Part shown: in pieces, positions 1 to 64,000 of the stretch
Numbering within the stretch: position 1 is the stretch's first letter
Layout: each line of letters opens with the position of its first letter
Assembly (NCBI GenBank): GCA_024518585.1
Contig: JANIHI010000001.1
Span: forward strand, 62,001 to 126,000
Reading direction: 5' to 3'
Length of the DNA stretch: 64,000 nt
Source of the DNA: Methanolinea sp.
GTDB lineage: Archaea > Halobacteriota > Methanomicrobia > Methanomicrobiales > Methanospirillaceae
Program-made: the position numbers and the translations under genes
The notes under the pieces: model-generated
What the model saw: the letters and a program-made list of their open reading frames with translations, nothing else
Told to the model about the DNA's origin: nothing
Databases searched by the model: none

Positions 1-807
1 GCTGACTGTATTCCCCTGATCGGGTTTGGCGGAACGCACTACGCAGCCCGGCAGACCCACATCGCACTCACGACACGGGGGGCGTTTGGGCACATTGCGC
101 ATTCCCGGGAGGTGCCCTCGCTCGATGCCGGGATGGTCCGGCAGATGCGGGAGAAGTCCGGGGCCATTGCAGCCTTCATCGACCGGAAATCACTCCCGTC
201 CGGTGAACTGGCAAGGCTGCTCGAGATCCTCGCCCGGGAGGACATCCCGGTCGTCCCGGAAGAACACCTCGTCCACATGGGGAGACTTTCGTGGGATTCC
301 TACCGAAAGATCCTTTTCCTTGCCGAGGGGCTTTCTCCCGGGGGACGTGTTGTTCTCTGCGGAGACTGGCCGGACGGGACCCCCCACGTCATCGACATCT
401 TCCCCGGGCTCCTCGAAGAGGCCCTGCGGTGCAACATGGCAGAGTTCCTGAAGGGAACAGACGTCGTCCCGGTTGCCCGGGTCTCTACCCCCCGAATACC
501 GGTATTGTCCCGTTTCATAACTATACGGGAACAGAGGGACGAAGTACTGCATCATTTAATAAGCTTATGTGTAAACATCTTACGTAAAGGGGAAAGTACG
601 TTCATGGAAAAGGACTGCCTGACCATCCGGAGGAGGGTTTTTGACCCGGAAAAAGCCCGGGAACTTGGTGTTCCCCGTGGACCCTGTTTCGGCCGGCTGA
701 TGAAGGGCGAAACCGTGCTCGTGGCAGGGAGGGAGATCACCCCTGAGATGGTGACAACGGTGGCAGAGAGACGCATTCACATCCCGGGACTGGAGAAGTT
801 CATATGA
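1..807 (+). CDS. dtdA: D-aminoacyl-tRNA deacylase (DtdA), 3' part
   Basis: The 5' end lies outside the window; the frame is open from base 1, upstream of the GTG the ORF track chose (112). The visible protein begins with a GFGGTHYA segment, followed by conserved His-rich strands, which is the archaeal DTD2 (DtdA) signature. DtdA hydrolyses D-aminoacyl-tRNA to recycle the tRNA in the cytosol. The last ~60 residues add a tail ([15 protein letters not shown]) that resembles the C-terminal GPLFGKLKRGE motif of RNase Z; longer DtdA forms of methanogens are known to extend past the core, so this is probably a family extension. The stop overlaps the ftsZ start (ATGA), so the two are likely translated from one mRNA. 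Family assignment is confident, the role of the tail is not. Confidence 0.85.
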
Positions 808-1895
808 GGTCGATTGTCGAGGAGGCCCTGACCAGGGCGGACCAGAATTTGCCTGGAACAACAAAGAACAACGAGGATCTTGACCAGATTCTCAAAGAAC
901 TCAGGACCGAGATCGCCGTTATCGGGTGCGGGGGGAGCGGGTCCAATACCATTACGAGGATGAAGGAGGAGGGCATCCACGGAGCCCGGTTAATTGCCAT
1001 CAATACCGACGCACAACACCTCTCCCGCACGGTTGCCGACCAGCGAATCCTCATCGGGAGACAGAGAACACGCGGCCTCGGGGCAGGGTCAATACCCCAG
1101 ATCGGGGAAGAGGCGGCACTCGAGAACGAGGAAGAGATCAAGAAGGCCGTTGCAGGCTGCGACATGGTCTTCATCACGGTCGGCCTCGGGGGAGGCACGG
1201 GGACGGGAGCTGCCCCGATCGTCGCCAAGGCAGCGAGGGATGAGGGGGCCCTCACCATCGGGGTCGTCACCCTTCCCTTCACGGCAGAGGGTGTCATCCG
1301 GATGGAGAACGCCGAGGCAGGCCTCGAAAGGCTCCGGGACGTGGCAGACACGGTCATCGTCGTCCCGAACGACCGCCTCCTAGAAGTCGTGCCCAAGTTA
1401 CCCCTGTATGCAGCGTTCAAGGTTGCCGACGAGGTCCTGATGCGAGCCGTTAAGGGGATCACGGAGCTCATCACCCTGCCCGGTCTTGTGAACCTCGACT
1501 TTGCCGACGTCCGCACCGTCATGGAACGGGGAGGCGTCGCGATGATCGGGGTGGGCGAGAGCGAGAGCGAGGAAAAAGCAGCCGACTCGGTCAAGAAGGC
1601 GATCCGTTCCCCCCTGCTCGATGTCGATATTTCCGGGGCCCATGCTGCCCTCGTCAACGTCGTCGGTGGCCCGGACATGACGATGGAGGAGGCCGAAGGT
1701 GTCCTCCAGGAAGTCTACAACCGGATATCTCCTGATGCGCGGATCATCTGGGGAGCACAGATAGACCCCAATATGCAGAACAAGATGCGTACCATGCTCG
1801 TGGTAACCGGGGTACGGTCGCCACAAATATATGGTAGGAATGAAAAAATTACCCCCAAAGTCCAGAAGCAGTTCGAGATCGACTTTTTGAAGTGA
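804..1895 (+). CDS. ftsZ: Cell division GTPase FtsZ
   Basis: FtsZ polymerises with GTP into the cytokinetic ring. The protein has 363 residues, normal for archaeal FtsZ. A nucleotide-binding GCGGSGSN loop lies at residues 41-48, the tubulin/FtsZ signature [10 protein letters not shown] near 129-138, and NTDAQHL near 68. The C-terminal tail is short and basic, without an obvious bacterial FtsA/ZipA peptide. The ATG overlaps the stop of the deacylase by 4 bases, and its own TGA overlaps an upstream GTG candidate start of secE, so ftsZ, secE and spt5 look translationally coupled. FtsZ next to secE-spt5 is a common euryarchaeal order. Confidence 0.97.
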
Positions 1896-1900
1896 GTACC

Positions 1901-2095
1901 ATGGAAATTGCAAAACCGGATGTGAAATTCAATATCAACGAGGAACTCTTCCGCAAGTACTGGAGAGTCATCAAGCTTGCCAGGACGCCCAAGCGGGAAG
2001 AATTCCAAAAGATTGCACTTGTGGCAGCAGCCGGTGTCCTCATCGTGGGACTGATCGGGTTTGCGATCTATGAACTGATGCTCCTCGTCATCTGA
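1901..2095 (+). CDS. secE: Protein translocase subunit SecE (Sec61 gamma)
   Basis: SecE/Sec61-gamma clamps the SecY channel in the cytoplasmic membrane. The 64-residue protein has an amphipathic N-terminal helix with the family pattern FRKYWRVIKLARTPKREEF followed by one transmembrane helix (AAAGVLIVGLIGFAIYELML) and ends there, as expected. A GTG at 1892 would overlap the ftsZ stop (GTGA) and add three residues; the ATG at 1901 matches family lengths better, but either could be used. It is 5 bases upstream of spt5, the usual archaeal arrangement. Confidence 0.9.
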   Translation: MEIAKPDVKFNINEELFRKYWRVIKLARTPKREEFQKIALVAAAGVLIVGLIGFAIYELMLLVI

Positions 2096-2100
2096 TTGTC

Positions 2101-2574
2101 ATGGAAGAGCAGGTCAACCGTATTTTTGCCATCAAGACCACCTCGAAGCAGGAGAGGGCGGTTGCGGACAATATCAAGAAGGCAATCGAGACAGGGGCGA
2201 CCGACATCAAAATCGTTGCCATCATCGTGCCGGACGAGCTGAAAGGGTACGTGCTCGTCGAGACCCCCGAGAGCCTGCCCCGCGTCGAGCAGCTTGCAGA
2301 GAAAGTTGCCCACGCGCGCACCGTTGTGAGGGGAGAGACCACCCTTTCTGAAGTCGCCCATTTCCTCGTCCCGAAACCGGTCGTGAGCGGGATCTCCGAA
2401 GGGACCATCGTGGAACTGATAGCCGGGCCTTTCAAGGGTGAAAAAGCGGTTGTCAAGAGGATCGACACCGGGAAGGAAGAGATAACGGTCGAGCTCTACG
2501 AGAGCGTGTTACCGATCCCCATCACGGTCCGTGGGGATAATGTCAGGGTCGTGGACAGGGGAGAGGGCAGGTGA
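2101..2574 (+). CDS. spt5: Transcription elongation factor Spt5 (NusG family)
   Basis: Spt5 binds the RNA polymerase clamp and supports processivity. The 157-residue protein carries an N-terminal NGN domain (about residues 1-85; motif FAIKTTSKQERAVADNI) and a C-terminal KOW domain (about 95-130; GTIVELIAGPFKGEKAVV), the normal two-domain archaeal architecture. It closes the dtdA-ftsZ-secE-spt5 run; a new promoter follows before the L11 operon, so the ribosomal genes are probably transcribed partly on their own. Confidence 0.95.
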   Translation: MEEQVNRIFAIKTTSKQERAVADNIKKAIETGATDIKIVAIIVPDELKGYVLVETPESLPRVEQLAEKVAHARTVVRGETTLSEVAHFLVPKPVVSGISEGTIVELIAGPFKGEKAVVKRIDTGKEEITVELYESVLPIPITVRGDNVRVVDRGEGR

Positions 2575-2602
2575 GCGTTCCGGAGGGGCCGGGACCCCTG
2601 GT

Positions 2603-2613
2603 ATACCTTTAAG
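2603..2613 (+). promoter_or_regulatory. TATA-like promoter element for the L11-L1-L10-L12 operon
   Basis: The 103-base gap between spt5 and the L11 gene holds tacctttaagt, a good archaeal TATA element, about 65-75 bases before the L11 ATG. Start of transcription would fall near 2635, leaving a leader of about 40 bases that contains a hairpin. Position and sequence only; no experimental support. Confidence 0.55.
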
Positions 2614-2646
2614 TCTGTCAAAGTAAACCTTTTTTACCCACGCTCG

Positions 2647-2660
2647 GTCCCCGAGGGGAC
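2647..2660 (+). promoter_or_regulatory. Perfect short hairpin in the L11 mRNA leader
   Basis: GTCCCC-GA-GGGGAC forms a perfect six-pair stem in the predicted leader, 17 bases before the L11 start. Ribosomal protein operons are often controlled by leader structures, but L1 autoregulation in archaea uses a different site, so this is only a candidate. Confidence 0.35.
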
Positions 2661-2677
2661 GGCATGGTGATACACAC

Positions 2678-3154
2678 ATGGCAGAAGTGGTCGAGGTATT
2701 AGTACCTGGAGGCAAGGCAACGGCAGGTCCACCCCTGGGTCCAGCCCTGGGGCCACTCGGCATTAACGTGAAGGCTGTTGTCGACCAGATCAACCAGAAG
2801 ACTGCGAGCTTTAACGGCATGCAGGTCCCGGTCAGGGTCGAGGTCGATGACAAGAAGAACTTCACGATCAGCGTGGGGGTCCCCCCCACCACCGCCCTCA
2901 TAAAAAAGGAGGTCAATGTCGAGAAGGGATCTCCGGAACCCAACGTCAAGGTCGTTGGGGACCTGCCCATCGAGGCCGCTGTCAGGATTGCCCGCATGAA
3001 GGAAGGGGACATGCTCTCCTATGACCTCAAATCCAGGGTCAAGGAAGTCATTGGAACCTGCGTGAGTATGGGCATCACCGTCGATGGAAAAAGGGCAAAA
3101 GAAGCCCAGAAGGCCGTTGACGCTGGCACCTACGACAAGCTCCTCGTAGAATAG
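2678..3154 (+). CDS. rpl11: Large ribosomal subunit protein L11
   Basis: L11 binds the GTPase-associated region of 23S rRNA with the stalk. The 158-residue protein opens with the diagnostic proline/glycine-rich [24 protein letters not shown] segment (N-terminal domain) and has the rRNA-binding C-terminal half containing VKVVGDLP and the terminal helix. First gene of the archaeal stalk operon L11-L1-L10-L12; a 52-base spacer separates it from L1. Confidence 0.97.
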
Positions 3155-3206
3155 ACAGGAGAAACCATAGGAGATCAGGTATGGTCGCGCACTATGGAGG
3201 AAACAG

Positions 3207-3851
3207 ATGGTTGATAGGGCAAAAATTGTAGAGGCTGTCAAGGCAGCCATGGAAAAAGCGCCTTCACGCAAGTTCTCTGAAAGCGTGGATATAACCGTCA
3301 ATCTCAAGAATATTGACATGGCGCAGCCCAAAAATCGTATTGATGAGACGATACTCCTCCCCCATGGTACGGGAAAGAAGGTAGGCATCGCTGTCCTCGG
3401 GAAGGGTGACATCACGACCCAGGCCCGGGAAGCTGGCGCAGACCTTGTCATCGGACCGGAAGAGATCGAACGTCTGGGAGGGGCACCCCGGGAGGCCCGG
3501 GCCCTCGCAAGTTCTTACCGTTTCTTCCTGGCCGAGACGAGTGTCATGCCGCAGGTAGGACGTTTTCTCGGTCCGCGTCTCGGGCCGAGGGGGCGGATGC
3601 CCACACCCGTTCCCGCCGGGACAGACATCAGGCCAATGATTGAACGTCTCCGCAATTCGGTGAAGATTCGGACGAAGGACAAGAAGACCTTCCACGTCAA
3701 GGTGGGGTCCACGGCGATGACGCCCGAGCAGATCGCAGAAAACATCGATACTGTCCTGCGTCGGGTGGAATCGGTCCTTGAACAGGGGCCGATGAACATC
3801 AGGTCAGTGTACGTCAAGACGACCATGGGCCCGCCCCAGAGGGTGGTATAG
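3207..3851 (+). CDS. rpl1: Large ribosomal subunit protein L1
   Basis: L1 forms the mobile L1 stalk at the ribosomal E site. The 214-residue length and conserved LGPRLGPRGRMPTPVPAGTD loop are typical; the start is preceded by a clear GGAGGAAACAG Shine-Dalgarno. In Methanococcus L1 represses translation of its own operon by binding mRNA near the L1 start; whether a mimic of the rRNA site exists here could not be decided by eye. The stop directly abuts the L10 ATG. Confidence 0.97.
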   Translation: MVDRAKIVEAVKAAMEKAPSRKFSESVDITVNLKNIDMAQPKNRIDETILLPHGTGKKVGIAVLGKGDITTQAREAGADLVIGPEEIERLGGAPREARALASSYRFFLAETSVMPQVGRFLGPRLGPRGRMPTPVPAGTDIRPMIERLRNSVKIRTKDKKTFHVKVGSTAMTPEQIAENIDTVLRRVESVLEQGPMNIRSVYVKTTMGPPQRVV

Positions 3852-4706
3852 ATGGCACTGTACACCCATCACCTGCCCCCCTGGAAGAGGAAGGAGGTCG
3901 AGGAGATCAAGGCCGATGCAGGGAAGTACACGCTCGTCGGCCTGGTGGACATGTATGGCATTCCCGCGAGCCAGCTCCAGCAGATCCGCCGGAACCTCAA
4001 GTCCACCGCGAAGATCAAGATGACCCGCAACACCCTCATCCGTTGCGCATTCGACGAGCTGGGTGGGCAGGTCACACAATTGAAAGATCACCTCTCCGGG
4101 CATTCGGCCCTCATCTTCACGAATGAAAACCCCTTCCGGCTCTACAAGACCCTCGAGAAGACCAAGACGAAGATGGCTGCAAAACCGGGCGAAATTGCCC
4201 CGTCAGACATCGTTGTCGAGAAAGGGCCGACGAGTTTCAAGCCAGGCCCGATCGTGGGAGAGCTGCAGCAGGCCGGGATACCTGCAGCGATCGAAGCGGG
4301 AAAGGTCAAGATCCGGGAGACGAGGACTGTTGTCAGGAAAGGCGAAGTCATCAGTCCCAAGCTCGCCGATGTCCTTGCAAAACTGGACATCAAGCCCATG
4401 GACGTGGGCCTGGCACTCCAGGCCGCACTGTTCGAGGGTTCTGTCTACGAGCCGTCGGTTCTTGCCATCGATGAAGACCTGATCTATAGCCAGATCCAGC
4501 TTGCTGCCCAGCAGGCATTCAACCTCTCGGTCAATGCTGTCATCCTGACGAAGGACTCCGCGGTCCCAATCGTGGAGAAGGCAGCCCGTGAGGCCCGGTC
4601 CCTGGCGATAGAGGCCGGCATCTATTCAAAGGATGTCATTGATGCGATAATTGGTAAAGCCTACCGAGAAAGTGCTGCTCTCCGGGGCGTCATCGGGGAG
4701 CATTGA
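3852..4706 (+). CDS. rpl10: Large ribosomal subunit protein L10 (P0)
   Basis: P0 anchors the L12 dimers to form the ribosomal stalk. The protein has an N-terminal rRNA-binding domain (motif [11 protein letters not shown] near residue 55), a domain typical of archaeal/eukaryal P0 around 105-185, and C-terminal helical spine segments that bind L12 dimers. At 284 residues it lacks the long Ala/Glu-rich acidic tail found at the end of many archaeal P0 proteins, ending instead at a helix (ALRGVIGEH). It is immediately downstream of L1 and upstream of L12. Confidence 0.95.
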
Positions 4707-4732
4707 TGAAAAATTACAAAGAGGTTAGTGAG

Positions 4733-5053
4733 ATGGAGTATATCTACGCAGCCCTTCTCCTGCACAAGGCAGGAAAGGCCATAAAGGAAGAGAGTGTGAA
4801 GGCAGTCCTGAGTGCTGCCGGTATCGCCGTTGACGAAGCCAGGGTCAAGGCCATGGTGGCCGCCCTCGAGGGGATCAACATCGAAGAGGCAATTGCAAAG
4901 GCGGCTGCCGCCCCGGTAGTCGCTGCTGCCCCGGCTCCCGCTGCAGGGACCGCTGCTCCTGCGGCCGCAGCCGAGGCTGCCGCTCCCAGCAAGGAAGAGA
5001 AGAAAGAAGAGGAAGAGAGTGGCATGGCAGGGCTGGGAGCCCTGTTCGGCTGA
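4733..5053 (+). CDS. rpl12: Large ribosomal subunit protein L12 (P1)
   Basis: P1/L12 is the stalk protein that recruits translation GTPases. The archaeal/eukaryal form starts [14 protein letters not shown], so I place the start at 4733 (106 residues) rather than the track's 4703; GAGGT twelve bases upstream serves as ribosome binding site. An N-terminal dimerisation domain is followed by an Ala/Pro hinge and a charged [19 protein letters not shown] tail, the conserved factor-binding end. Last gene of the operon; a T-rich tract follows. Confidence 0.96.
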
Positions 5054-5055
5054 AC

Positions 5056-5072
5056 TTTTTCCTCTTTTTCAA
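5056..5072 (+). terminator. T-rich transcription terminator after the stalk operon
   Basis: Two runs of T (ctttttcctctttttc) begin a few bases after the L12 stop. Archaeal RNA polymerase terminates on such oligo-T tracts without needing a hairpin. Confidence 0.55.
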
Positions 5073-5138
5073 AAATTACCACGTGATTATCTCCCGGGCC
5101 TCGCGCATTCCTGGATATCCGGGACCCAATTTCGACGG

Positions 5139-5200
5139 AACCGCCCATGACCACCGGTAGGTCGATCAGGTTAGTCGACCATCATGGAGTGATTTTCTCC
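5139..5200 (+). repeat. Dispersed repeat family A, copy 1
   Basis: Shares AACCGCCCATGACC with the copies at 29255, 33207 and 40486. First stem GACC/GGTC; second stem ATCAT-GGA-GTGAT, closed by a G-T wobble. Compared with copies 2 and 3 the second stem is changed on both arms. The copy lies in the 279-base gap between the L12 gene and the antiporter. The most diverged of the four. Confidence 0.6.
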
Positions 5201-5332
5201 CGGAAAAACGTATCTTCCATGGGGATTCTTTCCTGCCCCGGTACCGGGCCCGGATTGCCGATTTTGCCGGGGGCACGCGTTGCGGTACATATCCCATTGC
5301 CTTATATCTGATTTCCTTCAACTATCCTTCTC

Positions 5333-6508
5333 ATGGAACCGCTGGTCTCCCTCGTCCTCCTCCTCGTGACTGCAAAACTGCTGGGAGAATTCGTCGAGCG
5401 GGCAGGCTTTTCATCACTGGTCGGTGAAATTGCTGCGGGAGGCCTCCTTGGTCCTGCCCTGCTCGGCATTGTGACGATGGACGACACGATCAGCACGTTT
5501 GCAGATATCGGCCTGATCGTGCTCCTTTTTACGAGCGGACTCCAGCTTAACATGCAGTCGTTCCGGCGGTCCGCCAGCACCGGGCTTTCCGTTGCCCTCT
5601 GGGGTGTCATTGTCCCCCTCCTTGCGGGAACTGCCACCGGTCTCCTTGCCGGGCTGGGGCATGTTGAATCCCTCGTCATCGGGATAACACTCTCGATCAC
5701 CTCGATCGGGGTCTCGTTGCGATCTCTCATCGACCTCCGCCAATTGAAATCCGATATCGGCCTTGCAATCGTCAGTGCCGCTGTCATCGATGATGTCATC
5801 GGCATCGTCCTGCTCGGGTCCCTCTCTGCCCTGGCGCTGGGAGGAGGCCAGGTCGCCGGCCTTGCAATCGCCCTGCTCCTGGCCGCCCTCTTCATCGGAC
5901 TCCTGCTCACGGTCGGCCGGAGAGCAATCGTCTGGGCATTTAACCTCTCGCGGGAGGCCCATACCCACGAGATGTCCTATTCGGTTGCCCTTGTCCTGGG
6001 ACTCCTGACTGCCGTCCTGTCAAACGTGGCAGGTCTCCACTATGCCATCGGTGCGTTCCTTGCCGGGCTTATCCTCGGGGACACCGTGCGGAGTGACCGG
6101 ACGCTCTATGACAGCCTCTTTGACCTTGCATTCGGCTTCTTTGTTACCATCTTCTTTGCATCGATCGGGCTCCTCTTCCCTTCTGACATCTCCCGTCTTT
6201 CCGTTACCCTGTTTATCGTCCTCTTTTTCCTTGCCATGATAACGAAGACAGCGGGTGGCCTGGCCGGGGCCCTTCCGGCCCTGAAAAATTATAAAAAATC
6301 CCTGCTCGTCGGGATCGGACTCTGCCCGAGGGGGGAGGTGGCCCTCGTGGTCGTGAAGGTGTCCCTGACCGCAGGGCTCCTGTCTGCCGCACTCTTTTCC
6401 ACCCTGACACTCGTGATTATCGCGACCGTCCTCGTGACACCCTTCATCCTGACGTGGGGATTCTCTGCCATGAGCCCCGGTCAGGAACCCCCTCCCCAAC
6501 CGAGGTAG
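5333..6508 (+). CDS. Cation/proton antiporter, CPA2 (NapA/Kef) family
   Basis: A 391-residue integral membrane protein with about 12 hydrophobic segments, the size of the membrane domain of NapA/KefB-type exchangers, and no C-terminal RCK/TrkA-N domain. The pair of aspartates in AVIDDVIGIV (near residue 150) is the ion-binding Asp-Asp typical of electrogenic Na+/H+ exchangers of this family, and the late PRGEVALV motif (near 329) is also characteristic. Probable role: sodium and pH homeostasis. It has its own promoter (ccttatatc about 25-35 bases before the ATG), so it may have a short or no leader. The 3' end overlaps the convergent CBS gene by 28 bases. Confidence 0.88.
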   Translation: MEPLVSLVLLLVTAKLLGEFVERAGFSSLVGEIAAGGLLGPALLGIVTMDDTISTFADIGLIVLLFTSGLQLNMQSFRRSASTGLSVALWGVIVPLLAGTATGLLAGLGHVESLVIGITLSITSIGVSLRSLIDLRQLKSDIGLAIVSAAVIDDVIGIVLLGSLSALALGGGQVAGLAIALLLAALFIGLLLTVGRRAIVWAFNLSREAHTHEMSYSVALVLGLLTAVLSNVAGLHYAIGAFLAGLILGDTVRSDRTLYDSLFDLAFGFFVTIFFASIGLLFPSDISRLSVTLFIVLFFLAMITKTAGGLAGALPALKNYKKSLLVGIGLCPRGEVALVVVKVSLTAGLLSAALFSTLTLVIIATVLVTPFILTWGFSAMSPGQEPPPQPR

Positions 6509-6978
6509 GAGAGGATCGAGCAGATATCCACAATACCGACCAGGACACCGTCCGGGTCCACAACGACGAGGTCGGGATGGTGGTGCTTCTCCATCATGGC
6601 CAGGGCCTCCGAGAGGGTGACGTCCTGCCGGACGGCGATATGCCCTCGCGACATGACGTCTTCGGCGCACAGGTCGTTTGGCGAGAGAAGGGTCCCGAGG
6701 TGGTGTGATCTCTTCCGGCTTTGCACCCCCATTCCCGGACCGATGTGTGTCAGGATGTCAAACGGCGTGATCACGCCGAGGTAGTGTCCGTCGCTGTCTG
6801 TCACGTAGAGGTCCCTGCACCGGTCCGAAACGATTGCTTCGATGCAGAGGGAAAGGGGCGTCCGGGGGGTAACCGTGGCTGAAGTCGGGCGTACCAGGTC
6901 GGAGAGCGGTGTTGCCGCCGGCGACTTCCCTGCAGGAAAAACCGCCTCACCCTGTGACGTGCCTTTGTGGTCCTTCAT
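6481..6978 (-). CDS. CBS-domain pair protein
   Basis: The track's 215-residue ORF runs back into the archaemetzincin gene; I start at 6978 (165 residues) because GGAGGGGTG lies seven bases upstream. After ~35 variable residues come two CBS motifs (DLVRPTSATVTPRTPLSLC...DLYVTDSDGHYLGVITPFDIL and EDVMSRGHIAVRQDVTLSEAL...LVVVDPDGVLVGIVDI), which form a Bateman module that binds adenine nucleotides or SAM in many proteins. No catalytic or transport domain is attached, so its target is unknown. Being convergent with the antiporter gives no functional link by itself. Confidence 0.85.
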   Translation of the reverse strand: MKDHKGTSQGEAVFPAGKSPAATPLSDLVRPTSATVTPRTPLSLCIEAIVSDRCRDLYVTDSDGHYLGVITPFDILTHIGPGMGVQSRKRSHHLGTLLSPNDLCAEDVMSRGHIAVRQDVTLSEALAMMEKHHHPDLVVVDPDGVLVGIVDICSILSYLGWGGGS

Positions 6979-7082
6979 GGTCCTGCGCACCCCTCCAAAA
7001 AATGCTCCGTGGTACGTGAGGGGATATGTGTCTAGGGGTGAATAAAGGGTGTGGACGCCTTCTGCCCAGGACCGGTGAAATC

Positions 7083-7613
7083 TCACTCCCGGCTGCCGAT
7101 CTGTTCCCTGCACCGGGGGCAAAACCACCTCTTCTGGCGGGTGAGGTCATCGAGGGTGAGCGGGTTGTACATGATGCACGCGGGATCCCTGCAGTGCGGG
7201 AGGGAGAGGAGGTGCCCTATCTCGTGGACCGCTGTCTTGACGAGCCTGTCCAGGAGTTCATGGTCATCCGGGGGAAGACCATAGTGCTCGTTTTCGAGGC
7301 GGGTCGTCGAGACGACGGCAGTCCCCGACTGAAAACGGGCAAGGCCGAAGAGATACTCGTCCCCCTCCCGGAAGATGTCGACAGAGACCACGAGGAGGAC
7401 GGGGACCGAAAGACCTGCCCTCTTCTTGAAGAGCTCCAGGGAATCGAGGAGTGTCGACGCGTCGGTCTGGTCCCGGGAATGCCGAAACCCCGTCAGGACG
7501 AGGGGATTTTCACAGACCCTCGGTTTTGCTGGCAGGAGAGAGGCAATTTCCCTGCAAAATGAGGCCTGCATGCCAGCCGGGGCACCGGCATCCCAAAAAA
7601 TAAGGAGTTCCAT
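7083..7613 (-). CDS. amzA: Archaemetzincin (zinc metalloprotease)
   Basis: Archaemetzincins are small cytosolic metzincin-type proteases. The 176-residue protein has the extended zinc-binding motif HEIGHLLSLPHC (near 131-142), the following Met-turn-like CIMYNP, and a CPRC pair near the C-terminus that with the earlier cysteines binds a second structural zinc. Family length is matched. It is divergently transcribed from the UPF0146 gene with only 18 bases between starts, so the two promoters must overlap the opposing coding starts. Physiological substrates of the family are not known. Confidence 0.93.
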   Translation of the reverse strand: MELLIFWDAGAPAGMQASFCREIASLLPAKPRVCENPLVLTGFRHSRDQTDASTLLDSLELFKKRAGLSVPVLLVVSVDIFREGDEYLFGLARFQSGTAVVSTTRLENEHYGLPPDDHELLDRLVKTAVHEIGHLLSLPHCRDPACIMYNPLTLDDLTRQKRWFCPRCREQIGSRE

Positions 7614-7631
7614 TGCTCATATTACCAGGAA

Positions 7632-8054
7632 ATGGAGGGGCTTAAACATATTGAAAGGCTGATTGCGTCATATATCGCCAGGAATTACCAAAACGTGGCA
7701 GAAGTGGGAGTCGGGAACAACCCTCTTGTTGCAGAAATGCTCGCGGAGAGGGGCCTTTCGGTCTTCTGCACGGATATACGGTATCCCGCCGCCGACTGCA
7801 GGGTTCGCTTCGTTATCGATGATATCTACTCGCCCTGCCACTTGCTCTACGGGGGACTGGATCTCATCTACGCAATACGGCCCACCGAGGAGATGATCGG
7901 CCCCCTCATCCGGCTGGCCCGGACTGTCAACTGCGACCTCCTCGTGTACCACCTCGGCTTTGAGGGATGTGGAATGCAGGGGGAGATCATTGACTGCGGT
8001 GTCGTGCTCCGGCTGTACAACAGGCGTCAGAACCCGTCAAAAAGGGTCTTCTGA
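7632..8054 (+). CDS. UPF0146 family protein
   Basis: A 140-residue protein that matches the archaeal UPF0146 family: a truncated Rossmann-like fold with VAEVGVGNNPLVAEMLAERG (SAM-methyltransferase-like motif I) and FCTDIRY (motif II-like), then DLIYAIRPTEEM. Known members are uncharacterised; the fold suggests SAM or nucleotide binding, but a complete methyltransferase catalytic part is not evident. Convergent with rfcL, overlapping its last 28 bases. Confidence 0.85.
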   Translation: MEGLKHIERLIASYIARNYQNVAEVGVGNNPLVAEMLAERGLSVFCTDIRYPAADCRVRFVIDDIYSPCHLLYGGLDLIYAIRPTEEMIGPLIRLARTVNCDLLVYHLGFEGCGMQGEIIDCGVVLRLYNRRQNPSKRVF

Positions 8055-9439
8055 TTACGAACGCCCGGCTTCTCCCCTGCGGCACCCTGCCCCTCCGAAT
8101 CCGGGAGAGCGGGTTTTTCCCCGGGGGGGGGAGATGCCACGTCCTCCTTTTCCCTCTTCCGGCGTTTGCCTTCCTGCTCCCTCCTCTCCTTCTCCCTTTT
8201 CGTCTCCTTCTCCTTCTCCTCCGCGGCAATGACCTTCATGACCGCTGCGGACTTCTCCCTGTCATGGATAGCGAAGGCCAGTTCATCGGTATCGAGGTTA
8301 AAAATCCGTGCATACGTGAGGGGATCCCGTTCCATGATCAGGGTGAGAGGTTCGAGGTACACTCCAAGGAGCGTGTGTTCCGGCATGTGCAGGCAGGAGG
8401 CAACTTTCCGCAGGAAGGAACCCCTGACTGCCTTCTGCTTCTGGTAGGAAGATATCCGTCTCCACCGGTCCGGCGGCATGATGCGGGCATGGAGACCTTT
8501 CCCGGCGGTGACCCCTGCAACACCCAGGACCATGATCGCGGTCGCATAGCGCCACAGGGTGTAGTATTGCAACCGGTACGTATCACCAATGTAGGTATCG
8601 GCCCGGGAGAGGGAGGAATAGGCGCGATCGAGATCTTCGATCTCTGCAAGGCCTGTCAGGTTTGCCTCGATCCACTGGATGATGGTGTCGGGAGATTCGT
8701 CTGCATCGTAAAATGTCCGGAGGATTGCCTCGGGTGAAGACCTCCCGTACAATGCGCCCACGACATCAAAGAGGGATGACCTCTCGTCCTTTGCAGAGGG
8801 GATGATCTCCTCGTCAAGCCGGTCCCGGCCTGCTGCAGCGGCTTCGAGCATGTGGATTGCAGAGCGAAGGTCACCGTTGGCAGATTCCGCAATTTTCCGG
8901 AGCGCATTTTCGGTGCAGGAAATCTTTTCAGCGCTGCAGATGTACCGGAGGCGGGGGATGATGGACCTTGCCTGGATCGCCCTGAACTGGAGAGCCTCGC
9001 ACCTGTTCCGGATCTCCCCGGGAATGCCATAGAGATCGTTCGCAATGAGGACGACGGGCTGGCGTGCAACCTTGAGAAGCTCGATGATTGCCCGCGCTCC
9101 CCCCCTGTCTGCCGTTCCGTGGAGGTTATCGGCCTCATCGATGATGATCAGCCTCTTTCCCCCCGAGAGGCTTGCCGTCGTGCTGCCGCTCCCCGCGACC
9201 CGCTCGATGACGGCACGGGTGCGCTGATCGCTTGCGTTCAGTTCGATGGCTTCCCAGTGCATGTCATTCGCAAGGGCATGGGCACTCGTCGTCTTCCCTG
9301 TCCCGGGCTTCCCGTAGAGGAGTAGAGGTTTTTTCTGGGGGGTCCATGTCCGTGCCCAGTCCAGCATCTGGTGGAGGACGGTCGTGTTCCCGACGACCTC
9401 GTCGAGGTGAGCAGGCCGGTATTTTTCCGCCCAGTCCAT
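8027..9439 (-). CDS. rfcL: Replication factor C large subunit
   Basis: RfcL is the large subunit of the clamp loader that opens PCNA at primer-template junctions. The AAA+ module has Walker A GKPGTGKTTSAHA (near 43-55), Walker B LIIIDEADN (near 98-106) and the arginine-finger region; a helical collar domain follows. The last ~70 residues are highly charged (Lys/Glu-rich) and end in QKTLFDGF, a PCNA-interacting PIP box. Length (470) is typical of methanogens. It is divergent from the marker-2 gene across 50 bases containing a shared AT-rich promoter. Confidence 0.96.
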   Translation of the reverse strand: MDWAEKYRPAHLDEVVGNTTVLHQMLDWARTWTPQKKPLLLYGKPGTGKTTSAHALANDMHWEAIELNASDQRTRAVIERVAGSGSTTASLSGGKRLIIIDEADNLHGTADRGGARAIIELLKVARQPVVLIANDLYGIPGEIRNRCEALQFRAIQARSIIPRLRYICSAEKISCTENALRKIAESANGDLRSAIHMLEAAAAGRDRLDEEIIPSAKDERSSLFDVVGALYGRSSPEAILRTFYDADESPDTIIQWIEANLTGLAEIEDLDRAYSSLSRADTYIGDTYRLQYYTLWRYATAIMVLGVAGVTAGKGLHARIMPPDRWRRISSYQKQKAVRGSFLRKVASCLHMPEHTLLGVYLEPLTLIMERDPLTYARIFNLDTDELAFAIHDREKSAAVMKVIAAEEKEKETKREKERREQEGKRRKREKEDVASPPPGEKPALPDSEGQGAAGEKPGVRNQKTLFDGF

Positions 9440-9462
9440 GCCCAGAGGTTCGACCCGTCATC

Positions 9463-9474
9463 AAATAAATTATC
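9463..9474. promoter_or_regulatory. Bidirectional AT-rich promoter between rfcL and the methanogenesis-marker genes
   Basis: The 50-base divergent gap contains AAATAAATTATC, which reads as a TATA element on both strands. Spacing to the plus-strand ATG at 9490 is only ~25 bases, predicting a nearly leaderless mRNA for the marker-2 gene. Confidence 0.4.
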
Positions 9475-9489
9475 ACTGATGATGCTCCA

Positions 9490-10530
9490 ATGAGTATTTA
9501 CAACCGATTTGTTGGTTCTATGGTGTTGAACGGAGTGTCCACGGCAGAGATCGCCATTGCCGTCCAGGAATATGAAGGTGTTCGCCGGAAGCACGCTATC
9601 GGGGAGATGGTCAGGGCAGTCCGGATAGATTCTCCCGGTGTGCTTGCATCGTTTGGGGAGGATGCGGCGGTCATCGACCACGGCGACGAGGTCCTGCTCC
9701 TCGCTGCTGACGGCATATGGAGCCGCCTGATGGAGGCAGACCCCTACTGGGCCGGCTACTGTGCTGTCCTTGTCAACATTCATGACATTGCAGCGATGGG
9801 GGGACGCCCCCTGGCCATGGTAGACGTCTTTTCCATCTCGGACCCGGCCATCCAGGACAAGGTGATTGCCGGCATGCATGACGCATCGCTCCAGTTCGGG
9901 GTGCCCATCGTGGGCGGGCACCTCCATCCCGACACTCCTTACAGTGTTATCGATGTCGCGATCCTCGGCGTTGCCCGGAAAGACTCTGTCATCTACTCCC
10001 ATACTGCCCGGGAGGGTGATGCAATCGTTGTTGCTGTCGACCTCGAAGGGCGTGTCCACCCGTCCTGCAGCCTCAACTGGGACTCTGTCACGATGAAGGA
10101 TGCTGTGCACGTGAGGGCCCAGGTCAGCGTGATGCAGGGACTCGGGACAGACCGCCTCGTCTCTGCTGGAAAGGACATCAGTAACCCGGGCGTCATCGGG
10201 ACCCTTGGAATGCTCCTTGAGGTCAGCGGGAAAGGGGGGGTGGTCTCGCTTGAAAAACTACCGGTTCCCGACCTTGCAAAGCACAACATGACATTCGAAC
10301 AGTGGGTCAGGGTCTACCCTGGAATGGGTTTTGTCCTCACCGTCCCGCCCGGGAATGTCCCCGAGGTCTGCAAACGGTTCGGGGCCGTCGGGTTGACGGC
10401 ACGGCCCGTCGGAGAGGTAACAGCCGGAAATACCCTCTATCTCTCGCTCGATGAGCAGAAGACCCCCGTCTTTACCCTGGACAGGGAAGGGATCATGCGT
10501 CTCTTCTCTGGTAGCATGCCATGCCGGTGA
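9490..10530 (+). CDS. Methanogenesis marker protein 2 (AIR synthase-related)
   Basis: A 346-residue member of the PurM/HypE/SelD superfamily. It shows VREYEG-like VQEYEGVRRKHAI near 26, the ATP-binding/metal segment SFGEDAAVIDHGDEVLLLAADGI (55-77), VNIHDIAAMGGRP (near 97) and a glycine-rich GGHLHPD. This combination corresponds to the methanogen-restricted marker protein 2 family, proposed to act in a methanogenesis-related cofactor or maturation step with ATP-dependent chemistry; the exact reaction is not established to my knowledge. It overlaps mtxX by 10 bases, suggesting a two-gene operon. Confidence 0.88.
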   Translation: MSIYNRFVGSMVLNGVSTAEIAIAVQEYEGVRRKHAIGEMVRAVRIDSPGVLASFGEDAAVIDHGDEVLLLAADGIWSRLMEADPYWAGYCAVLVNIHDIAAMGGRPLAMVDVFSISDPAIQDKVIAGMHDASLQFGVPIVGGHLHPDTPYSVIDVAILGVARKDSVIYSHTAREGDAIVVAVDLEGRVHPSCSLNWDSVTMKDAVHVRAQVSVMQGLGTDRLVSAGKDISNPGVIGTLGMLLEVSGKGGVVSLEKLPVPDLAKHNMTFEQWVRVYPGMGFVLTVPPGNVPEVCKRFGAVGLTARPVGEVTAGNTLYLSLDEQKTPVFTLDREGIMRLFSGSMPCR

Positions 10531-11285
10531 GATGCATCGGGATCGGGGTGTCCTCCGGGAGAGAGAAAGTCATACAAAGCGTCCTCCAGGCCGGGGTCGG
10601 GGCCGAGGTCATCGTTTACTGCGAACCGGGGGGACTGGGAGGTGCGCCGTCCATCCCCGTGCGCGAGGATCCTCGACCGGGAGAGGCCCTCGTCAAAGAC
10701 CTCTACGGGGGGTCAATCGATGCCGCCGTGCGGGGCACCCTTCCCTCCGGAACGACCCTCCGGGTACTGAAGCAGGCCGCCGGCGTTACGCACCTGGAAA
10801 GGGCGGCCCTCATCGAACTTGACACGGGAAGGAAATTCCTGCTTGCCCCCGTCGGGATAGACGAGGGGTGGACGGTGGCAGGGAAAGTGGCCATGGCGAG
10901 GAGGGCCAAAGAACTGGCCACCACTCTCGGGCTGGAAGGGGAGGTGGGTATCCTCTCGGGGGGGCGGCTGAACGATGCGGGACGGCATCCGCGCGTTGAC
11001 GAGACCCTCGCCCAGGCAGAACTCGTGGCCCGTCTGACAGGGTTCCACCACTACGAGATCCTCATCGAGGAGGCTGCGAAAGAGTGTTCGGTCATCATCG
11101 CACCGGATGGCATTTCGGGGAACCTGATATTCAGGACACTTGCCCTCCTTGGCAATGCCCGGGGACACGGCGCACCGGTCATGAACATTGACAGGGTATT
11201 CATCGATACTTCGCGCGCTTCGCCCGATTATGCAAATGCACTCCGGCTTGCTGAGATGCTTGCAGGGAAAAGGAAAAACCGATAA
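10521..11285 (+). CDS. mtxX: Methanogenesis marker protein 4 (MtxX, phosphotransacetylase-like)
   Basis: The 254-residue protein matches the MtxX family, annotated as a methyltransferase-related marker of methanogens and structurally related to phosphate acetyl/butyryltransferases (domain with GLEGEVGILSGGRLNDAGRHP and a late IIAPDGISGNLIFRTLALLGN). The ATG overlaps the end of the marker-2 gene. True function is unresolved; co-occurrence with marker 2 supports a methanogenesis-associated role. Transcription probably ends in the AT-rich gap before the histone gene. Confidence 0.88.
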   Translation: MPVRCIGIGVSSGREKVIQSVLQAGVGAEVIVYCEPGGLGGAPSIPVREDPRPGEALVKDLYGGSIDAAVRGTLPSGTTLRVLKQAAGVTHLERAALIELDTGRKFLLAPVGIDEGWTVAGKVAMARRAKELATTLGLEGEVGILSGGRLNDAGRHPRVDETLAQAELVARLTGFHHYEILIEEAAKECSVIIAPDGISGNLIFRTLALLGNARGHGAPVMNIDRVFIDTSRASPDYANALRLAEMLAGKRKNR

Positions 11286-11376
11286 TATCATTCCTTATCG
11301 GAAAATAAGCATTTTTAACAGGTAGAAGAGTTTTTTCTCGCCTCTTTTTGTCATTTTGCCTAATAATTACGCTAAG

Positions 11377-11402
11377 GGACCCAATAGGACAAATGGACCC
11401 AA
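11377..11402 (+). promoter_or_regulatory. Direct repeat GGACCCAA x2 upstream of the histone promoter
   Basis: Two copies of GGACCCAA start 18 bases apart and lie about 20-45 bases upstream of the histone TATA box, where archaeal activators bind. Candidate regulator site only. Confidence 0.3.
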
Positions 11403-11422
11403 ATTACCGTGAAATCACGAAA

Positions 11423-11435
11423 CTTTTAAATATTT
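11423..11435 (+). promoter_or_regulatory. TATA box of the histone gene
   Basis: cttttaaatattt preceded by the purine-rich BRE-like cgaaa, 33-45 bases before the ATG; GAGGT at 11456-11460 is the ribosome binding site. A strong, textbook promoter, as expected for an abundant chromatin protein. Confidence 0.75.
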
Positions 11436-11467
11436 CCTGGTACATTTTTTGAATTGAGGTAAAATAA

Positions 11468-11674
11468 ATGGCAGATTTACCTATTGCTGCAGTTGTGAGA
11501 ATTGCCAAGAAGAATGGTGCTGAAAGGGTAGGCAGTGATGCTGCTGCAGCCCTTGTCGCAAAGGCTGAAGAGTACATTGCGAACCTGACAAAGGAGGCAA
11601 ACCGGCTCGCCCTTCATGCCGGCAGAAAGACGATCAAGGAAGAGGACGTAGAACTTGCGGCCAAGTCCGCATAA
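11468..11674 (+). CDS. Archaeal histone
   Basis: A 68-residue single histone fold of the HMf type: helix 1 (LPIAAVVRIAKKNGAERV), long helix 2 (SDAAAALVAKAEEYIANLTKEANRLALHAGR), then helix 3 (KTIKEEDVELAAKS). It dimerises and wraps DNA. No tails or fused domains. The gene is monocistronic with its own strong promoter and a T-rich tract after the stop. Confidence 0.97.
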   Translation: MADLPIAAVVRIAKKNGAERVGSDAAAALVAKAEEYIANLTKEANRLALHAGRKTIKEEDVELAAKSA

Positions 11675-11897
11675 TTCTTTCCTTTTCCCATTCTCACGAA
11701 AAGCAGCAGCGAAAAACCAATCAAGGTGGCATCACACTTTTCTCGGAGACCCGTGCTGAACGCCAGGTTTTCCCTGCTCTCACGCGCCATTCCACTATAT
11801 AATAATATGCCTTGCATACCTGTTTGGCATACTCATTTTAGTCCTTTTTTCCACCTCTCCTATGCCCTTTTGAGGGTTGATGGGAGAGGGGTTCTTG

Positions 11898-12257
11898 ATG
11901 ATCGGGAAGCTTTCCGCGAAGGCAGAAACGACCAGGTTTGACATCATTCAATCTATCAGGGAATTACAAAAGAAAGGATCTCCAGCGGTTGATTTTCTCC
12001 AGCTGGCTCTTAACGATACGGACAAGAGAGTAAGGATTGCTGCTGCACAGGCCCTGGGTGACATTGGGGACTCCCGGTGCCTTGATGCACTCATTGCACT
12101 CCTCGCTGACCCTGACAAGGACATGCGGTTCATTTCCGCGTCAGTACTGGGAAAAATCGGTGACCCCCGGGCGAAAGAGGCGCTCATGCACGCCTGTGCC
12201 GATGAGAACTGCTTCGTCCGCCTGATGGCAAAGGAAGCCCTTTCGAGACTATTATAA
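11898..12257 (+). CDS. Small HEAT-repeat (PBS lyase-like) protein
   Basis: The track start at 11877 is a TTG; GGGAGAGGGG seven bases before the ATG at 11898 points to that start, giving 119 residues. Two to three HEAT/PBS-lyase repeats are visible (RVRIAAAQALGDIGDSRCLDALIALLADPD; DMRFISASVLGKIGDPRAKEALMHACAD; CFVRLMAKEALSRL). Such proteins are protein-protein adaptors; the partner is not indicated. A TATA element (ccactatataataat) lies ~100 bases upstream. Confidence 0.8.
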   Translation: MIGKLSAKAETTRFDIIQSIRELQKKGSPAVDFLQLALNDTDKRVRIAAAQALGDIGDSRCLDALIALLADPDKDMRFISASVLGKIGDPRAKEALMHACADENCFVRLMAKEALSRLL

Positions 12258-12341
12258 ACTGTTTTTTTGTCTTCCCGGGTTTCGTCCCGGGCAAAAGATT
12301 TTTATGAGCTGAGTGTATTCCTCACTCATTGGGGGACTCAC

Positions 12342-13166
12342 ATGGGTGTTTCAGGAAAGACAGGGATCGCCTTTCCCAGTGTCGTCGACCGTGCCTACCA
12401 GGAATACAAGAAGCACAGGAAAGTGGCAGACATCATGAGCACGGGGGTTGTCATAACAACGCCGCGGACTTCCATGGTGGATGCAGCACGGATCATGGGG
12501 GAGAGGCGTATCGGCAGCCTGATTGTTGTCCGGTACGGGACGCCGATTGCGATAGTCACCGAGAGGGACCTCCTCTCGAAGGTATTTGCGGCGGGTCTTG
12601 ACCCGAACGAGACCGCCGTTGAAGATGTCATGTCTTTTCCCCTGGTCCGTGTCTGTCCTGGCATCGAGATCCGCGAGGCAGCCCGCACGATGATACGAAA
12701 GAAGGGGCGGCTCACGGTCTTTGAATGTGGCCAGATCTGTGGTGTGATCACCGCATCTGACCTCATCCGGGAGATGCCGGAAGCAGCGGAAACGTCACTG
12801 CCGGTTGAGGATTACATGACACGGGACGTCATATCTGTCAGGCCCGAGGAGAAAATAACTGACGTGGTCCATCTCATGGGAACCGAACGGATAGGGAGCG
12901 TAATCGTGACAAGGGACGGCTCCCCGCAGGGAATATTCACCGAGAGGGACCTCCTGACAACGCTCCTTGCCAGGGGTGAATCACTCGATATTCCTGTCGG
13001 AGACGTCGCGCGTTTCCCGCTCATCACCGCTCCCGCGGGCATCAGCATCCACAAGGCAGCTTTCACGATGGCAAAGAACCATATCCGGCGCCTGCCCCTT
13101 GTCAGGAGAAAGAAGATCGTCGGGATCATCACGGCAAGGGACCTCGTGGAAGCCTATGCAAAGTAG
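12342..13166 (+). CDS. Four-CBS-domain protein
   Basis: I place the start at ATG 12342 (274 residues) because a TATA-like tttttatg lies ~40 bases upstream, inside the longer TTG-initiated ORF of the track, and GGGGG lies just before the ATG. Four successive CBS motifs follow: VADIMSTGVVITTP, VEDVMSFPLVRVCP, VEDYMTRDVISVRP and VGDVARFPLITAPA, each ending in a IVTERDLL/ITARDLV-type strand. Two Bateman modules could form a disc binding adenosyl ligands. No enzymatic domain is present; function is probably energy or ligand sensing, partner unknown. Confidence 0.87.
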   Translation: MGVSGKTGIAFPSVVDRAYQEYKKHRKVADIMSTGVVITTPRTSMVDAARIMGERRIGSLIVVRYGTPIAIVTERDLLSKVFAAGLDPNETAVEDVMSFPLVRVCPGIEIREAARTMIRKKGRLTVFECGQICGVITASDLIREMPEAAETSLPVEDYMTRDVISVRPEEKITDVVHLMGTERIGSVIVTRDGSPQGIFTERDLLTTLLARGESLDIPVGDVARFPLITAPAGISIHKAAFTMAKNHIRRLPLVRRKKIVGIITARDLVEAYAK

Positions 13167-13313
13167 GGGCCCGCGCAAACCCTGACTTTCTCCTCCCTTC
13201 CCGGTGATGTCCTGCGGGACGCTATTCTCCCTTGATCATCCGGGATGAGGGGGGGTCCCTCAAGGGTTCCCCCACCCATACTTCCATAATTCGTCAGCGG
13301 GAAATTTTCTCCC

Positions 13314-13820
13314 ATGCACAAGGACAATGGCCTCGAGGAGGCCACGTTTGCAGCGGGTTGCTTCTGGGGAGTGGAGGCTGCTTTCAGGCGGGTGAAGGGT
13401 GTCGTCGGAACCGAAGTGGGGTACACCGGGGGGACCGTTGCCCACCCCACGTATGCCCAGGTCTGCTCGGGAAAGACAGGGCATGCAGAAGCAGTCAGGG
13501 TCACCTTTGACCCGCGCATCGTGACGTACGACCAGCTCCTCGATGTTTTCTGGGACATCCACGACCCAACGCAGCTCAACCGGCAGGGACCCGATACAGG
13601 GACGAATTATCGCTCGGCCATATTTTATCATACCCCCGAACAGAAGTCACGTGCCGAGGGTTCACGGGAGAGAGTATCGGGATCAGGGAGATGGGGGCAG
13701 AGGCCTGTCGTGACAGAGATTGTGCCGGCGGGGACTTTCTGGCCGGCGGAGGACTACCACCAGCAGTTCTATGAAAAGTGCGGGAGAGGATACGCGGCGA
13801 TGCCCAAGTACTGGAAATAA
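13314..13820 (+). CDS. msrA: Peptide methionine sulfoxide reductase MsrA
   Basis: MsrA reduces methionine-S-sulfoxide in proteins. The catalytic GCFWG motif is at residues 17-21 ([14 protein letters not shown]), followed by [12 protein letters not shown] and [22 protein letters not shown], all diagnostic. Length 168 is normal. A C-terminal resolving-cysteine candidate ([15 protein letters not shown]) is present. Aerotolerance genes such as this are frequent in Methanomicrobiales. Convergent neighbour is the kinase-acetyltransferase gene, separated by repeat family B copy 1. Confidence 0.95.
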
Positions 13821-13853
13821 CTGCCCGTGCCGATCGGATTTTTTCCTCTTCGT

Positions 13854-14058
13854 TATTTCAAGTGGCTACGTTGTATGAAGGTCGTGTAAGGATATTACTG
13901 TAAAAACGAAACTCCGATCCTACCCGGTCACTGCGTACAGTCACTAAAACCTTCGCCGGGGCGCACTGCCGGCGGTAGCGGAACTATCCCCATGGGTGGC
14001 GTGGGGGGGGGAGGCAGCCCCCACTTTTGGTTCCTTCCTATCCACCCATCCAAAATAG
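13854..14058. repeat. Dispersed repeat family B, copy 1
   Basis: The left ~25 bases (caagtggctacgttgtatga) and the right ~100 bases (from CGCCGG...GCGGAACTATCC through GAGGCAGCCCCC and GGTTCCT to TCCACCC) match copies at 33617 and 63671, while the middle ~80 bases differ. Contains stems CGCCGG/CCGGCG, GGAAC/GTTCC and GGGGG/CCCCC. Lies between msrA and the 3' end of the minus-strand kinase gene and fills most of the 305-base gap. Confidence 0.75.
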
Positions 14059-14125
14059 AAAAGAGCCTCATAATTCAGGCCCGGGACTCCGGGCTGCCCC
14101 GGGATAACTCTCCCGGCGGCTGAGA

Positions 14126-15976
14126 TCATGTTTCTCCCCTACCGGGGAGGGGCCCGGGGTCCCTTTTCATTGGGCAGACACCGGCACCCGCAAGGTTCCC
14201 CCCTGCCCAGGAATATCTCTCCCTGATACCGGGCGGGAGGTTCTCCTCGCTGATCTCAACGAAACCGAAACGGGCATAGTAATCCGTGAGATTGAGGAGA
14301 GAGAACATGTAGAGTGGCTCGTCCCCGCAGGCCTCCACGAGGCCACGGACGGTGAGTGTTGAGTATCCCCGACCCCTGTGGCGTGCCGGGGTAAAGACGG
14401 CATCAACTTCCAGCCCGTCGGGAAACCGCCTGCAGCGTGCGAGGGAAACGATCTCTCCGGCAAGGAAGGCCGCAAAGATCCTGTCCCTCCGGGGATCTCC
14501 CTTCGTCTGGTGGTAATCAACCCAGGCCTCGTCTGCAAGGGAAAATTCTTCCGATACGAGTTCCCTAACCTCGATACCCCTTTCGGGGGGGGCACGGCAC
14601 CGGGAGGGGGGAGGGAGGGGCTCCGCATCGGGCCCCGTCCCCTCGATGCGATAGCATTCCTGCGGGATGGCCAGGACAAAGACGGCCCCCTGCCCCTCTT
14701 CCCCCTTTTCCGTGATTATGATACCCGTCACATCAAGGATCTGCCGGCAGATAAAGAGGCCAAGCCCCGCATGCCCCCCGGAATCGTACTCAAATATCGA
14801 TTGCTTTCTCTCCGGGGGAACGCCGCACCCGTTGTCCCGGACGACGAGTTCGATCCTGCTTCCTTCCTGGTGGTAGGACATGACAATCGATGTCACCCCT
14901 TTTCCATGGCGGAGGGAGTTTTCGACAAGATGCCTGACCACCTCGCGGAAGAGGGGGTCCGCATAGACAACCAGCCTCTCGACCCAGAAACGCATCGTGA
15001 CCCCCGCCGTATCCCCGGGAAACTCCCTGCAGCAGACAATGTCGCGGAGGCTGATCCAGTCGGGCGGGACCGCCCCGAGGTTCTGGTAAGCCTGGGAGAG
15101 AGTGACCTGCCGGGCAAGGTTGGCTGCCCGTTCCCGAATTTCGGCAATGAGAGAGAGGCTGCCCGGATCCCTGCACAACTGTGAGAGCCTGGTGACGACT
15201 CCCATGAGTTCTGTGACGGTCCGTTGGAGGTGGTCCGATGAGATCCGGGAAAGGAGATTTAACTTGGTGTTCGCCTTCCTGAGAGCCTCCTCTGCCGCAA
15301 CCCTCTTGGTGATATCAACGAACGAAATTACTGCCTTTCCTCCCGGAAGGGAAGCGACAGAGACAAGAATGTGGACCTGCTCCCCATCCGGACGGGTGAC
15401 CTGGACCTCATTTGCATAGATCCTCTCCCCTTTTTTTACCCGGGAAAAAATGGTATCCACAACCTCCTCGCCAAGAATTCCTGCAAGGGGCTTTCCCGCC
15501 GGGGGCGCCGTGTCCATTCCGAGGAGGTGGACGGCGTTCCAGTTCATCTCCTCGATGACGACCTGGTCCTCCCTCTCCCCGACAAGGATGATCCCGGCCT
15601 CTGAATTGTCAAATATTCCACGGTAAAGGTCCTCTTTCTCGCGGAGCCGTGCAGAGAGGAATGCGACCAGCCCCCCGACCCCGATGAGGACACAGCCCCG
15701 GATGACGGCTTCCATGAAGGCCCCGCTCCCATCCCCCCCGGTATAAAAAAAGACGAGCGAGAGGTAACATGTGGTGACGACCACGGCGAGGGAGAGGCCC
15801 TGCCGGGGGTACCGGTACGAACCAATCACGACCGGGACGTAGAGCAGGTGGGGAAACACCACCGTAACCCCCATTGCAAGACCGATGCCGTTGAGAAGGA
15901 GTGCCCCGGCACAGGAGACGAAAAACAGGACGGCCCAGGAGAGCTTTCTCTTTGAAATACCCGCGTCACCGGTCAT
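14126..15976 (-). CDS. Membrane PAS sensor histidine kinase fused to a GNAT acetyltransferase domain
   Basis: A 616-residue multi-domain protein. Residues ~13-110 form about five transmembrane helices; a PAS domain spans ~115-225 (IFDNSEAGIILVGE ... SFVDITKR); a dimerisation helix region lies ~235-300, where the usual archaeal RHDI phospho-acceptor motif appears as SDHL (His249); the HATPase is at ~335-440 with N-box VENSLRHG, G1 DNGCGVP and G2 GHAGLGLF. After a proline-rich linker, residues ~468-603 form a GNAT N-acetyltransferase with the acetyl-CoA loop RHRGRG and the terminal YYARFGF strand. Kinase-plus-acetyltransferase fusion is unusual. No response regulator is adjacent. The domain assignments are clear; substrate and signal are unknown. 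Confidence 0.85.
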   Translation of the reverse strand: MTGDAGISKRKLSWAVLFFVSCAGALLLNGIGLAMGVTVVFPHLLYVPVVIGSYRYPRQGLSLAVVVTTCYLSLVFFYTGGDGSGAFMEAVIRGCVLIGVGGLVAFLSARLREKEDLYRGIFDNSEAGIILVGEREDQVVIEEMNWNAVHLLGMDTAPPAGKPLAGILGEEVVDTIFSRVKKGERIYANEVQVTRPDGEQVHILVSVASLPGGKAVISFVDITKRVAAEEALRKANTKLNLLSRISSDHLQRTVTELMGVVTRLSQLCRDPGSLSLIAEIRERAANLARQVTLSQAYQNLGAVPPDWISLRDIVCCREFPGDTAGVTMRFWVERLVVYADPLFREVVRHLVENSLRHGKGVTSIVMSYHQEGSRIELVVRDNGCGVPPERKQSIFEYDSGGHAGLGLFICRQILDVTGIIITEKGEEGQGAVFVLAIPQECYRIEGTGPDAEPLPPPSRCRAPPERGIEVRELVSEEFSLADEAWVDYHQTKGDPRRDRIFAAFLAGEIVSLARCRRFPDGLEVDAVFTPARHRGRGYSTLTVRGLVEACGDEPLYMFSLLNLTDYYARFGFVEISEENLPPGIRERYSWAGGNLAGAGVCPMKRDPGPLPGRGET

Positions 15977-16057
15977 CAGCGGCCTCCGGCTGGGAAACGA
16001 GTATCAGACACGTGAACCGGCACTATTTCCCCTCCTCCTTCAGACCAGCAAAAACTC

Positions 16058-16363
16058 CTAATCGGTGATATCAAGGGTCATGCGGATACCCCCGATCCAG
16101 CCGGCGATGACGTTGTAAAGAAAAGCGGCGACAATACCCGCGAGGAAGAAGATAGCCGCCCCCATGATGACCGTGAGGAGGAACCCTCCAATGCCAAAAC
16201 CAAGGGCACCCATCGGTCCAAAACCCATTGACCATGCACCCGTGCCCAGTCCAAGGGCAACAGCGGTTCCAGCAGATATTCCCCAGAGTGCCCCCAAAAC
16301 CGCGAAAATTTTTGCTAACGACACGACCTCAAAACGGTTCAGCCTTACCTCTTTTTCTGCCAT
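16058..16363 (-). CDS. DUF3566-like small membrane protein
   Basis: The true start is MAEKEVRLNRFEVVSLAK at 16363 (101 residues); the track extends it needlessly into the phosphoesterase gene. A short basic N-terminus (RFEVVSLAKIF) is followed by two hydrophobic segments flanking a Gly-rich stretch and the end FLYNVIAGWIGGIRMTLD, a pattern seen in DUF3566 proteins. Function unknown; in bacteria the domain sits next to cell-division or gyrase genes, but no such neighbour is here. Confidence 0.7.
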   Translation of the reverse strand: MAEKEVRLNRFEVVSLAKIFAVLGALWGISAGTAVALGLGTGAWSMGFGPMGALGFGIGGFLLTVIMGAAIFFLAGIVAAFLYNVIAGWIGGIRMTLDITD

Positions 16364-16457
16364 ACCCGCATGCACTTCCCTATCTGAGGGGTAGTTTCCC
16401 CCTATTAAAACGGATCTCCCGACGTGCAGGGATGACCAGCGGTGCGGGGAGGAGAGG

Positions 16458-17165
16458 TCAGAAGTACCGGGCCGGGGGAGAAGAGATCTTTTTTTGGGGA
16501 ACGCTTGCGATCGTCTCCATTCTCGTGACTGACTCGAGGGGGAGGGAGAGGAGAAAGTCAAGGGAGACCGGGGCATACCCCGTGCACTCGCAGGAGACGT
16601 TGATTGTGCGCCGTCCTCCGTTGATGAATGGGTAGATGTCCATCGAATTATTGTGCGTGTGCCCGTGGATCACCCACCCCTCCCACGACCCGGGGACGTC
16701 TGCCGGGTCATGGGTGAGGTAAAAAGTGCGTCCCCGGTAGGAGAGGACAGAATGGTGACGCATCCCTGGGAGGTGTGAGTCATGGTTTCCCCGGATGAAT
16801 ACCTTTCTCCCGGCAAGGGACTGTATCCAGTGGCCGGGGTCGCCCCTCATGCAGAAATCTCCCAGGCAGTAGACAATGTCAAGGGGCCCGACGATTGAAT
16901 TCCAGCGCCGGACGAGGTCACGGTTCATCTCGGCGAGGGAACGGTAGGGTCGCCGGCAGTAATGGATTATCCGGGCATGGTTGAAGTGGAGATCGGCGAT
17001 GAAAAATATCCTTCCCTCCGGTCGGCGGAGGAAGGGGAGTCCTTTCAGCGCCGAGAGGACGTGGTGGACCCACCTGCCGGGCAGGGACTGGTGCCAGCCG
17101 GCGACTGTCCGGGAACCTCCCCTCCCGCCCTGGCCTGCATGCGTGTCGGTTGGGTAGGTGGCCAT
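16458..17165 (-). CDS. Calcineurin-like metallophosphoesterase
   Basis: A 235-residue protein whose catalytic motifs begin near residue 57: DLHFNH, GDF (near 101), GNHDS (near 123) and HGHTHN (near 167) supply the two-metal site. This is the compact YfcE/phage-type phosphoesterase layout; substrates could be phosphodiesters or nucleotides. The first ~45 residues are low-complexity and may not be translated; a later start is possible. The ATG overlaps the stop of the upstream tautomerase gene by one base (TAATG), implying translational coupling. Confidence 0.85.
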   Translation of the reverse strand: MATYPTDTHAGQGGRGGSRTVAGWHQSLPGRWVHHVLSALKGLPFLRRPEGRIFFIADLHFNHARIIHYCRRPYRSLAEMNRDLVRRWNSIVGPLDIVYCLGDFCMRGDPGHWIQSLAGRKVFIRGNHDSHLPGMRHHSVLSYRGRTFYLTHDPADVPGSWEGWVIHGHTHNNSMDIYPFINGGRRTINVSCECTGYAPVSLDFLLSLPLESVTRMETIASVPQKKISSPPARYF

Positions 17166-17356
17166 TACTTCTGCTGCTCTGATACCAGGACGCCGCCGAT
17201 GGCGATATTTTCTCTCTCCAGTTCGTGGATCAGGATGGTCACCCGCTCACGGGGAACTCCCAGGACCCGGACAATAGTCTCCGCGATCTCCTCGGTCACC
17301 TGTTTCTTCTGCTCGTAGTTCCGGCCTTTCGCCATGGTAATTGTGACAACGGGCAT
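17165..17356 (-). CDS. 4-oxalocrotonate tautomerase family protein
   Basis: The functional start is MPVVTITMAKGRN at 17356 (63 residues), which puts Pro next to the initiator Met so that it becomes the N-terminal catalytic proline of the family; the longer track start would bury it. The remaining sequence (QKKQVTEEIAETIVRVLGVPRERVTILIHE) fits the beta-alpha-beta fold. Members form hexamers and catalyse keto-enol tautomerisation; the substrate here is unknown. Coupled to the phosphoesterase gene. Confidence 0.9.
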   Translation of the reverse strand: MPVVTITMAKGRNYEQKKQVTEEIAETIVRVLGVPRERVTILIHELERENIAIGGVLVSEQQK

Positions 17357-17514
17357 GTGCGGTACTGTGGGAGCATCGATCACATGAAGGCAGTGGGTCC
17401 CCTACCGGCCGGGGGTCCCGGGAAGTCACTGGCGGCAGAGGACGGACGAAAGAGACCGGTTGACCCGCAAAAGAGATTCGCGGGAGGGAATGCAGGGGGA
17501 TCGGGATTCCCCTT

Positions 17515-18729
17515 CTAGAGATCGCGGGCACAGCCTGAATCGATGGCTGCCTGCTTCACGGCCCCGGCGATTGCCCGGGTCACTTCCCTGTCGAGGACGG
17601 TCGGGAGTATGTGGTCCCTGTGGGGATTTTGCAGGTATCCCGCGATGGCATGGGCCGCAGCAAGCTTCATCTCGTCACTTATCCTGGTCGCATAGGCATC
17701 GAGTGCTCCCCGGAAGACCCCCGGGAAGGCCAGGGCATTGTTGATCTGGTTGGGGAAATCACTCCTTCCCGTCCCGACGACCGCAGCTCCCGCGTGCCGC
17801 GCCTCGTCCGGCATTATCTCAGGGACGGGGTTTGCCATGGCAAAGACAATGGGGTCATCGTTCATCCTCCGGATCATGTCCTCTGTCACGATCCCGGGAG
17901 CCGAAACCCCGATGAAGACATCTGCACCCTCCATGGCATCCGCCAGGGTCCCCGTCCTGCCCGACCGGTTGGTCTCGTCCGCGAGGATGAACTTGTACTT
18001 GTTCCTGTAGAGGCCTTTCCGGGCCCGGTGGATAATGCCCTCCCTGTCGCACACGATGATCTCCCGGACGCTCTGGCAGACGTCGGGGTTGTACCCGATG
18101 CAGCGGAGGAGCCGGGTTATTGCGTAACCAGCGGCCCCTGCCCCACAGACCACGATGTGGAGGTCCTCGAACTTTTTTCCCGTCACCTTGCAGGCGTTCA
18201 GGAGGGCAGCGAGGACGACGATGGCGGTGCCGTGCTGGTCGTCATGCATCACGGGGATGCCAATGTCCTGGAGCGCTTCCTCGACCTCGAAACATCGGGG
18301 GGCCGCGATATCCTCGAGGTTTATCCCCCCAAAGACCGGGGATATGTTCCTGACCTGGTCAACGAAATCGGTCTGGTACCTCTCAAAACAGATCGGAAAT
18401 GCATCAATACCGGCAAATTTTTTGAAGAGTATCGCTTTTCCTTCCATGACCGGGATGGCTGCATATCCTCCGATGTTTCCCAGTCCAAGGACCGCTGACC
18501 CATCGGTGACGATTGCAACAGAGTTCCCCTTGAGTGTATACGTGTAGGCGAGGTTCCTGTCTTTCTGGATAGCCCTGCACACCTCGGCTACCCCCGGTGT
18601 GTAGGCCCGGGCCAGGTCCCGACGGGTCTCAAGTGGCACCTTTGACCGTATCTCGAGTTTTCCCCTGTGCTCGGCGTGGAGTGCCAGTGCTTCCCGATAG
18701 ATATCGTCGCGGTCCGGTTCCGGTTCCAT
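17515..18729 (-). CDS. Malic enzyme (oxaloacetate-decarboxylating malate dehydrogenase)
   Basis: Catalyses oxidative decarboxylation of malate to pyruvate with NAD(P). Start at 18729 (404 residues) is chosen because CAGGAGAAATC lies just upstream; the track ORF adds 25 unsupported residues. Malic N-domain: YTPGVAEVCRAI, SVAIVTDGSAVLGLGNIG, CFERYQTDFVDQV and the metal-binding MHDDQHGTAIV. The NAD-binding domain carries VVCGAGAAGYAI. The size matches the short archaeal/bacterial form without a PTA domain. It may supply pyruvate or NADPH for biosynthesis. Confidence 0.95.
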   Translation of the reverse strand: MEPEPDRDDIYREALALHAEHRGKLEIRSKVPLETRRDLARAYTPGVAEVCRAIQKDRNLAYTYTLKGNSVAIVTDGSAVLGLGNIGGYAAIPVMEGKAILFKKFAGIDAFPICFERYQTDFVDQVRNISPVFGGINLEDIAAPRCFEVEEALQDIGIPVMHDDQHGTAIVVLAALLNACKVTGKKFEDLHIVVCGAGAAGYAITRLLRCIGYNPDVCQSVREIIVCDREGIIHRARKGLYRNKYKFILADETNRSGRTGTLADAMEGADVFIGVSAPGIVTEDMIRRMNDDPIVFAMANPVPEIMPDEARHAGAAVVGTGRSDFPNQINNALAFPGVFRGALDAYATRISDEMKLAAAHAIAGYLQNPHRDHILPTVLDREVTRAIAGAVKQAAIDSGCARDL

Positions 18730-18837
18730 GATTTCTCCTGGTCGCACGGGCTCATAATACTCCTCTTCCTCCTTTGGGGCGCATGAGAACGCATCCCCGC
18801 ACAATCGTTATGTGAACACAAACCAACCGGGATCGGT

Positions 18838-19755
18838 ATGACCGGCCGGTACCTCCTCACCGCGTGCCTCCTCGCGGGTATTTTTGCATTCTCTGCCGGA
18901 TGCACGATCCCGGCCGGTGATTTTTTACCTCTCCCTTCCCCTGGCGGGCAGGAATGCGCATCCTCCACGGATGCACTCGTGACCCGCGTTGTTGACGGGG
19001 ACACGATCGTTGTCCGGTACAGTGACGGGAGGGAGGATACCGTCCGCATCCTCGGGATCGATACTCCCGAGACAGAAGATCATGGAAACAGGGGGAACGA
19101 GTTCCCCGGGGTCACCGATCCCTCCCTCCTCACGGCATGGGGAAAGAAGGCCTCGGCCTACACGCGTCACCTCCTCCTCGGAGCACGCGTGACTCTTACC
19201 GGTGACTGCCAGGCAGGGAGCCGTGACAGGTACGGAAGGCGCCTCGCCTACGTCGTTTCCGGGGGTGACGATACCGGTTCCCTCCTCCTCCGCGGAGGCT
19301 ATGCCAGGGTCTATACCGGGGAAAAATTCCAGGAGAAAACCCACTATCTCCTGCTCCAGGAGAACGCACAGAGATCGGGGGCAGGCCTGTGGGGTGCCGC
19401 CCGGGGACAGGGGGAGGTGCCCCCCCGTCCCGTCTCCATCGTGGCCGTGCAGTACGATGCACCCGGAGACGACAGGGAGAATTTGGCCGAAGAATATGTC
19501 GTGATTGCAGCAGGAGAGAGGACCGATCTTTCGGGGTGGACACTGGCCGACACCAGTGGGACCGTCTATACCTTTCCTTCCCGCGTTCTTGGACCGGGGG
19601 AGAGGCTCGTCCTCCACACCGGGCAGGGTATCGACCGGCAAAACGACCTCTACTGGAACCAGACCTTCCCTGTCCTCGGAAATACTGCTGATGCAGTCAC
19701 CCTGCGGGATCCAACCGGCAGGGTCGTTTCGACGTACAGGTGGGGAGGGGGATAG
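18838..19755 (+). CDS. Secreted lipoprotein: staphylococcal-type nuclease plus lamin-tail domain
   Basis: The N-terminus is a signal peptide ending in the lipobox-like FSAGC (Cys22), so the protein is probably anchored outside the membrane. Residues ~45-195 form a thermonuclease (SNase) domain: VTRVVDGDTIVVRYSDG, VRILGIDTPE, DRYGRRLAYV. Residues ~200-305 match a lamin-tail domain (LAEEYVVIAAGERTDLSGWTLADTSGTVYTFP). This pairing occurs in several methanogens and is thought to degrade environmental nucleic acids, possibly for nucleotide scavenging. Divergent from the malic enzyme gene. Confidence 0.9.
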   Translation: MTGRYLLTACLLAGIFAFSAGCTIPAGDFLPLPSPGGQECASSTDALVTRVVDGDTIVVRYSDGREDTVRILGIDTPETEDHGNRGNEFPGVTDPSLLTAWGKKASAYTRHLLLGARVTLTGDCQAGSRDRYGRRLAYVVSGGDDTGSLLLRGGYARVYTGEKFQEKTHYLLLQENAQRSGAGLWGAARGQGEVPPRPVSIVAVQYDAPGDDRENLAEEYVVIAAGERTDLSGWTLADTSGTVYTFPSRVLGPGERLVLHTGQGIDRQNDLYWNQTFPVLGNTADAVTLRDPTGRVVSTYRWGGG

Positions 19756-19854
19756 GGGGAGGAGACGGGGAGGGAAAACAGCGAGGGAGAGATACCCCTG
19801 CCGTCCCCCGTGGGTGCTCCGGCGGCCTCCCCTGCTGTTTCCTCCCCTCCCGGC

Positions 19855-21846
19855 TCAGCTTTTTCCTGGTCCTTTCCTGTCCCGGACTTCCTGCTCTGCC
19901 CTTTCCACTGCAAAGATCACCTCCTCCCATGCCTTCTGGAGCAGCTTCCGGTAGTAGGCCACGTCAAACCGCGCTGCCTTCCCGTCAAGCTCCACCTCCC
20001 ATGTCCGGGCATCCGTGACCACGAACCGTACCTCCATTCCCGGTACAATCCCGATCCCCTCGCCCCTGCAGGCTTCAACGGCCGATGCCTCGGCACAGGA
20101 ATGGCGGTAGCGCACGGTGCTGATCCGCCGGCTGATTGCCATCTCACACGGACGGGCCCCGGGAAGTTCTCCTGCCACCCGCCGGTAGATTGCTGTGAGC
20201 GGGTCGCGGAGGGCCGCGACCTCGGGGATGGTCCGTGCCTCCGCCAGCACGCCGAGCATCTCTTCCTGGGCATTCCTGACGAAGTCGGGTGTATCTCCCC
20301 GGCGGGCAGCAATACCCCTGACCTTCATGCTGCCGTCCGGAAACCTCCCATAGTACCGGGTGTAGGCACCCGAGCCATCGGCCATGGGTAAAAAGACGAT
20401 CCAGTCATAGGTATCCACGACGGTATGAAGGCGGGTCTCGCGCTCGACGCGTTCCTTGAAAGGGTACACGTCCCCTCCCCTGACCCAGAGGCAGTCGACA
20501 ATCCCGTGCAGGACGGAAAAACCCATCTCCTCGGCGATGTCCCGCGTGTGGAGCAGCACGTCCCGTGCACGTGCCGTGATCGCCTCGTGTACCTCGATGC
20601 GCCCGAACTTGGCATTCCGGTAGCCCGTGTACCCAAAGCACGTAACAAGCATCCACTTGAGCAGGGAGTCGGGACCCCTGTACCGCGGGTCATGGGACTT
20701 TGCCCGCTTTGTTTCAAGGCGAAGGGCAATGAGGGGGGCGAGCACCTCCGGTAGGAACCCTTTCCTCCCGGGGGCCGAGAGGGTCTCGGGGGAGAGGTTA
20801 TCCCTGACGATGAGGGAGGGGTACAGCGAGGTGAAATCAATCTCGTGGACGCACGGGTATATCCCCGGACGGGGCTGGAACATCAATCCCCCCCTGTCTG
20901 CCGCCTTAAGGGAGGGGAGTCGGCGGACCTCTTCGGCATCCGCCTTCCGCCAGGGAACCGCGATTCCTCTCCGGAGGGCCTCGTAGACTTCGTACGAGGA
21001 GATGAGAGTTCCTGACGTGAACCGGGCCACGAGGTTGGGGGGAAGGCAGGAGAGCCGTGACCCGAGCAGGATGCCAAAAAGACCGCTCTCCCTGTAGTGG
21101 AAGCTCTGGAGGGTGTCGACCAGGAGGCGGCCGTCCGGGACCAGGGCTCCCACCCGGAACTCTGTCCTGCCGTAGCTCCAGTATGACTTCTGGGAGAGAC
21201 GGCGGAACTTTCCTGACCGCGAGAGACCCGTGTCAATCCCCAGCTCCCGTGCATGGGCGACGACCCGGGGGACCCACAGGTCAGCATGGGGAAAGAGGAT
21301 GACGTCAGGGTCCAGAGAGAGGAGCAGTCCGGAAAGGTCAGAGAGGACTGTTCTCTCTTCCCCTTCCAGCCGCACCTTCTCCCCCTCTCCCTGGAGCGTA
21401 AGGGACGCAACTGGTCCCTGCGTAAAGGGGTTGCCACCGGCCACGACCTCCATCACTGAGAGGGTGGGGGCTAGATCGACCGAGAAGCGTGACTCCTCCC
21501 CTTCCCCGCAGGGATAGAGCCCCCCCTCTGCCATGACACGCAGGTCGGGGCGGATGTCTGCGTTGTAGATCTGGGCCGTGTACCGGGTCTGGGCCTCGAC
21601 GAGGGCGGCAACGTCCTTCCCCGCCCAGACCCGGTACCCCTCCCGGACACCGGATACGGTGGTGATGGTACACTCGTCCACCCGGTAGTAACTCTCCAGG
21701 CCTTCCACGAGGTCACGGTAGAAAGAGGGGTCGGGGAGGTGCAGGAGGAAGGAGGCGGGTGCACGGACGGAGAGGTGCCCTCCCCCCCGGCCCTTCCCCC
21801 AGAACTCCACGATGTCATTGCGCGAGAGGGAGTCAAGGATCCACAT
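19855..21846 (-). CDS. Degenerate family B DNA polymerase (PolB2-like)
   Basis: The 663-residue protein starts [19 protein letters not shown] at 21846, overlapping the upstream small gene by 14 bases; the track ORF's extra 72 residues lie in that gene. Motif A is intact ([10 protein letters not shown], 337-346). Motif B region reads [14 protein letters not shown] (396-408). Motif C, normally YGDTDS, is HGIVDCLW (447-454), so the first aspartate is replaced by Ile. The 3'-5' exonuclease region is also eroded (SVDLAPTL for DIET; FPHADLW for the ExoII motif; VDTLQSF retained). This fits the PolB2 group considered partly or wholly inactivated. It is the last gene of a three-gene cassette and may act in repair or lesion bypass, or structurally. 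Confidence 0.85.
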
Positions 21847-22075
21847 GGCCCTCCCTCCCCCCTCTCCCCTTTGCCATCTCCAGGAGGACAGAGAAGACTG
21901 CGGCCTCGAGGGGATCATCAAATGCATAAAAGCACTCGCTTGCGTGTGCCCGTGCCATCCTCGCGACACGCAGGGCATGCTCCCTGTCCTGCCCCGCGAG
22001 TGTGCGTGCAGTCCTTTCCCACCTTTCCGTGAGGAGCCGGACCTCCTGCCGCACACTCGCAATGCTCCTCCCCAT
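21833..22075 (-). CDS. Small helical protein of the PolB2 cassette
   Basis: An 80-residue protein starting MGRSIASVRQEVRLLTERWER at 22075, inside a longer spurious ORF of the track. It is almost entirely alpha-helical and Arg/Ala-rich (DREHALRVARMARAHASECFYAF), with no known domain I recognise. The stop of the upstream gene (22077) is within two bases and its 3' end overlaps the polymerase start by 14 bases, so all three genes are tightly coupled. A small subunit or adaptor of the polymerase is an inference from position. Confidence 0.7.
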   Translation of the reverse strand: MGRSIASVRQEVRLLTERWERTARTLAGQDREHALRVARMARAHASECFYAFDDPLEAAVFSVLLEMAKGRGGREGHVDP

Positions 22076-22076
22076 G

Positions 22077-22604
22077 TTACACCCCTCCCAGCGTCTGCTG
22101 TCCCCGCGGGAGCCCCCCCGGGTACCGGAGCTTCCCGCGTCCCCGGGCACGCGGTGCCGGTGGCTGTGCCACTGGGCTGGCAAGGTAAAACACGCGGTCG
22201 GCGAGTCCTGCCATGGTCTCGAAACTGGGGTCAGGGAAGGCAGTATACAGGACGACGAGGGCTCCCTGGCCCAGTTGCCGGAGGTCTTCTCCCACCTGGA
22301 GGGCCACGTCGTCCACCCCCTCGTACAGGATGGGGTCATGCTCCACGAAGACGATCGTGTGGTAGGATTCCCGCAGGATCTGGAGGAGCTGGAACGCGGT
22401 GAAGGCCCGCCTCACCTCGATGCTGACCGACCTGCGATTGATCCCGGAGAGGAGCCGCGAATAGTTCCCGCTCACGAAGAGGAAGAGGAAACGCGAGAGG
22501 ACGGGGTTGTCGTTGAGGCCGGCCAGGACCACGTCCTCGGGGGCGACGACGGCAGAGAAGGTCCCGCTCCGCAGGGTTACAGAGGGGTGCAGCGCAAGCT
22601 CCAT
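22077..22604 (-). CDS. RecA-fold-like protein of the PolB2 cassette, Walker A apparently missing
   Basis: The track begins at a TTG (22697), but a TATA element (complement of 22701-22706) would start transcription near 22677, so I prefer the ATG at 22604 (175 residues). The middle has strands in RecA/KaiC order: VVLAGLNDNPVLSRFLFLFV, SYHTIVFVEHDPILYE (Walker B-like position) and GALVVLYTAFPDPSFETMAGLADRVFYL. No GxxxxGK[ST] P-loop is visible. It heads the cassette with the small helical protein and the degenerate polymerase. RecA relationship is my inference from strand pattern and needs a profile search. Confidence 0.55.
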   Translation of the reverse strand: MELALHPSVTLRSGTFSAVVAPEDVVLAGLNDNPVLSRFLFLFVSGNYSRLLSGINRRSVSIEVRRAFTAFQLLQILRESYHTIVFVEHDPILYEGVDDVALQVGEDLRQLGQGALVVLYTAFPDPSFETMAGLADRVFYLASPVAQPPAPRARGRGKLRYPGGLPRGQQTLGGV

Positions 22605-22699
22605 GCCTGCTACACTGGCACGTTCCCCGCCATAAGGGTGGAGAGCACGCGGGGTGAAAGTGCTTCCAGTGGATTCAAATAGGGGAGAAATATCCAATA

Positions 22700-22710
22700 A
22701 TTAAAAGAAA
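22700..22710 (-). promoter_or_regulatory. TATA element of the PolB2 cassette
   Basis: On the minus strand the sequence reads tttcttttaatta; its distance to the TTG at 22697 is too short for that codon to be in the mRNA, which decides the start of the first cassette gene at 22604. Confidence 0.5.
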
Positions 22711-22910
22711 TTTTGTAATTGAGGTCCTATACGCTGAGAAATTGCCGTCGCCCCCCCACGGTGGCCCGCACCATAACCTCCCCTCTCCTCCTTGAATTCA
22801 GGGTGTACCTCTTCCCGGACGAGGAAGGTCAGGACAACGATTGACCACCCCGGGTAAAAGAGATCCAAAAAAAATGTGGCGGGCCGTATTCAAGAATGAT
22901 AGTGCCCTTC

Positions 22911-23717
22911 TCAGAGGACGCCCGCTGCCGCGAGCCCGAGCAGGATGTTGGCACCAGCAAGGGTGACAAGAACCCTTCCCAGCCAGATGTGGATAGTCCG
23001 GAACTTTGTCTTTTTGGCCGCTATCCGTTTCCGGGCTCCCCCTGCAACGAGAGTGCAGAGCAGGAGGATAATGACAAGGACACCAAGGGTGACGTGGACC
23101 TGCCGGAAAATGGTTCCCCCCGTCAAAAGACCATTGGCGATGACGAGCCCTATCGCGGCAGCCGTGAGGATACCCCCCACCCCGGCGAGGACGACGTGGT
23201 AGCGGAACCATCCCCTGATGCCCGTCCCATAGGTCGGAAGAAGGGCGACACCAAGGAAAAGGATGAGCCCGGCCAGGAGGAGGACCGCATGGAGGACCCA
23301 GGGGGAGACCACCCGGGAGGCAGGGGAGGGAGACTGTTGCCCGCCCCCCGGGGCCTCTGCAGAGGGCAGGGTATACTCCCGGGAAAGGGAACCCCCGATG
23401 TTGCACCGGGCTGTCACCCTGACCGTCTCCCCGGGAGAGAGGGGGAGGAGGTACTGGTACGAGAATGTATCACCGGTGGGCTGGCTAAAATACGCAGCCT
23501 TTTGAATGATCTCTCCTTTCCGTGCGACCTCGACCTCGCTGACATAGTGCACGGCCGGGTCATCGACGGCATGCGTCAGGGTGACTCTGAGAGTGCCTGA
23601 AACCGGATCAAATCCGATATCCATTCCCGACGGGGAATGCGCGGATACCTGCCCCGCAACAGCGCAGAGGAGGATCAGGAACACAAGGAGTGAAGTCTTT
23701 ATCGTGAGTCCTGACAT
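22911..23717 (-). CDS. Exported protein with desulfoferrodoxin-like domain and b561-like membrane domain
   Basis: Residues 1-26 are a signal peptide. Residues ~30-110 resemble the C-terminal beta domain of desulfoferrodoxin/superoxide reductase (VTLTHAVDDPAVHYVSEVEV ... VRVTARCNIGG), with one Cys and two His that could bind a metal. After a low-complexity linker, four transmembrane helices (~138-268) carry conserved histidines (RYHVVLAG, RQVHVTLG, IHIWLGR) in the pattern of cytochrome b561-type haem proteins. An electron-transfer role at the outer face of the membrane is plausible. The gene is divergent from the ECF transporter and its promoter overlaps a paired operator. Confidence 0.7.
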   Translation of the reverse strand: MSGLTIKTSLLVFLILLCAVAGQVSAHSPSGMDIGFDPVSGTLRVTLTHAVDDPAVHYVSEVEVARKGEIIQKAAYFSQPTGDTFSYQYLLPLSPGETVRVTARCNIGGSLSREYTLPSAEAPGGGQQSPSPASRVVSPWVLHAVLLLAGLILFLGVALLPTYGTGIRGWFRYHVVLAGVGGILTAAAIGLVIANGLLTGGTIFRQVHVTLGVLVIILLLCTLVAGGARKRIAAKKTKFRTIHIWLGRVLVTLAGANILLGLAAAGVL

Positions 23718-23779
23718 GAAATTGCATTCCTATCATACCCTCTTAAGGTTGTCCCTGATACCGGTGTCCCAATTAAGAA

Positions 23780-23788
23780 TCTATTTAT
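23780..23788 (-). promoter_or_regulatory. TATA box of the b561-like gene
   Basis: On the minus strand TATAAATAG, about 63-71 bases before the ATG at 23717. It directly abuts operator copy 1 (23788-23800), so a regulator there would cover the BRE/TATA region. Confidence 0.6.
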
Positions 23789-23820
23789 ACATTGATGTAT
23801 TAAAAAGTACATTGATGTAT
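23788..23820. promoter_or_regulatory. Paired operator, two copies of TACATTGATGTAT
   Basis: TACATTGATGTAT occurs at 23788-23800 and 23808-23820, exactly 20 bases (two helical turns) apart. Each copy is an imperfect palindrome (TACAT/ATGTA). The geometry is that of a dimeric regulator bound cooperatively on one DNA face. It lies over the b561-like promoter and ~190 bases upstream of the ECF transporter. Confidence 0.6.
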
Positions 23821-23867
23821 ATGAATAGTTACATGCCTCATTTCCCGCCCGGACGCACCGGGAAAGG

Positions 23868-23882
23868 CCCATTTAAAAAGGG
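23868..23882 (+). promoter_or_regulatory. Probable promoter of the ECF transporter operon
   Basis: catttaaaaaggga is TATA-like and would start a ~100-base leader. The leader contains GGTCC-GG-GGACC (23904-23915) and CTGG-TGA-CCAG, two small adjacent hairpins of unknown meaning. Confidence 0.4.
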
Positions 23883-24005
23883 ATATTTTTGGACTCATTT
23901 TTCGGTCCGGGGACCCTGGTGACCAGTTCCCCCGACCGGCCCCCTCGTGGATGCCTCGTCATCCCGGATTTTTGCACTGGCCTTTGAACACCCCTTCAAA
24001 ACACA

Positions 24006-24533
24006 ATGATGATTGGTATGAAATCAAGAGACATTGCCATTATAGGAATCCTGCTGGCCATCGGTGCAATACTGCGCTATTTCCTGGCCATGCTGCACAC
24101 GCCGCTGACACCGAACATGATCATCGCTTTCTACTGCCTTGGTATCATCCTGGTCAGGCCAAAGGTACTGGAGGCCTTTGGCATCGGTGTTGTCGCAGGG
24201 ATCCTCTCGATGCTCATCTCGAGCTCGATTTTTCCCCCGGCAAACCTTGTCAGTGAACCAATCGGTGCCCTGGTCTGTTTCGGGCTGTATGCCTTGTTAA
24301 AAAACAGGACAGGTGCCCCGGCCGCAACGACATTCGCAACGACCCTTGCAAGCGGGTTTTCCTTTGCTGCCATTGCCCTTCTTGCGGTGGCACCAAAGAT
24401 CCTGGACAAGTATGCGACATTCTTTGGGTTTGTCCTCGTCTTCGTGCCCATCGTGGTTATCACTGCCGTCTTCAATGCAGTTATCGTCCAGGTCCTCTTC
24501 TATCCGGCAGACAGGGTCCTTTCGCGGGGATAG
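24006..24533 (+). CDS. ECF transporter substrate-binding (S) component
   Basis: A 175-residue protein with about five to six transmembrane helices, encoded directly before the ECF ATPase and T component, hence the S component that binds the transported small molecule. The stretch TPNMIIAFYCLGIILVRPKVLEAFGIGVVAG followed by FPPANLVSEPIGALV has some likeness to TrpP-type (tryptophan) S components, but I would not assign a substrate. A second ATG at 24018 (MKSRDIAIIG) may be the real start. It ends three bases before the ATPase gene. Confidence 0.8.
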   Translation: MMIGMKSRDIAIIGILLAIGAILRYFLAMLHTPLTPNMIIAFYCLGIILVRPKVLEAFGIGVVAGILSMLISSSIFPPANLVSEPIGALVCFGLYALLKNRTGAPAATTFATTLASGFSFAAIALLAVAPKILDKYATFFGFVLVFVPIVVITAVFNAVIVQVLFYPADRVLSRG

Positions 24534-24536
24534 GAA

Positions 24537-25973
24537 ATGATTGCGCTCGAGAACGTCAGTTACCGGTACCGGGGGAGCGGGAGGGAGGCAATCGCGGGTC
24601 TTTCCCTCGATGTATCACCCGGTGAGTGCATCATGGTGACGGGGCCGTCCGGGGCCGGCAAGACGACGCTGTGCATGGCCGCCTGCGGTATCCTCGAGCA
24701 TGAATACGGCGGAGAGAAGAGGGGGCGTGTCTTTATTCTCGGGAGGGACGTCAAAGATTACGCCGGGATTTCAGAGATTTCGTCCCATGTCAGCCTCGTC
24801 TTTGATGACCCCGAGGCCCAGCTGATTTTTACCACCGTCGAGGAGGAGATCCTCTCTGCCCTCGAACGGAGGGGCCTTTCATCCGCCGAGGTGGAGGCAA
24901 GGCTCTCGGCCATCCTCGAGGTGACACATCTCTCTTCCCTCAAGGACCGTCCGCCCCATGCCCTCTCCGGCGGGCAGAAACAGAGGGTTGTGCTCGCCGC
25001 CGCGCTTGCACTCGGCACAGATATCCTTGTCCTTGACGAACCGACGGCTGAACTCGATGAAGAGGGGACGCAAAGCATCGTCGCGGTCCTCAAGGCCCTC
25101 AAGGCCGGGGGAAAGACGATCCTCTTCACGGAGCACAAGTTCTCCCCTTTCAAGTCCCTCGTCGACCGCCTTGTGGTCATGGAAAGGGGGAAGTTCCTCG
25201 CAATGGGTCTTCCCGATGCCCTGCTTGCAGACAGGGCCGTAAAAGATAGTGTCATGCCCGACTTTTCCGGGATCCGGGATACCTCCCCCTCTCTCCCGTC
25301 CTCAGGCAAATCCCCTGTCATTTCTGTTCGCGAGCTGGAATTCCTGTACGGAGACGTCCCTGCCCTGGCAGGAGTATCCCTTGACATCTGCCCCGGCGAG
25401 TTCGTTGCAATCGTCGGGGAAAACGGCTCGGGAAAGACGACCCTGATCAAGCACTTCGTCGGGCTCCTCCGTCCGACCCGCGGCAGCATAGTTATTGACG
25501 GGAAAGACGGAATGACTACTCCCGTTTCGGAGCTGGCACATTCCGTGGGCCTCGTGTTCCAGAATCCTGACCACATGTTCTTTGCGGACACGGTTGCCGG
25601 GGAGGTCATGTTCGGTATCAGGAACCTTGGCATACCTGAACCTGACCGCGTCCTTTTGGATGTCCTCTCGGAATGCAGGCTTTCCGATGCAAAGGACCTG
25701 TATCCGCGGTGGTTGTCGCGGGGGGAACGCCAGAGGCTTGCCATTGCCTGCGTGCTCGCGATGCAGCCCCGGGTCATCGTCCTCGACGAACCGACAACCG
25801 GCCTCGACGGGAGGGAGGCCCGCGAGGTCATGGAGATCCTCAGGAGGCTGCAGAAGGATGGACGAACGATCGTGGTTGTCACGCATGACCTCACGATGGC
25901 GACGGAATGTGCCGACCGGGTCATCACCCTGCAAAGGGGGAGAGTCGTCTCTGATACCGGCAGGGGGGTATGA
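24537..25973 (+). CDS. ECF transporter fused double ATPase (EcfA1-EcfA2)
   Basis: One polypeptide of 478 residues with two ABC ATPase domains. Domain 1 (~1-235): Walker A GPSGAGKTT, signature LSGGQKQR, Walker B DILVLDEPTAEL. Domain 2 (~260-478): Walker A GENGSGKTT, signature LSRGERQR, Walker B VIVLDEPTTGLDG. Bacteria usually have two separate ATPases; the tandem form is common in archaea. It powers uptake of the S-component substrate together with EcfT. The second signature has LSRGE instead of LSGGQ, a tolerated change. Confidence 0.95.
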   Translation: MIALENVSYRYRGSGREAIAGLSLDVSPGECIMVTGPSGAGKTTLCMAACGILEHEYGGEKRGRVFILGRDVKDYAGISEISSHVSLVFDDPEAQLIFTTVEEEILSALERRGLSSAEVEARLSAILEVTHLSSLKDRPPHALSGGQKQRVVLAAALALGTDILVLDEPTAELDEEGTQSIVAVLKALKAGGKTILFTEHKFSPFKSLVDRLVVMERGKFLAMGLPDALLADRAVKDSVMPDFSGIRDTSPSLPSSGKSPVISVRELEFLYGDVPALAGVSLDICPGEFVAIVGENGSGKTTLIKHFVGLLRPTRGSIVIDGKDGMTTPVSELAHSVGLVFQNPDHMFFADTVAGEVMFGIRNLGIPEPDRVLLDVLSECRLSDAKDLYPRWLSRGERQRLAIACVLAMQPRVIVLDEPTTGLDGREAREVMEILRRLQKDGRTIVVVTHDLTMATECADRVITLQRGRVVSDTGRGV

Positions 25974-25979
25974 CAGGTG

Positions 25980-26759
25980 ATGGCAGAGATCCTCCAGTAC
26001 GTCCACAAGGACGGCCTCTTTCACCGGATGCACCCCGGGACAAAGATAGTCTTCGTCCTCGTTTTTGGGGTCATCACCATCCTCACCCTCGATATCTCCC
26101 TCCTTTGCGCCATCCTCGGCACTCTCCTCCTGCTGGCCTTCACCGGCAGGATCCTTATGGAAGTGCTGGACCAGATGAAGCTCATCCTTGCCATGAGCAG
26201 CATCTTCATCCTCATCACCCTTGTCACGATGCCCGGGGGAGACGTCCTGGGATACCTCATTCCCGGCGGGTTTCTCCCTGTTACAGCAGGTGCCCTGACT
26301 GCGGGGATCGTCCTTACCCTCCGATTCGCCATCCTGATCGTGGCATTCCAGATCTTTGTGATCACCACCCAGCCCCGGGACCTCGTCAATACCCTGGAAC
26401 GGGCAGGGGTCCCGATCGATTACAACCTGATGTTCCTGATTGCACTGCGTTTCATACCCACCCTCCAGGGAGAGGCAAAAAAGATCCACGAGGCCCAGCT
26501 TGCAAGGGGTTACAAGACCGGCAGGGGGTTTTCCGGCAGGATCAGGAGCGTTGCCCCAGTCATGGTTCCCCTCGTATCAAATGCCCTTTCCCGTGCAAAT
26601 GTCCTTGGAATAACGATAGACATGCGGGGGTACCGGAGTCGGAAGAGGACCCCTTTCCGCGAGGAACGCATGAATTTCCTTGACATGGTCTCCATCGCCC
26701 TCCTCGGTGTCACTTTCGTCCTCTTCATTGCACGTTCTTTTTCCGGGCCCGGCGGGTGA
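25980..26759 (+). CDS. ECF transporter transmembrane component EcfT
   Basis: A 259-residue membrane protein with the EcfT coupling-helix motif ARGYKTGR (near 175) and a second basic segment MRGYRSRKRTPF, which contact the ATPases. Start at ATG 25980; an adjacent GTG at 25977 is the track's choice. It completes the S-A1A2-T operon. Hydrophobic segments flank residues 20-140 and the C-terminal 240s. Confidence 0.93.
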   Translation: MAEILQYVHKDGLFHRMHPGTKIVFVLVFGVITILTLDISLLCAILGTLLLLAFTGRILMEVLDQMKLILAMSSIFILITLVTMPGGDVLGYLIPGGFLPVTAGALTAGIVLTLRFAILIVAFQIFVITTQPRDLVNTLERAGVPIDYNLMFLIALRFIPTLQGEAKKIHEAQLARGYKTGRGFSGRIRSVAPVMVPLVSNALSRANVLGITIDMRGYRSRKRTPFREERMNFLDMVSIALLGVTFVLFIARSFSGPGG

Positions 26760-26852
26760 GGGGGGCACTTCACCTGGAGAATGCAAAGGCACGGTCCCAC
26801 CCGGGATTAGCCCGGGTTGACCTTCCCTCTTCACGGAAAGACTGGGGGGAGA

Positions 26853-27884
26853 TTACTCTCCGTGTGACCGGTAAGTATACCAGATCCTGCATGCTCCCTC
26901 GTGGCTGACCATGCAGGGTCCGACCGGTGTCCGCGGTGTACATGCACGACCAAAGAGGCGACATTCCGTGGGCTCTGCCATGCCCCGGAGGACACGGTCA
27001 CACAGGCAGGCCGTCTGCTTCGTGACATGGCGGATGGTGATGTCAAACTTCTTCTGCGCATCGTACTGCTCGAATTCTTTCCTGAGCCGTAGTCCCGAAC
27101 GGGGAATGACAGGAAAACCCCGCCACTCGGCGTCCACGGGCTCGAATACCCTGTACATGAGCTCCTGTGCCTTGACGTTTCCCTCCCGTGTCACTGCCCG
27201 GGGGTAGGCGTTCTCCACCCGGGCTTCCCCTTTCCTGACCTGTTCGACCAGCATGAGGAGCCCAAGGAGAATATCCTCCGGTTCGAACCCTGCAACGACC
27301 TGGGGGACGGGAAACTGCTCGTATTCCCAGTAGCCGGCAACCGTGCAGACGTGCCCGGGGAGGAGGAACCCCTGGAGGCGGGCCTCCCCCTGCTCAAGGA
27401 GCCACTTCATTGCGGGGGGAACCAGGCGGTGACACGAGAGGATGCTGAAGTTTTCCGGTGGCCCCGAGAGGATGGCGGCCGCAACAGTCGGGGCCGTGGT
27501 CTCGAAACCGACCGAGATAAAAACGACTTCCTTTTGTGTATTTCTCGCTATCTCGACGGCCTTGTGCACACCCTGCACGACCCTCACGTCCCCGCCCGAT
27601 GATTCAAGGGACCCAGACGTCCCGGGAACCCGGAGGAGATCGCCATAGGTCGCAACGGTACAGCCCTTTTTCACAAGGTCAAGGGCAGCATCGATCTCAC
27701 CCTGCGGCGTGATGCAGACCGGGCAGCCGGGGCCCATCACGATCTTCAGCCTCCCGGGGAGAACGCGGCGCAGTCCCGTCCGTGAGATGGCCGCTTCATG
27801 CGTGCCACAGATATGCATGAAAATAAGGTCGCGATCGACGAGTTCTCCCAACTTTAGTGCAATTTCTTTTCCAAGGGCCACCAT
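26853..27884 (-). CDS. hypD: Hydrogenase maturation factor HypD
   Basis: HypD, with HypC, holds the Fe(CN)2CO fragment during [NiFe]-hydrogenase assembly. Conserved HICGTHE (25-31), MGPGCPVCIT (near 50) and FETTAPT (near 126) are present, plus the [4Fe-4S] cluster cysteines in the C-terminal CDRVLRGMAEPTECRLFGRACTP and VGPCMVSHEGAC segments. Length 343 is normal. No other hyp gene is adjacent; it stands alone, divergent from the MscS gene with 43 bases between starts. Confidence 0.96.
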   Translation of the reverse strand: MVALGKEIALKLGELVDRDLIFMHICGTHEAAISRTGLRRVLPGRLKIVMGPGCPVCITPQGEIDAALDLVKKGCTVATYGDLLRVPGTSGSLESSGGDVRVVQGVHKAVEIARNTQKEVVFISVGFETTAPTVAAAILSGPPENFSILSCHRLVPPAMKWLLEQGEARLQGFLLPGHVCTVAGYWEYEQFPVPQVVAGFEPEDILLGLLMLVEQVRKGEARVENAYPRAVTREGNVKAQELMYRVFEPVDAEWRGFPVIPRSGLRLRKEFEQYDAQKKFDITIRHVTKQTACLCDRVLRGMAEPTECRLFGRACTPRTPVGPCMVSHEGACRIWYTYRSHGE

Positions 27885-27927
27885 TTCAGATGAATTATTT
27901 TGTATCCGGACTGATAATCATACTGAT

Positions 27928-29016
27928 ATGACGGAAGAGGCGAGCATCACTTCGACCCAACCGGTCATTCCCCCCATCTTTGGACTTCACGGGAATCTCC
28001 CTGCACTCATCGTTGTCATCTGCGGTGCCCTTGTCGCCATCACCCTCTTCTTCCTGATGGGCTGGCTCCAGAAGAGAGCAGAGAAGACAGATTCAAAGAT
28101 TGACGATATCATCGTTGCAGCCCTCGGGACACCTGCTGTCATCGCAACGTTTATTATAACCCTGTTCATTGCTCTCCAGGTCGCGGATATCCCCCCCACG
28201 CTTGCCTGGATCGTGGACAGCAAGTACTTTGACGCGATATACATCATCCTCGGGGCCTGGGCACTCTCAAGCTTTGCCTACAATTTCATCAGCACGTATG
28301 GATACAAGCTCGCTGCAGCCACTGCAACTGACCTGGATGACCGCATGGTTGCCCTTGGCCTCATCGTGGCCAAGTATGTTATCTGGTTTGTCGCATTCCT
28401 GCTCATCCTCCACACGCTGGAGGTCGATATCACACCCCTGCTGGCAGGAGCCGGGATCATAACGCTCGCGCTGGCCCTGGCTGCCCAGGATATCTTCTCG
28501 AACTTCTTTGGCGGGGCCATGATTGCGATCGACAAGCCGTTCCGGATGAACGACCGCATCCAGATTGACCAGTACTTCGGTGATGTCATCGCTGTCGGGC
28601 CCCGGAGCACTCGGATCAAGACGCTGGACAACCAGATCGTGACGATACCAAATTCGAAACTCGTGAGCAACTATGTCGTGAATTATGCGATGCCAGAACC
28701 AAAGATAAAGGTCAGGCTGCCCGTCAGTGTCGCCTATGGTTCTGATGTGAAAAAGGTCAGGGAAACCCTCCTTGACCTGGCAAAAAAATGTTCAGAGAAA
28801 TATCCCTTTATTCTCACCGAGCCGGAACCTGTCGTCTATTTCCTGGAATTCGGAGCTTCAAGCCTGAACTTCCAGCTTGTCGTCTGGATCAACGATTTTT
28901 CTCTGACATACGAGACAAAAGATGCCCTGAACATGGAGATTGCAGAACGGTTCGCAGAGGAAGGGATTGAAATCCCGTTCCCGCAGATGGACGTCCACAT
29001 AAAGGACAACTCCTGA
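27928..29016 (+). CDS. MscS-family mechanosensitive channel
   Basis: The track ORF reads back through the antisense of hypD; the proper start is MTEEASITSTQPVIPPIFG at 27928 (362 residues). Four to five transmembrane helices lead to the pore-lining helix (LLAGAGIITLALALAAQDIFSNFFGGAMIAIDKPF), then the cytoplasmic beta domain (RMNDRIQIDQYFGDVIAVGPRSTRIKTLDNQIVTIPNSKL) diagnostic of MscS. Expected role: release of osmolytes under hypo-osmotic stress. Confidence 0.95.
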   Translation: MTEEASITSTQPVIPPIFGLHGNLPALIVVICGALVAITLFFLMGWLQKRAEKTDSKIDDIIVAALGTPAVIATFIITLFIALQVADIPPTLAWIVDSKYFDAIYIILGAWALSSFAYNFISTYGYKLAAATATDLDDRMVALGLIVAKYVIWFVAFLLILHTLEVDITPLLAGAGIITLALALAAQDIFSNFFGGAMIAIDKPFRMNDRIQIDQYFGDVIAVGPRSTRIKTLDNQIVTIPNSKLVSNYVVNYAMPEPKIKVRLPVSVAYGSDVKKVRETLLDLAKKCSEKYPFILTEPEPVVYFLEFGASSLNFQLVVWINDFSLTYETKDALNMEIAERFAEEGIEIPFPQMDVHIKDNS

Positions 29017-29233
29017 CTTTTTTCCCGGTAAAAATAACAAAAAACTCTTTTCTCCTTTGGACCCGGGTCTCCTGTAATATCTGCCAGGGATGGAAACCAA
29101 TCCCGGGGGTTTCCCGGCCGGTAAGTCATCTCAGGGATTGCAAGCTGACTCCGGGGACGTCATCTTCTTTGCCATTAGGGGCATTTTCATTCCGGGGACC
29201 GGATCGCAACAACCGGGAATGTGAGCGAGACCA
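29017..29233. other. Non-coding stretch after the MscS gene
   Basis: Starts with a T-rich terminator (actttttt) directly after the stop. No coding frame on either strand has convincing protein features; the rest is GC-rich spacer leading into repeat family A copy 2. The whole gap to 29414 has no gene. Confidence 0.5.
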
Positions 29234-29320
29234 GGGAGACGGGGGTTTTTCTCCAACCGCCCGTGACCGCAGTGCGGTTGGGCATAAATAGCGAGAATGG
29301 CGAAGCCATTTTCATTGGAA
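29234..29320 (+). repeat. Dispersed repeat family A, copy 2
   Basis: Core 29255-29320: AACCGCCCGTGACC, stem GACCGC-AGT-GCGGTT, linker ggcataaa, stem AATGGC-GAA-GCCATT ending TTTTCATTGGAA. A preceding GGGAGA...TCTCC stem at 29234-29254 is partly shared with copy 3. About 95 bases upstream of the TIM-barrel gene. Confidence 0.75.
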
Positions 29321-29414
29321 CCACAAGGGAGAGGGGGTGGTGGGACATGGTGCATCAGGGGCCCGGGTAGCATCTATCATAACCTATTTCATTCCCCCCG
29401 CATGACAGGAGAAT

Positions 29415-30125
29415 ATGTTTGGGATCTCCACGTTCTGCCTCCACCAGCACCCCCTCGCCCACGCCCTCGAGGTGCTCTCTTCCCACACGAACCTCGTGGA
29501 GATCATGGATGACGGCCCCCACTACCTTGCATCTGCCGAACTCCTCGGGTCATATTCACTCCGGTATGCCTTCCACGCCCCATCGCGGGGTGTCAATATC
29601 GCAAGCCTCCTCGAACCTATCCGGCGTGCGAGTGTCGAGGTCATCGAACACTGCCTTGACCTTGCCGGCGAGGTCGGGGCGCCTGTCGTGATCCACCCCG
29701 GCTACTTTGCCTGGGAGCAGGAGAGGGAGCCGGCCCTCCGGCAGATGGAGCTGTCCCTTCGCGAGCTGAAGGCGTATGCCGCTGACCATGGGGTCACGTT
29801 CTATATTGAAAACATGGGAAACTGGAACTACTTCTTCCTCCGGACTCCCCAGGAACTTGACATCATCGACGGTATCGGCCTTGCGCTCGACGTCGGCCAT
29901 GCCCACCTCAACCACTGCCTTCCCGGTTTTCTCACAACCCGCATCTCCCACGTCCACATCCACGACAATGACGGCAGGGACGACACACACCTGGCCGTCG
30001 GTAAAGGCTCAATTGATTTCGTTCCCGTGATGGATGCCATCCGGCGGGACCATGCGGTCCCGGTTATCGAGGTATCGACGTTCGAGGGGACATGCGAGAG
30101 TATCAGGGCGCTGGACCGGCTCTAG
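29415..30125 (+). CDS. Sugar phosphate isomerase/epimerase-like TIM barrel (AP endonuclease 2 family)
   Basis: A 236-residue xylose-isomerase-like TIM barrel. Metal-ligand residues expected for the fold appear in order: HAPSR, VVIHPGYF, YIENMGNW, LALDVGHAHLN, ISHVHIHDNDG and VIEVSTFEG. The short length matches archaeal members annotated as sugar phosphate isomerase/epimerase; endonuclease IV activity is less likely because several of its signature residues are absent. Substrate unknown. Promoter-like ctatcataacctattt precedes the start. Confidence 0.8.
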   Translation: MFGISTFCLHQHPLAHALEVLSSHTNLVEIMDDGPHYLASAELLGSYSLRYAFHAPSRGVNIASLLEPIRRASVEVIEHCLDLAGEVGAPVVIHPGYFAWEQEREPALRQMELSLRELKAYAADHGVTFYIENMGNWNYFFLRTPQELDIIDGIGLALDVGHAHLNHCLPGFLTTRISHVHIHDNDGRDDTHLAVGKGSIDFVPVMDAIRRDHAVPVIEVSTFEGTCESIRALDRL

Positions 30126-30221
30126 ACTTGGCCTCCAAATTTAAAATGAGCTGTCTATTTCGTGATTTTCCCTCCTGCCACGACGAGAGATGTGAGACCT
30201 TCCGAACGGGAAATATCCGCA

Positions 30222-30231
30222 ATCTTTTAAA
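30222..30231 (+). promoter_or_regulatory. TATA box of tRNA-Thr
   Basis: tcttttaaac about 33-42 bases before the mature 5' end of the tRNA, the expected location for an archaeal tRNA promoter. Confidence 0.6.
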
Positions 30232-30262
30232 CCGTATACGTTGACTATTGTTCTCACATCGT

Positions 30263-30335
30263 GCCTTTGTGGCTCAGTCGGTAGAGCGACACCTTGGTAA
30301 GGTGTAGGTCGGGGGTTCGATTCCCCCCAAAGGCT
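30263..30335 (+). tRNA. tRNA-Thr (anticodon GGT)
   Basis: Full cloverleaf: acceptor GCCTTTG/CAAAGGC, D-stem GCTC/GAGC, anticodon stem ACACC/GGTGT with loop TTGGTAA (anticodon GGT), T-stem GGGGG/CCCCC with loop TTCGATT, discriminator T as usual for archaeal tRNA-Thr. No intron and no encoded CCA. It decodes ACC and ACU. Confidence 0.97.
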
Positions 30336-30605
30336 CTCATACCTTTTTTTCAATCCTTCAGTTCTGGCAATTCTAAAATAGGAAAAATCATTTTTATCTC
30401 CCATCTCACTATCCGTCAGTATTCCGCGGAACCTATATCGTAAAAAGCTGGAATTCCTCCTATAAAGCAATAAAACCCGGAGTCATCATTTTGGTGATAC
30501 GAAGACGTCGCGACACTGCTCCGTCCTGGAAGGACACTATCCCCTGTTCTCTTTCTTCTCCTCCCTGGGTTTCCGGCTCATTTACGCCAACGTAGCTCTT
30601 TTGCT
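30336..30605. other. Intergenic stretch after tRNA-Thr, no gene seen
   Basis: Begins with a T-rich terminator (accttttttt) after the tRNA. A track ORF covering the antisense of the tRNA is spurious. No repeat family member or structured RNA was recognised here. Confidence 0.5.
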
Positions 30606-30851
30606 TTACCGTTCCGGCGTCATGACAACTTTATCCTGCAGTTCCATGTGCAGCCGGGCCATCTCCCTGAGCTGTTCTGCAAGGGCAACGACGTCGTTTC
30701 CCTGGGCACTGTGAAACCGCCGGTTCAGGATATCGATTGCCTTTGTGGTAATGCGGAGAATGGCCTCCCTGTCATGGATGCTTTCCGGGTCCATACACTC
30801 CCCTGCCCCCTCAAAGGGAAAGAACTTTCTGATTACCTCACGGCAGGTCAT
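30606..30851 (-). CDS. Small hypothetical protein downstream of a pilin-like gene
   Basis: An 81-residue, mostly helical, acidic protein (DREAILRITTKAIDILNRRF, VVALAEQLREMARLHMEL) with no recognised domain, no signal peptide and two Cys. Its ATG overlaps the stop of the pilin-like gene by 4 bases, which argues that it is translated. Function not inferable. Confidence 0.6.
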   Translation of the reverse strand: MTCREVIRKFFPFEGAGECMDPESIHDREAILRITTKAIDILNRRFHSAQGNDVVALAEQLREMARLHMELQDKVVMTPER

Positions 30852-31387
30852 GCCGTCCTGCTGTACCGGGATATGAGGATATTTTTTGGTTTCTGGTAGA
30901 CCTCCACGGTGATGAGGTCTCCCGGGTGGAAAGTCCCATCGGTGAAGTCAAGAACAATCTTTTCGTGGATGTTCCATTTCTCCCCCTGGCAGCCAAGTCC
31001 CCCCATAGTCTGGATTCCATTGTGGTGGGTCCTGATGAATTCATAGCCGTTGAAGGTCTCGATCACGCAGGGAAGTTTCTTGCTGTTTCGATAGAACGTT
31101 GCGTAGAGGTCATTGTTGGGATAGGCCTGCGTTCCGTTGTGAAACAGGACAACCCTTGAGTCGTAATTGAGAATGCCGTTCTCACTCGTGTGAATGACAC
31201 TGCGTATCTCTATGAAGGATGGAGGGTCCGCAGTTGTGGGAAAATCAAACGAGGGGAACGCAAACATCAGTAACACGAGGAGAGCGAGGAGTATGGTGAT
31301 GGCGACCAGGAGGATTGTTGCGACCGGATGCGATACTCCGCTCTCCCGTGTTCTTGGAAACAAACTATCGGTGGTTATCCGGAACAC
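30848..31387 (-). CDS. Type IV pilin-like protein (archaeal pilin N-terminal domain)
   Basis: The N-terminus RESGVSHPVATILLVAITILLALLVLLMFAF is the archaeal pilin/flagellin class III signal segment (DUF1628/Pilin_N type): a short charged leader, then a long hydrophobic helix that packs in the filament core. The remaining ~130 residues form an extracellular beta-rich head with two Cys. The 5' end is uncertain: the GTG at 31387 abuts a TATA-like TTTAAA, and a TTG at 31363 would give the usual short leader. Likely a surface filament or adhesion subunit. Confidence 0.8.
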   Translation of the reverse strand: MFRITTDSLFPRTRESGVSHPVATILLVAITILLALLVLLMFAFPSFDFPTTADPPSFIEIRSVIHTSENGILNYDSRVVLFHNGTQAYPNNDLYATFYRNSKKLPCVIETFNGYEFIRTHHNGIQTMGGLGCQGEKWNIHEKIVLDFTDGTFHPGDLITVEVYQKPKNILISRYSRTA

Positions 31388-31498
31388 CTTTAAAAATTGT
31401 GTTTTATTATCGCCGTGGTATCCCGGGAAAGGGAGGGGAAAATGGTGTCAATGAGAGGCAATTTATCCAAAAAAGGAGAAAAGAAAGAGGGTATTCCT

Positions 31499-31828
31499 CT
31501 ATTGTACCTCTTCTCCTGTTCGGATCCTGAATGACCTGACAACAGGGATGATGAATATCCTGCCGTCTCCCACCTTCCCCGTGCGGGCAGCTTTCATGAT
31601 TATTTCTGTTGTTTTTTCTGCCATTTCATCTGCCACCACGACATCGACCATGGTCTTAGGGATAAAATCAACGTTCATTTTCCCCCCGCGGTATGTCAGG
31701 GTGATCCCTTTCTGGTCACCCCTTCCCTGCACTTCGCGGATGGTCATCCCGTTGATACCTGCCTTTTCAAGCTCCTGCTTGACAAACTCAAGCCTCTCGG
31801 GCCGGATTATTGCCTTTATCATCATCAT
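31499..31828 (-). CDS. glnK: Nitrogen regulatory protein P-II (GlnK)
   Basis: P-II proteins bind ATP/ADP and 2-oxoglutarate and block Amt when nitrogen is plentiful. The 109 residues show KAIIRPERLEFVKQEL, the GRGDQKGITLTYRGG start of the T-loop, and the C-terminal KVGDGRIFIIPV ATP-binding segment. The bacterial uridylylation Tyr51 position is Met here, as in other archaea, so control by uridylylation is not expected. It lies 22 bases downstream of amt; in many genomes the order is reversed. Confidence 0.95.
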   Translation of the reverse strand: MMMIKAIIRPERLEFVKQELEKAGINGMTIREVQGRGDQKGITLTYRGGKMNVDFIPKTMVDVVVADEMAEKTTEIIMKAARTGKVGDGRIFIIPVVRSFRIRTGEEVQ

Positions 31829-31850
31829 ACACGATCACACCCACCCATCT

Positions 31851-33047
31851 TCATACCCTCTCGCCATGCTGCGAAAGGTCAAGGCCGACATACTCCTCCT
31901 CCTCACTGACGCGGAGACCAAGTGTCATGTCAACGACCTTTGCAAGGATTAACGTGACAATGAACGCATAGGCGAGTGCTGCAAAGGCACCGGCTGCGTT
32001 TGCTATGAACTGCTGCACGTTACCCTCGATCAGGCCTGAATACCCGTTGACTGCTGCCGCCGCAAAGATACCTGTCGCGAGCGCACCCCACAGGCCCCCC
32101 ATCCCATGGATGGACCATGCATCGAGGCTCTCATCAAGGCCAGATTTCTGGCGCCACAGCAGGCAGGCGTAACAGATGAGACCGGCGACCGCACCGATGA
32201 TGATGGATGCAGGAATCGTGACGAATCCTGCGGCTGGTGTTATCGCAACCAGCCCGGCAATAGCACCGCTCACCATCCCCAGGGAACTGGGCTTCCCCCG
32301 TACCCAGCTTGCCAGCAGCCAGCTCAGTGCACCGGCAGCGGCAGACGTGTTCGTGACGAGGAAGGCTGTTGCAGCGATATCGTTGGCTGCGAGTGCAGAC
32401 CCCGCGTTGAACCCAAACCAGCCGAACCAGAGGAGGGCAGCCCCAAGCAGCGTCATCGGGATGTTGGAGGGTTCCATCGTGTACTGGCCAAATCCTGCTC
32501 TCTTCCCAACGACGAGGGCGACTGCGAGGGCAGCAAACCCCGAGCTGATATGGACCACCGTCCCGCCGGCAAAGTCGAGGGAACCAAAGGCCATTGCCCA
32601 GCCACCGCCCCAGGCCCAGTGAGCGAGCGGGTCGTAGACAAGGGTCGTCCAGAGGAGGGCAAAGACAATGAAAGCCGATAGGCGGACCCTTTCTGCAAAC
32701 CCGGATGTCACGATCGCCATCGTGACCGTGGCAAAGACCAGTTGGAAGGCAACAAAGAGGAGAGGCGGGTACGCAGCGTCGGGGGACGTTGTCCCGATGC
32801 CCTCGAGGCCGAGGTACTGCAGACCGCCGATGAAGCCTCCGATATCAGGCCCGAATGCAAGCGTGTATCCCCAGAGGACCCACTGGATACTCACAAGGGC
32901 AAAGACGATGAAGGATAGTGCCACCATCGAGATAATGTTCTTTTTCCTCACCAGCCCGCCGTAAAAGAACCCAACAGCCGGTGTCATCAGCATCACCAGG
33001 GCCGTCGATATCAGGAGCCAGGCAGTCGTTCCAGAATCCAGAGCCAT
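31851..33047 (-). CDS. amt: Ammonium transporter Amt
   Basis: Amt forms a trimer that takes up ammonium. The 398-residue sequence predicts 11 transmembrane helices and has the twin pore histidines in [13 protein letters not shown] (near 164) and [13 protein letters not shown] (near 306), plus [15 protein letters not shown]. The C-terminal cytosolic tail ([21 protein letters not shown]) is the part GlnK normally contacts. Transcribed with glnK; an AT-rich promoter with a palindromic operator lies ~100-125 bases upstream. Confidence 0.96.
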
Positions 33048-33144
33048 TCGCTTTTCTCCCTGCTTTTTCCCTAATTTCTCGATCCAATCAAGCAGTGAAT
33101 CAGGGTTTTTCTCTTGGAGTCATCCCTTTCATCCCGTTGATTGA

Positions 33145-33160
33145 TAGAAATTATGTTCTA
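33145..33160. promoter_or_regulatory. Candidate NrpR-type operator at the amt-glnK promoter
   Basis: TAGAAATTATGTTCTA is a palindrome with perfect 5-base arms and contains GAA-N6-TTC. It lies between the predicted minus-strand TATA box (33161-33176) and start of transcription, where a repressor would block RNA polymerase. NrpR of Methanococcus uses GGAA-N6-TTCC. A related site is at glnA. Confidence 0.5.
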
Positions 33161-33176
33161 TATTATTTATAATTAT
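33161..33176 (-). promoter_or_regulatory. TATA region of amt-glnK
   Basis: On the minus strand the sequence attataaataata is a strong archaeal TATA element; transcription would begin near 33140, giving a ~90-base leader before the amt ATG. Confidence 0.55.
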
Positions 33177-33186
33177 CTAAATTTCC

Positions 33187-33272
33187 AGGAGAGTGGATTT
33201 TCTACCAACCGCCCATGACCGCCGGGCGGTCGAGCATAAAGCATGAAAATGGCGAAGCCATTTTCATTGGAA
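33187..33272 (+). repeat. Dispersed repeat family A, copy 3
   Basis: Core 33207-33272: AACCGCCCATGACC, perfect stem GACCGC-CGG-GCGGTC, linker gagcataaa, then GAAAATGGC-GAA-GCCATTTTC (nine perfect pairs) and ATTGGAA. The best-preserved copy. Directly upstream of the amt promoter, but on the opposite strand from amt. Confidence 0.8.
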
Positions 33273-33616
33273 AAGGATACAATGCCGCTCAGCCCCAATG
33301 GAGAATGATCAAGGAGGAGGATGGCCCGGGCACAAGGAGCCTGGCCATCCCGAGAACGCAGGTGCCGATTACAAATTCGGCAAATCGGAGATCGGGAGGA
33401 CTGATATGAATGCTACATATCAGGCCTCCACGGGATACCCTGACTTTCCTTCGCGTAAAGGACGTATCCTTTTATGACCAGGTAACTGGGAAACATGGGA
33501 GCGATTTCCATGATATAAGAAGGAAGTTACTTTCATATATTATATATATTTTTTGATTAACGTGGGAGAGAGGAGACCCTCTCAAAAGGGACCAGAGATT
33601 AAAAAATCCCTCTTCA
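33273..33616. other. Non-coding stretch between repeat A copy 3 and repeat B copy 2
   Basis: About 340 bases without a credible gene. It contains an AT-only tract (catatattatatatatttttt near 33534-33554) followed by a perfect GAGAGG-AGAC-CCTCTC hairpin at 33568-33583. No protein-like frame; possibly the remnant of mobile-element insertions or an unrecognised RNA promoter and terminator. Confidence 0.45.
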
Positions 33617-33819
33617 TCATTTTAGGTGGATACGTTGTATGAATGGGGTATAGTCTCTCGCTGGATTGAGCTGGTGAATCAAAAAAATATCGACTTGATG
33701 CAAAATGAATGGTGAAACCGCCGCCGATGGCGCCCTTTTGTGGCGGCGGAACTATCCTCGTGGGGGGCATGGGGGCGAGGCAGCCCCCCCTTATGGTTCC
33801 TAACCACCCACTCAAAAGA
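33617..33819. repeat. Dispersed repeat family B, copy 2
   Basis: Most complete copy. Starts tttaggtggatacgttgtat and ends taaccacccactcaaaa, giving an imperfect terminal inverted repeat (TTTTAGGTGG versus TTTTGAGTGGGTGG on the other strand). Inside are CCGCCGCC/GGCGGCGG, GGAAC/GTTCC and GGGGGGC/GCAGCCCCCC stems. It ends 16 bases after the 3' end of minus-strand glnA. Homology with copy 3 spans the full length. Confidence 0.8.
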
Positions 33820-33835
33820 GCGAAGAGAAAAAAAA

Positions 33836-35164
33836 TTAATAAATTGCCAGGTAACGGTCCAGTTCCCAGGGATGGACCGCGAGCCGGAACAGGTCTGTCT
33901 CCAGTTGTGCAATGGAATTCAGGCCATCCATGATATGGGAACCCATGGCCTTGGCAATGACAGGATCTTCATTTAATGCCGTATTTGCCTCGATGAGACT
34001 GCCGGGGAGCATCTCTATCCCGCGTTTCTTCCTCTCTGCTTCCGAGAGATGGTAGATGTTGACATCCGTGCTCTCCGGGGGCATGGTCTTCTTCTTGATC
34101 CCATCAAGACCCGCGGCAAGCATCGCGGCAAAGCAGAGGTACGGGTTGCACATCGGGTCAGGACTCCTGAACTCGGCCCTTGTACTGTTCCCGCGGGCTG
34201 CCGGGACCCTGACGAGCGCCGACCTGTTCGTGGCACTCCAGGTGATATAGACCGGGGCTTCGTACCCGGGGACGAGTCGTTTGTACGAGTTGATCGTCGG
34301 GTTTGCGACCCGGGTTATCGCTTTTGCATGGGCGAGAATGCCGCCAATGTAGTACATCGCGATATCCGAGAGTCCATCCTTTGCATTGGAATCATAAAAT
34401 GCATTCTTTCCATTTTTCGCGAGGGACCCGTGGGTGTGCATTCCGCTGCCGTTAATCCCCCCAATGGGCTTGGCCATGAACGTCGCATGGAGGTTTCTTG
34501 CGAGTGCCAGGGTCTTTGTCGCGAACTTGAACGTGATGACCTTGTCTGCCGTGTCGAGGGCATCGCTGTACTTGAAGTCGATCTCGTGCTGGCTCTCTGC
34601 CACTTCATGGTGGGATGCCTCGATCTCAAATCCCATCTGGGTAAGTGCAAAAACGATATCCCGCCTGACATCTTCCGCGGCATCGGTGGGTGCAAGGTCG
34701 AAGTACCCGCCGTAGTCCTGGTAATTGGTCGAGGGCCTCCCGTCAACCATCTTGAAGAGGAAAAATTCCAGCTCAGGTCCGGTATTGAACGTAAAACCCA
34801 TTTTCTTTGCCTGTTCGAGTTGCTGCCTCAAGACGAAACGCGGGTCACCCTCAAAGGGCTTGTTCCCGTACGTGTAGACATCGCAGATGAAACGTGCCAC
34901 CCGGGCATCTGCCGGCCTCCAGGGGAGGATTGCGTACGTGGCAGGGTCGGGTTTCAGGAGCATGTCAGATTCTTCAATCCGGGCAAAGCCTTCAATGGAG
35001 GAGCCATCGAACCAGATCCCCTCCGTCAGGGCCTTTTCAGCCTGTTGAACCGGGATCGCAACATTCTTTGGCATGCCCTGGATATCGGTAAACTGGAGCC
35101 GGAGGAACCTGACTTCGTCAGATTCAATCCGTTCCAGCATCTCGGACACGGTGTCTTTCCGCAT
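33836..35164 (-). CDS. glnA: Glutamine synthetase, type I
   Basis: Converts glutamate, ammonia and ATP to glutamine. The 442-residue GSI has the beta-grasp N-domain (LQFTDIQGMPKNVAIP), EGIWFDGSSIEGF, the ATP/metal signature GINGSGMHTHGSLAKNGKN (near 241) and NRSALVRVPAARG..TRAEFRSPD. The region of the adenylylation loop (NIYHLSEAERKKRG) belongs to the GSI-alpha form, which is not adenylylated. It is divergent from the glutamate synthase operon, so GS and GOGAT share a ~113-base control region. Confidence 0.97.
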   Translation of the reverse strand: MRKDTVSEMLERIESDEVRFLRLQFTDIQGMPKNVAIPVQQAEKALTEGIWFDGSSIEGFARIEESDMLLKPDPATYAILPWRPADARVARFICDVYTYGNKPFEGDPRFVLRQQLEQAKKMGFTFNTGPELEFFLFKMVDGRPSTNYQDYGGYFDLAPTDAAEDVRRDIVFALTQMGFEIEASHHEVAESQHEIDFKYSDALDTADKVITFKFATKTLALARNLHATFMAKPIGGINGSGMHTHGSLAKNGKNAFYDSNAKDGLSDIAMYYIGGILAHAKAITRVANPTINSYKRLVPGYEAPVYITWSATNRSALVRVPAARGNSTRAEFRSPDPMCNPYLCFAAMLAAGLDGIKKKTMPPESTDVNIYHLSEAERKKRGIEMLPGSLIEANTALNEDPVIAKAMGSHIMDGLNSIAQLETDLFRLAVHPWELDRYLAIY

Positions 35165-35167
35165 ATG

Positions 35168-35179
35168 GAAAATAACTTC
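35168..35179. promoter_or_regulatory. Candidate NrpR-type operator at glnA
   Basis: GAAAATAACTTC (GAA-N6-TTC on both strands) lies between the glnA ATG and its TATA box (complement of 35190-35201), the same geometry as at amt. Arms beyond GAA/TTC are less symmetric than in the amt site. Confidence 0.45.
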
Positions 35180-35189
35180 TACCTAATCA

Positions 35190-35201
35190 GATATATATTT
35201 A
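35190..35201. promoter_or_regulatory. TATA element in the glnA / glutamate synthase divergent region
   Basis: gatatatattta reads as TATA on the minus strand for glnA (~30 bases before its ATG). It could also serve the plus-strand glutamate synthase genes 77 bases away. Confidence 0.5.
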
Positions 35202-35277
35202 ATGAAAAAGGTCTCACCTTAATCAAACGGAGGGGAGCTCCCGGGAGCCTCCCCTCCCATTCAAAATTGTGGTCAAA

Positions 35278-36330
35278 ATGTGCGGAATCATTGCTGTTAT
35301 CGACCGTTCCGGCGGAACAATGGATGGGAGCGGCATCCGCTCTGCCCTTTCCATGATGGACGAGAGGGGGAGCGGAGAAGGGGCGGGGTATGCCGTCTAC
35401 GGGGCGTTCCCTGAATTTGCCGATTACTATGCCATCCATGTCTTTTTCGATGCCATTCATGAATCAAAGGCTGCCGTTGACCAGGAGCTGGAAAAGTGGG
35501 GCACAGTGGTCCATGAAGAGGAGGTCCCGACCTACGAGAACAGGAATATCAGGAAGGTCCATACGCCCTGGCGATATTTCTTCAGGCCGGACCCCTCCCT
35601 CATGCCGCAGAGCATGACACCGGAGGATGATATCGTGATGCACCTTGTCATGAAGGTCAACACGACAATACCAGGGGCACTGGTCTTTTCATCCGGGAAA
35701 AATGTCGGCATCTTCAAGGCCTCCGGATGGCCCGAGGATGTTGCAGACTTCTACCGGATCCAGGACTACAGTGGTTACATCTGGCTGGGGCACAACCGCT
35801 ACCCTACAAATACGCCCGGCTGGTGGGGAGGCGCCCATCCCTTCAACCTCCTTGGGTGGAGTGTTGTCCATAACGGTGAGATAACATCGTACGGCACCAA
35901 CAGGAGGTACATCGAGAGCTATGGGTACCGCTGCACGATGTATACCGATACGGAAGTCGTTGCCTACCTCTTCGACCTCCTGGTCCGCAGGCACGGGCTT
36001 GATCCCGAATTGGCTGTAAAGGCCCTCGCTCCCCCTTTCTGGGAGGATATCGACTGCATGGATGAGAAGGAGCAGAGGCTTTTTAGGGCAATTCGCCTCG
36101 CGTATGGGTCTGCCATGATGAATGGCCCGTTTGCAATCGTTGTCGCGCAGCCCGACGGGATCGTCGGGTTCACCGACAGGATCAAGCTGCGGCCCCTTGT
36201 CTGTGGGACACGGGGACAACGGCTCTACATATCGAGCGAGGAAGCCGCAATCCGGATCATGGAACCGGGGATCGAGGAAGTCTTCATGCCGAGGGCCGGA
36301 GAGCCCGTCATCGGGAGGCTGGCGGGATGA
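35278..36330 (+). CDS. Glutamate synthase, glutamine amidotransferase subunit (GltB1, archaeal)
   Basis: The start must be MCGIIAVI at 35278 so that Cys2 is exposed as the class II amidotransferase nucleophile; the track's GTG start (35269) would hide it. The 350-residue domain hydrolyses glutamine and channels ammonia to the synthase. Conserved IWLGHNRYPTNTPG, NGEITSYGTNRRYIE and TDTEVVAYL are visible. In archaea the single bacterial GltB is split into three genes, as here; it overlaps the next gene by 4 bases. Confidence 0.93.
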   Translation: MCGIIAVIDRSGGTMDGSGIRSALSMMDERGSGEGAGYAVYGAFPEFADYYAIHVFFDAIHESKAAVDQELEKWGTVVHEEEVPTYENRNIRKVHTPWRYFFRPDPSLMPQSMTPEDDIVMHLVMKVNTTIPGALVFSSGKNVGIFKASGWPEDVADFYRIQDYSGYIWLGHNRYPTNTPGWWGGAHPFNLLGWSVVHNGEITSYGTNRRYIESYGYRCTMYTDTEVVAYLFDLLVRRHGLDPELAVKALAPPFWEDIDCMDEKEQRLFRAIRLAYGSAMMNGPFAIVVAQPDGIVGFTDRIKLRPLVCGTRGQRLYISSEEAAIRIMEPGIEEVFMPRAGEPVIGRLAG

Positions 36331-37835
36331 GCATCGGGAGTGTTCCCGTCAGGTTCGGGATATCAGTTGACCATTCCCAGTGCATGCTCTGTGGCAGGTG
36401 TATTGAGAACTGCCCGTACGATGTCTTCCGGATCGAAAACGACCGCATCCATGTCAACTCCCGCAAGTGCGTCGCCTGCCACCGGTGTATCGCCATGTGT
36501 CCCCGGGATGCAATCCACATCAGGGAACGACCCGTCGACTACAGGAGCCACCCCCTCTGGACGCCGGAGGCCAGGGAGTCTATCTATAACCAGGCGCGGA
36601 CGGGAAAAATTATCCTGGCCGGGATGGGCAATGCAAAGCCCTATCCCATCATCTTTGACCAGCTCGTCCTCGACGCCTGCCAGGTGACCAACCCAAGCAT
36701 CGATCCCCTCAGGGAGCCAATGGAGTTACGGACCTACATTGGGAAAAAACCCAGGAAAGTGGAATATGTCAGGGAGGGGAGCGATGTGTCCCTTACAACA
36801 GAACTTTCCCCCAACCTCCAGATCGAGACCCCCATCATGGTTGGCCACATGAGCTACGGGGCGATCAGCCTCAATGCCCAGAAAAGCATTGCCATGGCAG
36901 TCACCGAGATGGGGACGTACATGGGGACGGGTGAAGGGGGTCTCCACCCCTCCCTCTACCCCTACCAGGACCACATGATCGTCCAGGTGGCCTCGGGACG
37001 TTTCGGTGTCGATATCAATTACCTCGAACGGGGAGCAGCCATCGAGATAAAAATCGGGCAGGGAGCCAAGCCTGGTATCGGCGGGCACCTTCCCGGTGAA
37101 AAGGTCTGCGAGGATGTCTCCTGTACCCGAATGATTCCCATCGGGAGCGACGCCATCAGCCCTGCACCCCACCACGACATCTACAGCATCGAAGACCTCA
37201 AGCAGCTTGTCCGGAGCCTGAAAGAGGCCACCGAGTGGAAAAAGCCGGTATTCGTGAAAATTGCTGCTGTCCACAACTCGGCAGCGATTGCAGCAGGGAT
37301 TGCACGGTCTGCAGCCGATGCCGTTGTCATTGATGGTTTTCGCGGCGGGACGGGGGCAGCTCCCCGCGTCTTCCGGGACCACGTCGGAATCCCCATAGAA
37401 GCCGCAGTGGCAAGCGTTGACGCGAAACTCCGGTCCCAGGGGATTCGGAACGAAGTCTCGATCATCGCGAGCGGGGGTATCAGGGAGAGTGCCGATGTCG
37501 CCAAGGTGATTGCGCTTGGGGCCGATGCTGTCTATATCGGGACGGCGGCCCTGGTTGCGATGGGGTGCCGCGTCTGCGGGACATGTTACCGGGGACTGTG
37601 TCCCTGGGGTATTGCTACGCAGCGCCCTGACCTCGTGGCCCGCCTTGACCCTGCAGTTGCTTCACGAAACGTGGCAAACCTCATTCATGCCTGGACACTG
37701 GAGCTCTCGGAACTGATGGGCGCTGCCGGGATCAACAGCATCGAAAGCCTGCGTGGCAACAGGGACCGCCTCAGGGGCTACCTCCTCGACGAAGCGACGA
37801 TGCGGGTCCTCGACGTCAAACCCGTGGGGGCATGA
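36327..37835 (+). CDS. Glutamate synthase, FMN-binding synthase subunit with ferredoxin domain (GltB2)
   Basis: Residues ~10-75 form a two-[4Fe-4S] ferredoxin domain (CMLCGRCIENCP, CVACHRCIAMCP); residues ~90-490 are the TIM-barrel Glu_synthase domain that binds FMN and makes glutamate from 2-oxoglutarate and ammonia (VGHMSYGAIS, GTGEGGLHPSLYPYQDH, IKIGQGAKPGIGGHLPGEKV, VIDGFRGGTGAAP). The [3Fe-4S] cysteines lie in CRVCGTCYRGLCPWGIATQRP. Length (502) matches archaeal types. The ferredoxin domain gives an electron entry independent of NADPH. Confidence 0.95.
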   Translation: MSIGSVPVRFGISVDHSQCMLCGRCIENCPYDVFRIENDRIHVNSRKCVACHRCIAMCPRDAIHIRERPVDYRSHPLWTPEARESIYNQARTGKIILAGMGNAKPYPIIFDQLVLDACQVTNPSIDPLREPMELRTYIGKKPRKVEYVREGSDVSLTTELSPNLQIETPIMVGHMSYGAISLNAQKSIAMAVTEMGTYMGTGEGGLHPSLYPYQDHMIVQVASGRFGVDINYLERGAAIEIKIGQGAKPGIGGHLPGEKVCEDVSCTRMIPIGSDAISPAPHHDIYSIEDLKQLVRSLKEATEWKKPVFVKIAAVHNSAAIAAGIARSAADAVVIDGFRGGTGAAPRVFRDHVGIPIEAAVASVDAKLRSQGIRNEVSIIASGGIRESADVAKVIALGADAVYIGTAALVAMGCRVCGTCYRGLCPWGIATQRPDLVARLDPAVASRNVANLIHAWTLELSELMGAAGINSIESLRGNRDRLRGYLLDEATMRVLDVKPVGA

Positions 37836-37841
37836 TGCTGC

Positions 37842-38585
37842 ATGCATAGGGTAACGATTGATGCATCCGGCATGCACTACACGCCTCTCAACAGGAGGAT
37901 ACGGGAAGCTGTCGCTTCCGGGGCAGAGACGATAGAGATCATGAACGTGATGGGACAGCGCTTCATTGCCGATGGCGTGAGGGGCGATGTGACCATCATC
38001 ATCCACGGGGTCCCGGGCGGAGACCTGGGGATGTTCATGAGTGGACCATCCTGTATCGTGTTTGGAAACTGCGACCATGCCCCCGGCAACACCATGGACA
38101 GTGGCCGGATAATCATCCATGGAAGTGCCGGGGATGCCGTTGCACACTCCATGCGGGGAGGGCAGGTCTTTGTCAGGGACAGCATCGGGTACCGAGGCGG
38201 GATCCACATGAAACAATACCGGGACAAGTGCCCGATCCTGGTCATCGGGGGAGAGTTCCGGTCATTCCTGGGTGAATATATGGCCGGGGGGCTGATCCTT
38301 GCCCTCCGGGACAACCGCAGGTACCCCGTCAGGGAGAGGGGTATTGGGTCGGGCATCCATGGCGGGAGGATCATCATGCGGGGAGATCTTCTGAACGAAA
38401 GGTGCCTTGGAGTCGGGGCTTGCCAGAAACCACTTTCGGAGGAGGGTTACAGGATGATTGTCCCCCTCATTGAAGAGTTTTCGTCCCACTTCGATGCAGA
38501 CCCGGACACCCTCGCAACGGATCCCTACATCGAGATAACTCCAACGAGCAGCAGGCCGTTTGCCAGCAAGTACACATGGGAATGA
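37842..38585 (+). CDS. Glutamate synthase, GXGXG domain subunit (GltB3)
   Basis: A 247-residue right-handed beta-helix subunit equivalent to the C-terminal GXGXG domain of bacterial GltB. Repeating motifs DGVRGDVTIIIHGVPGGDLG, NTMDSGRIIIHGSAGDAVAHSM and GGQVFVRDSIGYRGGIHMK are typical. It is structural, supporting the ammonia tunnel. Six bases separate it from the synthase gene and six from the FrhB homologue. Confidence 0.93.
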   Translation: MHRVTIDASGMHYTPLNRRIREAVASGAETIEIMNVMGQRFIADGVRGDVTIIIHGVPGGDLGMFMSGPSCIVFGNCDHAPGNTMDSGRIIIHGSAGDAVAHSMRGGQVFVRDSIGYRGGIHMKQYRDKCPILVIGGEFRSFLGEYMAGGLILALRDNRRYPVRERGIGSGIHGGRIIMRGDLLNERCLGVGACQKPLSEEGYRMIVPLIEEFSSHFDADPDTLATDPYIEITPTSSRPFASKYTWE

Positions 38586-38591
38586 GGAGAC

Positions 38592-39614
38592 ATGACCACG
38601 AAAAGCTACAGGGATTTAAAAGAACGTGTCTGGGACAGGGGTACCTGTTCCGGGTGCGGGGCCTGTGTTGCGGTCTGCCCGGCAGATGCCATCTGTTTCG
38701 ATGAGCCCGGGGGATCTCTAAAACCAAGGAACATCGGTTACTGCAAGCGGGAGAACGATGAAGTCCCCTGCGGTGCGTGTTACGATGCGTGCCCCCGGAC
38801 GGGTGAGGCCGAGCAGGAGACACTCGGTTTCTTTGAGGATATATTCTCTGCCAGGTCAACACTCGATATCCCGCGGAAGCAGGCCGGGGGTGCAGTGACC
38901 GCGGTTCTCGTGACCGCCCTCGAGGAAGGACTTATTGACGGTATCGTCACTGTTGCGGCAGACCACATGACATTAAAACCCCGCTCGGTCGTCATCACGC
39001 GGTCAGGGGATCTCAAAAGTGTCGCCGGAAGCCGGTATAACTGGTGGGTACCCCTTGTTGCCGCATTAAAGACGGCCGTTATCGATATGAAACTCAAAAA
39101 AATTGCCGTCGTTGGAGTCCCCTGCGTGGTAAAAGCACTCCACCGGATCCGGACGAGTGACAATGACCTCGCAAAACCCTTTGCTTCCCGCATCAGTCTC
39201 GTCATCGGTCTTTTCTGCACGGAGACCTTTGACTACCGGATCCTCGTGGAGGGTATCCTCGTCGGGCGGCACACTATCGAGACATGGAACATCGATCGCC
39301 TTGACGTCAGGAAAAATCTCGAGGTCACCATGAAAGGAGGAGAAATACTCTCTCTGCCAATCAGCGAGCTGAAAGAGGCTATCCGGCCAGGCTGCCAGGC
39401 CTGCACGGATTTCACCGCCCTGTACTCTGATCTCTCCGCCGGTTCGGTCGGCAGCCCTCGCGCCTATACCACCCTCATGGTCCGCAATTCGCGCGGACAT
39501 TTCTTTGTATCAGAAGCCATCAGGAAGGGACTCCTGGAAAAGGGGGACGATATCGACATCGCAGCAATCGAGAGACTGGCAACGCTGAAAGTGCAGAGGG
39601 CAAAGGATATCTGA
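38592..39614 (+). CDS. FrhB-like F420 oxidoreductase beta subunit in the glutamate synthase operon
   Basis: A 340-residue coenzyme F420 hydrogenase/dehydrogenase beta subunit homologue. N-terminal [4Fe-4S] motif [12 protein letters not shown] (20-31) with a second cysteine group [10 protein letters not shown], then the FrhB FAD/F420-binding domain ([35 protein letters not shown]) and late cysteines in PGCQACTDF. FrhB homologues oxidise or reduce F420. Its place as the last gene of gltB1-B2-B3 suggests it feeds electrons from F420H2 to glutamate synthase in place of NADPH-dependent GltD; this is inference from the operon. Confidence 0.88.
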
Positions 39615-39635
39615 AGATCACCCGGAGATATTTTC

Positions 39636-40349
39636 ATGGATGATCCGGGACCATGCAGGATCATGCAAAGAAAATGTCATTCAAGAGCACTCACATTTTT
39701 CATCAGTTGCCTCTGCCTCCTCGTGATTTTCTCTCCGGTGGGGGGAGCAGAAACAGGCCCGCAACCGCTGATACCCCATTCCTTCTACGGCAGCGTGACT
39801 GCAGCCGGGTCCCCGGTCCCTGCCGGTGTGCTGGTTGAGGCCCACGGCGAGGGTGTGAAGACAGGAATTGCAGGAAATCCCGTTTACTCGCACGAGGGCT
39901 CATTCGGGTCTCCCGATCCCTTCAAGCAGCGCCTCGAGGTCCAGGGAGACATTCTCCCGGGAACCAGCATATCATTCTCTGTCGGGGGAATCCCTGCAGA
40001 ACTCCAGGTCCTGGGTCGGGAAGGGGAGTGGCTGGTCAGCTATCCCTATACCCCTGGCTCTGTCACCGAACTTGCCCTTCGTGTCGCGGTTCCTGTCACA
40101 CCTGACCCCCGCTACCACGAGACCGAGGCAGAGACCCTGCCACGCTCCCCTGTCACCAGCACACCGGGGGGCGGTATCAACCCATCGCAGGGAACTATGA
40201 TGGGACTTGTCATTGTCCTTGTCCTCCTCGGTGGACTGGCCTACGTGCTGGGGAGACGTGCAGAGAGAACGAAAAAGGGGCAGGAACAAAAAGAAGGGCC
40301 GGGAGAGTCACAAAAAGAAGAAACCGGGCCGGGCCGGGACCGGGAGTGA
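39636..40349 (+). CDS. Secreted, C-terminally membrane-anchored protein of unknown function
   Basis: A GGAGAT ribosome binding site favours the ATG at 39636, giving a long n-region before a signal peptide (ALTFFISCLCLLVIFSPVGGAE); ATG 39663 is an alternative. The exported part (~45-165) has an FYGSVTAAGSPVPAGVLVEAHGEG start seen in methanogen surface proteins with Ig/carboxypeptidase-regulatory-like folds, followed by a Thr/Pro linker, one transmembrane helix (~190-210) and a charged cytosolic tail rich in Glu, Lys and Gly. Probably an S-layer-associated or cell-surface protein; no enzyme motif seen. Confidence 0.6.
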   Translation: MDDPGPCRIMQRKCHSRALTFFISCLCLLVIFSPVGGAETGPQPLIPHSFYGSVTAAGSPVPAGVLVEAHGEGVKTGIAGNPVYSHEGSFGSPDPFKQRLEVQGDILPGTSISFSVGGIPAELQVLGREGEWLVSYPYTPGSVTELALRVAVPVTPDPRYHETEAETLPRSPVTSTPGGGINPSQGTMMGLVIVLVLLGGLAYVLGRRAERTKKGQEQKEGPGESQKEETGPGRDRE

Positions 40350-40485
40350 GCTCTCCCCATCCCATCATTATATATATCGGGAACAGGGAATGGGAGAGGG
40401 AGGAAATGCACGGTATTCTTCGTCATTTCGACCGCCGGGAAATCACCTCCCTCACCGAGAGGGTGTCCGGCCGGGATACCTGTTG

Positions 40486-40552
40486 AATGACCCATGACCG
40501 CCGTGCGGTCGGGTAAAACGTCGAAAAAAATCACGGAGTGATTTTCATTGAA
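40486..40552 (+). repeat. Dispersed repeat family A, copy 4
   Basis: GACCCATGACCGCCGTGCGG start; stem GACCGC-CGT-GCGGTC; then AAATCAC-GGA-GTGATTT and TCATTGAAA. The second stem uses ATCAC/GTGAT where copies 2 and 3 use ATGGC/GCCAT. Lies ~20 bases upstream of the protease start, so it would be in or next to the protease leader. Confidence 0.75.
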
Positions 40553-40573
40553 ATCCAGCAGGAGTAGGAGTCC

Positions 40574-43060
40574 ATGGAAGTGAACCGGAAATATCTGCTT
40601 GTCCTGGTCTGTCTCTCTCTCATCACTTCCTGCTTCCCCGCGCAGGTGATCGCCGGCCCTGGCCTCGGGGGAGGGGACGACCCCCGTGGAATGTGGACGA
40701 ACGTGAGCGATCCTTTTCCTGGTGTCACCAACTACCACGAATGGATTCCAGTGCCGACCCTGGCGCAGGGTACCTCGGCTGATCTCAATATCTCTCAGAA
40801 GAGGACGGACGTCAAATCTCTTCTGAAAAATATGACTTTTCCTACATCTCGCATGATTGGGGGGAATAATACCTCCTTCCCTGTTTCAGAAGAGATGGAA
40901 AGGAGCATTGAGGAGGCAAGGGAGGCCATTTCACATTACAGGACAGCACCTGTCAATCCCCGTTTCAAAGAGGCCATTGCACGATTAAAGTCACTCAACG
41001 CTTCCATTCCCCACGGGGACGATAATTCCCTTGGATTGATCCCTTCCCCGATTGATGTTGTTTACCTGACGTCTCTTTCAAATGCGGATACCCTGACCGT
41101 CGAGGTCGCGTCGAATCCCGTGGCCACGTCTGCATGGAGCCCCTCCTCTTCTGCTTCCCCAACGCAGTACAGGTTCGACCTCCGGGCCGCCGGAAGGGTC
41201 ACCCCCGTGAAGGAACAGGGGCAGTGCGGGGCCTGCTGGGCATTTTCAACCTATGGATCACTCGAGTCCACGAACCTCCCCGGGAATGCGTGGGATTTTT
41301 CAGAGAATAACATGAAAAATACCCATGGTTTCGATATTTCCCCCTGCCTTGGGGGAAATTACCTGATGTCCACCGCGTACCTCGCCCGCTGGTCGGGTCC
41401 TGTCAGCGAATCGTCCGATCCCTACCAGGACTCAAGCAGCAGGTCACCCCAGAATGCCCCCATTGTTGCGCACGTGCAGGAGGTCACCTTCCTGCCACCC
41501 CGGACTGCGCCCCTCGATAATGCCCTCCTCAAGCAGGCAATCAGCGGGAATGGCGCCGTATACTCATCGATACGGTGGGAAAAGCAGTACTATTCTGCAC
41601 CCACGTATTCCTACTACTATCCCGGGTCCTCGGTCCAGAACCACGCAGTTACCATCGTCGGGTGGGATGATACCTACAGTCGCACAAATTTTGTCACCCC
41701 TCCCCCGGGCGACGGTGCCTTCATCGTGAAGAACAGCTGGGGGGACGACTGGGGAGAGGGGGGTTATTTCTATGTCTCGTACTATGATTCCCTCATCGGG
41801 AGGGAACTCATCCAGTTCTTCTCTGAACCTGCCGGCAACTACGACAGGGTCTACAGCTACGACCCCCTCGGCTGGGTGACGAGTGTGGGGTCGGGGGCAG
41901 AGACTGCGTATGCTGCAAATATCTTTTCTGCAGCCGGGACCGAGGAACTGGAAGCGGTCAGCTTCTATACCCCGGTCAGGGGTTCTTCCTACCAGGTCGA
42001 GGTCAGCAGGAACCCGGGAAATGGAGTCCGGGGGAGTTCTTCCCAGGTCGTTGCCATTGGCACGGTACCCTTTGCCGGGTACCATACCGTCACACTGGAT
42101 ACCCCTGTTTCCCTCGCGAAGGGAGAGAAATTTTCGGTTATCGTGAAGCTCACCACGCCGGGATACGGCTACCCCATTGCCGTTGAATGCCCGCTCTCTG
42201 GCTATTCATCCCGTGCAAGTGCCCGTTCGGGTGAGAGCTTTGTGAGTGGTGACGGCCAGTCCTGGACGGACATGACAAAAATTGTCCCCGGCGGCAATGC
42301 CTGCATCAAGGCATTCACACGGGCAAGGAACGAACCAACACCGAAACCTACACCAACGCCTGTCCCAACGACTCCTCTATCGCCATTCTCTTCAAAAGTG
42401 GACCGGACACCACCGGCGATTACCATCACCTCACCACGCCTGATGGCAACCTATTCACCCGGCGACACCATCCCGGTCGCATGGACGATTACGGATAGTG
42501 GTGGTGTCTCCACCATCAAGGTCGAATACTCGGCAGATAACGGGAATACCTGGTCTCTCCTTTATTCCGGCACTGCATCAACCGGTTCATGCTCGCTGAC
42601 CATTCCGGAAAATTTCAAGGGGAAGGTGGTTATCCGCATCAGTGCCACCGATAGAGCGGGCAATGCAGGGTCAGCATCACGGAGTGTCAGCGTCGCATCT
42701 CAGGCAGGGTCCTTTTCGGGAGGCGTCCCGGGGATAAAGGTGCCTGCACCAAGGACTGTCACCGAAAGGGAGGCCACCCCCTCTCCCATCGCAAGGGATA
42801 AAATTGCCCCCAGTCTGGGTCAGAACATGACATTCACCAGCTCGGTTGGGGTTACCCAACGGGGAAACGACCAGGAGTCTTTTCCGGTTGCAGTACTACA
42901 GGTGGCTCCCCCGTCCTCTTCTTTCGGAACGGCGGAGACACGCAAAAAAGGTCCCGATCGAGGAAAATTATTCCCTGACGGATGGAAACCCGGCCCCGTC
43001 CCATCCGGACTGGTCACGCCTGGCGTCACTCACCCTCCCTCATCTTTGACAGTGACCTGA
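40574..43060 (+). CDS. Secreted papain-family (C1A) cysteine protease with lectin-like and Ig-like domains
   Basis: An exported 828-residue protein: signal peptide (~1-28), propeptide-like region (~30-195), C1A catalytic domain (~196-425), lectin-like domain (~435-580), Pro/Thr linker (NEPTPKPTPTPVPTTP), one Ig-like domain with sugar-binding-protein character (~610-710), and a disordered tail. Catalytic residues are visible: oxyanion Gln and Cys in VKEQGQCGACWAFS, His in VQNHAVTIVGWDD, and Asn in FIVKNSWGDDWGEGGYF. Papain-like proteases of this layout occur in methanogens and are thought to act on external proteins or the cell envelope. No C-terminal anchor is evident. Confidence 0.9.
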   Translation: MEVNRKYLLVLVCLSLITSCFPAQVIAGPGLGGGDDPRGMWTNVSDPFPGVTNYHEWIPVPTLAQGTSADLNISQKRTDVKSLLKNMTFPTSRMIGGNNTSFPVSEEMERSIEEAREAISHYRTAPVNPRFKEAIARLKSLNASIPHGDDNSLGLIPSPIDVVYLTSLSNADTLTVEVASNPVATSAWSPSSSASPTQYRFDLRAAGRVTPVKEQGQCGACWAFSTYGSLESTNLPGNAWDFSENNMKNTHGFDISPCLGGNYLMSTAYLARWSGPVSESSDPYQDSSSRSPQNAPIVAHVQEVTFLPPRTAPLDNALLKQAISGNGAVYSSIRWEKQYYSAPTYSYYYPGSSVQNHAVTIVGWDDTYSRTNFVTPPPGDGAFIVKNSWGDDWGEGGYFYVSYYDSLIGRELIQFFSEPAGNYDRVYSYDPLGWVTSVGSGAETAYAANIFSAAGTEELEAVSFYTPVRGSSYQVEVSRNPGNGVRGSSSQVVAIGTVPFAGYHTVTLDTPVSLAKGEKFSVIVKLTTPGYGYPIAVECPLSGYSSRASARSGESFVSGDGQSWTDMTKIVPGGNACIKAFTRARNEPTPKPTPTPVPTTPLSPFSSKVDRTPPAITITSPRLMATYSPGDTIPVAWTITDSGGVSTIKVEYSADNGNTWSLLYSGTASTGSCSLTIPENFKGKVVIRISATDRAGNAGSASRSVSVASQAGSFSGGVPGIKVPAPRTVTEREATPSPIARDKIAPSLGQNMTFTSSVGVTQRGNDQESFPVAVLQVAPPSSSFGTAETRKKGPDRGKLFPDGWKPGPVPSGLVTPGVTHPPSSLTVT

Positions 43061-43106
43061 TCCACGAAGCCTATGAGGAACGAATGCCAAACATGGCATA
43101 GGTAAG

Positions 43107-44096
43107 ATGACTGCGCAGACCCCTGCCAAAGGATGTGTCACGTGCCACGAGGGCGCAAAGATGGTCCTCTTTATTACCGGCATCTGTCGGCGGTCGTGCT
43201 GGTACTGTCCCCTCTCCATCGGTCGAAAAGGCAGGGACACGATATTTGCAAATGAGACACCGGTCAATTCCCCAGGAGAGGCCCTCTCCATCGCACGCAT
43301 GATGGATGCCCTGGGAACAGGCGTTACGGGGGGAGAACCGTTTCTCGTGCTCGAGAGGGTCATTCTCTTTTGCAGGGAACTGAAGTCTGCATTCGGCCCG
43401 GGACACCACATTCACCTCTATACCGGGGAAGCACCGGGCAGGGATCAGCTCTCTCTCCTCACCGGCCTCGTCGACGAGATCCGCATCCATCCCCCTCCCG
43501 ATACCTGGGCTGATATCAGGGATAGTCCCTATGCAGAATCGGTTGCAATAGCCCGGGAAATGGGATTTTCCGCCGGTTTCGAGGTCCCCTCACTGCCTGG
43601 TATCGAGGCACTTGCCCCGGTCCTTCCACTTCTTGACTTCCTCAATATCAACGAGCTCGAATGGGGAGAGAGCAATGCGGACGCGATGAGAGAAAAGGGA
43701 CTGGAACTTTCCGATGGCGTCCATAATGCCGTGAAGGGGGCATGGGAGTGGGCGCGCCCCCTGATTCACCATCCAAAAGTTCACTTCTGCTCCTCGCGTT
43801 TCAAGGACTCGGTCCAGCTCAGGAAACGTCTGATCAGGATTGCCCGGAATACCGCCCGCCCCTTTGACCATGTCACGGATGACGGGACTATCGTGTACGG
43901 ACTGATACAAAACGGTGGAATTCTTCCCGCGGTCGTTCAAACCCTCGATGAAGGGTCCTACGAGGTAAGGGATGGGGCCATCGAGACGTTCTGGTGGGTT
44001 GTCAGCGAGTTTGCGGGGGAGATTGCCGGCGAAAAAAGCATCATCGAGAGGTATCCCAACAGGGGGATCATCGTGGAGGTGACACCTGTCCCATGA
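43107..44096 (+). CDS. Radical SAM protein, COG2108-like
   Basis: The CxxxCxxC motif CRRSCWYC (residues ~28-35) marks the SAM-binding [4Fe-4S] cluster; VTGGEPFLVLERVI is the GGE motif. Upstream Cys residues (GCVTCHEG) may bind another metal. The protein has 329 residues and resembles archaeal radical SAM proteins annotated as pyruvate formate-lyase-activating-like, of unknown substrate. Its stop overlaps the start of the prenyltransferase gene by 4 bases, suggesting joint expression. Confidence 0.82.
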   Translation: MTAQTPAKGCVTCHEGAKMVLFITGICRRSCWYCPLSIGRKGRDTIFANETPVNSPGEALSIARMMDALGTGVTGGEPFLVLERVILFCRELKSAFGPGHHIHLYTGEAPGRDQLSLLTGLVDEIRIHPPPDTWADIRDSPYAESVAIAREMGFSAGFEVPSLPGIEALAPVLPLLDFLNINELEWGESNADAMREKGLELSDGVHNAVKGAWEWARPLIHHPKVHFCSSRFKDSVQLRKRLIRIARNTARPFDHVTDDGTIVYGLIQNGGILPAVVQTLDEGSYEVRDGAIETFWWVVSEFAGEIAGEKSIIERYPNRGIIVEVTPVP

Positions 44097-44869
44097 TCAG
44101 GGGCCTTCTCTTCTCACTCTACGAGAAGATTGTCCGGATGCAATGCCGGCACATTCCCTCCCACATCGCCATCATCCAGGACGGGAACAGGAGGTTTGCA
44201 CGGGCCGAGAACCTGCCCCGGTCCCTTGGGCACAGGGCGGGCGCAGACCGGACTGAGGAGATGCTTGACTGGGCAAGGGAACTTGGGATCAGGCACATCA
44301 CCCTCTACTCCTTTTCAACCGAGAACTTCCAGAGAGATTCCGAGGAGGTGAAGGATCTCTTTGCACTTTTCAAGGAGAAGTTCCTTGCAGTCCCCCGGGA
44401 TCCCCGTGTCCACCGGGAGGGGATTCGCCTGCAAGTCGTCGGTGACAGGTCACTCCTCCCGGAAGACCTGCGCAACGTCATAGAAATGGCGGAGGGGTCA
44501 ACGCGGGAGTATACAGGATATTTCCTCAACGTGGCCCTCGCGTACGGGGGCAGGAACGAGATCGTCCAGGCTGCCCGGCGCATCCTGGAGGGTGTTACCC
44601 GGGGTGACTACGACATCTCGGACATTACCCCAAAACTTGTGGAAATACACCTCCACGAGGGGCATACCATCCCCCCTGTTGACCTCATCATCCGGACAGG
44701 AAACGAGTACCGGACATCCAATTTTCTCCCCTGGCTTGCAAACGGGCACGAGAGTGCGGTCTATTTCTGCGCACCCTACTGGCCCCGGTTCCGGAAGCTC
44801 GACCTCCTCCGGGCTATCAGGACGTATTCGCAGAGGGTGGAAGCGTCCCTTTCCCTTCATCTCCCCTAA
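44093..44869 (+). CDS. uppS: cis-Prenyltransferase catalytic subunit (UppS family)
   Basis: Makes long-chain cis-polyprenyl diphosphate for glycosylation lipid carriers. Start at ATG 44093 (258 residues), overlapping the radical SAM stop; the track ORF is 33 residues too long. Catalytic Asp is in HIAIIQDGNRRFARAE, followed by SFSTENFQRDSEEV and the pyrophosphate-binding IIRTGNEYRTSNFLPW. The C-terminus (RAIRTYSQRVEASLSLHLP) lacks the RxG motif that homodimeric enzymes carry, which matters given the neighbour with RRFG. Confidence 0.93.
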   Translation: MIRGLLFSLYEKIVRMQCRHIPSHIAIIQDGNRRFARAENLPRSLGHRAGADRTEEMLDWARELGIRHITLYSFSTENFQRDSEEVKDLFALFKEKFLAVPRDPRVHREGIRLQVVGDRSLLPEDLRNVIEMAEGSTREYTGYFLNVALAYGGRNEIVQAARRILEGVTRGDYDISDITPKLVEIHLHEGHTIPPVDLIIRTGNEYRTSNFLPWLANGHESAVYFCAPYWPRFRKLDLLRAIRTYSQRVEASLSLHLP

Positions 44870-44905
44870 ATCAGGGCGGGCTTTTTTATCGGGGAAAGAG
44901 TGCAC

Positions 44906-45550
44906 TCACCGGCCGAAGCGGCGCACCCGGGACTGGTAGTCGCGAAGTGCACGGAGAAAATCTGTTTTTCTGAAAAAAATCCAGTTAACGTCAGAAAAGA
45001 ACAATTCCGAGTAGACCGACTGCCAGATGAGAAAATCTGTCAGGTGACTGCCGCCCGTCTTGATGACAAGGTCAGGGGTGTAGCGGAAGGTAAGGTGTTC
45101 CTCGATGGTCTTTTCCGTGACCTGTGAGGGGGGTATCCCTTCGGCAGCAATGCGGCGGATGCACTCGGCAATCTCTTCCCTCCCGCTCTTTCCCACCGCG
45201 ATGGAGACCGGCATCCCGGTACCAGATGCCCGTGTCTCATCGTTCCAGTGCAGGACAAGGAGAGCAAATCGTGAAATTTCTTCAAAGACGGTGAATAAAG
45301 GAAGAATTTCACGGGGGTCAGGCGTGCTGATGTGGAATGTGACGCCCTCGATCTGCGTCCCCCCGTGGGGCCGGCCGGCCCTCCGTGCTGCCTCCTGAAC
45401 GGTCAAGGACACGTCGGCGCACCAGCGGGTGACCTCGACGATTTTGTGGGGGGCATCCTTTGCCTCCTGCCCGGTTATCATGAAACACACGTGGGAAGGC
45501 AGGGTCTCGATGCGGGAGAGGAGGTGCCTCTCGTAGAGCCACCGGATCAC
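44906..45550 (-). CDS. NgBR-like non-catalytic cis-prenyltransferase subunit
   Basis: A UppS paralogue of 214 residues starting at GTG 45550, which overlaps the polX stop (GTGA); the track start is too far upstream. The position of the catalytic DGNRR motif reads HVCFMITGQEAKD, so the active-site Asp is absent. The C-terminal half is well conserved (PDLVIKTGGSHLTDFLIW, SELFFSDVNW) and ends DYQSRVRRFGR, which contains the RxG motif needed in trans by heteromeric enzymes. By analogy with eukaryotic NgBR/Nus1 and with heteromeric cis-prenyltransferases reported in Methanosarcina, it is the partner of the convergent catalytic gene. Confidence 0.82.
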   Translation of the reverse strand: MIRWLYERHLLSRIETLPSHVCFMITGQEAKDAPHKIVEVTRWCADVSLTVQEAARRAGRPHGGTQIEGVTFHISTPDPREILPLFTVFEEISRFALLVLHWNDETRASGTGMPVSIAVGKSGREEIAECIRRIAAEGIPPSQVTEKTIEEHLTFRYTPDLVIKTGGSHLTDFLIWQSVYSELFFSDVNWIFFRKTDFLRALRDYQSRVRRFGR

Positions 45551-47229
45551 GATGCCCACTCCAGGAGTTCCTTTTGCCCCATGCAGTTGAGGAGAACTTC
45601 GGGTGTCGCCCATCCCCTCCGGCAGAGACCGACACCATACCGGATCCAGGCGAGTTCGGACGCCTCATGGGCATCGGTGCCAAGGGAAACCTTCACGCCA
45701 CGGTCAACAGCCTCCCTGATGGAGGTGTCATCGATGTCCATCCGATAGGGAGATGCATTGCATTCAAGGGCCTTCCCATGCGTGGCGGCCGCTTCGATGA
45801 CCCTGTGCATATCGATGGCAAAAGGCTCCCGTTCCCCGATCAGCCGACCGGTCGGGTGGCCGAGGATGTCGACGTGTTCGTTCTCAAGCGCGGTGATGAC
45901 CCGCCGGGTCATGACATCCTGGTCCTTCGAGAATGCCGAATGGACCGATCCCACGACGATGTCAAGGTCGGCAAGGACGCGGGACGGCAGTCCGGGGGTA
46001 CCGTCGGCAAGGATATCGACTTCTATCCCGTGCAGGACCTGGCAGGAGGAGGATCGGTTGACAAGCTCGATCTCGTGGGCCTGCTTCCGAATTGCCTCCT
46101 CGTCGAGGCCGTGGGCGATCCCGAGGCTCGCGGAATGGTCGGTGCAGAGGATGTAGGCATACCCACGCCCCTCGCCGGCCCTGGCCAGTCCCGCAATATC
46201 CATGTGCCCGTCGCTCCACGCGCTGTGGACGTGGAGGTCTCCCCTGATCTCGTTCTCCTCGACGAGCCGGGGGAGGGTGTGTGAGAATGCCGCCTGGATC
46301 TCTCCCCAGTCCTCGCGCAGTTCGGGAACGATGTAGTCCATACCAAGGAAAGAAAAGATCTCTTCTTCCCTGGCAAAGGAATGGACCTTTCCCCTGGCAG
46401 GGTCCTCGATCCCGTACTCGTTGAGCTTCTGGCCCTTCGCGAGCGCGATCTCACGGAGGCGGATGTTGAATGCCTTTGACCCCGTGAGGTAGAGGAGCAT
46501 TGCCCCGCACTTGTTGCGTTCGACGAAACGCACGTCGATCCGTGTATTCCTGAACCGGAACGACGTCTTCTTGTCCCCCTCGTCGAGGACTTCCTCAGCA
46601 ATCTTCCGGATGCGGGAGTTGACGGACGGGGGAGAGTCCACGGTGACGATGTCGATGTCACCGATTGTACTCTTCTTCCGGCGGTAGCTCCCTGCAACCG
46701 CGAAAGTGCCCTCTGCAAACACGCCCCTGACCCCCTCGATAACCTGGTCGGCAAAAAGCCGCGTCATCCGGCCGCGGGGCTGGCGGAAGGCTGCAATTGC
46801 CGCAAGGAAGGCCTCCTCCTTCCGGGGGCCAAACCCCTTGACTGCCCGTATCCTGTGGCCCCGTGCAGCACGCTCGAGGTCGTCGATGCTCTGGATATTG
46901 AGCTTCTTCCAGAGGGTCTTGATCGTCTTTGGCCCGACGCCGTCAAGGGCAAGCATCCCGATGAGAGAGGGGGGAACCTTTGATCGGGCCTCCTCGAGCT
47001 CGTGGAATGTCCCGGTCGCGATGATCTCCCTGACCTTTTTTGCAATAGCCGTCCCGACCCCGGGTACTGCCTCGAGCTCCCCGGGCGAGAGGGTCCCGAC
47101 CGGGACACCGAGCCTCTCGATGCTCTCGGCCGCCCGGCGGTATGCCCGGACCTTGAAGGGGTTCTCGTCGAGAATCTCGAGGATCTCACCCATGAGGCTG
47201 AGCTTTTCTGCGACCTCCCGGTTTGACAT
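45547..47229 (-). CDS. polX: DNA polymerase X family protein with PHP domain (PolX)
   Basis: A 560-residue base-excision-repair polymerase of the bacterial/archaeal PolX type. Order: N-terminal 8-kDa-like helices with helix-hairpin-helix (LEAVPGVGTAIAKKV, ~50-65; ALDGVGPKTI), polymerase palm with GSYRRKKSTIGDIDIV (the catalytic Asp pair, ~192-208), thumb, and C-terminal PHP exonuclease domain (RGDLHVHSAWSDGHMD, ~330-345; ILCTDHS; GTDAHEASEL). The PHP domain provides metal-dependent 3'-5' exonuclease activity. The stop overlaps the NgBR-like gene. Confidence 0.95.
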   Translation of the reverse strand: MSNREVAEKLSLMGEILEILDENPFKVRAYRRAAESIERLGVPVGTLSPGELEAVPGVGTAIAKKVREIIATGTFHELEEARSKVPPSLIGMLALDGVGPKTIKTLWKKLNIQSIDDLERAARGHRIRAVKGFGPRKEEAFLAAIAAFRQPRGRMTRLFADQVIEGVRGVFAEGTFAVAGSYRRKKSTIGDIDIVTVDSPPSVNSRIRKIAEEVLDEGDKKTSFRFRNTRIDVRFVERNKCGAMLLYLTGSKAFNIRLREIALAKGQKLNEYGIEDPARGKVHSFAREEEIFSFLGMDYIVPELREDWGEIQAAFSHTLPRLVEENEIRGDLHVHSAWSDGHMDIAGLARAGEGRGYAYILCTDHSASLGIAHGLDEEAIRKQAHEIELVNRSSSCQVLHGIEVDILADGTPGLPSRVLADLDIVVGSVHSAFSKDQDVMTRRVITALENEHVDILGHPTGRLIGEREPFAIDMHRVIEAAATHGKALECNASPYRMDIDDTSIREAVDRGVKVSLGTDAHEASELAWIRYGVGLCRRGWATPEVLLNCMGQKELLEWAS

Positions 47230-47366
47230 CTCCGGATTCAGGCAGGCACCCCCTCCCGTTCACCAGATCATCATCTCCCCAAATCTACATAGTCATTCGC
47301 TTTTGAGGGGAGGAAAAACCGAAGAGTACTTTTCGGAAATAGGGGAGGGAAAAAAAGAAGGTGATG

Positions 47367-47921
47367 TCAGATGTGCTGGTCTATATCCTTGAGGAGCTGC
47401 TTGATGTCGATCCAGATGATCAGCTCGTTGACCTCTTTCTCTTTCTCCTTGGCCTTCTTCTTGATGATACCGAGTATCCAGTTGTCCTCGCCGACTTCCG
47501 CCGCAGACTTCGTGTCCACGTCCTTTATATCAAAGGTCGAGACCGAGAGGACGTCGTCGACCATGATGCCAATCTTTGACTTCGTGTTCTTCTCGTCGAG
47601 GACGATGATCCGGCAGCTCTCTTCCGGCTGGGTGGATGCCTCGGCGATGTTCATCCTCTCCTTGAGGTCTATGATGGTCGTTATCTCGCCGCGAAGGTCA
47701 ATGATTCCCTTGATGAAGGAGGGCGTATTCGGAAGCTTCGTGATCGTCGTGTACTCCACGACCTCCTTGACGTCAAAGAGATCGATGGCAAAATGCTCCC
47801 GCCCGAGGAGAAATTCAACGACCTGGAGGGTGTTTCCACTCCCCCCGGCACCGGCTCCTGCCCGCCTCTCCTGTCCCCCGGCCGTCTTTTCCATAGTTTC
47901 CCCGCTTTCTTTCTGCGTCAT
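47367..47921 (-). CDS. cheW: Chemotaxis adaptor CheW
   Basis: A 184-residue CheW (SH3-like double barrel) that links receptors to the CheA kinase. Core residues: QVVEFLLGREHFAIDLFDVKEVVEY, NTPSFIKGIIDLRGEITTIIDLKER and GIMVDDVLSV. The first ~30 residues are Gly-rich and poorly conserved. It is 17 bases downstream of the large receptor gene, an MCP-cheW operon. No CheA is in the window. Confidence 0.94.
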   Translation of the reverse strand: MTQKESGETMEKTAGGQERRAGAGAGGSGNTLQVVEFLLGREHFAIDLFDVKEVVEYTTITKLPNTPSFIKGIIDLRGEITTIIDLKERMNIAEASTQPEESCRIIVLDEKNTKSKIGIMVDDVLSVSTFDIKDVDTKSAAEVGEDNWILGIIKKKAKEKEKEVNELIIWIDIKQLLKDIDQHI

Positions 47922-47938
47922 GGTCCTGGCCCCGCAGG

Positions 47939-50590
47939 TCAGATCTTGAACTTGGAGACTTCTGTCGAGACCCTGACCACGATGTTGTTGACATTGGCAA
48001 TGACCTTTGTGATCTGGTCAATTGCTGCCGCTGACTCCTCGCTGACTGCAGCGGCATCGGTGGCCTCCTTGGCCGCGTTCCGGACGAGGCTGTTGACCTC
48101 GTTGATACTCGCTGTGACTTCCTCGACCGACGCTGCCTGCTCCTCTGATGCCGTCGCGACTTCGGTCACGTTCCGGCTGATCTGGTCGATCGACTCGACG
48201 ATCCTGTTGAAGTTCTCGAGGGTCTCCTTGAGGGCGATGCTGCCTTCCTTGACCTCGGTATTGGATACGGCAACCGTCTCTGCAGCCGTCTGGGTCTGTT
48301 TCTGGAGGTTGCCGATCATCTCGGCGATCTTCTCTGCCGAGACCCGGGACTCCTCGGCGAGGGACTTGACCTCGGTCGCGACAACCGCGAATCCCCGACC
48401 GGCATCCCCGGCCCGGGCAGCCTCGATAGCGGCATTGAGGGCCAGCAGGTTCGTCTGGTTGGCAAGGTCGGTGATCAGGTTGACGATCTCGCCGATCTTG
48501 TCCATCTGGGACTTGATCTCGAGGATGATCTCGTTGACTTCGTTCGACGACCTCGTGATGCCGTTCATCCCGGCCTCGGTCTTCTTTGCAAGCTCAATAC
48601 CCTTCCGCGAGTAGTCGTTCGTCTCCTGGACGAGCGTTGAGACGGATTCTGCCTTTGCCGCGACCTGCTGGATGGTCTTGGAGAGGTCTTCCATTGCCTT
48701 GAGGACCTCGTTGATGCCCTGGCTGCTCTGCTCGGCGTTGGAACTGACTGCCGCGGCGTTCTTTGCCACATGGGCTGACCCTGCCGAGACCTCTTCGATG
48801 CTCGCGTTTGCCTCCTCGGCACTCGCCCCGAGTTCCGTCAGCTGCTGGTTGACGAGCGAGAGGGCCTTTGAGACCTGGACGCCAATATTGTCGAGGGCTT
48901 CCCGGAACTTCTGGAACTCTCCCATGGTCGTCAGTTTTGAATTCCACCGTGCTGTGAAATCCCCGGCAGCATACCTGTCGCAAACCCGCATAGCTTCGTT
49001 GAGAGGGGCAACCACAGTATCAAGGGTCTTGTTAATCCCCTCCACAATGGTCCGGTATTCACCCTGGTGCCTGCTTGCGTCCGCGCGTGTATTCAGTTGT
49101 CCCTCGGCAGCAGCCTTGACCAGCATACCCGTATCTTTGATCAGAAGGTCAACGGTTTCAAAACAATTGATTATCGCAGGCAGCAGGTGGTCTTCTTCAC
49201 TCCGCTTCCCAACTCTCTTCAATTCCGCGAGGTCACTGGTGTCTCCAACCGCAATCTCATTAATCTGCCTTGTTACTGCAAGCAGGCGTTCTCTCACCAG
49301 GTTGGTCGATTCTGCCATGGTGGCAAAGATGCCCTGGTACTTCCCTTCCACCTTCCTTGTGTTGTCGTTTACCGCCATGCGGTGCAGCACCTGGTCACAT
49401 TCCACAAGCCCCTGGAGGCCGTCAATGCAGTTGTTGATACTGGATTTCAGGGTATTGAAATCACCGCGATAAGACTCGGTGATCTTCTGGGGGATGTTAC
49501 CCTTGCCGATCTCTTCAACATATTTTGCAGCGACATTGAGGGGACCTATAACGGCATCGAGAGTCTCGTTGACACCCTCCACGATCTTCCGGTAATCGCC
49601 CTGGTGCCTGGTCGCATCCGCCCGGGTACTCAGCTTGCCTTCAACTGCCGCCTTCGCAAGCATGTCTGCATCGGCAACGAGGGCTTTGATTGCATCCCTC
49701 ATCTGGATGAGTGCCGGCACGATCTCGTCCTGGCTGTCCTTCGCCTGGATGTTTGCCGTCAGGTCACCGGCCGCAATCTTCTTCATGGCACCGACGACAA
49801 TGACCTGGAGATCCTCAGAGAACTGGTCCATAGCCGCCGCCATGATGCCGATCTCATCCTTCCGGTTCAACTTCAGCCGGTTACCGAGGTGGCCCTTGCC
49901 CATCTCCTGTATATTCTTTACAGCCTGATCGAGTGGCCTGGTAATGCTCCTGGAGAGGTAAAGTGCAAGGACAACTGCGAGGATGACGCCGACGACGGTT
50001 GCGATGATCATCATCATTGCGCTGCTGTTGTAGAGAGCTGTATTGGCAACAGATAATTTCTCTGCTTCTTTCTCGTTGATTTCCAGCATTTTGTGGATCG
50101 CATTGACTGCCCCTTCTCTTGCGGTAATTATCGGTGAACCTGCAGATAGCGCTGCGTCGACAGCTTTCATGTCGTTTTTATCAACAGCGGCCATCAAGGC
50201 ATCATAATGCGTGTTAAAGGCAGCATAATTTGAGTCAAATTCTGCAAGAGCTTTTTCCTCCTCCGGGGTCAGGTATGTGGCGCGGTACGCATCCATTTTC
50301 TCCTTGATATTTGCACGGAGTTCCGGTACCGTCGTCTTGGCAATAGTTTCCCGGCTTTCGGGGACGTATATATACCGGTACATCTCAGCCCGCATCTGCT
50401 GGAAATCACCATTCACTTGTCCAAGTTGATCAAGGGGAATAACCCGGTCTTCATACATTGCCGTATCAGCGGCATCAAGGGCACCCATGTTGATGTAGCC
50501 GATTGCTGCAACGACAACAAGAATAATGATCACTACCAGGTACCCCAGGATCATTTTTTTCCCGATTTTCATGTCATCAATGAAACTCAT
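47939..50590 (-). CDS. Methyl-accepting chemotaxis protein with 4-helix sensor and repeated HAMP-like modules
   Basis: An 883-residue membrane receptor. TM1 (~11-33), an extracellular four-helix-bundle sensor (~34-185), TM2 (~188-210), HAMP (~212-265), then two homologous linker modules (about [21 protein letters not shown]...IGPLNVA and [21 protein letters not shown]...VAPLNEA) that look like tandem HAMP-type signal converters. The signalling tip is [37 protein letters not shown] (~720-756). There is no C-terminal NWETF-like tether for CheR. The ligand is unknown; receptors of this poly-HAMP type are common in Methanomicrobiales. Confidence 0.93.
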
Positions 50591-50604
50591 AAGTCACCCA
50601 ATCA

Positions 50605-50880
50605 TCATTCCTCACCACCCTGGAAGAGCACCTTGTCCAAGAGAGCCCTTGCCAGGCAACATTGTTCAAATACTTGTACATAATGCATTAACCCAAGCTT
50701 AAAGAGAGTCAGCTCACTGGCATGTTCTCCTGAAGAACGGCACATATCAGGGTTACAATAGTGCCAGGCATTCAGGTTTCCATCCGGGAGAATGCGGAAA
50801 TTTTTTTCCATGCAGTGTAAACGTCCCCTCTTTCGTACCATCTTTCGTACCAGGCATTTGTGCACATCACTCAAAGGCAA
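50605..50880 (-). CDS. Possible small protein upstream of the receptor gene
   Basis: A 91-residue frame from TTG 50880, or 68 residues from ATG 50811 (MEKNFRILPDGNLNAWHYC). It ends 14 bases before the receptor start and lies downstream of the same predicted promoter, so it would be the first gene of the operon. Cys-rich (NPDMCRSS, EQCCLARA) and without a recognised domain. It could instead be a long untranslated leader. Confidence 0.4.
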   Translation of the reverse strand: MPLSDVHKCLVRKMVRKRGRLHCMEKNFRILPDGNLNAWHYCNPDMCRSSGEHASELTLFKLGLMHYVQVFEQCCLARALLDKVLFQGGEE

Positions 50881-50966
50881 TCGATCAATGCGTACGTGCT
50901 GTAATATCGCGTGCCCATACCATGGAGCGATAGCCAGAGTGAGTAAAAGGGAAGTGGATTTTATGT

Positions 50967-50979
50967 CTTATAAATATTT
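50967..50979 (-). promoter_or_regulatory. TATA box of the receptor-cheW operon
   Basis: Minus strand aaatatttataag. Predicted start near 50947 leaves ~350 bases before the receptor ATG, which is what makes the intervening small ORF worth considering. The remainder of the 50591-51081 gap is AT-rich and has no other gene. Confidence 0.5.
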
Positions 50980-51081
50980 CGCCCTATCATCATCAAAACC
51001 AATAATTAATGTAGATGTATGATAATGATGGTAATTGCTGGTGTGTATTAAAGCTGGATAATTTCATGCAACGGTGTCCGG

Positions 51082-52320
51082 ATGGTGGATAAGGGGGATA
51101 TCGAGAGGATAAGGGAATTACTGGGACAGCACAAGCAGGGCCTGACCATCGATGAGGTCGCTCGCTACCTCGGGATTAACCGGAGCACGGCGTCCAAGTA
51201 CCTGAATTCCCTCGTATTTTCAGGGGCCGCAACAATCAGGAGGCTTGGGCCGGCAAAGCTCTTCTACCTGCGTGAGGTCGTCCCCCTTGACCAGCTCCTT
51301 GACCACGCGTCTGATGGCTTTATCGTGATCGACTCCGCGTATGTAGTTCACTACCTGAACAGGACTGTCTGCCACGTCTTTGGTTGCCAGCCGGACGATG
51401 TCATCGGCCTGCACGTGCACGATACACCACTCTACCCCCTCTTTTCACCCGAGACGTTCCATGCTATAGAGAACGTGGCCGATGGCGACAGGACGCAGAT
51501 TAGCGAATCCCAACGCATCGGGGGCGTGGAGTGGACGGTCGAAAAATGGATATTCCCTCTCCATTTCAAATCGGGACTCATGGGGATCGGGATTGTCTGC
51601 CGCTTCGCAAGCCCTGCCGGCGGGCCAGGGGCCGGCGAGGGAGATCGGGAAGAGACGGTCCCCCCCCTCACCCTGAAATCATACCTCCAGCAGACCCAGT
51701 TGAATACGCTCCTCCGGCGGTACGCAAAGAACCAGGTCAGCCTTGCCCTCGATATCGCCAGGAAAATGAAGCTAACCCGGGTAAACGGGATAGTATCTGA
51801 CCTTGCCCGGGAGCAGGAAGAGACCCTCCAGTCGCTTTTCCTCAACATCCGGTCATTTGACGATTTCCTTGGTGATGAACCATTGAAGCCCGGCTGGTAC
51901 TCCCTCGATGAGACCGTTCGTGATGCCCTCTCATCCGTAAAACTCGCGGGTATCCATTTTTTTTCCGACGGCACAGGGTATTTGGTCTGTTCAACCCAGG
52001 GCTTCCCGCTCGTACTCCGGGCTTTACTTGAAAACTCGGTTGTCCACGGTGGAAAGGTCACATCCATCCGCTTCACTGCCCGCGAGATGGGCGGGGGGCT
52101 CGTCATCACCTATGAGGATGACGGGGCTGGTATCCCCGAGGCTGAAAAAACGCAGATATTCGAGTGGGGCAGGGGACCGCACCGGGCCCATTCCCTTTTC
52201 CTTGCACGTCAGGTACTCTCAGTGACCGGCATATCGATAAAAGAGACAGGGAGGCCCGGGAGGGGGGCACGGTTCGAGATCCTCGTCCCTCCTGGCAGGT
52301 TCCGGCCGGCATCTGAATGA
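51082..52320 (+). CDS. HTH-PAS-HATPase sensor/regulator
   Basis: A soluble 412-residue protein. Residues ~1-65 form a winged helix-turn-helix (LTIDEVARYLGINRSTASKYLNSLVFSGAATIRRLG); ~70-175 a PAS domain (DGFIVIDSAYVVHYLNRTVCHVFG); ~205-300 a helical region in which no clear phospho-acceptor His is visible; ~300-405 an HATPase (LLENSVVHGG, EDDGAGIPEAEKTQIFEWG). A DNA-binding domain at the N-terminus of a kinase-like protein is uncommon; it may act as a one-component regulator with an ATPase sensor. It is adjacent to the chemotaxis genes but transcribed away from the receptor. Confidence 0.82.
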   Translation: MVDKGDIERIRELLGQHKQGLTIDEVARYLGINRSTASKYLNSLVFSGAATIRRLGPAKLFYLREVVPLDQLLDHASDGFIVIDSAYVVHYLNRTVCHVFGCQPDDVIGLHVHDTPLYPLFSPETFHAIENVADGDRTQISESQRIGGVEWTVEKWIFPLHFKSGLMGIGIVCRFASPAGGPGAGEGDREETVPPLTLKSYLQQTQLNTLLRRYAKNQVSLALDIARKMKLTRVNGIVSDLAREQEETLQSLFLNIRSFDDFLGDEPLKPGWYSLDETVRDALSSVKLAGIHFFSDGTGYLVCSTQGFPLVLRALLENSVVHGGKVTSIRFTAREMGGGLVITYEDDGAGIPEAEKTQIFEWGRGPHRAHSLFLARQVLSVTGISIKETGRPGRGARFEILVPPGRFRPASE

Positions 52321-52330
52321 GGGGCCCGTA

Positions 52331-53131
52331 TCAGGCCGTGTCCTTCCGCACAAAGATCTTCTGGAGTGGCTTGAAGGGTGCAAAGAGGTGTTCCACTTCC
52401 CGCCCAAGGAACTCACTCATTCCCATGACGTAGTAGCCACCGGGGCGCAGCCCCTGGTGAAACATCCGGACAAGGTCGTTCTTCTGGGAATCAGTAAAGT
52501 ATATCGTCACATTCCGGCAGGATATGAGGTCAAGGTCTCGCGAAACGGGGATTCCTGACATCAGGTCATGGTGCTGGAACCGGACTTTCTCCCTGATGTG
52601 GGGCTTTATCTCGAATTTTCCGTCGCTGTTTGCGGTGAAATGGCGGTGGAGCTGCCGTTCATTGACGTATTCAAGTGCAGGTTTTTCGTAGATACCTTCC
52701 CTGGCCTTTTTCAGGATTGTCTCGTCGATGTCCGTGGCAATGACCATCCAGTCAACGTCCTTTCGAAGGAGGGTCAGGTCGTAGAGCATGATGGCAAATG
52801 AATAGGGTTCTTCTCCCGATGAGCAGCCTGCACTCCATATCCGTATCCTGCCCTTCTGCCGGAGGAGGGCAGGAATAATCTCGGTCCTGATGCAGTCAAA
52901 GACGGGGGGGTCGCGGAAGAACTTGGTGACGTTGATGGTGAGGGCATTCTTGAGGGCTTCATGCTCCTCGGGGTTCTTAACGAGGAAGTCCTGGTATTCC
53001 CTGTAACTGGAGATCTTCCTGACGTTCATCCGGGACGCGAGTCGGCGCCTGATATAGTCCTCCTTGTACTGGGTGCACTGGATATGGAAGAGGCGCTCTA
53101 TCGTCTTGAGGAGGCTTTGAAATTCGTCCAT
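52331..53131 (-). CDS. cheR: Chemoreceptor methyltransferase CheR
   Basis: CheR methylates glutamates of receptors with SAM. Start at MDEFQSLLKTIERLF (53131, 266 residues); the track start runs into the cheW gene. N-terminal helical domain with YIRRRLASRMN and NVTKFFRDPPVF (typical TxFFR motif), then SAM domain IWSAGCSSGEEPYSFAIML, ATDIDETILKKAREGIYE and LISCRNVTIYFTDSQK. Third gene of an MCP-cheW-cheR operon. Confidence 0.95.
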   Translation of the reverse strand: MDEFQSLLKTIERLFHIQCTQYKEDYIRRRLASRMNVRKISSYREYQDFLVKNPEEHEALKNALTINVTKFFRDPPVFDCIRTEIIPALLRQKGRIRIWSAGCSSGEEPYSFAIMLYDLTLLRKDVDWMVIATDIDETILKKAREGIYEKPALEYVNERQLHRHFTANSDGKFEIKPHIREKVRFQHHDLMSGIPVSRDLDLISCRNVTIYFTDSQKNDLVRMFHQGLRPGGYYVMGMSEFLGREVEHLFAPFKPLQKIFVRKDTA

Positions 53132-53150
53132 GGCAACCGGGCCGGCCTCT

Positions 53151-53651
53151 TCACCGCTTGGCCAGCTCAAAGATGTGGGAGAGTACTTTATCAATATCGA
53201 GATATAAAATGAGGCGATCCATGCATTCTTCGTCGCCCGGCACTGCCCGGTCACCCCGGAGGCGGATGACTCCCTTTATGAACGATTTTTTCCCTGGTGC
53301 ATCACCCGAAAATGAATAATCAACATCTGCATCAGGGACAAAGATTACAGAGTAAACATCGTCCACGATAAACCCGACCTTGTCCCCCTTTGCGACCTCT
53401 GAGACCAGGATGACGAATTTCTGGGTTGGTGAAACCGGTTGACCGGGGCCTGCACCTGCGCCCGTGCTGTCGATGATCCGGCAAAGGGATATGATTGTTG
53501 TGATCTCGCCCCTGATATTTGTCATGCCGACGATGTAGTCAGGCGCCCGTGGAATGGGCGTGACCGGCAGCGAGTTGACTATCTCCCGCGTATAACTAAT
53601 ATCGAGGGCATAGGTATTTGAGTCCAACCCGAATTCCAGGATCTCAGGCAT
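53151..53651 (-). CDS. cheW: Chemotaxis adaptor CheW (second copy)
   Basis: A 166-residue CheW-fold protein: EILEFGLDSNTYALDISYTREIVN, APDYIVGMTNIRGEITTIISL, GFIVDDVYSVIFVP. It is more diverged than the first CheW and has a Gly/Pro-rich insert in the middle. Encoded between the soluble receptor and CheR, so it probably serves that receptor. Confidence 0.92.
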   Translation of the reverse strand: MPEILEFGLDSNTYALDISYTREIVNSLPVTPIPRAPDYIVGMTNIRGEITTIISLCRIIDSTGAGAGPGQPVSPTQKFVILVSEVAKGDKVGFIVDDVYSVIFVPDADVDYSFSGDAPGKKSFIKGVIRLRGDRAVPGDEECMDRLILYLDIDKVLSHIFELAKR

Positions 53652-53668
53652 GCCCTGTTACCAACCTC

Positions 53669-55276
53669 TCAATCACTGACCCTGAATGTCCCCACGACTT
53701 TCCGACATTCCGCCATCTTCTGGCGGATCTCGCTCGTTGCACTCGCGATCTCCTCGATCGATGCGCTGCTCTCCTGCGCAAGTGCCGCCAGGTTTTCCGA
53801 ACTCCTCTCGGTGTTCAGGATGAGAGAGTGGATACGCTCGACATTGGTCATCACGTTCTCGGTTGCCACCGCCTGGTTTTCTGTTGCTTTTGAAATCTCG
53901 GCGATCCTCTCTGCAGTCGCCTTTACCCCCGATGCCATCTGGTTCAATGCATCAATGGTGATCTCAACACTCCTGATACCCGTCATGATCTCGTCGTATG
54001 CCTTCTTCATCGATGTGACGGTCTGGCCACTCGAATGCGAGATGTCCCGGATGACGTTATCGATATTCTTGGTCGCGTTCTTTGAACCCCCGGCAAGGTT
54101 CCGTACTTCCCCGGCGACAACGGCAAATCCCCTTCCATGCTCACCCGCACGTGCTGCCTCGATCGCCGCATTGAGAGCGAGCAGGTTCGTCTGGTTTGCG
54201 ATATCGGTAATAATCCTGACGATATTGCTGATCTCCTGCATCTTTGCGTTCAGGGTAACCATCTCGTCCATGACCCGGCGGGAGAGATCCTGGACAACGG
54301 TCATCTTCCCGGATGCTTCCTTGCCAAGTTTTCCGGCGTTCTCACCGGCTGAAAGCACGTTCCGGGATGTCTGCTCCATCTCCTGCGCTGTCCGGGCTAT
54401 CCTCTCGACGGCGGTATTGAGCTCCGTGATATCCCGGGTCACCTTCTCGAGCTGCTGGAGCTGGGCCCTTGTCTCCTCCGAGTTCTTCTGGGCAGTGACA
54501 GCAACGTTCTGCGATGCCCGCGCGATCTCATCCGTCCCCGCGAGAATGTCCCCCATGGAATGGTCAAGATTCTCGATCATCTCCGTGATAGTGGAAAGGA
54601 CCCCGGTCAGGCGGTCAATGCTCTCGTTGAGGTCTTTCTTGACCTTGTCGAGAGGGTCGTCATCGTACACGGGTGCCTTTGTGGTGAGATCCCCCTTCGC
54701 CAGGTTTGACAGGACTACCCCGATCTCTGCCATGCTCTTTTTAAGGCGCTCTTCGAGGGCTCGTTTCCCCGTGATATCGTTATAGATGACAAAGACTGTC
54801 TGGACCTCTCCCTTGTCATCGGAGATCGGTATCCCGTACTGCTCGAGGACCTTTCTGCCGGTCGGCATTTCAACGGTGACTTCTCCAAAGCTCCGCTTTT
54901 TTTCTGCGAACGCAACCTTCAGCCCTTCTCCTTTCTGGTCGAGAACCGAAAAGCTCTTTGCACTCATCTTTTTCAACTGGGCACGATCAATCCCGGAGAG
55001 GGTGCTGTAGGCCTGGTTTGCCGAGATGATGTTCCAGTTCCTGTCAAAGATAACAATCGGAAATGGATTTTCTGCAAACGTGATCTGGTTCCTCAGTCGC
55101 AGGTCCTCGGCTGTTTTGAGGAGGGCATTGATCGTCTCTGCGTACTGCCTGCAGGCGGGATCAATGTTTTCCGTATCCAGTGTTACCGAATAGGAAGCCC
55201 TTTTCTTAATAGCGTCTTGGATATCCGCAAGAGTGCCCTTTTTGACCATGGTATCCGTACTTGAATTGTTGCTCAA
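53669..55276 (-). CDS. Soluble PAS-domain methyl-accepting chemotaxis protein
   Basis: A 535-residue receptor without transmembrane segments. PAS domain ~65-175 ([42 protein letters not shown]), short HAMP-like linker ~185-225, then a long coiled coil with signalling tip [37 protein letters not shown] (~358-394). It probably senses redox or energy state through a PAS cofactor. First gene of an operon with CheW and CheR. The TATA element (ttaatata) lies ~15-25 bases upstream, so the message may be leaderless or use a later start. Confidence 0.92.
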
Positions 55277-55443
55277 GCACTATATTAAATCATTGGTTAT
55301 AATGAGCATAACTAAAAAACACGCATGTTCATTAAAAACAAAAACCGGGAAAGGACAATCCGGGATAATGACCGGGTGCACCGCATGGCTGACCATGGGG
55401 GACCGGCAGATGCAGGAGATGAGGGCAGTTTTATCCAAATTCT

Positions 55444-55453
55444 CAAATATTTG
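55444..55453. promoter_or_regulatory. Palindrome upstream of the iron operon
   Basis: CAAATATTTG is a perfect 10-base palindrome 20 bases before the DtxR-FeoA start. It could be part of a promoter or an autoregulatory site; only its symmetry supports this. Confidence 0.35.
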
Positions 55454-55473
55454 CCGGTACCATATTCTTACCC

Positions 55474-56103
55474 ATGAAGACCTCGTCCCGCGAGGACATC
55501 CTTGAAGCGATCTGTCTCCTCTTCAAAAAAAATAAAAAAGAGACTACCATTGGGGAGGTTACCGACCAGCTCGCGCTCAGCCGGGAGGAGGTATCTGAAA
55601 AGATTGGCCAGCTGGAACAAAACGGGGACCTGGAGGTGCACGACGGGGAGACCATCTCCCTCACTCCCCAGGGGAAGGAGGTTGGGGACCGCACGATGAA
55701 GAAGCACGAGGTACTCGAGTGCTTCCTTTCAGATGTGCTGGGAATGGATCGCCGGTCGGCGTCCAGGGAGGCCTGCATCCTTGAACATGGCATCTCGGAT
55801 GCTGCAACAGAGAGGCTCGAGGGCTTCATGTCCCGGCCCCGCAGGAGGGGGTGGAGGACCCACCGTGGCCCCCGGCATTTCTCGTCCCTGCTTGATTTCC
55901 CCGAGGGGACAAAAGTGACCATCGTGAGTGTGCGGTGTCCCCTGGGATGCGAACACCTGGCAGACCTCGGCATCTTCCCGGGCGAGGACATCAGCATAGT
56001 ACGGGTCCTGAACCACAAGGCCATCGTCGTCAGAGTCAAGGGATGTGATATTGCGTTGAGCCCTGAAATTGCATCCTGCATCCTGGCGGAGAAGAGAGGA
56101 TGA
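55474..56103 (+). CDS. Iron-dependent DtxR-family repressor with C-terminal FeoA (SH3) domain
   Basis: A 209-residue fusion. Winged HTH (~5-65: REDILEAICLLFKKNKKETTIGEVTDQLALSREEVSEKIGQL), DtxR metal-binding/dimerisation helices (~70-125; the ligands Cys-x-x-Glu-His are seen in REACILEHGISDAATERLEGFM), then a FeoA-type SH3 domain (~140-207: GTKVTIVSVRCPLGCEHLADLGIFPGEDISIV). It overlaps feoB by 4 bases, so it regulates its own iron-uptake operon and may carry the FeoA function. A perfect palindrome CAAATATTTG at 55444-55453 lies ~20 bases upstream. Confidence 0.92.
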   Translation: MKTSSREDILEAICLLFKKNKKETTIGEVTDQLALSREEVSEKIGQLEQNGDLEVHDGETISLTPQGKEVGDRTMKKHEVLECFLSDVLGMDRRSASREACILEHGISDAATERLEGFMSRPRRRGWRTHRGPRHFSSLLDFPEGTKVTIVSVRCPLGCEHLADLGIFPGEDISIVRVLNHKAIVVRVKGCDIALSPEIASCILAEKRG

Positions 56104-57950
56104 AACTTGGGCTTATCGGGAACCCCAACGTAGGCAAGTCCCTCATCTTCCACCAGCTGACGGGCCTTGGCGTCGAGGTCAGCAACTACCCGGGTACCAC
56201 CGTTGACCTCTTCTCGGGCAGGCTCTGCTACCAGAACGAAAAACTTGAGCTTGTCGACCTGCCGGGGGTCTACTCGCTGACCGGGAAGTCTCCGGAAGAA
56301 GTCATTGTCAGGAATTTCCTGCTGTGTGGTGATGTCGCGGCACTCATCATGGTGCTCGATGCCACGCACCTGGAGAGGAACCTCTACCTCCTCCTGCAGG
56401 TTGCCGAGTACGAAAAGCCCCTCATTGTTGTGCTGAACATGATGGACGAGGCCGCAAAGCAGGGGAAAGTGATCGATACCGGAAAGCTCTCCTCGATCCT
56501 TGGCGTCGAAGTAATCCCGGTAATCGCAACACAGGGGAAAAACATCGAGGCCATCATTCCCGGGGCCATCTCCCGTGCCAGGATTCCGGCACTACAGATC
56601 CCCTATGATACCCACATCGAGGCTGCCATCCGCAGCCTTTCCGCCGTCCACGGTATCAGCAGGTGGAAAGCTATCCAGGCACTCCTGGGCCTTGAAGAGG
56701 ATCCGGGCCTGAGAGAGTCCGTCACTGCCCTTGCCTGTGAGCTGGAGGAGATGCACCACATGTCCGTCCCGCAGATAATCGCCGGAAACCGCCACCATTG
56801 TGCCCGGGCCATTGCAGAGAGGGTCATCAGGGAGAGGGAACCTCCAAGGCCCGATTCCCTCGATGCCGTTCTCACGTCGCGGAAGACGGGGCCCTTCATC
56901 CTTGTCGGCGTTCTCCTGGGGATCCTGCTCTCGGTCTTCTTTATTGGTTCCTTTCTCGAGGAGATCCTCGTCGGGCTCTTTGATGCCTTTGTCATTTTGC
57001 CGTTTAACTCCCTCGACCTTGCCCCGCTCGTCCACCAGCTCGGCCTTGCATTCCTGCTCGCACTCCAGGCCGGCCTCGGCATCGCGTTCCCGTTCATTTT
57101 CACGTTTTACGTCTTTATTTCCATCCTCGAAGATACGGGGTACCTGACCCGGGCAGCGTTCCTTGCCGACCAGGCCATGCACAGGCTCGGGATGCACGGC
57201 CAGGGGATCATCCCCCTCATCCTCGGGTTCGGGTGCAATGTCCCGGCAATCATGGGCATCCGCCTCCTCCGTACCCGGAGGGAGAGGGTCATTGCCTCTT
57301 TCCTCGTGACGATGGTGCCCTGTTCAGCAAGGACCGTGATTATTGCCGGGATCGTGGCGGCCTTCATCGGGATAGGGGCTGCATTGAGTGTGTATGCCAT
57401 AACGCTCGGGTTGGTCGTCATGACCGGTCTTGTCCTCTCCCGCATCACGCCGGGCGAACGGTACGGGATGATCCTTGAACTGACCCCGCTTCGCGTACCG
57501 CAGCCGGGCAATGTCCTTGCAAAATCCTGGTACAGGATTAGGGAATTCCTCTTCATCGCGTTCCCGCTGCTCATTGCAGCAAGCCTTGTCCTGGGATTCC
57601 TCCAGTATGCAGGCTTCTTCGATCTCCTGGCAGAATCAACTGGTCCCCTCTCAGAGGCATTCCTCGGCCTCCCGGGCTATGCCACGACCGCCCTCCTCTT
57701 TGGCATCCTCCGCAAGGAGATGGCGCTGGAGACCCTCGTTATCCTGGCCGGAACCACTGACCTGCCCAGCGTCCTGACTGCAGGGCAGCTCTACATCTTT
57801 GCCATCATAAGCGTCCTTTTCATCCCCTGCATATCCACGATTGGTGTCCTTGTGAGGGTCGTGGGAGCCCGGATCACCTTCCTCGTCTCCCTCTACACGC
57901 TGATTCTCGGCGTTTGCATCGGAGCGCTTATAAACATTCTCATAAAATGA
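56100..57950 (+). CDS. feoB: Ferrous iron transporter FeoB
   Basis: A 616-residue Fe(II) uptake protein. N-terminal G-protein domain: G1 GNPNVGKS (7-14), GTTVD switch, G3 DLPGVYSL, G4 NMMD; the helical GDI domain follows (~165-260); then about eight to nine transmembrane helices from ~265 with the conserved GFGCNVPAI and CSARTVIIAGI Cys motifs that form the iron path. No FeoC. Coupled to the DtxR-FeoA gene upstream and only nine bases from the KaiC-like gene downstream. Confidence 0.97.
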   Translation: MKLGLIGNPNVGKSLIFHQLTGLGVEVSNYPGTTVDLFSGRLCYQNEKLELVDLPGVYSLTGKSPEEVIVRNFLLCGDVAALIMVLDATHLERNLYLLLQVAEYEKPLIVVLNMMDEAAKQGKVIDTGKLSSILGVEVIPVIATQGKNIEAIIPGAISRARIPALQIPYDTHIEAAIRSLSAVHGISRWKAIQALLGLEEDPGLRESVTALACELEEMHHMSVPQIIAGNRHHCARAIAERVIREREPPRPDSLDAVLTSRKTGPFILVGVLLGILLSVFFIGSFLEEILVGLFDAFVILPFNSLDLAPLVHQLGLAFLLALQAGLGIAFPFIFTFYVFISILEDTGYLTRAAFLADQAMHRLGMHGQGIIPLILGFGCNVPAIMGIRLLRTRRERVIASFLVTMVPCSARTVIIAGIVAAFIGIGAALSVYAITLGLVVMTGLVLSRITPGERYGMILELTPLRVPQPGNVLAKSWYRIREFLFIAFPLLIAASLVLGFLQYAGFFDLLAESTGPLSEAFLGLPGYATTALLFGILRKEMALETLVILAGTTDLPSVLTAGQLYIFAIISVLFIPCISTIGVLVRVVGARITFLVSLYTLILGVCIGALINILIK

Positions 57951-57959
57951 TATCCAGGG

Positions 57960-58667
57960 ATGTATACCTATAAAACCGGGATCCGCCTTATCGACGAACC
58001 CAAAGGGGGGATTTCTCCGGGTTCAAATATCCTGGTCCTTGCCCCGTCCATGAGCAGCGGGGAGCGCCTCGGGTACGCGGTCGCCAGGCCAAAAACCGGG
58101 GAATATGCCATCATCCTCTCCACTATCATGCGGTCGGTGGACCTCCTTGATTTTTTCTCGTCAGCCCGCCTGGACCCCTCTCCAATTGGGATCATCGATA
58201 CGGTGAGCAAGCTCTCGACCCCCGACATCACCGATACAACGCAGGTGAAGTACGTCTCCAGTCCCAGTGACCTGACCGGGATAGGTATCAAGCTCACATC
58301 AATCGTCGAAAGTATTTTCAGTGGCGATTTTGGGTCCTCTGACCAGTCCCTCTTTCCCCCACCCATCAGGTTCTACGTGGACTCGCTCACTACCCTCCTC
58401 ATGTACCGCAGACTGGAGGTCATTTACCAGTTCCTCCACGTCATCACCTCCAAGCTGAGAAAGATGGAGGCAATAGGGATCTATTCCCTGAACAATGAAT
58501 CATTTGACGAGAGGACAATTTCATTAATCAAACAGCTGATGACTGTAGTGATCGAGGTCAAGAACGAACAACATGGAGACTTCCTCAGGGTGCGGGGAAT
58601 GCCCGGAATAACCCAGGAATGGGTTCCATTCCAGGTAAGGGAGGAGGGATTGGAGGTGATCATGTGA
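57960..58667 (+). CDS. KaiC/RecA-like protein with degenerate P-loop
   Basis: A 235-residue protein starting MYTYKTGIRLIDEPKGGISPGSNILVLAPSMSSGERLGY, the KaiC-like opening GI..LD..GGI..G, but with PSMSSGERL where a Walker A GxxxxGKS would be. Later strands EYAIILSTIM, PIRFYVDSLTTLL and EAIGIYSLNNES follow the RecA core order, so it likely folds like a RAD55/KaiC domain without normal ATPase activity. It overlaps the next KaiC-like gene by 4 bases; the two may form a complex. Confidence 0.72.
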   Translation: MYTYKTGIRLIDEPKGGISPGSNILVLAPSMSSGERLGYAVARPKTGEYAIILSTIMRSVDLLDFFSSARLDPSPIGIIDTVSKLSTPDITDTTQVKYVSSPSDLTGIGIKLTSIVESIFSGDFGSSDQSLFPPPIRFYVDSLTTLLMYRRLEVIYQFLHVITSKLRKMEAIGIYSLNNESFDERTISLIKQLMTVVIEVKNEQHGDFLRVRGMPGITQEWVPFQVREEGLEVIM

Positions 58668-59821
58668 TACGCACGGGGATCCTCGGGATAGACGAGATGC
58701 TCGGGTCCGGCATACCGCAAGGTACCCGCGTCGTCTTCTCCCTGGAACCAGGGGTCGATGGTCGCCCGTTCTTCTTCCGTATCCTCCAGACGGTCCTTGA
58801 CGATGGGAAAAACGCTCTCGTCATTGCACCCCAGACAACGGAAAAAGCCTTTTTCTCAGATTTTTATCAGCTGACGGGCATGGACCCTGGCCAGGCAAAG
58901 GGAAAAGTCACTATCCTGGACAGCTCAACCCGGAACAGGATAAATTCCGTGCACCGGGGGCAGAAATCCCGCCTGAAAGCATGGAAAGATTGCATCCGGG
59001 AAACGGTCGAGTCCCGGGGTGTTGCCGTCATGTTCCTGTACCTTGACCTCCTCTACGAGGACTTTGGTTTCGAAGGGGCACTTTCGCTGATTCCTTCAAA
59101 AAAGGAGAGCCCGGGACTGACAACGATCGTCGAACACCTCAACCTCGAAGGGGACAGCCTGATCTCACGGTTCGCGTCCGAGAGTCTCTTTGACATGGTC
59201 ATATCGGTCCACTCCGATATCTCCTCCGTGCCGTTTTTCAATTTCTTCACCCTCGAGTACGTGTCGTGGGGGCGGATGCCCCGGCGGTCTGTCCCCTATA
59301 CTTTCACAGGAAAAAACATCCGCCTCTACATCCCAAAGATCATCGTCACGGGTCCACCCTCTTCCGGGAAATCAACGTTCATTGCCAACGCCTCTGACAC
59401 AGGACTCTCTGCAGACCGGGGGGACATGGACGGCTTCAGGACGACGGTTGCAATGGACCTTGGCTGGCTCCATCTCAAGGGTTTTGACATCACAATCTTT
59501 GGGACCCCTGGGCAGCCCCGCTTTGACCCCATCATCACCCGGATCGTCAAAAATGCGATGGGTATCATCATGGTCATTGATGCAACACGCCCTGACACGT
59601 TCCCCCGTGCCCGTGAACTCCTGACCCTTGCTTATGCTGCCCGCATACCGGTCGTGATAGCCATGAACAAGGCAGACCTTCCCCACAGCCTGGATGAGCA
59701 CACGGTCAGGGAGGGGCTCAAGCTCCGCGATGACGTTCCCATCTTCTTCATCAGCTCCCTGAAGCGGTCGGACGTCCACGACGTGCTCGAGTCGATGATC
59801 GACAGGATAACCCGCACTTGA
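58664..59821 (+). CDS. KaiC-like domain fused to a Ras-like small GTPase
   Basis: Start at GTG 58664 (385 residues), overlapping the previous stop. Residues ~1-215 repeat the degenerate KaiC/RecA layout (GILGIDEMLGSGIPQGTRVVFSLEPGVDGRP; no P-loop lysine). Residues ~225-385 are a complete small GTPase of the COG2229/MglA-like kind: G1 GPPSSGKST, G3 region IFGTPGQPRFD, G4 MNKAD, G5-like FFISSLK. Such archaeal GTPases are linked to polarity or signalling switches. The fusion and its partner gene suggest a regulatory switch module; its target is unknown. Confidence 0.8.
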   Translation: MIRTGILGIDEMLGSGIPQGTRVVFSLEPGVDGRPFFFRILQTVLDDGKNALVIAPQTTEKAFFSDFYQLTGMDPGQAKGKVTILDSSTRNRINSVHRGQKSRLKAWKDCIRETVESRGVAVMFLYLDLLYEDFGFEGALSLIPSKKESPGLTTIVEHLNLEGDSLISRFASESLFDMVISVHSDISSVPFFNFFTLEYVSWGRMPRRSVPYTFTGKNIRLYIPKIIVTGPPSSGKSTFIANASDTGLSADRGDMDGFRTTVAMDLGWLHLKGFDITIFGTPGQPRFDPIITRIVKNAMGIIMVIDATRPDTFPRARELLTLAYAARIPVVIAMNKADLPHSLDEHTVREGLKLRDDVPIFFISSLKRSDVHDVLESMIDRITRT

Positions 59822-59836
59822 CCGGGAGAAAGACAC

Positions 59837-60586
59837 ATGCTCACCTTCGTGGGACTTGGGCTCTATGACCACCGGGACGTGTCCGTGCGCGGCCTGGAAT
59901 GCATCAGGAATGCAGACCGGGTCTTCCTCGAGGAATATACATCGAGGCTCTGCGGGTCGTCGGTCCCTGACATGGCAGCATTCTTTGGAAAGGAGATCTC
60001 CCTCATCGACCGGTCTGATGTTGAGGGGAGCCCCGGTGCAATCCTTGAACTTGCCAGGGAAAACGATGTGGTATTTTTGACCGGCGGGGACCCCATGGTC
60101 TCAACGACCCACACGGATCTCCGCATCCGTGCCCACAGGCAGGGTATCCCGACCGCCATTATCCACGGGTCATCCATTTCGAGTGCTGTCTGCGGCCTGA
60201 CCGGACTCCAGAACTACCGGTTTGGAAAGTCCTGTTCACTCCCCTTCCCGGCGAAGAACTGGTTCCCCCTGGCCCCCGCGGAGGTCATCAGGACCAACCT
60301 CTCGCTCGGTCTCCACACCCTCGTCTACCTCGATATCCAGCCGGACCGGTGCATGACGGTTCACGACGCCGTATCCCTCCTCGAAGAGATGTCTGAGAAG
60401 TGCAATTTCTCAATTACCCTCTACATCGGAGTGGCACGGGCGGGGTCCCCCCGTCCCGTCGTGCACGCCGGTGATGCAGAAAAAATTCTGGCACAGGATT
60501 TTGGACCTCCCCTGCATATCCTCATCGTCCCCGGTCCACTGCACGTCATGGAGAGAGAATACCTGGAAATTTTTGGTGGCCTGTGA
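59837..60586 (+). CDS. dphB: Diphthine synthase DphB
   Basis: SAM-dependent methyltransferase acting on the modified histidine of elongation factor 2 in diphthamide synthesis. The 249-residue protein has the tetrapyrrole-methylase fold: [37 protein letters not shown] and [22 protein letters not shown], all diagnostic. It overlaps the DUF357 gene by 4 bases, a conserved archaeal pairing. Confidence 0.95.
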
Positions 60587-61155
60587 CCCCCCCTGCGTGG
60601 AGAGACGAACTGGCGGGACGCCTCGACACGGTCCGGGTTCACTCTCCGCCAGGGACTATCCTTGGACGCCTTGCCGGCGAACTTGTCTCGATGGCCTCCT
60701 CGTACCTCGCGGACGGGGACTTCTTCCTCTCCGAAAATGATCCTGTCAATGCCATTGGTGCATTCTCATACGCCCACGGCTGGCTTGACGCTGCAAGCGT
60801 CCTTGGCCTGGTCGGCTGCACCCCTGCCACCGCCCGCTGGCTCTTTTTGACTCTCAGTATTCCGGAAGAAAAAACCCCCTTCCTCCAGGAGAAGGTCAGC
60901 CGGTACGGGAAGATACTCGGATCTGCCCTCGAAAACGTCTCTCCCGCCCCCGAGCCCCATACTTTCATGGAGGATGCAGCCGGGAGGTTCATCCTCGCAG
61001 CCATTGTCCTGAAAAGGTACGGAGAACTTTTCTCCTCATCAGGGATGTCTCCCAATGCCCTTGGTGCCTATAGTTACGGCCATGCATGGCTCGATGCAGG
61101 AATCAGGGCAGGCCTGATCCGGGTGTCAGGGCAAGGTGACCTCTTTGCGGTATAG
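60583..61155 (+). CDS. DUF357 protein with internal duplication
   Basis: GTG start overlapping the dphB stop. The 190 residues contain two copies of the DUF357 signature: [37 protein letters not shown] (~43-79) and [32 protein letters not shown] (~146-178). Usual DUF357 proteins are ~80-90 residues with one copy, so this is a duplicated version; the second copy has lost part of its first helix motif. Helical bundle, function unknown. Confidence 0.82.
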
Positions 61156-61254
61156 GATCGGCCTTTTTCGCTGCTGCAGGAATTTCCAAACTTTTATCCG
61201 GAATAAAAACCCTATGTATCACGTTTCAACCCCTTTTAACTGTGAGTCCTGCCT

Positions 61255-62274
61255 ATGAAGAAGAGCGAGAGACGATGGTTGTGGATCTCCCTTGGGTTCT
61301 CACTCCTCGTCCTGGTCGGCATCCTCTTTTTCACGGTCGATGCATCAACATTCACTCTGCTGCAACAGGTCAATCCGCTCTATTTCATCCTTGCCCTTCT
61401 CATCCACGTCATCGCTCTCGCCTTCTGGGCGCTCCGCATCTGGTTCATGAGCAGGGGGCTCGGCTACCGGGTTCACTTTTCCCACTGCTTCAACCTCGTG
61501 CTCGCAAACCTCCTCGTTGCAGCCATCACCCCGTCACAGGCAGGGGGTGAGCCGGTTCGCGTTCACGAGCTCTACAAGGCCGGTGTAAAAGTCGGGGACG
61601 CAACAGCAATTGTCATAACCGAGCGGATCCTCGACGGTATCGTCCTCGGCCTCGGCGGCGCCTTTTTCATGTTTGTCCTGGGGAGCATCTGGCAGCAGAT
61701 AGGGTCTGTCTACTCCTACTTTCTCTATATCTCATGGGTCATCATCACCGGCATTGTCCTCCTGTTCCTCTACTCGGTGAAAAATCCCGCCATATTGAAA
61801 AAGTTCCTGGGAGGGATTGCACGACGGGTCGCCGTCCTGAAGGGAAAGGACCGCGTTGATTACTATGCCCAGCGTATCGACCGGGAAGTGGACAATTTCC
61901 ATTCAACGCTCACCTTTTTCATCCGGGAGGGAAAGACAGGGTTGCTCCTTGGCATGATCTGCACGGCATTCTTCTGGTTCCTGGAGGCAATTATTGTCTC
62001 TGTCATTCTCCTGGGCCTCTCGCAGCCTCCTATCCTTGTCGAGTCGCTGATCATCCAGCTGATCATCGCCATCATCACCATGATACCCCTCACGCCCGGC
62101 GGATCAGGGATTGCCGAGGTCCTCTTCTCGACCATGTACGGCGTGTACGTGCCCCACGCCCTCATCGGCATCCTCGTCGTCCTGTGGCGGAGCATCCTCT
62201 ACTACTCCAATATCCTTCTTGGGTCCCTGGGGAGCCTCGTCATCGTCCGCCGGGAGGCGGGGACTGAGAAATAA
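61255..62274 (+). CDS. UPF0104/AglD-type lysylphosphatidylglycerol synthase-like membrane protein
   Basis: A 339-residue integral membrane protein with about eight hydrophobic helices. The segments NLLVAAITPSQAGGEPVRVHELYKAGV and TERILDGIVLGLGG are the LPG_synthase_TM/UPF0104 hallmarks, and the late PLTPGGSGIAEVLFS is also characteristic. Family members include flippase-like or lipid-modifying proteins; no aminoacyl-transferase domain is attached. The precise role is unknown. Confidence 0.87.
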   Translation: MKKSERRWLWISLGFSLLVLVGILFFTVDASTFTLLQQVNPLYFILALLIHVIALAFWALRIWFMSRGLGYRVHFSHCFNLVLANLLVAAITPSQAGGEPVRVHELYKAGVKVGDATAIVITERILDGIVLGLGGAFFMFVLGSIWQQIGSVYSYFLYISWVIITGIVLLFLYSVKNPAILKKFLGGIARRVAVLKGKDRVDYYAQRIDREVDNFHSTLTFFIREGKTGLLLGMICTAFFWFLEAIIVSVILLGLSQPPILVESLIIQLIIAIITMIPLTPGGSGIAEVLFSTMYGVYVPHALIGILVVLWRSILYYSNILLGSLGSLVIVRREAGTEK

Positions 62275-62314
62275 GAGGGACAAGCCTTAAGGTTCCCACG
62301 GGTCATTCCTTCTC

Positions 62315-62776
62315 ATGGGTATGGACCCCGTTCGCTGCGATGTCAAGGGGGTTTACATGGCCACCGGGCCCCTTGGGGCTTCCCCCGCTGTCATCCTCTC
62401 GCTCCCGGAAGGAGAGATGTGCATCCCTATCTACATCGGCCTCTGGGAGGCAATTTCGATACGAAATGCATTAAAACGGGAGATTCCTCCCCGACCACTC
62501 ACCCACGACCTTTTTGTCGAGTTCATGAAATCCTATGGGATTGTCTTGAAAGAGATGGTCATCGACTCTCTCGAGGATGGTGTCTACTATGCCCGCCTCA
62601 TTTTCCTCCAGGACCACCACCAGCTGAGCATGGACTGCAGGCCGAGCGACGGGATTGCCCTCTCGCTCCGGTGCAACGCCGACCTCCTCGTGGACCCCGA
62701 CGTTGTCACCTGTTCATCAGTCAGCTTCGCCGACCTCTCGGGCCTCCAGGACCTCGATACCTACCTGGGAGGGTGA
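62315..62776 (+). CDS. Bifunctional nuclease family (DUF151) protein
   Basis: A 153-residue DUF151/BFN domain: PAVILSLPEGEMCIPIYIGLWEAISIRNAL, RPLTHDLFVEFM, YYARLIFL and the DCRPSDGIALSLRCNADLLVDPDVV end are family hallmarks. Plant and bacterial members have been reported with nuclease activity; the function in archaea is untested. It ends directly against the convergent hisE stop. Confidence 0.9.
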   Translation: MGMDPVRCDVKGVYMATGPLGASPAVILSLPEGEMCIPIYIGLWEAISIRNALKREIPPRPLTHDLFVEFMKSYGIVLKEMVIDSLEDGVYYARLIFLQDHHQLSMDCRPSDGIALSLRCNADLLVDPDVVTCSSVSFADLSGLQDLDTYLGG

Positions 62777-63088
62777 CTACTTCCGTCTCGCCTCGAGTTC
62801 CCGCAGCACCTCGGAAAATTCAATTCCTGCTGCCTTCAGGCTGACCATGACGTGGAACCAGAGGTCTGCCGCCTCGAAGATGATCTGGTCGCGCCTGCCG
62901 TTCTTGACGGCCAGGATGTATTCCGTTGACTCTTCCCCGACCTTCTCAAGGACCCTGTCGATACCCTTCGGGTCACGGAGGAGGGACGAGACGTACGATC
63001 CCTCTCTTGGGTTCTCTGCCCTGTCACTGATCACCGCAAAGAGGTCTGCCAAGACGTCACTGCGAGTCACTTTCTCCCTCCCCGACAA
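62777..63088 (-). CDS. hisE: Phosphoribosyl-ATP pyrophosphatase (HisE)
   Basis: Second step of histidine biosynthesis, hydrolysing PR-ATP to PR-AMP. The 103-residue alpha-helical MazG-like protein has VLEKVGEESTEYILAVKNG and EAADLWFHVMVSLKAAGI with the metal-binding Glu/Asp residues. The track start overlaps nusA by 32 bases; a GTG at 63070 would reduce the overlap. Other his genes are not nearby. Confidence 0.92.
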   Translation of the reverse strand: MSGREKVTRSDVLADLFAVISDRAENPREGSYVSSLLRDPKGIDRVLEKVGEESTEYILAVKNGRRDQIIFEAADLWFHVMVSLKAAGIEFSEVLRELEARRK

Positions 63089-63509
63089 CGACCTCCCCTA
63101 TTTCAGGCCCTCCAAAGCGCCGGAGGAGGAGGCGTGCCTTCTCGATCGTGACGCCCCCCCTGCCGATCGCAAGTCCAAGGTCGCCTTTCTGCCTTACAAC
63201 GACGTCAACAGTGCCGGGTACGGCCGATTCGCGTATTCCCGTGACCTGGGCCGGTTTGAACATATGCGTGATGAATTCCCTGATGTCCGGGGAATATTCG
63301 ACCATCTCGACCTTTTTCCCGATCACGTTCTGGAGCCGCCGGATGTTCTCTCCCTTTTTCCCGATTGCAAAACCCATGTCTCCCTGTTTTATCACGTAGA
63401 TGACCCGTTCGAACCTCTCGTCAATGATGCAGTCGATGGCGGTCGCACGGGTCAGTATCCGTAATTCTTCGATGTATCGCCGTTCCTTGAATCCGATTGT
63501 CCGCTCCAT
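63057..63509 (-). CDS. nusA: NusA-like KH-domain transcription factor
   Basis: A 150-residue archaeal NusA homologue with two KH domains: first KH around residues 30-75 with GFAIGKKGENIRRLQNVIGKKVEMVE, second around 90-145 with GLAIGRGGVTIEKARLLLRRF. It lacks the N-terminal and S1 domains of bacterial NusA. In many euryarchaea this gene lies in the rpoA2-rpsL cluster; here it precedes hisE. A TATA box (complement of ~63549-63559) lies upstream. Confidence 0.93.
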   Translation of the reverse strand: MERTIGFKERRYIEELRILTRATAIDCIIDERFERVIYVIKQGDMGFAIGKKGENIRRLQNVIGKKVEMVEYSPDIREFITHMFKPAQVTGIRESAVPGTVDVVVRQKGDLGLAIGRGGVTIEKARLLLRRFGGPEIGEVVVGEGESDSQ

Positions 63510-63670
63510 TCAGCTGTCCTTCACATATATGGTGACGGGACATGGATTAAAAGATTGGCCCGACGCCGTAGAGGGAAAGTGAAAAATTTCTTCCGGTGTT
63601 TGTCACGTCTCCAGGCGTCGTTCGCGTGGACGTAACCCCCGGGAGCTCTTGGGAAGGGAAGGGTGAATAA

Positions 63671-63876
63671 AAAATCCCCTTTGTCATTTCAATGGGGTAC
63701 GTTTCATGAATGGGTTATAGTCTCTCGCTGGATTGAACCAATTGATCCAAAAAATATCGACTAAATGTGAAATGAATGGTAAAACCGCCGCCGTGGCGCC
63801 GTTTTTGGGGATGGGGGGACTATCCTCATGGGGGTGAGGGGGGGGCGAGGCAGCCCCCGCTTTCGTTCTTCACCCG
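63671..63876. repeat. Dispersed repeat family B, copy 3
   Basis: Matches copy 2 along its full length (tacgtttcatgaatgggttatagtctctcgctggattgaa; aaaaccgccgccg; ggactatcc; gaggcagccccc). The GGCGGCGG right arm is degraded. Its right end reaches the stop codon of the minus-strand SIMPL gene. Occupies most of the 360-base gap between nusA and the window end gene. Confidence 0.75.
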
Positions 63877-64000
63877 ATGAGGTAGACGACACTCACGGAA
63901 GCGGTGATCTTCACCTCGCCGGGCTCAATGGGCGTCGGGACAGGTGCACTTTTCATGTCGACTGCTGATGCCCTCACGTTCTCGTACAGGACCGGCGGGT
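63870..64000 (-). CDS. SIMPL (DUF541) domain protein, 3' part
   Basis: Not in the ORF track because it leaves the window. Reading from the edge, the frame gives PPVLYENVRASAVDMK followed by PTPIEPGEVKITASVSVVYLIG and a TGA at 63872-63870. The PI.PGE...SVSVVY end is diagnostic of SIMPL/YggE-like proteins (DUF541), which are often exported and of unclear function. The stop lies inside the end of repeat B copy 3. Confidence 0.75.
   Translation of the reverse strand, partial: PPVLYENVRASAVDMKSAPVPTPIEPGEVKITASVSVVYLIG

What the first reader, a model, noticed from the sequence alone, without database searches (positions are those of the whole stretch)
33187..33272. Repeat family A: four ~65-base elements with covarying hairpins
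Copies at 5139, 29255, 33207 and 40486, all in the same orientation and all intergenic, share AACCGCCCATGACC, then two stems. Stem 1 is GACCGC/GCGGTC (copy 1: GACC/GGTC; copy 2: one wobble). Stem 2 is ATGGC-GAA-GCCAT in copies 2 and 3 but ATCAC-GGA-GTGAT in copy 4 and ATCAT-GGA-GTGAT (wobble) in copy 1. Both arms change together and the loop stays G-purine-A. Paired changes in a repeated sequence argue that the RNA (or cruciform) structure is selected. No known RNA family or element comes to mind.
Basis: seen in the sequence. Interest (0 to 1): 0.75.

Follow-up and report, generated by a model that had tools for sequence, protein, structure and literature searches.

The report
REP-like modular hairpin repeats in Methanolinea
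The four hairpin repeats belong to a larger, spreading family of modular palindromic repeats in methane-making archaea that tend to sit just behind genes and are targets for a jumping gene, much like the REP/BIME repeats of bacteria but without the enzyme that usually goes with them.

Summary
The four copies are real and related (DNA search E to 1e-29; covariance-model E 7e-10 to 2.5e-22). They are the core of a larger modular repeat, about 150 nt when complete. The host genome, in genus Methanolinea, has 31 copies on both strands; congeneric genomes have 0 to 82. Of 75 copies, 74 are intergenic.

Hairpin 2 covaries strongly (0/300 shuffles as good, sequence-only alignment); stem 1 does not (251/300). 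G-U and A-C mismatches are about equally common, so the paired changes do not show RNA selection on the strand read.

Three of the four window copies are missing at the orthologous site in near relatives, so the family is mobile or amplifying. IS110-family insertion sequences sit inside its hairpins, also in two other families of the order. The hairpin-2 end lies within 50 nt of the stop codon of a facing gene in 24/70 copies (7% expected); on that strand the complete type II form ends in a T-run.

Best reading: a REP/BIME-like modular repeat, probably a portable mRNA 3' end on the opposite strand. No RAYT transposase was found and no GTAG/CGTC tag was seen: REP-like, not a classical REP. The mover is unknown.

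The parts
5136..5204 (+). copy 1, bare core (stem 1 of 4 bp, hairpin 2 ATCAT-GGA-GTGAT), most diverged of the four
   Evidence: model hit 48.9 bits; absent at the orthologous site in G003 and G010
29252..29320 (+). copy 2, bare core
   Evidence: model hit 72.3 bits; absent at the orthologous site in seven relatives
33204..33272 (+). copy 3, bare core, identical over 68 nt to a copy on contig C20
   Evidence: model hit 97 bits; absent at the orthologous site in G010, and no repeat match there in G003 or G007
40483..40553 (+). copy 4, bare core, filling the gap before the start codon of the gene at 40574
   Evidence: model hit 63.5 bits
33217..33231 (+). stem 1 of copy 3, GACCGC-CGG-GCGGTC; conserved but not covarying
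33242..33266 (+). hairpin 2 of copy 3, ATGAAAATGGC-GAA-GCCATTTTCAT; covarying, and the place where IS110-family elements insert in related genomes
   Evidence: IS insertions

Best explanation
The finding is the two-hairpin core of a REP/BIME-like, modular palindromic repeat family of Methanolinea (Methanomicrobiales). Complete copies are about 150 nt: a left module (type I or II), hairpin A, stem 1, hairpin 2 and a TTGGAA end. Shown here: many copies per genome, almost always intergenic, tandem and mosaic arrangements, presence or absence between species at orthologous sites, compensatory variants of hairpin 2, IS110-family elements inserted in the hairpins, and a strong excess right after stop codons of genes that read into the hairpin-2 end. 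Inferred: the palindromes are kept as palindromes mainly at the DNA level, as units that are copied and exchanged whole. When a copy lies behind a gene, the opposite strand becomes part of the mRNA 3' end, where the hairpins and the type II T-run would help end the transcript or protect its 3' end. What copies the element is unknown; no Y1/RAYT transposase was found in these genomes. The bare cores in the window lack the T-run, and for them no function beyond being members of the family is shown.
For: 31 copies in the host genome, 0-82 in congeners. One of 75 copies overlaps a called gene. Tandem and mosaic units. Orthologous sites without the repeat for copies 1, 2 and 3. Hairpin 2 covaries. 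Hairpin-2 end within 50 nt of a facing stop codon in 24/70 copies against 7.3% at random, type II 10/19. Conserved T-run on that strand and a solo hairpin + tail form directly behind genes in two families. IS110-family insertions in the hairpins.
Against: No transcript data. Copies are also found between divergent genes and on the sense strand of neighbours; three of the four window copies are of that sort. The G-U/A-C counts give no clear strand for an RNA. No mobilising enzyme identified; target duplications could not be read because intergenic DNA is too diverged.
Confidence: 0.7

Rival explanations
1. A structured RNA family (small RNA or cis-regulatory element) transcribed on the strand the first reader read, with the stems selected as RNA.
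For: Hairpin 2 covaries; a complete element folds better than shuffles on either strand (z about -3.5).
Against: Stem 1 does not covary. A-C mismatches are at least as common as G-U on that strand. Copies lie on both strands relative to genes. Up to 82 copies and none in a near-complete congener. Empty orthologous sites. No Rfam match.
Confidence: 0.1
2. A non-autonomous partner of IS110-family elements: the IS110 recombinase does not only insert into the hairpins but also copies or shuffles the repeat units in trans.
For: IS110-family elements sit within the hairpin, with the two halves of the palindrome as flanks in L089 and L109. Relatives in other families are flanked by hairpin + type II-like tail.
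Against: Solo elements without an IS are the rule. The host genome and G012, both rich in repeats, have no close copy of this IS110 protein. Insertion of IS110 elements into palindromic repeats is explained by target choice alone (PMC1525189; bridge RNA, PMC11208160).
Confidence: 0.1
3. A miniature inverted-repeat element (MITE) of a DDE transposon, with the hairpins as passengers.
For: Dispersed, non-coding, about 150 nt, recently amplified.
Against: The two ends of the full unit are not inverted repeats of each other and the left end comes in different modules. No target duplication was seen, though it could not be tested well.
Confidence: 0.07

Closest known systems
REP / BIME repeats (GTAG- and CGTC-tagged palindromic repeats of bacteria; PMC3733652, PMC2817692)
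   Same: Short palindromes with alternative complementary stem residues, intergenic, mostly next to gene 3' ends, clustered in mosaic units, copy number very different between relatives, targets for insertion sequences
   Different: Longer modular unit with three or four hairpins, no GTAG or CGTC tag seen, no RAYT in 13 congeneric genomes, in an archaeal order; the tagged families of PMC3733652 are all from bacteria
REP-targeting IS110-family elements (IS621, ISPpu9, ISPpu10, ISPa11; PMC1525189, PMC11208160)
   Same: An IS110-family (DEDD) element found inside the hairpin of a dispersed palindromic repeat
   Different: Methanogen hosts; the bridge/seek RNA of this element was not worked out here
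MITEs
   Same: Non-coding, dispersed, about 150 bp, amplified
   Different: No terminal inverted repeats joining the two ends; the ends are modular
Archaeal T-run transcription terminators (general knowledge)
   Same: The type II form ends in a T-run on the strand of the gene it follows
   Different: A repeated, mobile sequence rather than a site evolved in place; no transcript data

Membership tests
REP/BIME (GTAG/CGTC-tagged) | repeated, intergenic palindrome in many copies | tested here: met
   31 copies; 74 of 75 not overlapping a called gene
REP/BIME (GTAG/CGTC-tagged) | GTAG or CGTC tetranucleotide at the foot of the palindrome | tested here: not met
   seen directly: the conserved flanks of stem 1 and hairpin 2 hold no such tag
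REP/BIME (GTAG/CGTC-tagged) | cognate RAYT (Y1) transposase in the genome (GTAG class) | tested here: not met
   PF01797 and NF047646: 0 of 13 congeneric genomes, controls ring; the host assembly is 96.5% complete
REP/BIME (GTAG/CGTC-tagged) | clusters with mosaic or inverted units | tested here: met
   tandem cores and inverted joined units
REP/BIME (GTAG/CGTC-tagged) | location next to gene 3' ends | tested here: met
   24/70 within 50 nt of a facing stop codon, 7.3% expected
MITE of a DDE transposon | terminal inverted repeats | tested here: not met
   seen directly: left ends (type I, II) and right end (TTGGAA) are not inverted copies of each other
MITE of a DDE transposon | target-site duplication | tested here: inconclusive
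   orthologous intergenic DNA too diverged
Known RNA family (Rfam 15) | score above the family's gathering threshold | tested here: not met
   only a tRNA in the window and a neighbouring tRNA at L148
Transcription terminator | RNA 3' ends at the T-run | not testable with these tools
   only position and T-run seen

The most novel reading that the evidence does not exclude
An order-wide, RAYT-free class of archaeal mobile palindromic elements that insert behind genes as portable transcription 3' ends, share a hairpin + GTATGCNTGTG + hairpin + T-run architecture across families of Methanomicrobiales, and are spread by, or co-evolve with, IS110-family RNA-guided recombinases.
Probability: 0.15. 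Interest if true: 0.65.

Novelty: new variant of a known kind. Interest (0 to 1): 0.45.

Why it matters
Work on REPs rests on bacteria and on RAYT transposases. A REP-like family with mosaic hairpin units, 0 to 82 copies between congeners and no Y1 transposase found, in a methanogen lineage, suggests that such repeats can spread without RAYTs. It offers a natural system for asking what spreads them, whether palindromes are kept at the DNA or RNA level, and whether mobile repeats supply archaeal transcription ends.

Tried and rejected
A first genome pattern with wrong spacing missed the copies and was replaced. The genome contigs pattern scan returned many unrelated bacterial matches besides the Methanolinea ones. 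Rfam gave only tRNAs above threshold. Covariation of the short type II hairpin was not clear-cut. Exact insertion boundaries and target duplications could not be read from orthologs. For copy 4 the flanks are too diverged in relatives to call presence or absence. RAYT as the mover was rejected for lack of any match. The RepRanger survey of REPs includes archaea, but the archaeal genomes in its table shown to me are not of this order.

Full report
Observation. The four copies exist as described, on the + strand and between called genes. A DNA search of the host genome (1.78 Mb, 96.5% complete) finds close copies, the best identical over 68 nt with E 1e-29. A covariance model of 26 copies finds 31 in the host genome on both strands, 82 in G012, 32 in G005 and none in the five-contig G007. 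Public records of the carriers are Methanolinea and a Methanoregulaceae archaeon.

Anatomy. Many copies continue 5' of the reported part with a third hairpin, ATGAAAATCGC-GGAT-GCGATTTTCAT or a relative. Before that comes one of two left modules: type I, GAAACGCACATGAGACTGTCGGGTCACATGCCCCCTG, or type II, AAAAAACCACATGATTCTCTTCGAGACACA..GATACAAA. Copies occur in tandem, share hairpins between neighbours, and join inverted units. In G012 many units carry another middle module, ATGAACTCCTTTCAGGATTTCGGACATAAAT, in place of stem 1. The four window copies are bare cores.

Structure. On 26 copies, 7 of 11 pairs of hairpin 2 change on both sides and none of stem 1 do. On 70 distinct copies found and aligned by sequence only, hairpin 2 has 79 cells changed on both sides against 30 in shuffles (0/300 as high); stem 1 has 3 against 4.4 (251/300). 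A covariance-model alignment does show paired changes in stem 1, which I read as the alternative middle module of G012 being aligned to it. Mismatch types do not favour the strand read: GU 56, AC 73. Counted on the opposite strand together with the type II hairpin, GU is 94 and AC 71, one-sided p 0.04, not corrected for relatedness. Maintenance at the DNA level, or exchange of whole hairpins, fits at least as well. That choice is inference.

Mobility. Window copy 2 is missing at the orthologous site in seven relatives: 33 nt between the aligned flanks in G010, about 230 nt without the repeat in G003, 367 nt here. Copy 3 is missing in G010, and G003 and G007 give no repeat match between the orthologous flanks; G005 does have a repeat in that intergenic region. 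Copy 1 is missing in G003 and G010. Near-identical copies in the host point to recent spread. No Y1 or RAYT transposase is found in 13 congeneric genomes, while the control genomes ring.

IS110. An IS110-family element (PF01548 and PF02371) lies inside hairpin 2 in L089, L083 and L109; both halves of the hairpin are visible as flanks in L089 and L109. A relative lies inside a type II hairpin in G009 (L218). Further relatives in two other families of the order are flanked by the same hairpin and a type II-like tail (L219-L221, L227). Insertion of IS110-family elements into REPs is a known relation (PMC1525189; bridge RNA, PMC11208160).

Position and likely action. One of 75 copies overlaps a called gene. 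The hairpin-2 end lies within 50 nt of the stop codon of a gene running towards it in 24 of 70 copies, against 7.3% for random intergenic placement, and in 10 of 19 type II copies. Read on that strand, the type II form ends with ATCATGTGGTTTTTT. A solo form, hairpin plus this tail, occurs directly behind genes in Methanolinea and in G064 of another family. The tail was found in 10 of 13 congeners, in two neighbouring genera and in family f5. I infer that copies behind genes contribute transcription ends or 3' protection on the strand opposite to the one reported. That archaeal transcription commonly ends at T-runs is general knowledge, not tested here.

Caveats. Gene calls are from my own codon-usage caller, not curated. 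The distance thresholds were chosen after seeing the data. Copies within a genome are related, so p values are optimistic. The model E-values for copies used to build it are in-sample.

Comparison. The family works like REP/BIME repeats in position, clustering, compensatory stem variants and IS targeting, but fails two defining features of tagged REPs (the tag, and a RAYT for the GTAG class; PMC3733652, PMC2817692). It is best called a REP-like modular palindromic repeat: a new variant of a known kind. No description of it was found in the papers searched.

Noticed in passing
window 13845-14027, 33602-33836, 63669-63863: A second repeat family of about 230 nt with the ending GGCGGAACTATCCTCATGGGGG..GAGGCAGCCCCC; more than 20 copies in the host genome and many in G010. 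In G000:C16 it lies directly beside a copy of the present repeat (3 nt apart).
   Followed up: partly
L012 and L022 (G000:C1:66223-66291 and C22:66694-66762): A further shared module, GGTATGTAAATCATAAATGG..GATCAACCTGAATCCACATGAGGGTCAGGTTGAG, joined to the repeat on either side.
   Followed up: no
L148 3000-3242 (G000:C8): A complete type II copy fills the gap between a gene and a convergent tRNA gene, its T-run ending about 10 nt from the tRNA 3' end.
   Followed up: partly
L063 1440-1560 and other loci: A longer palindrome around the same kind of hairpin, CAACAGGCCCGACGCATGAAAATGCCGGGGGCATTTTCATGCATAGGGCCTGTTG, in several Methanolinea genomes.
   Followed up: no
L089 3580-5031: A second, complete-looking transposase-like gene (483 aa) beside the IS110 element; its family was not looked up.
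   Followed up: no
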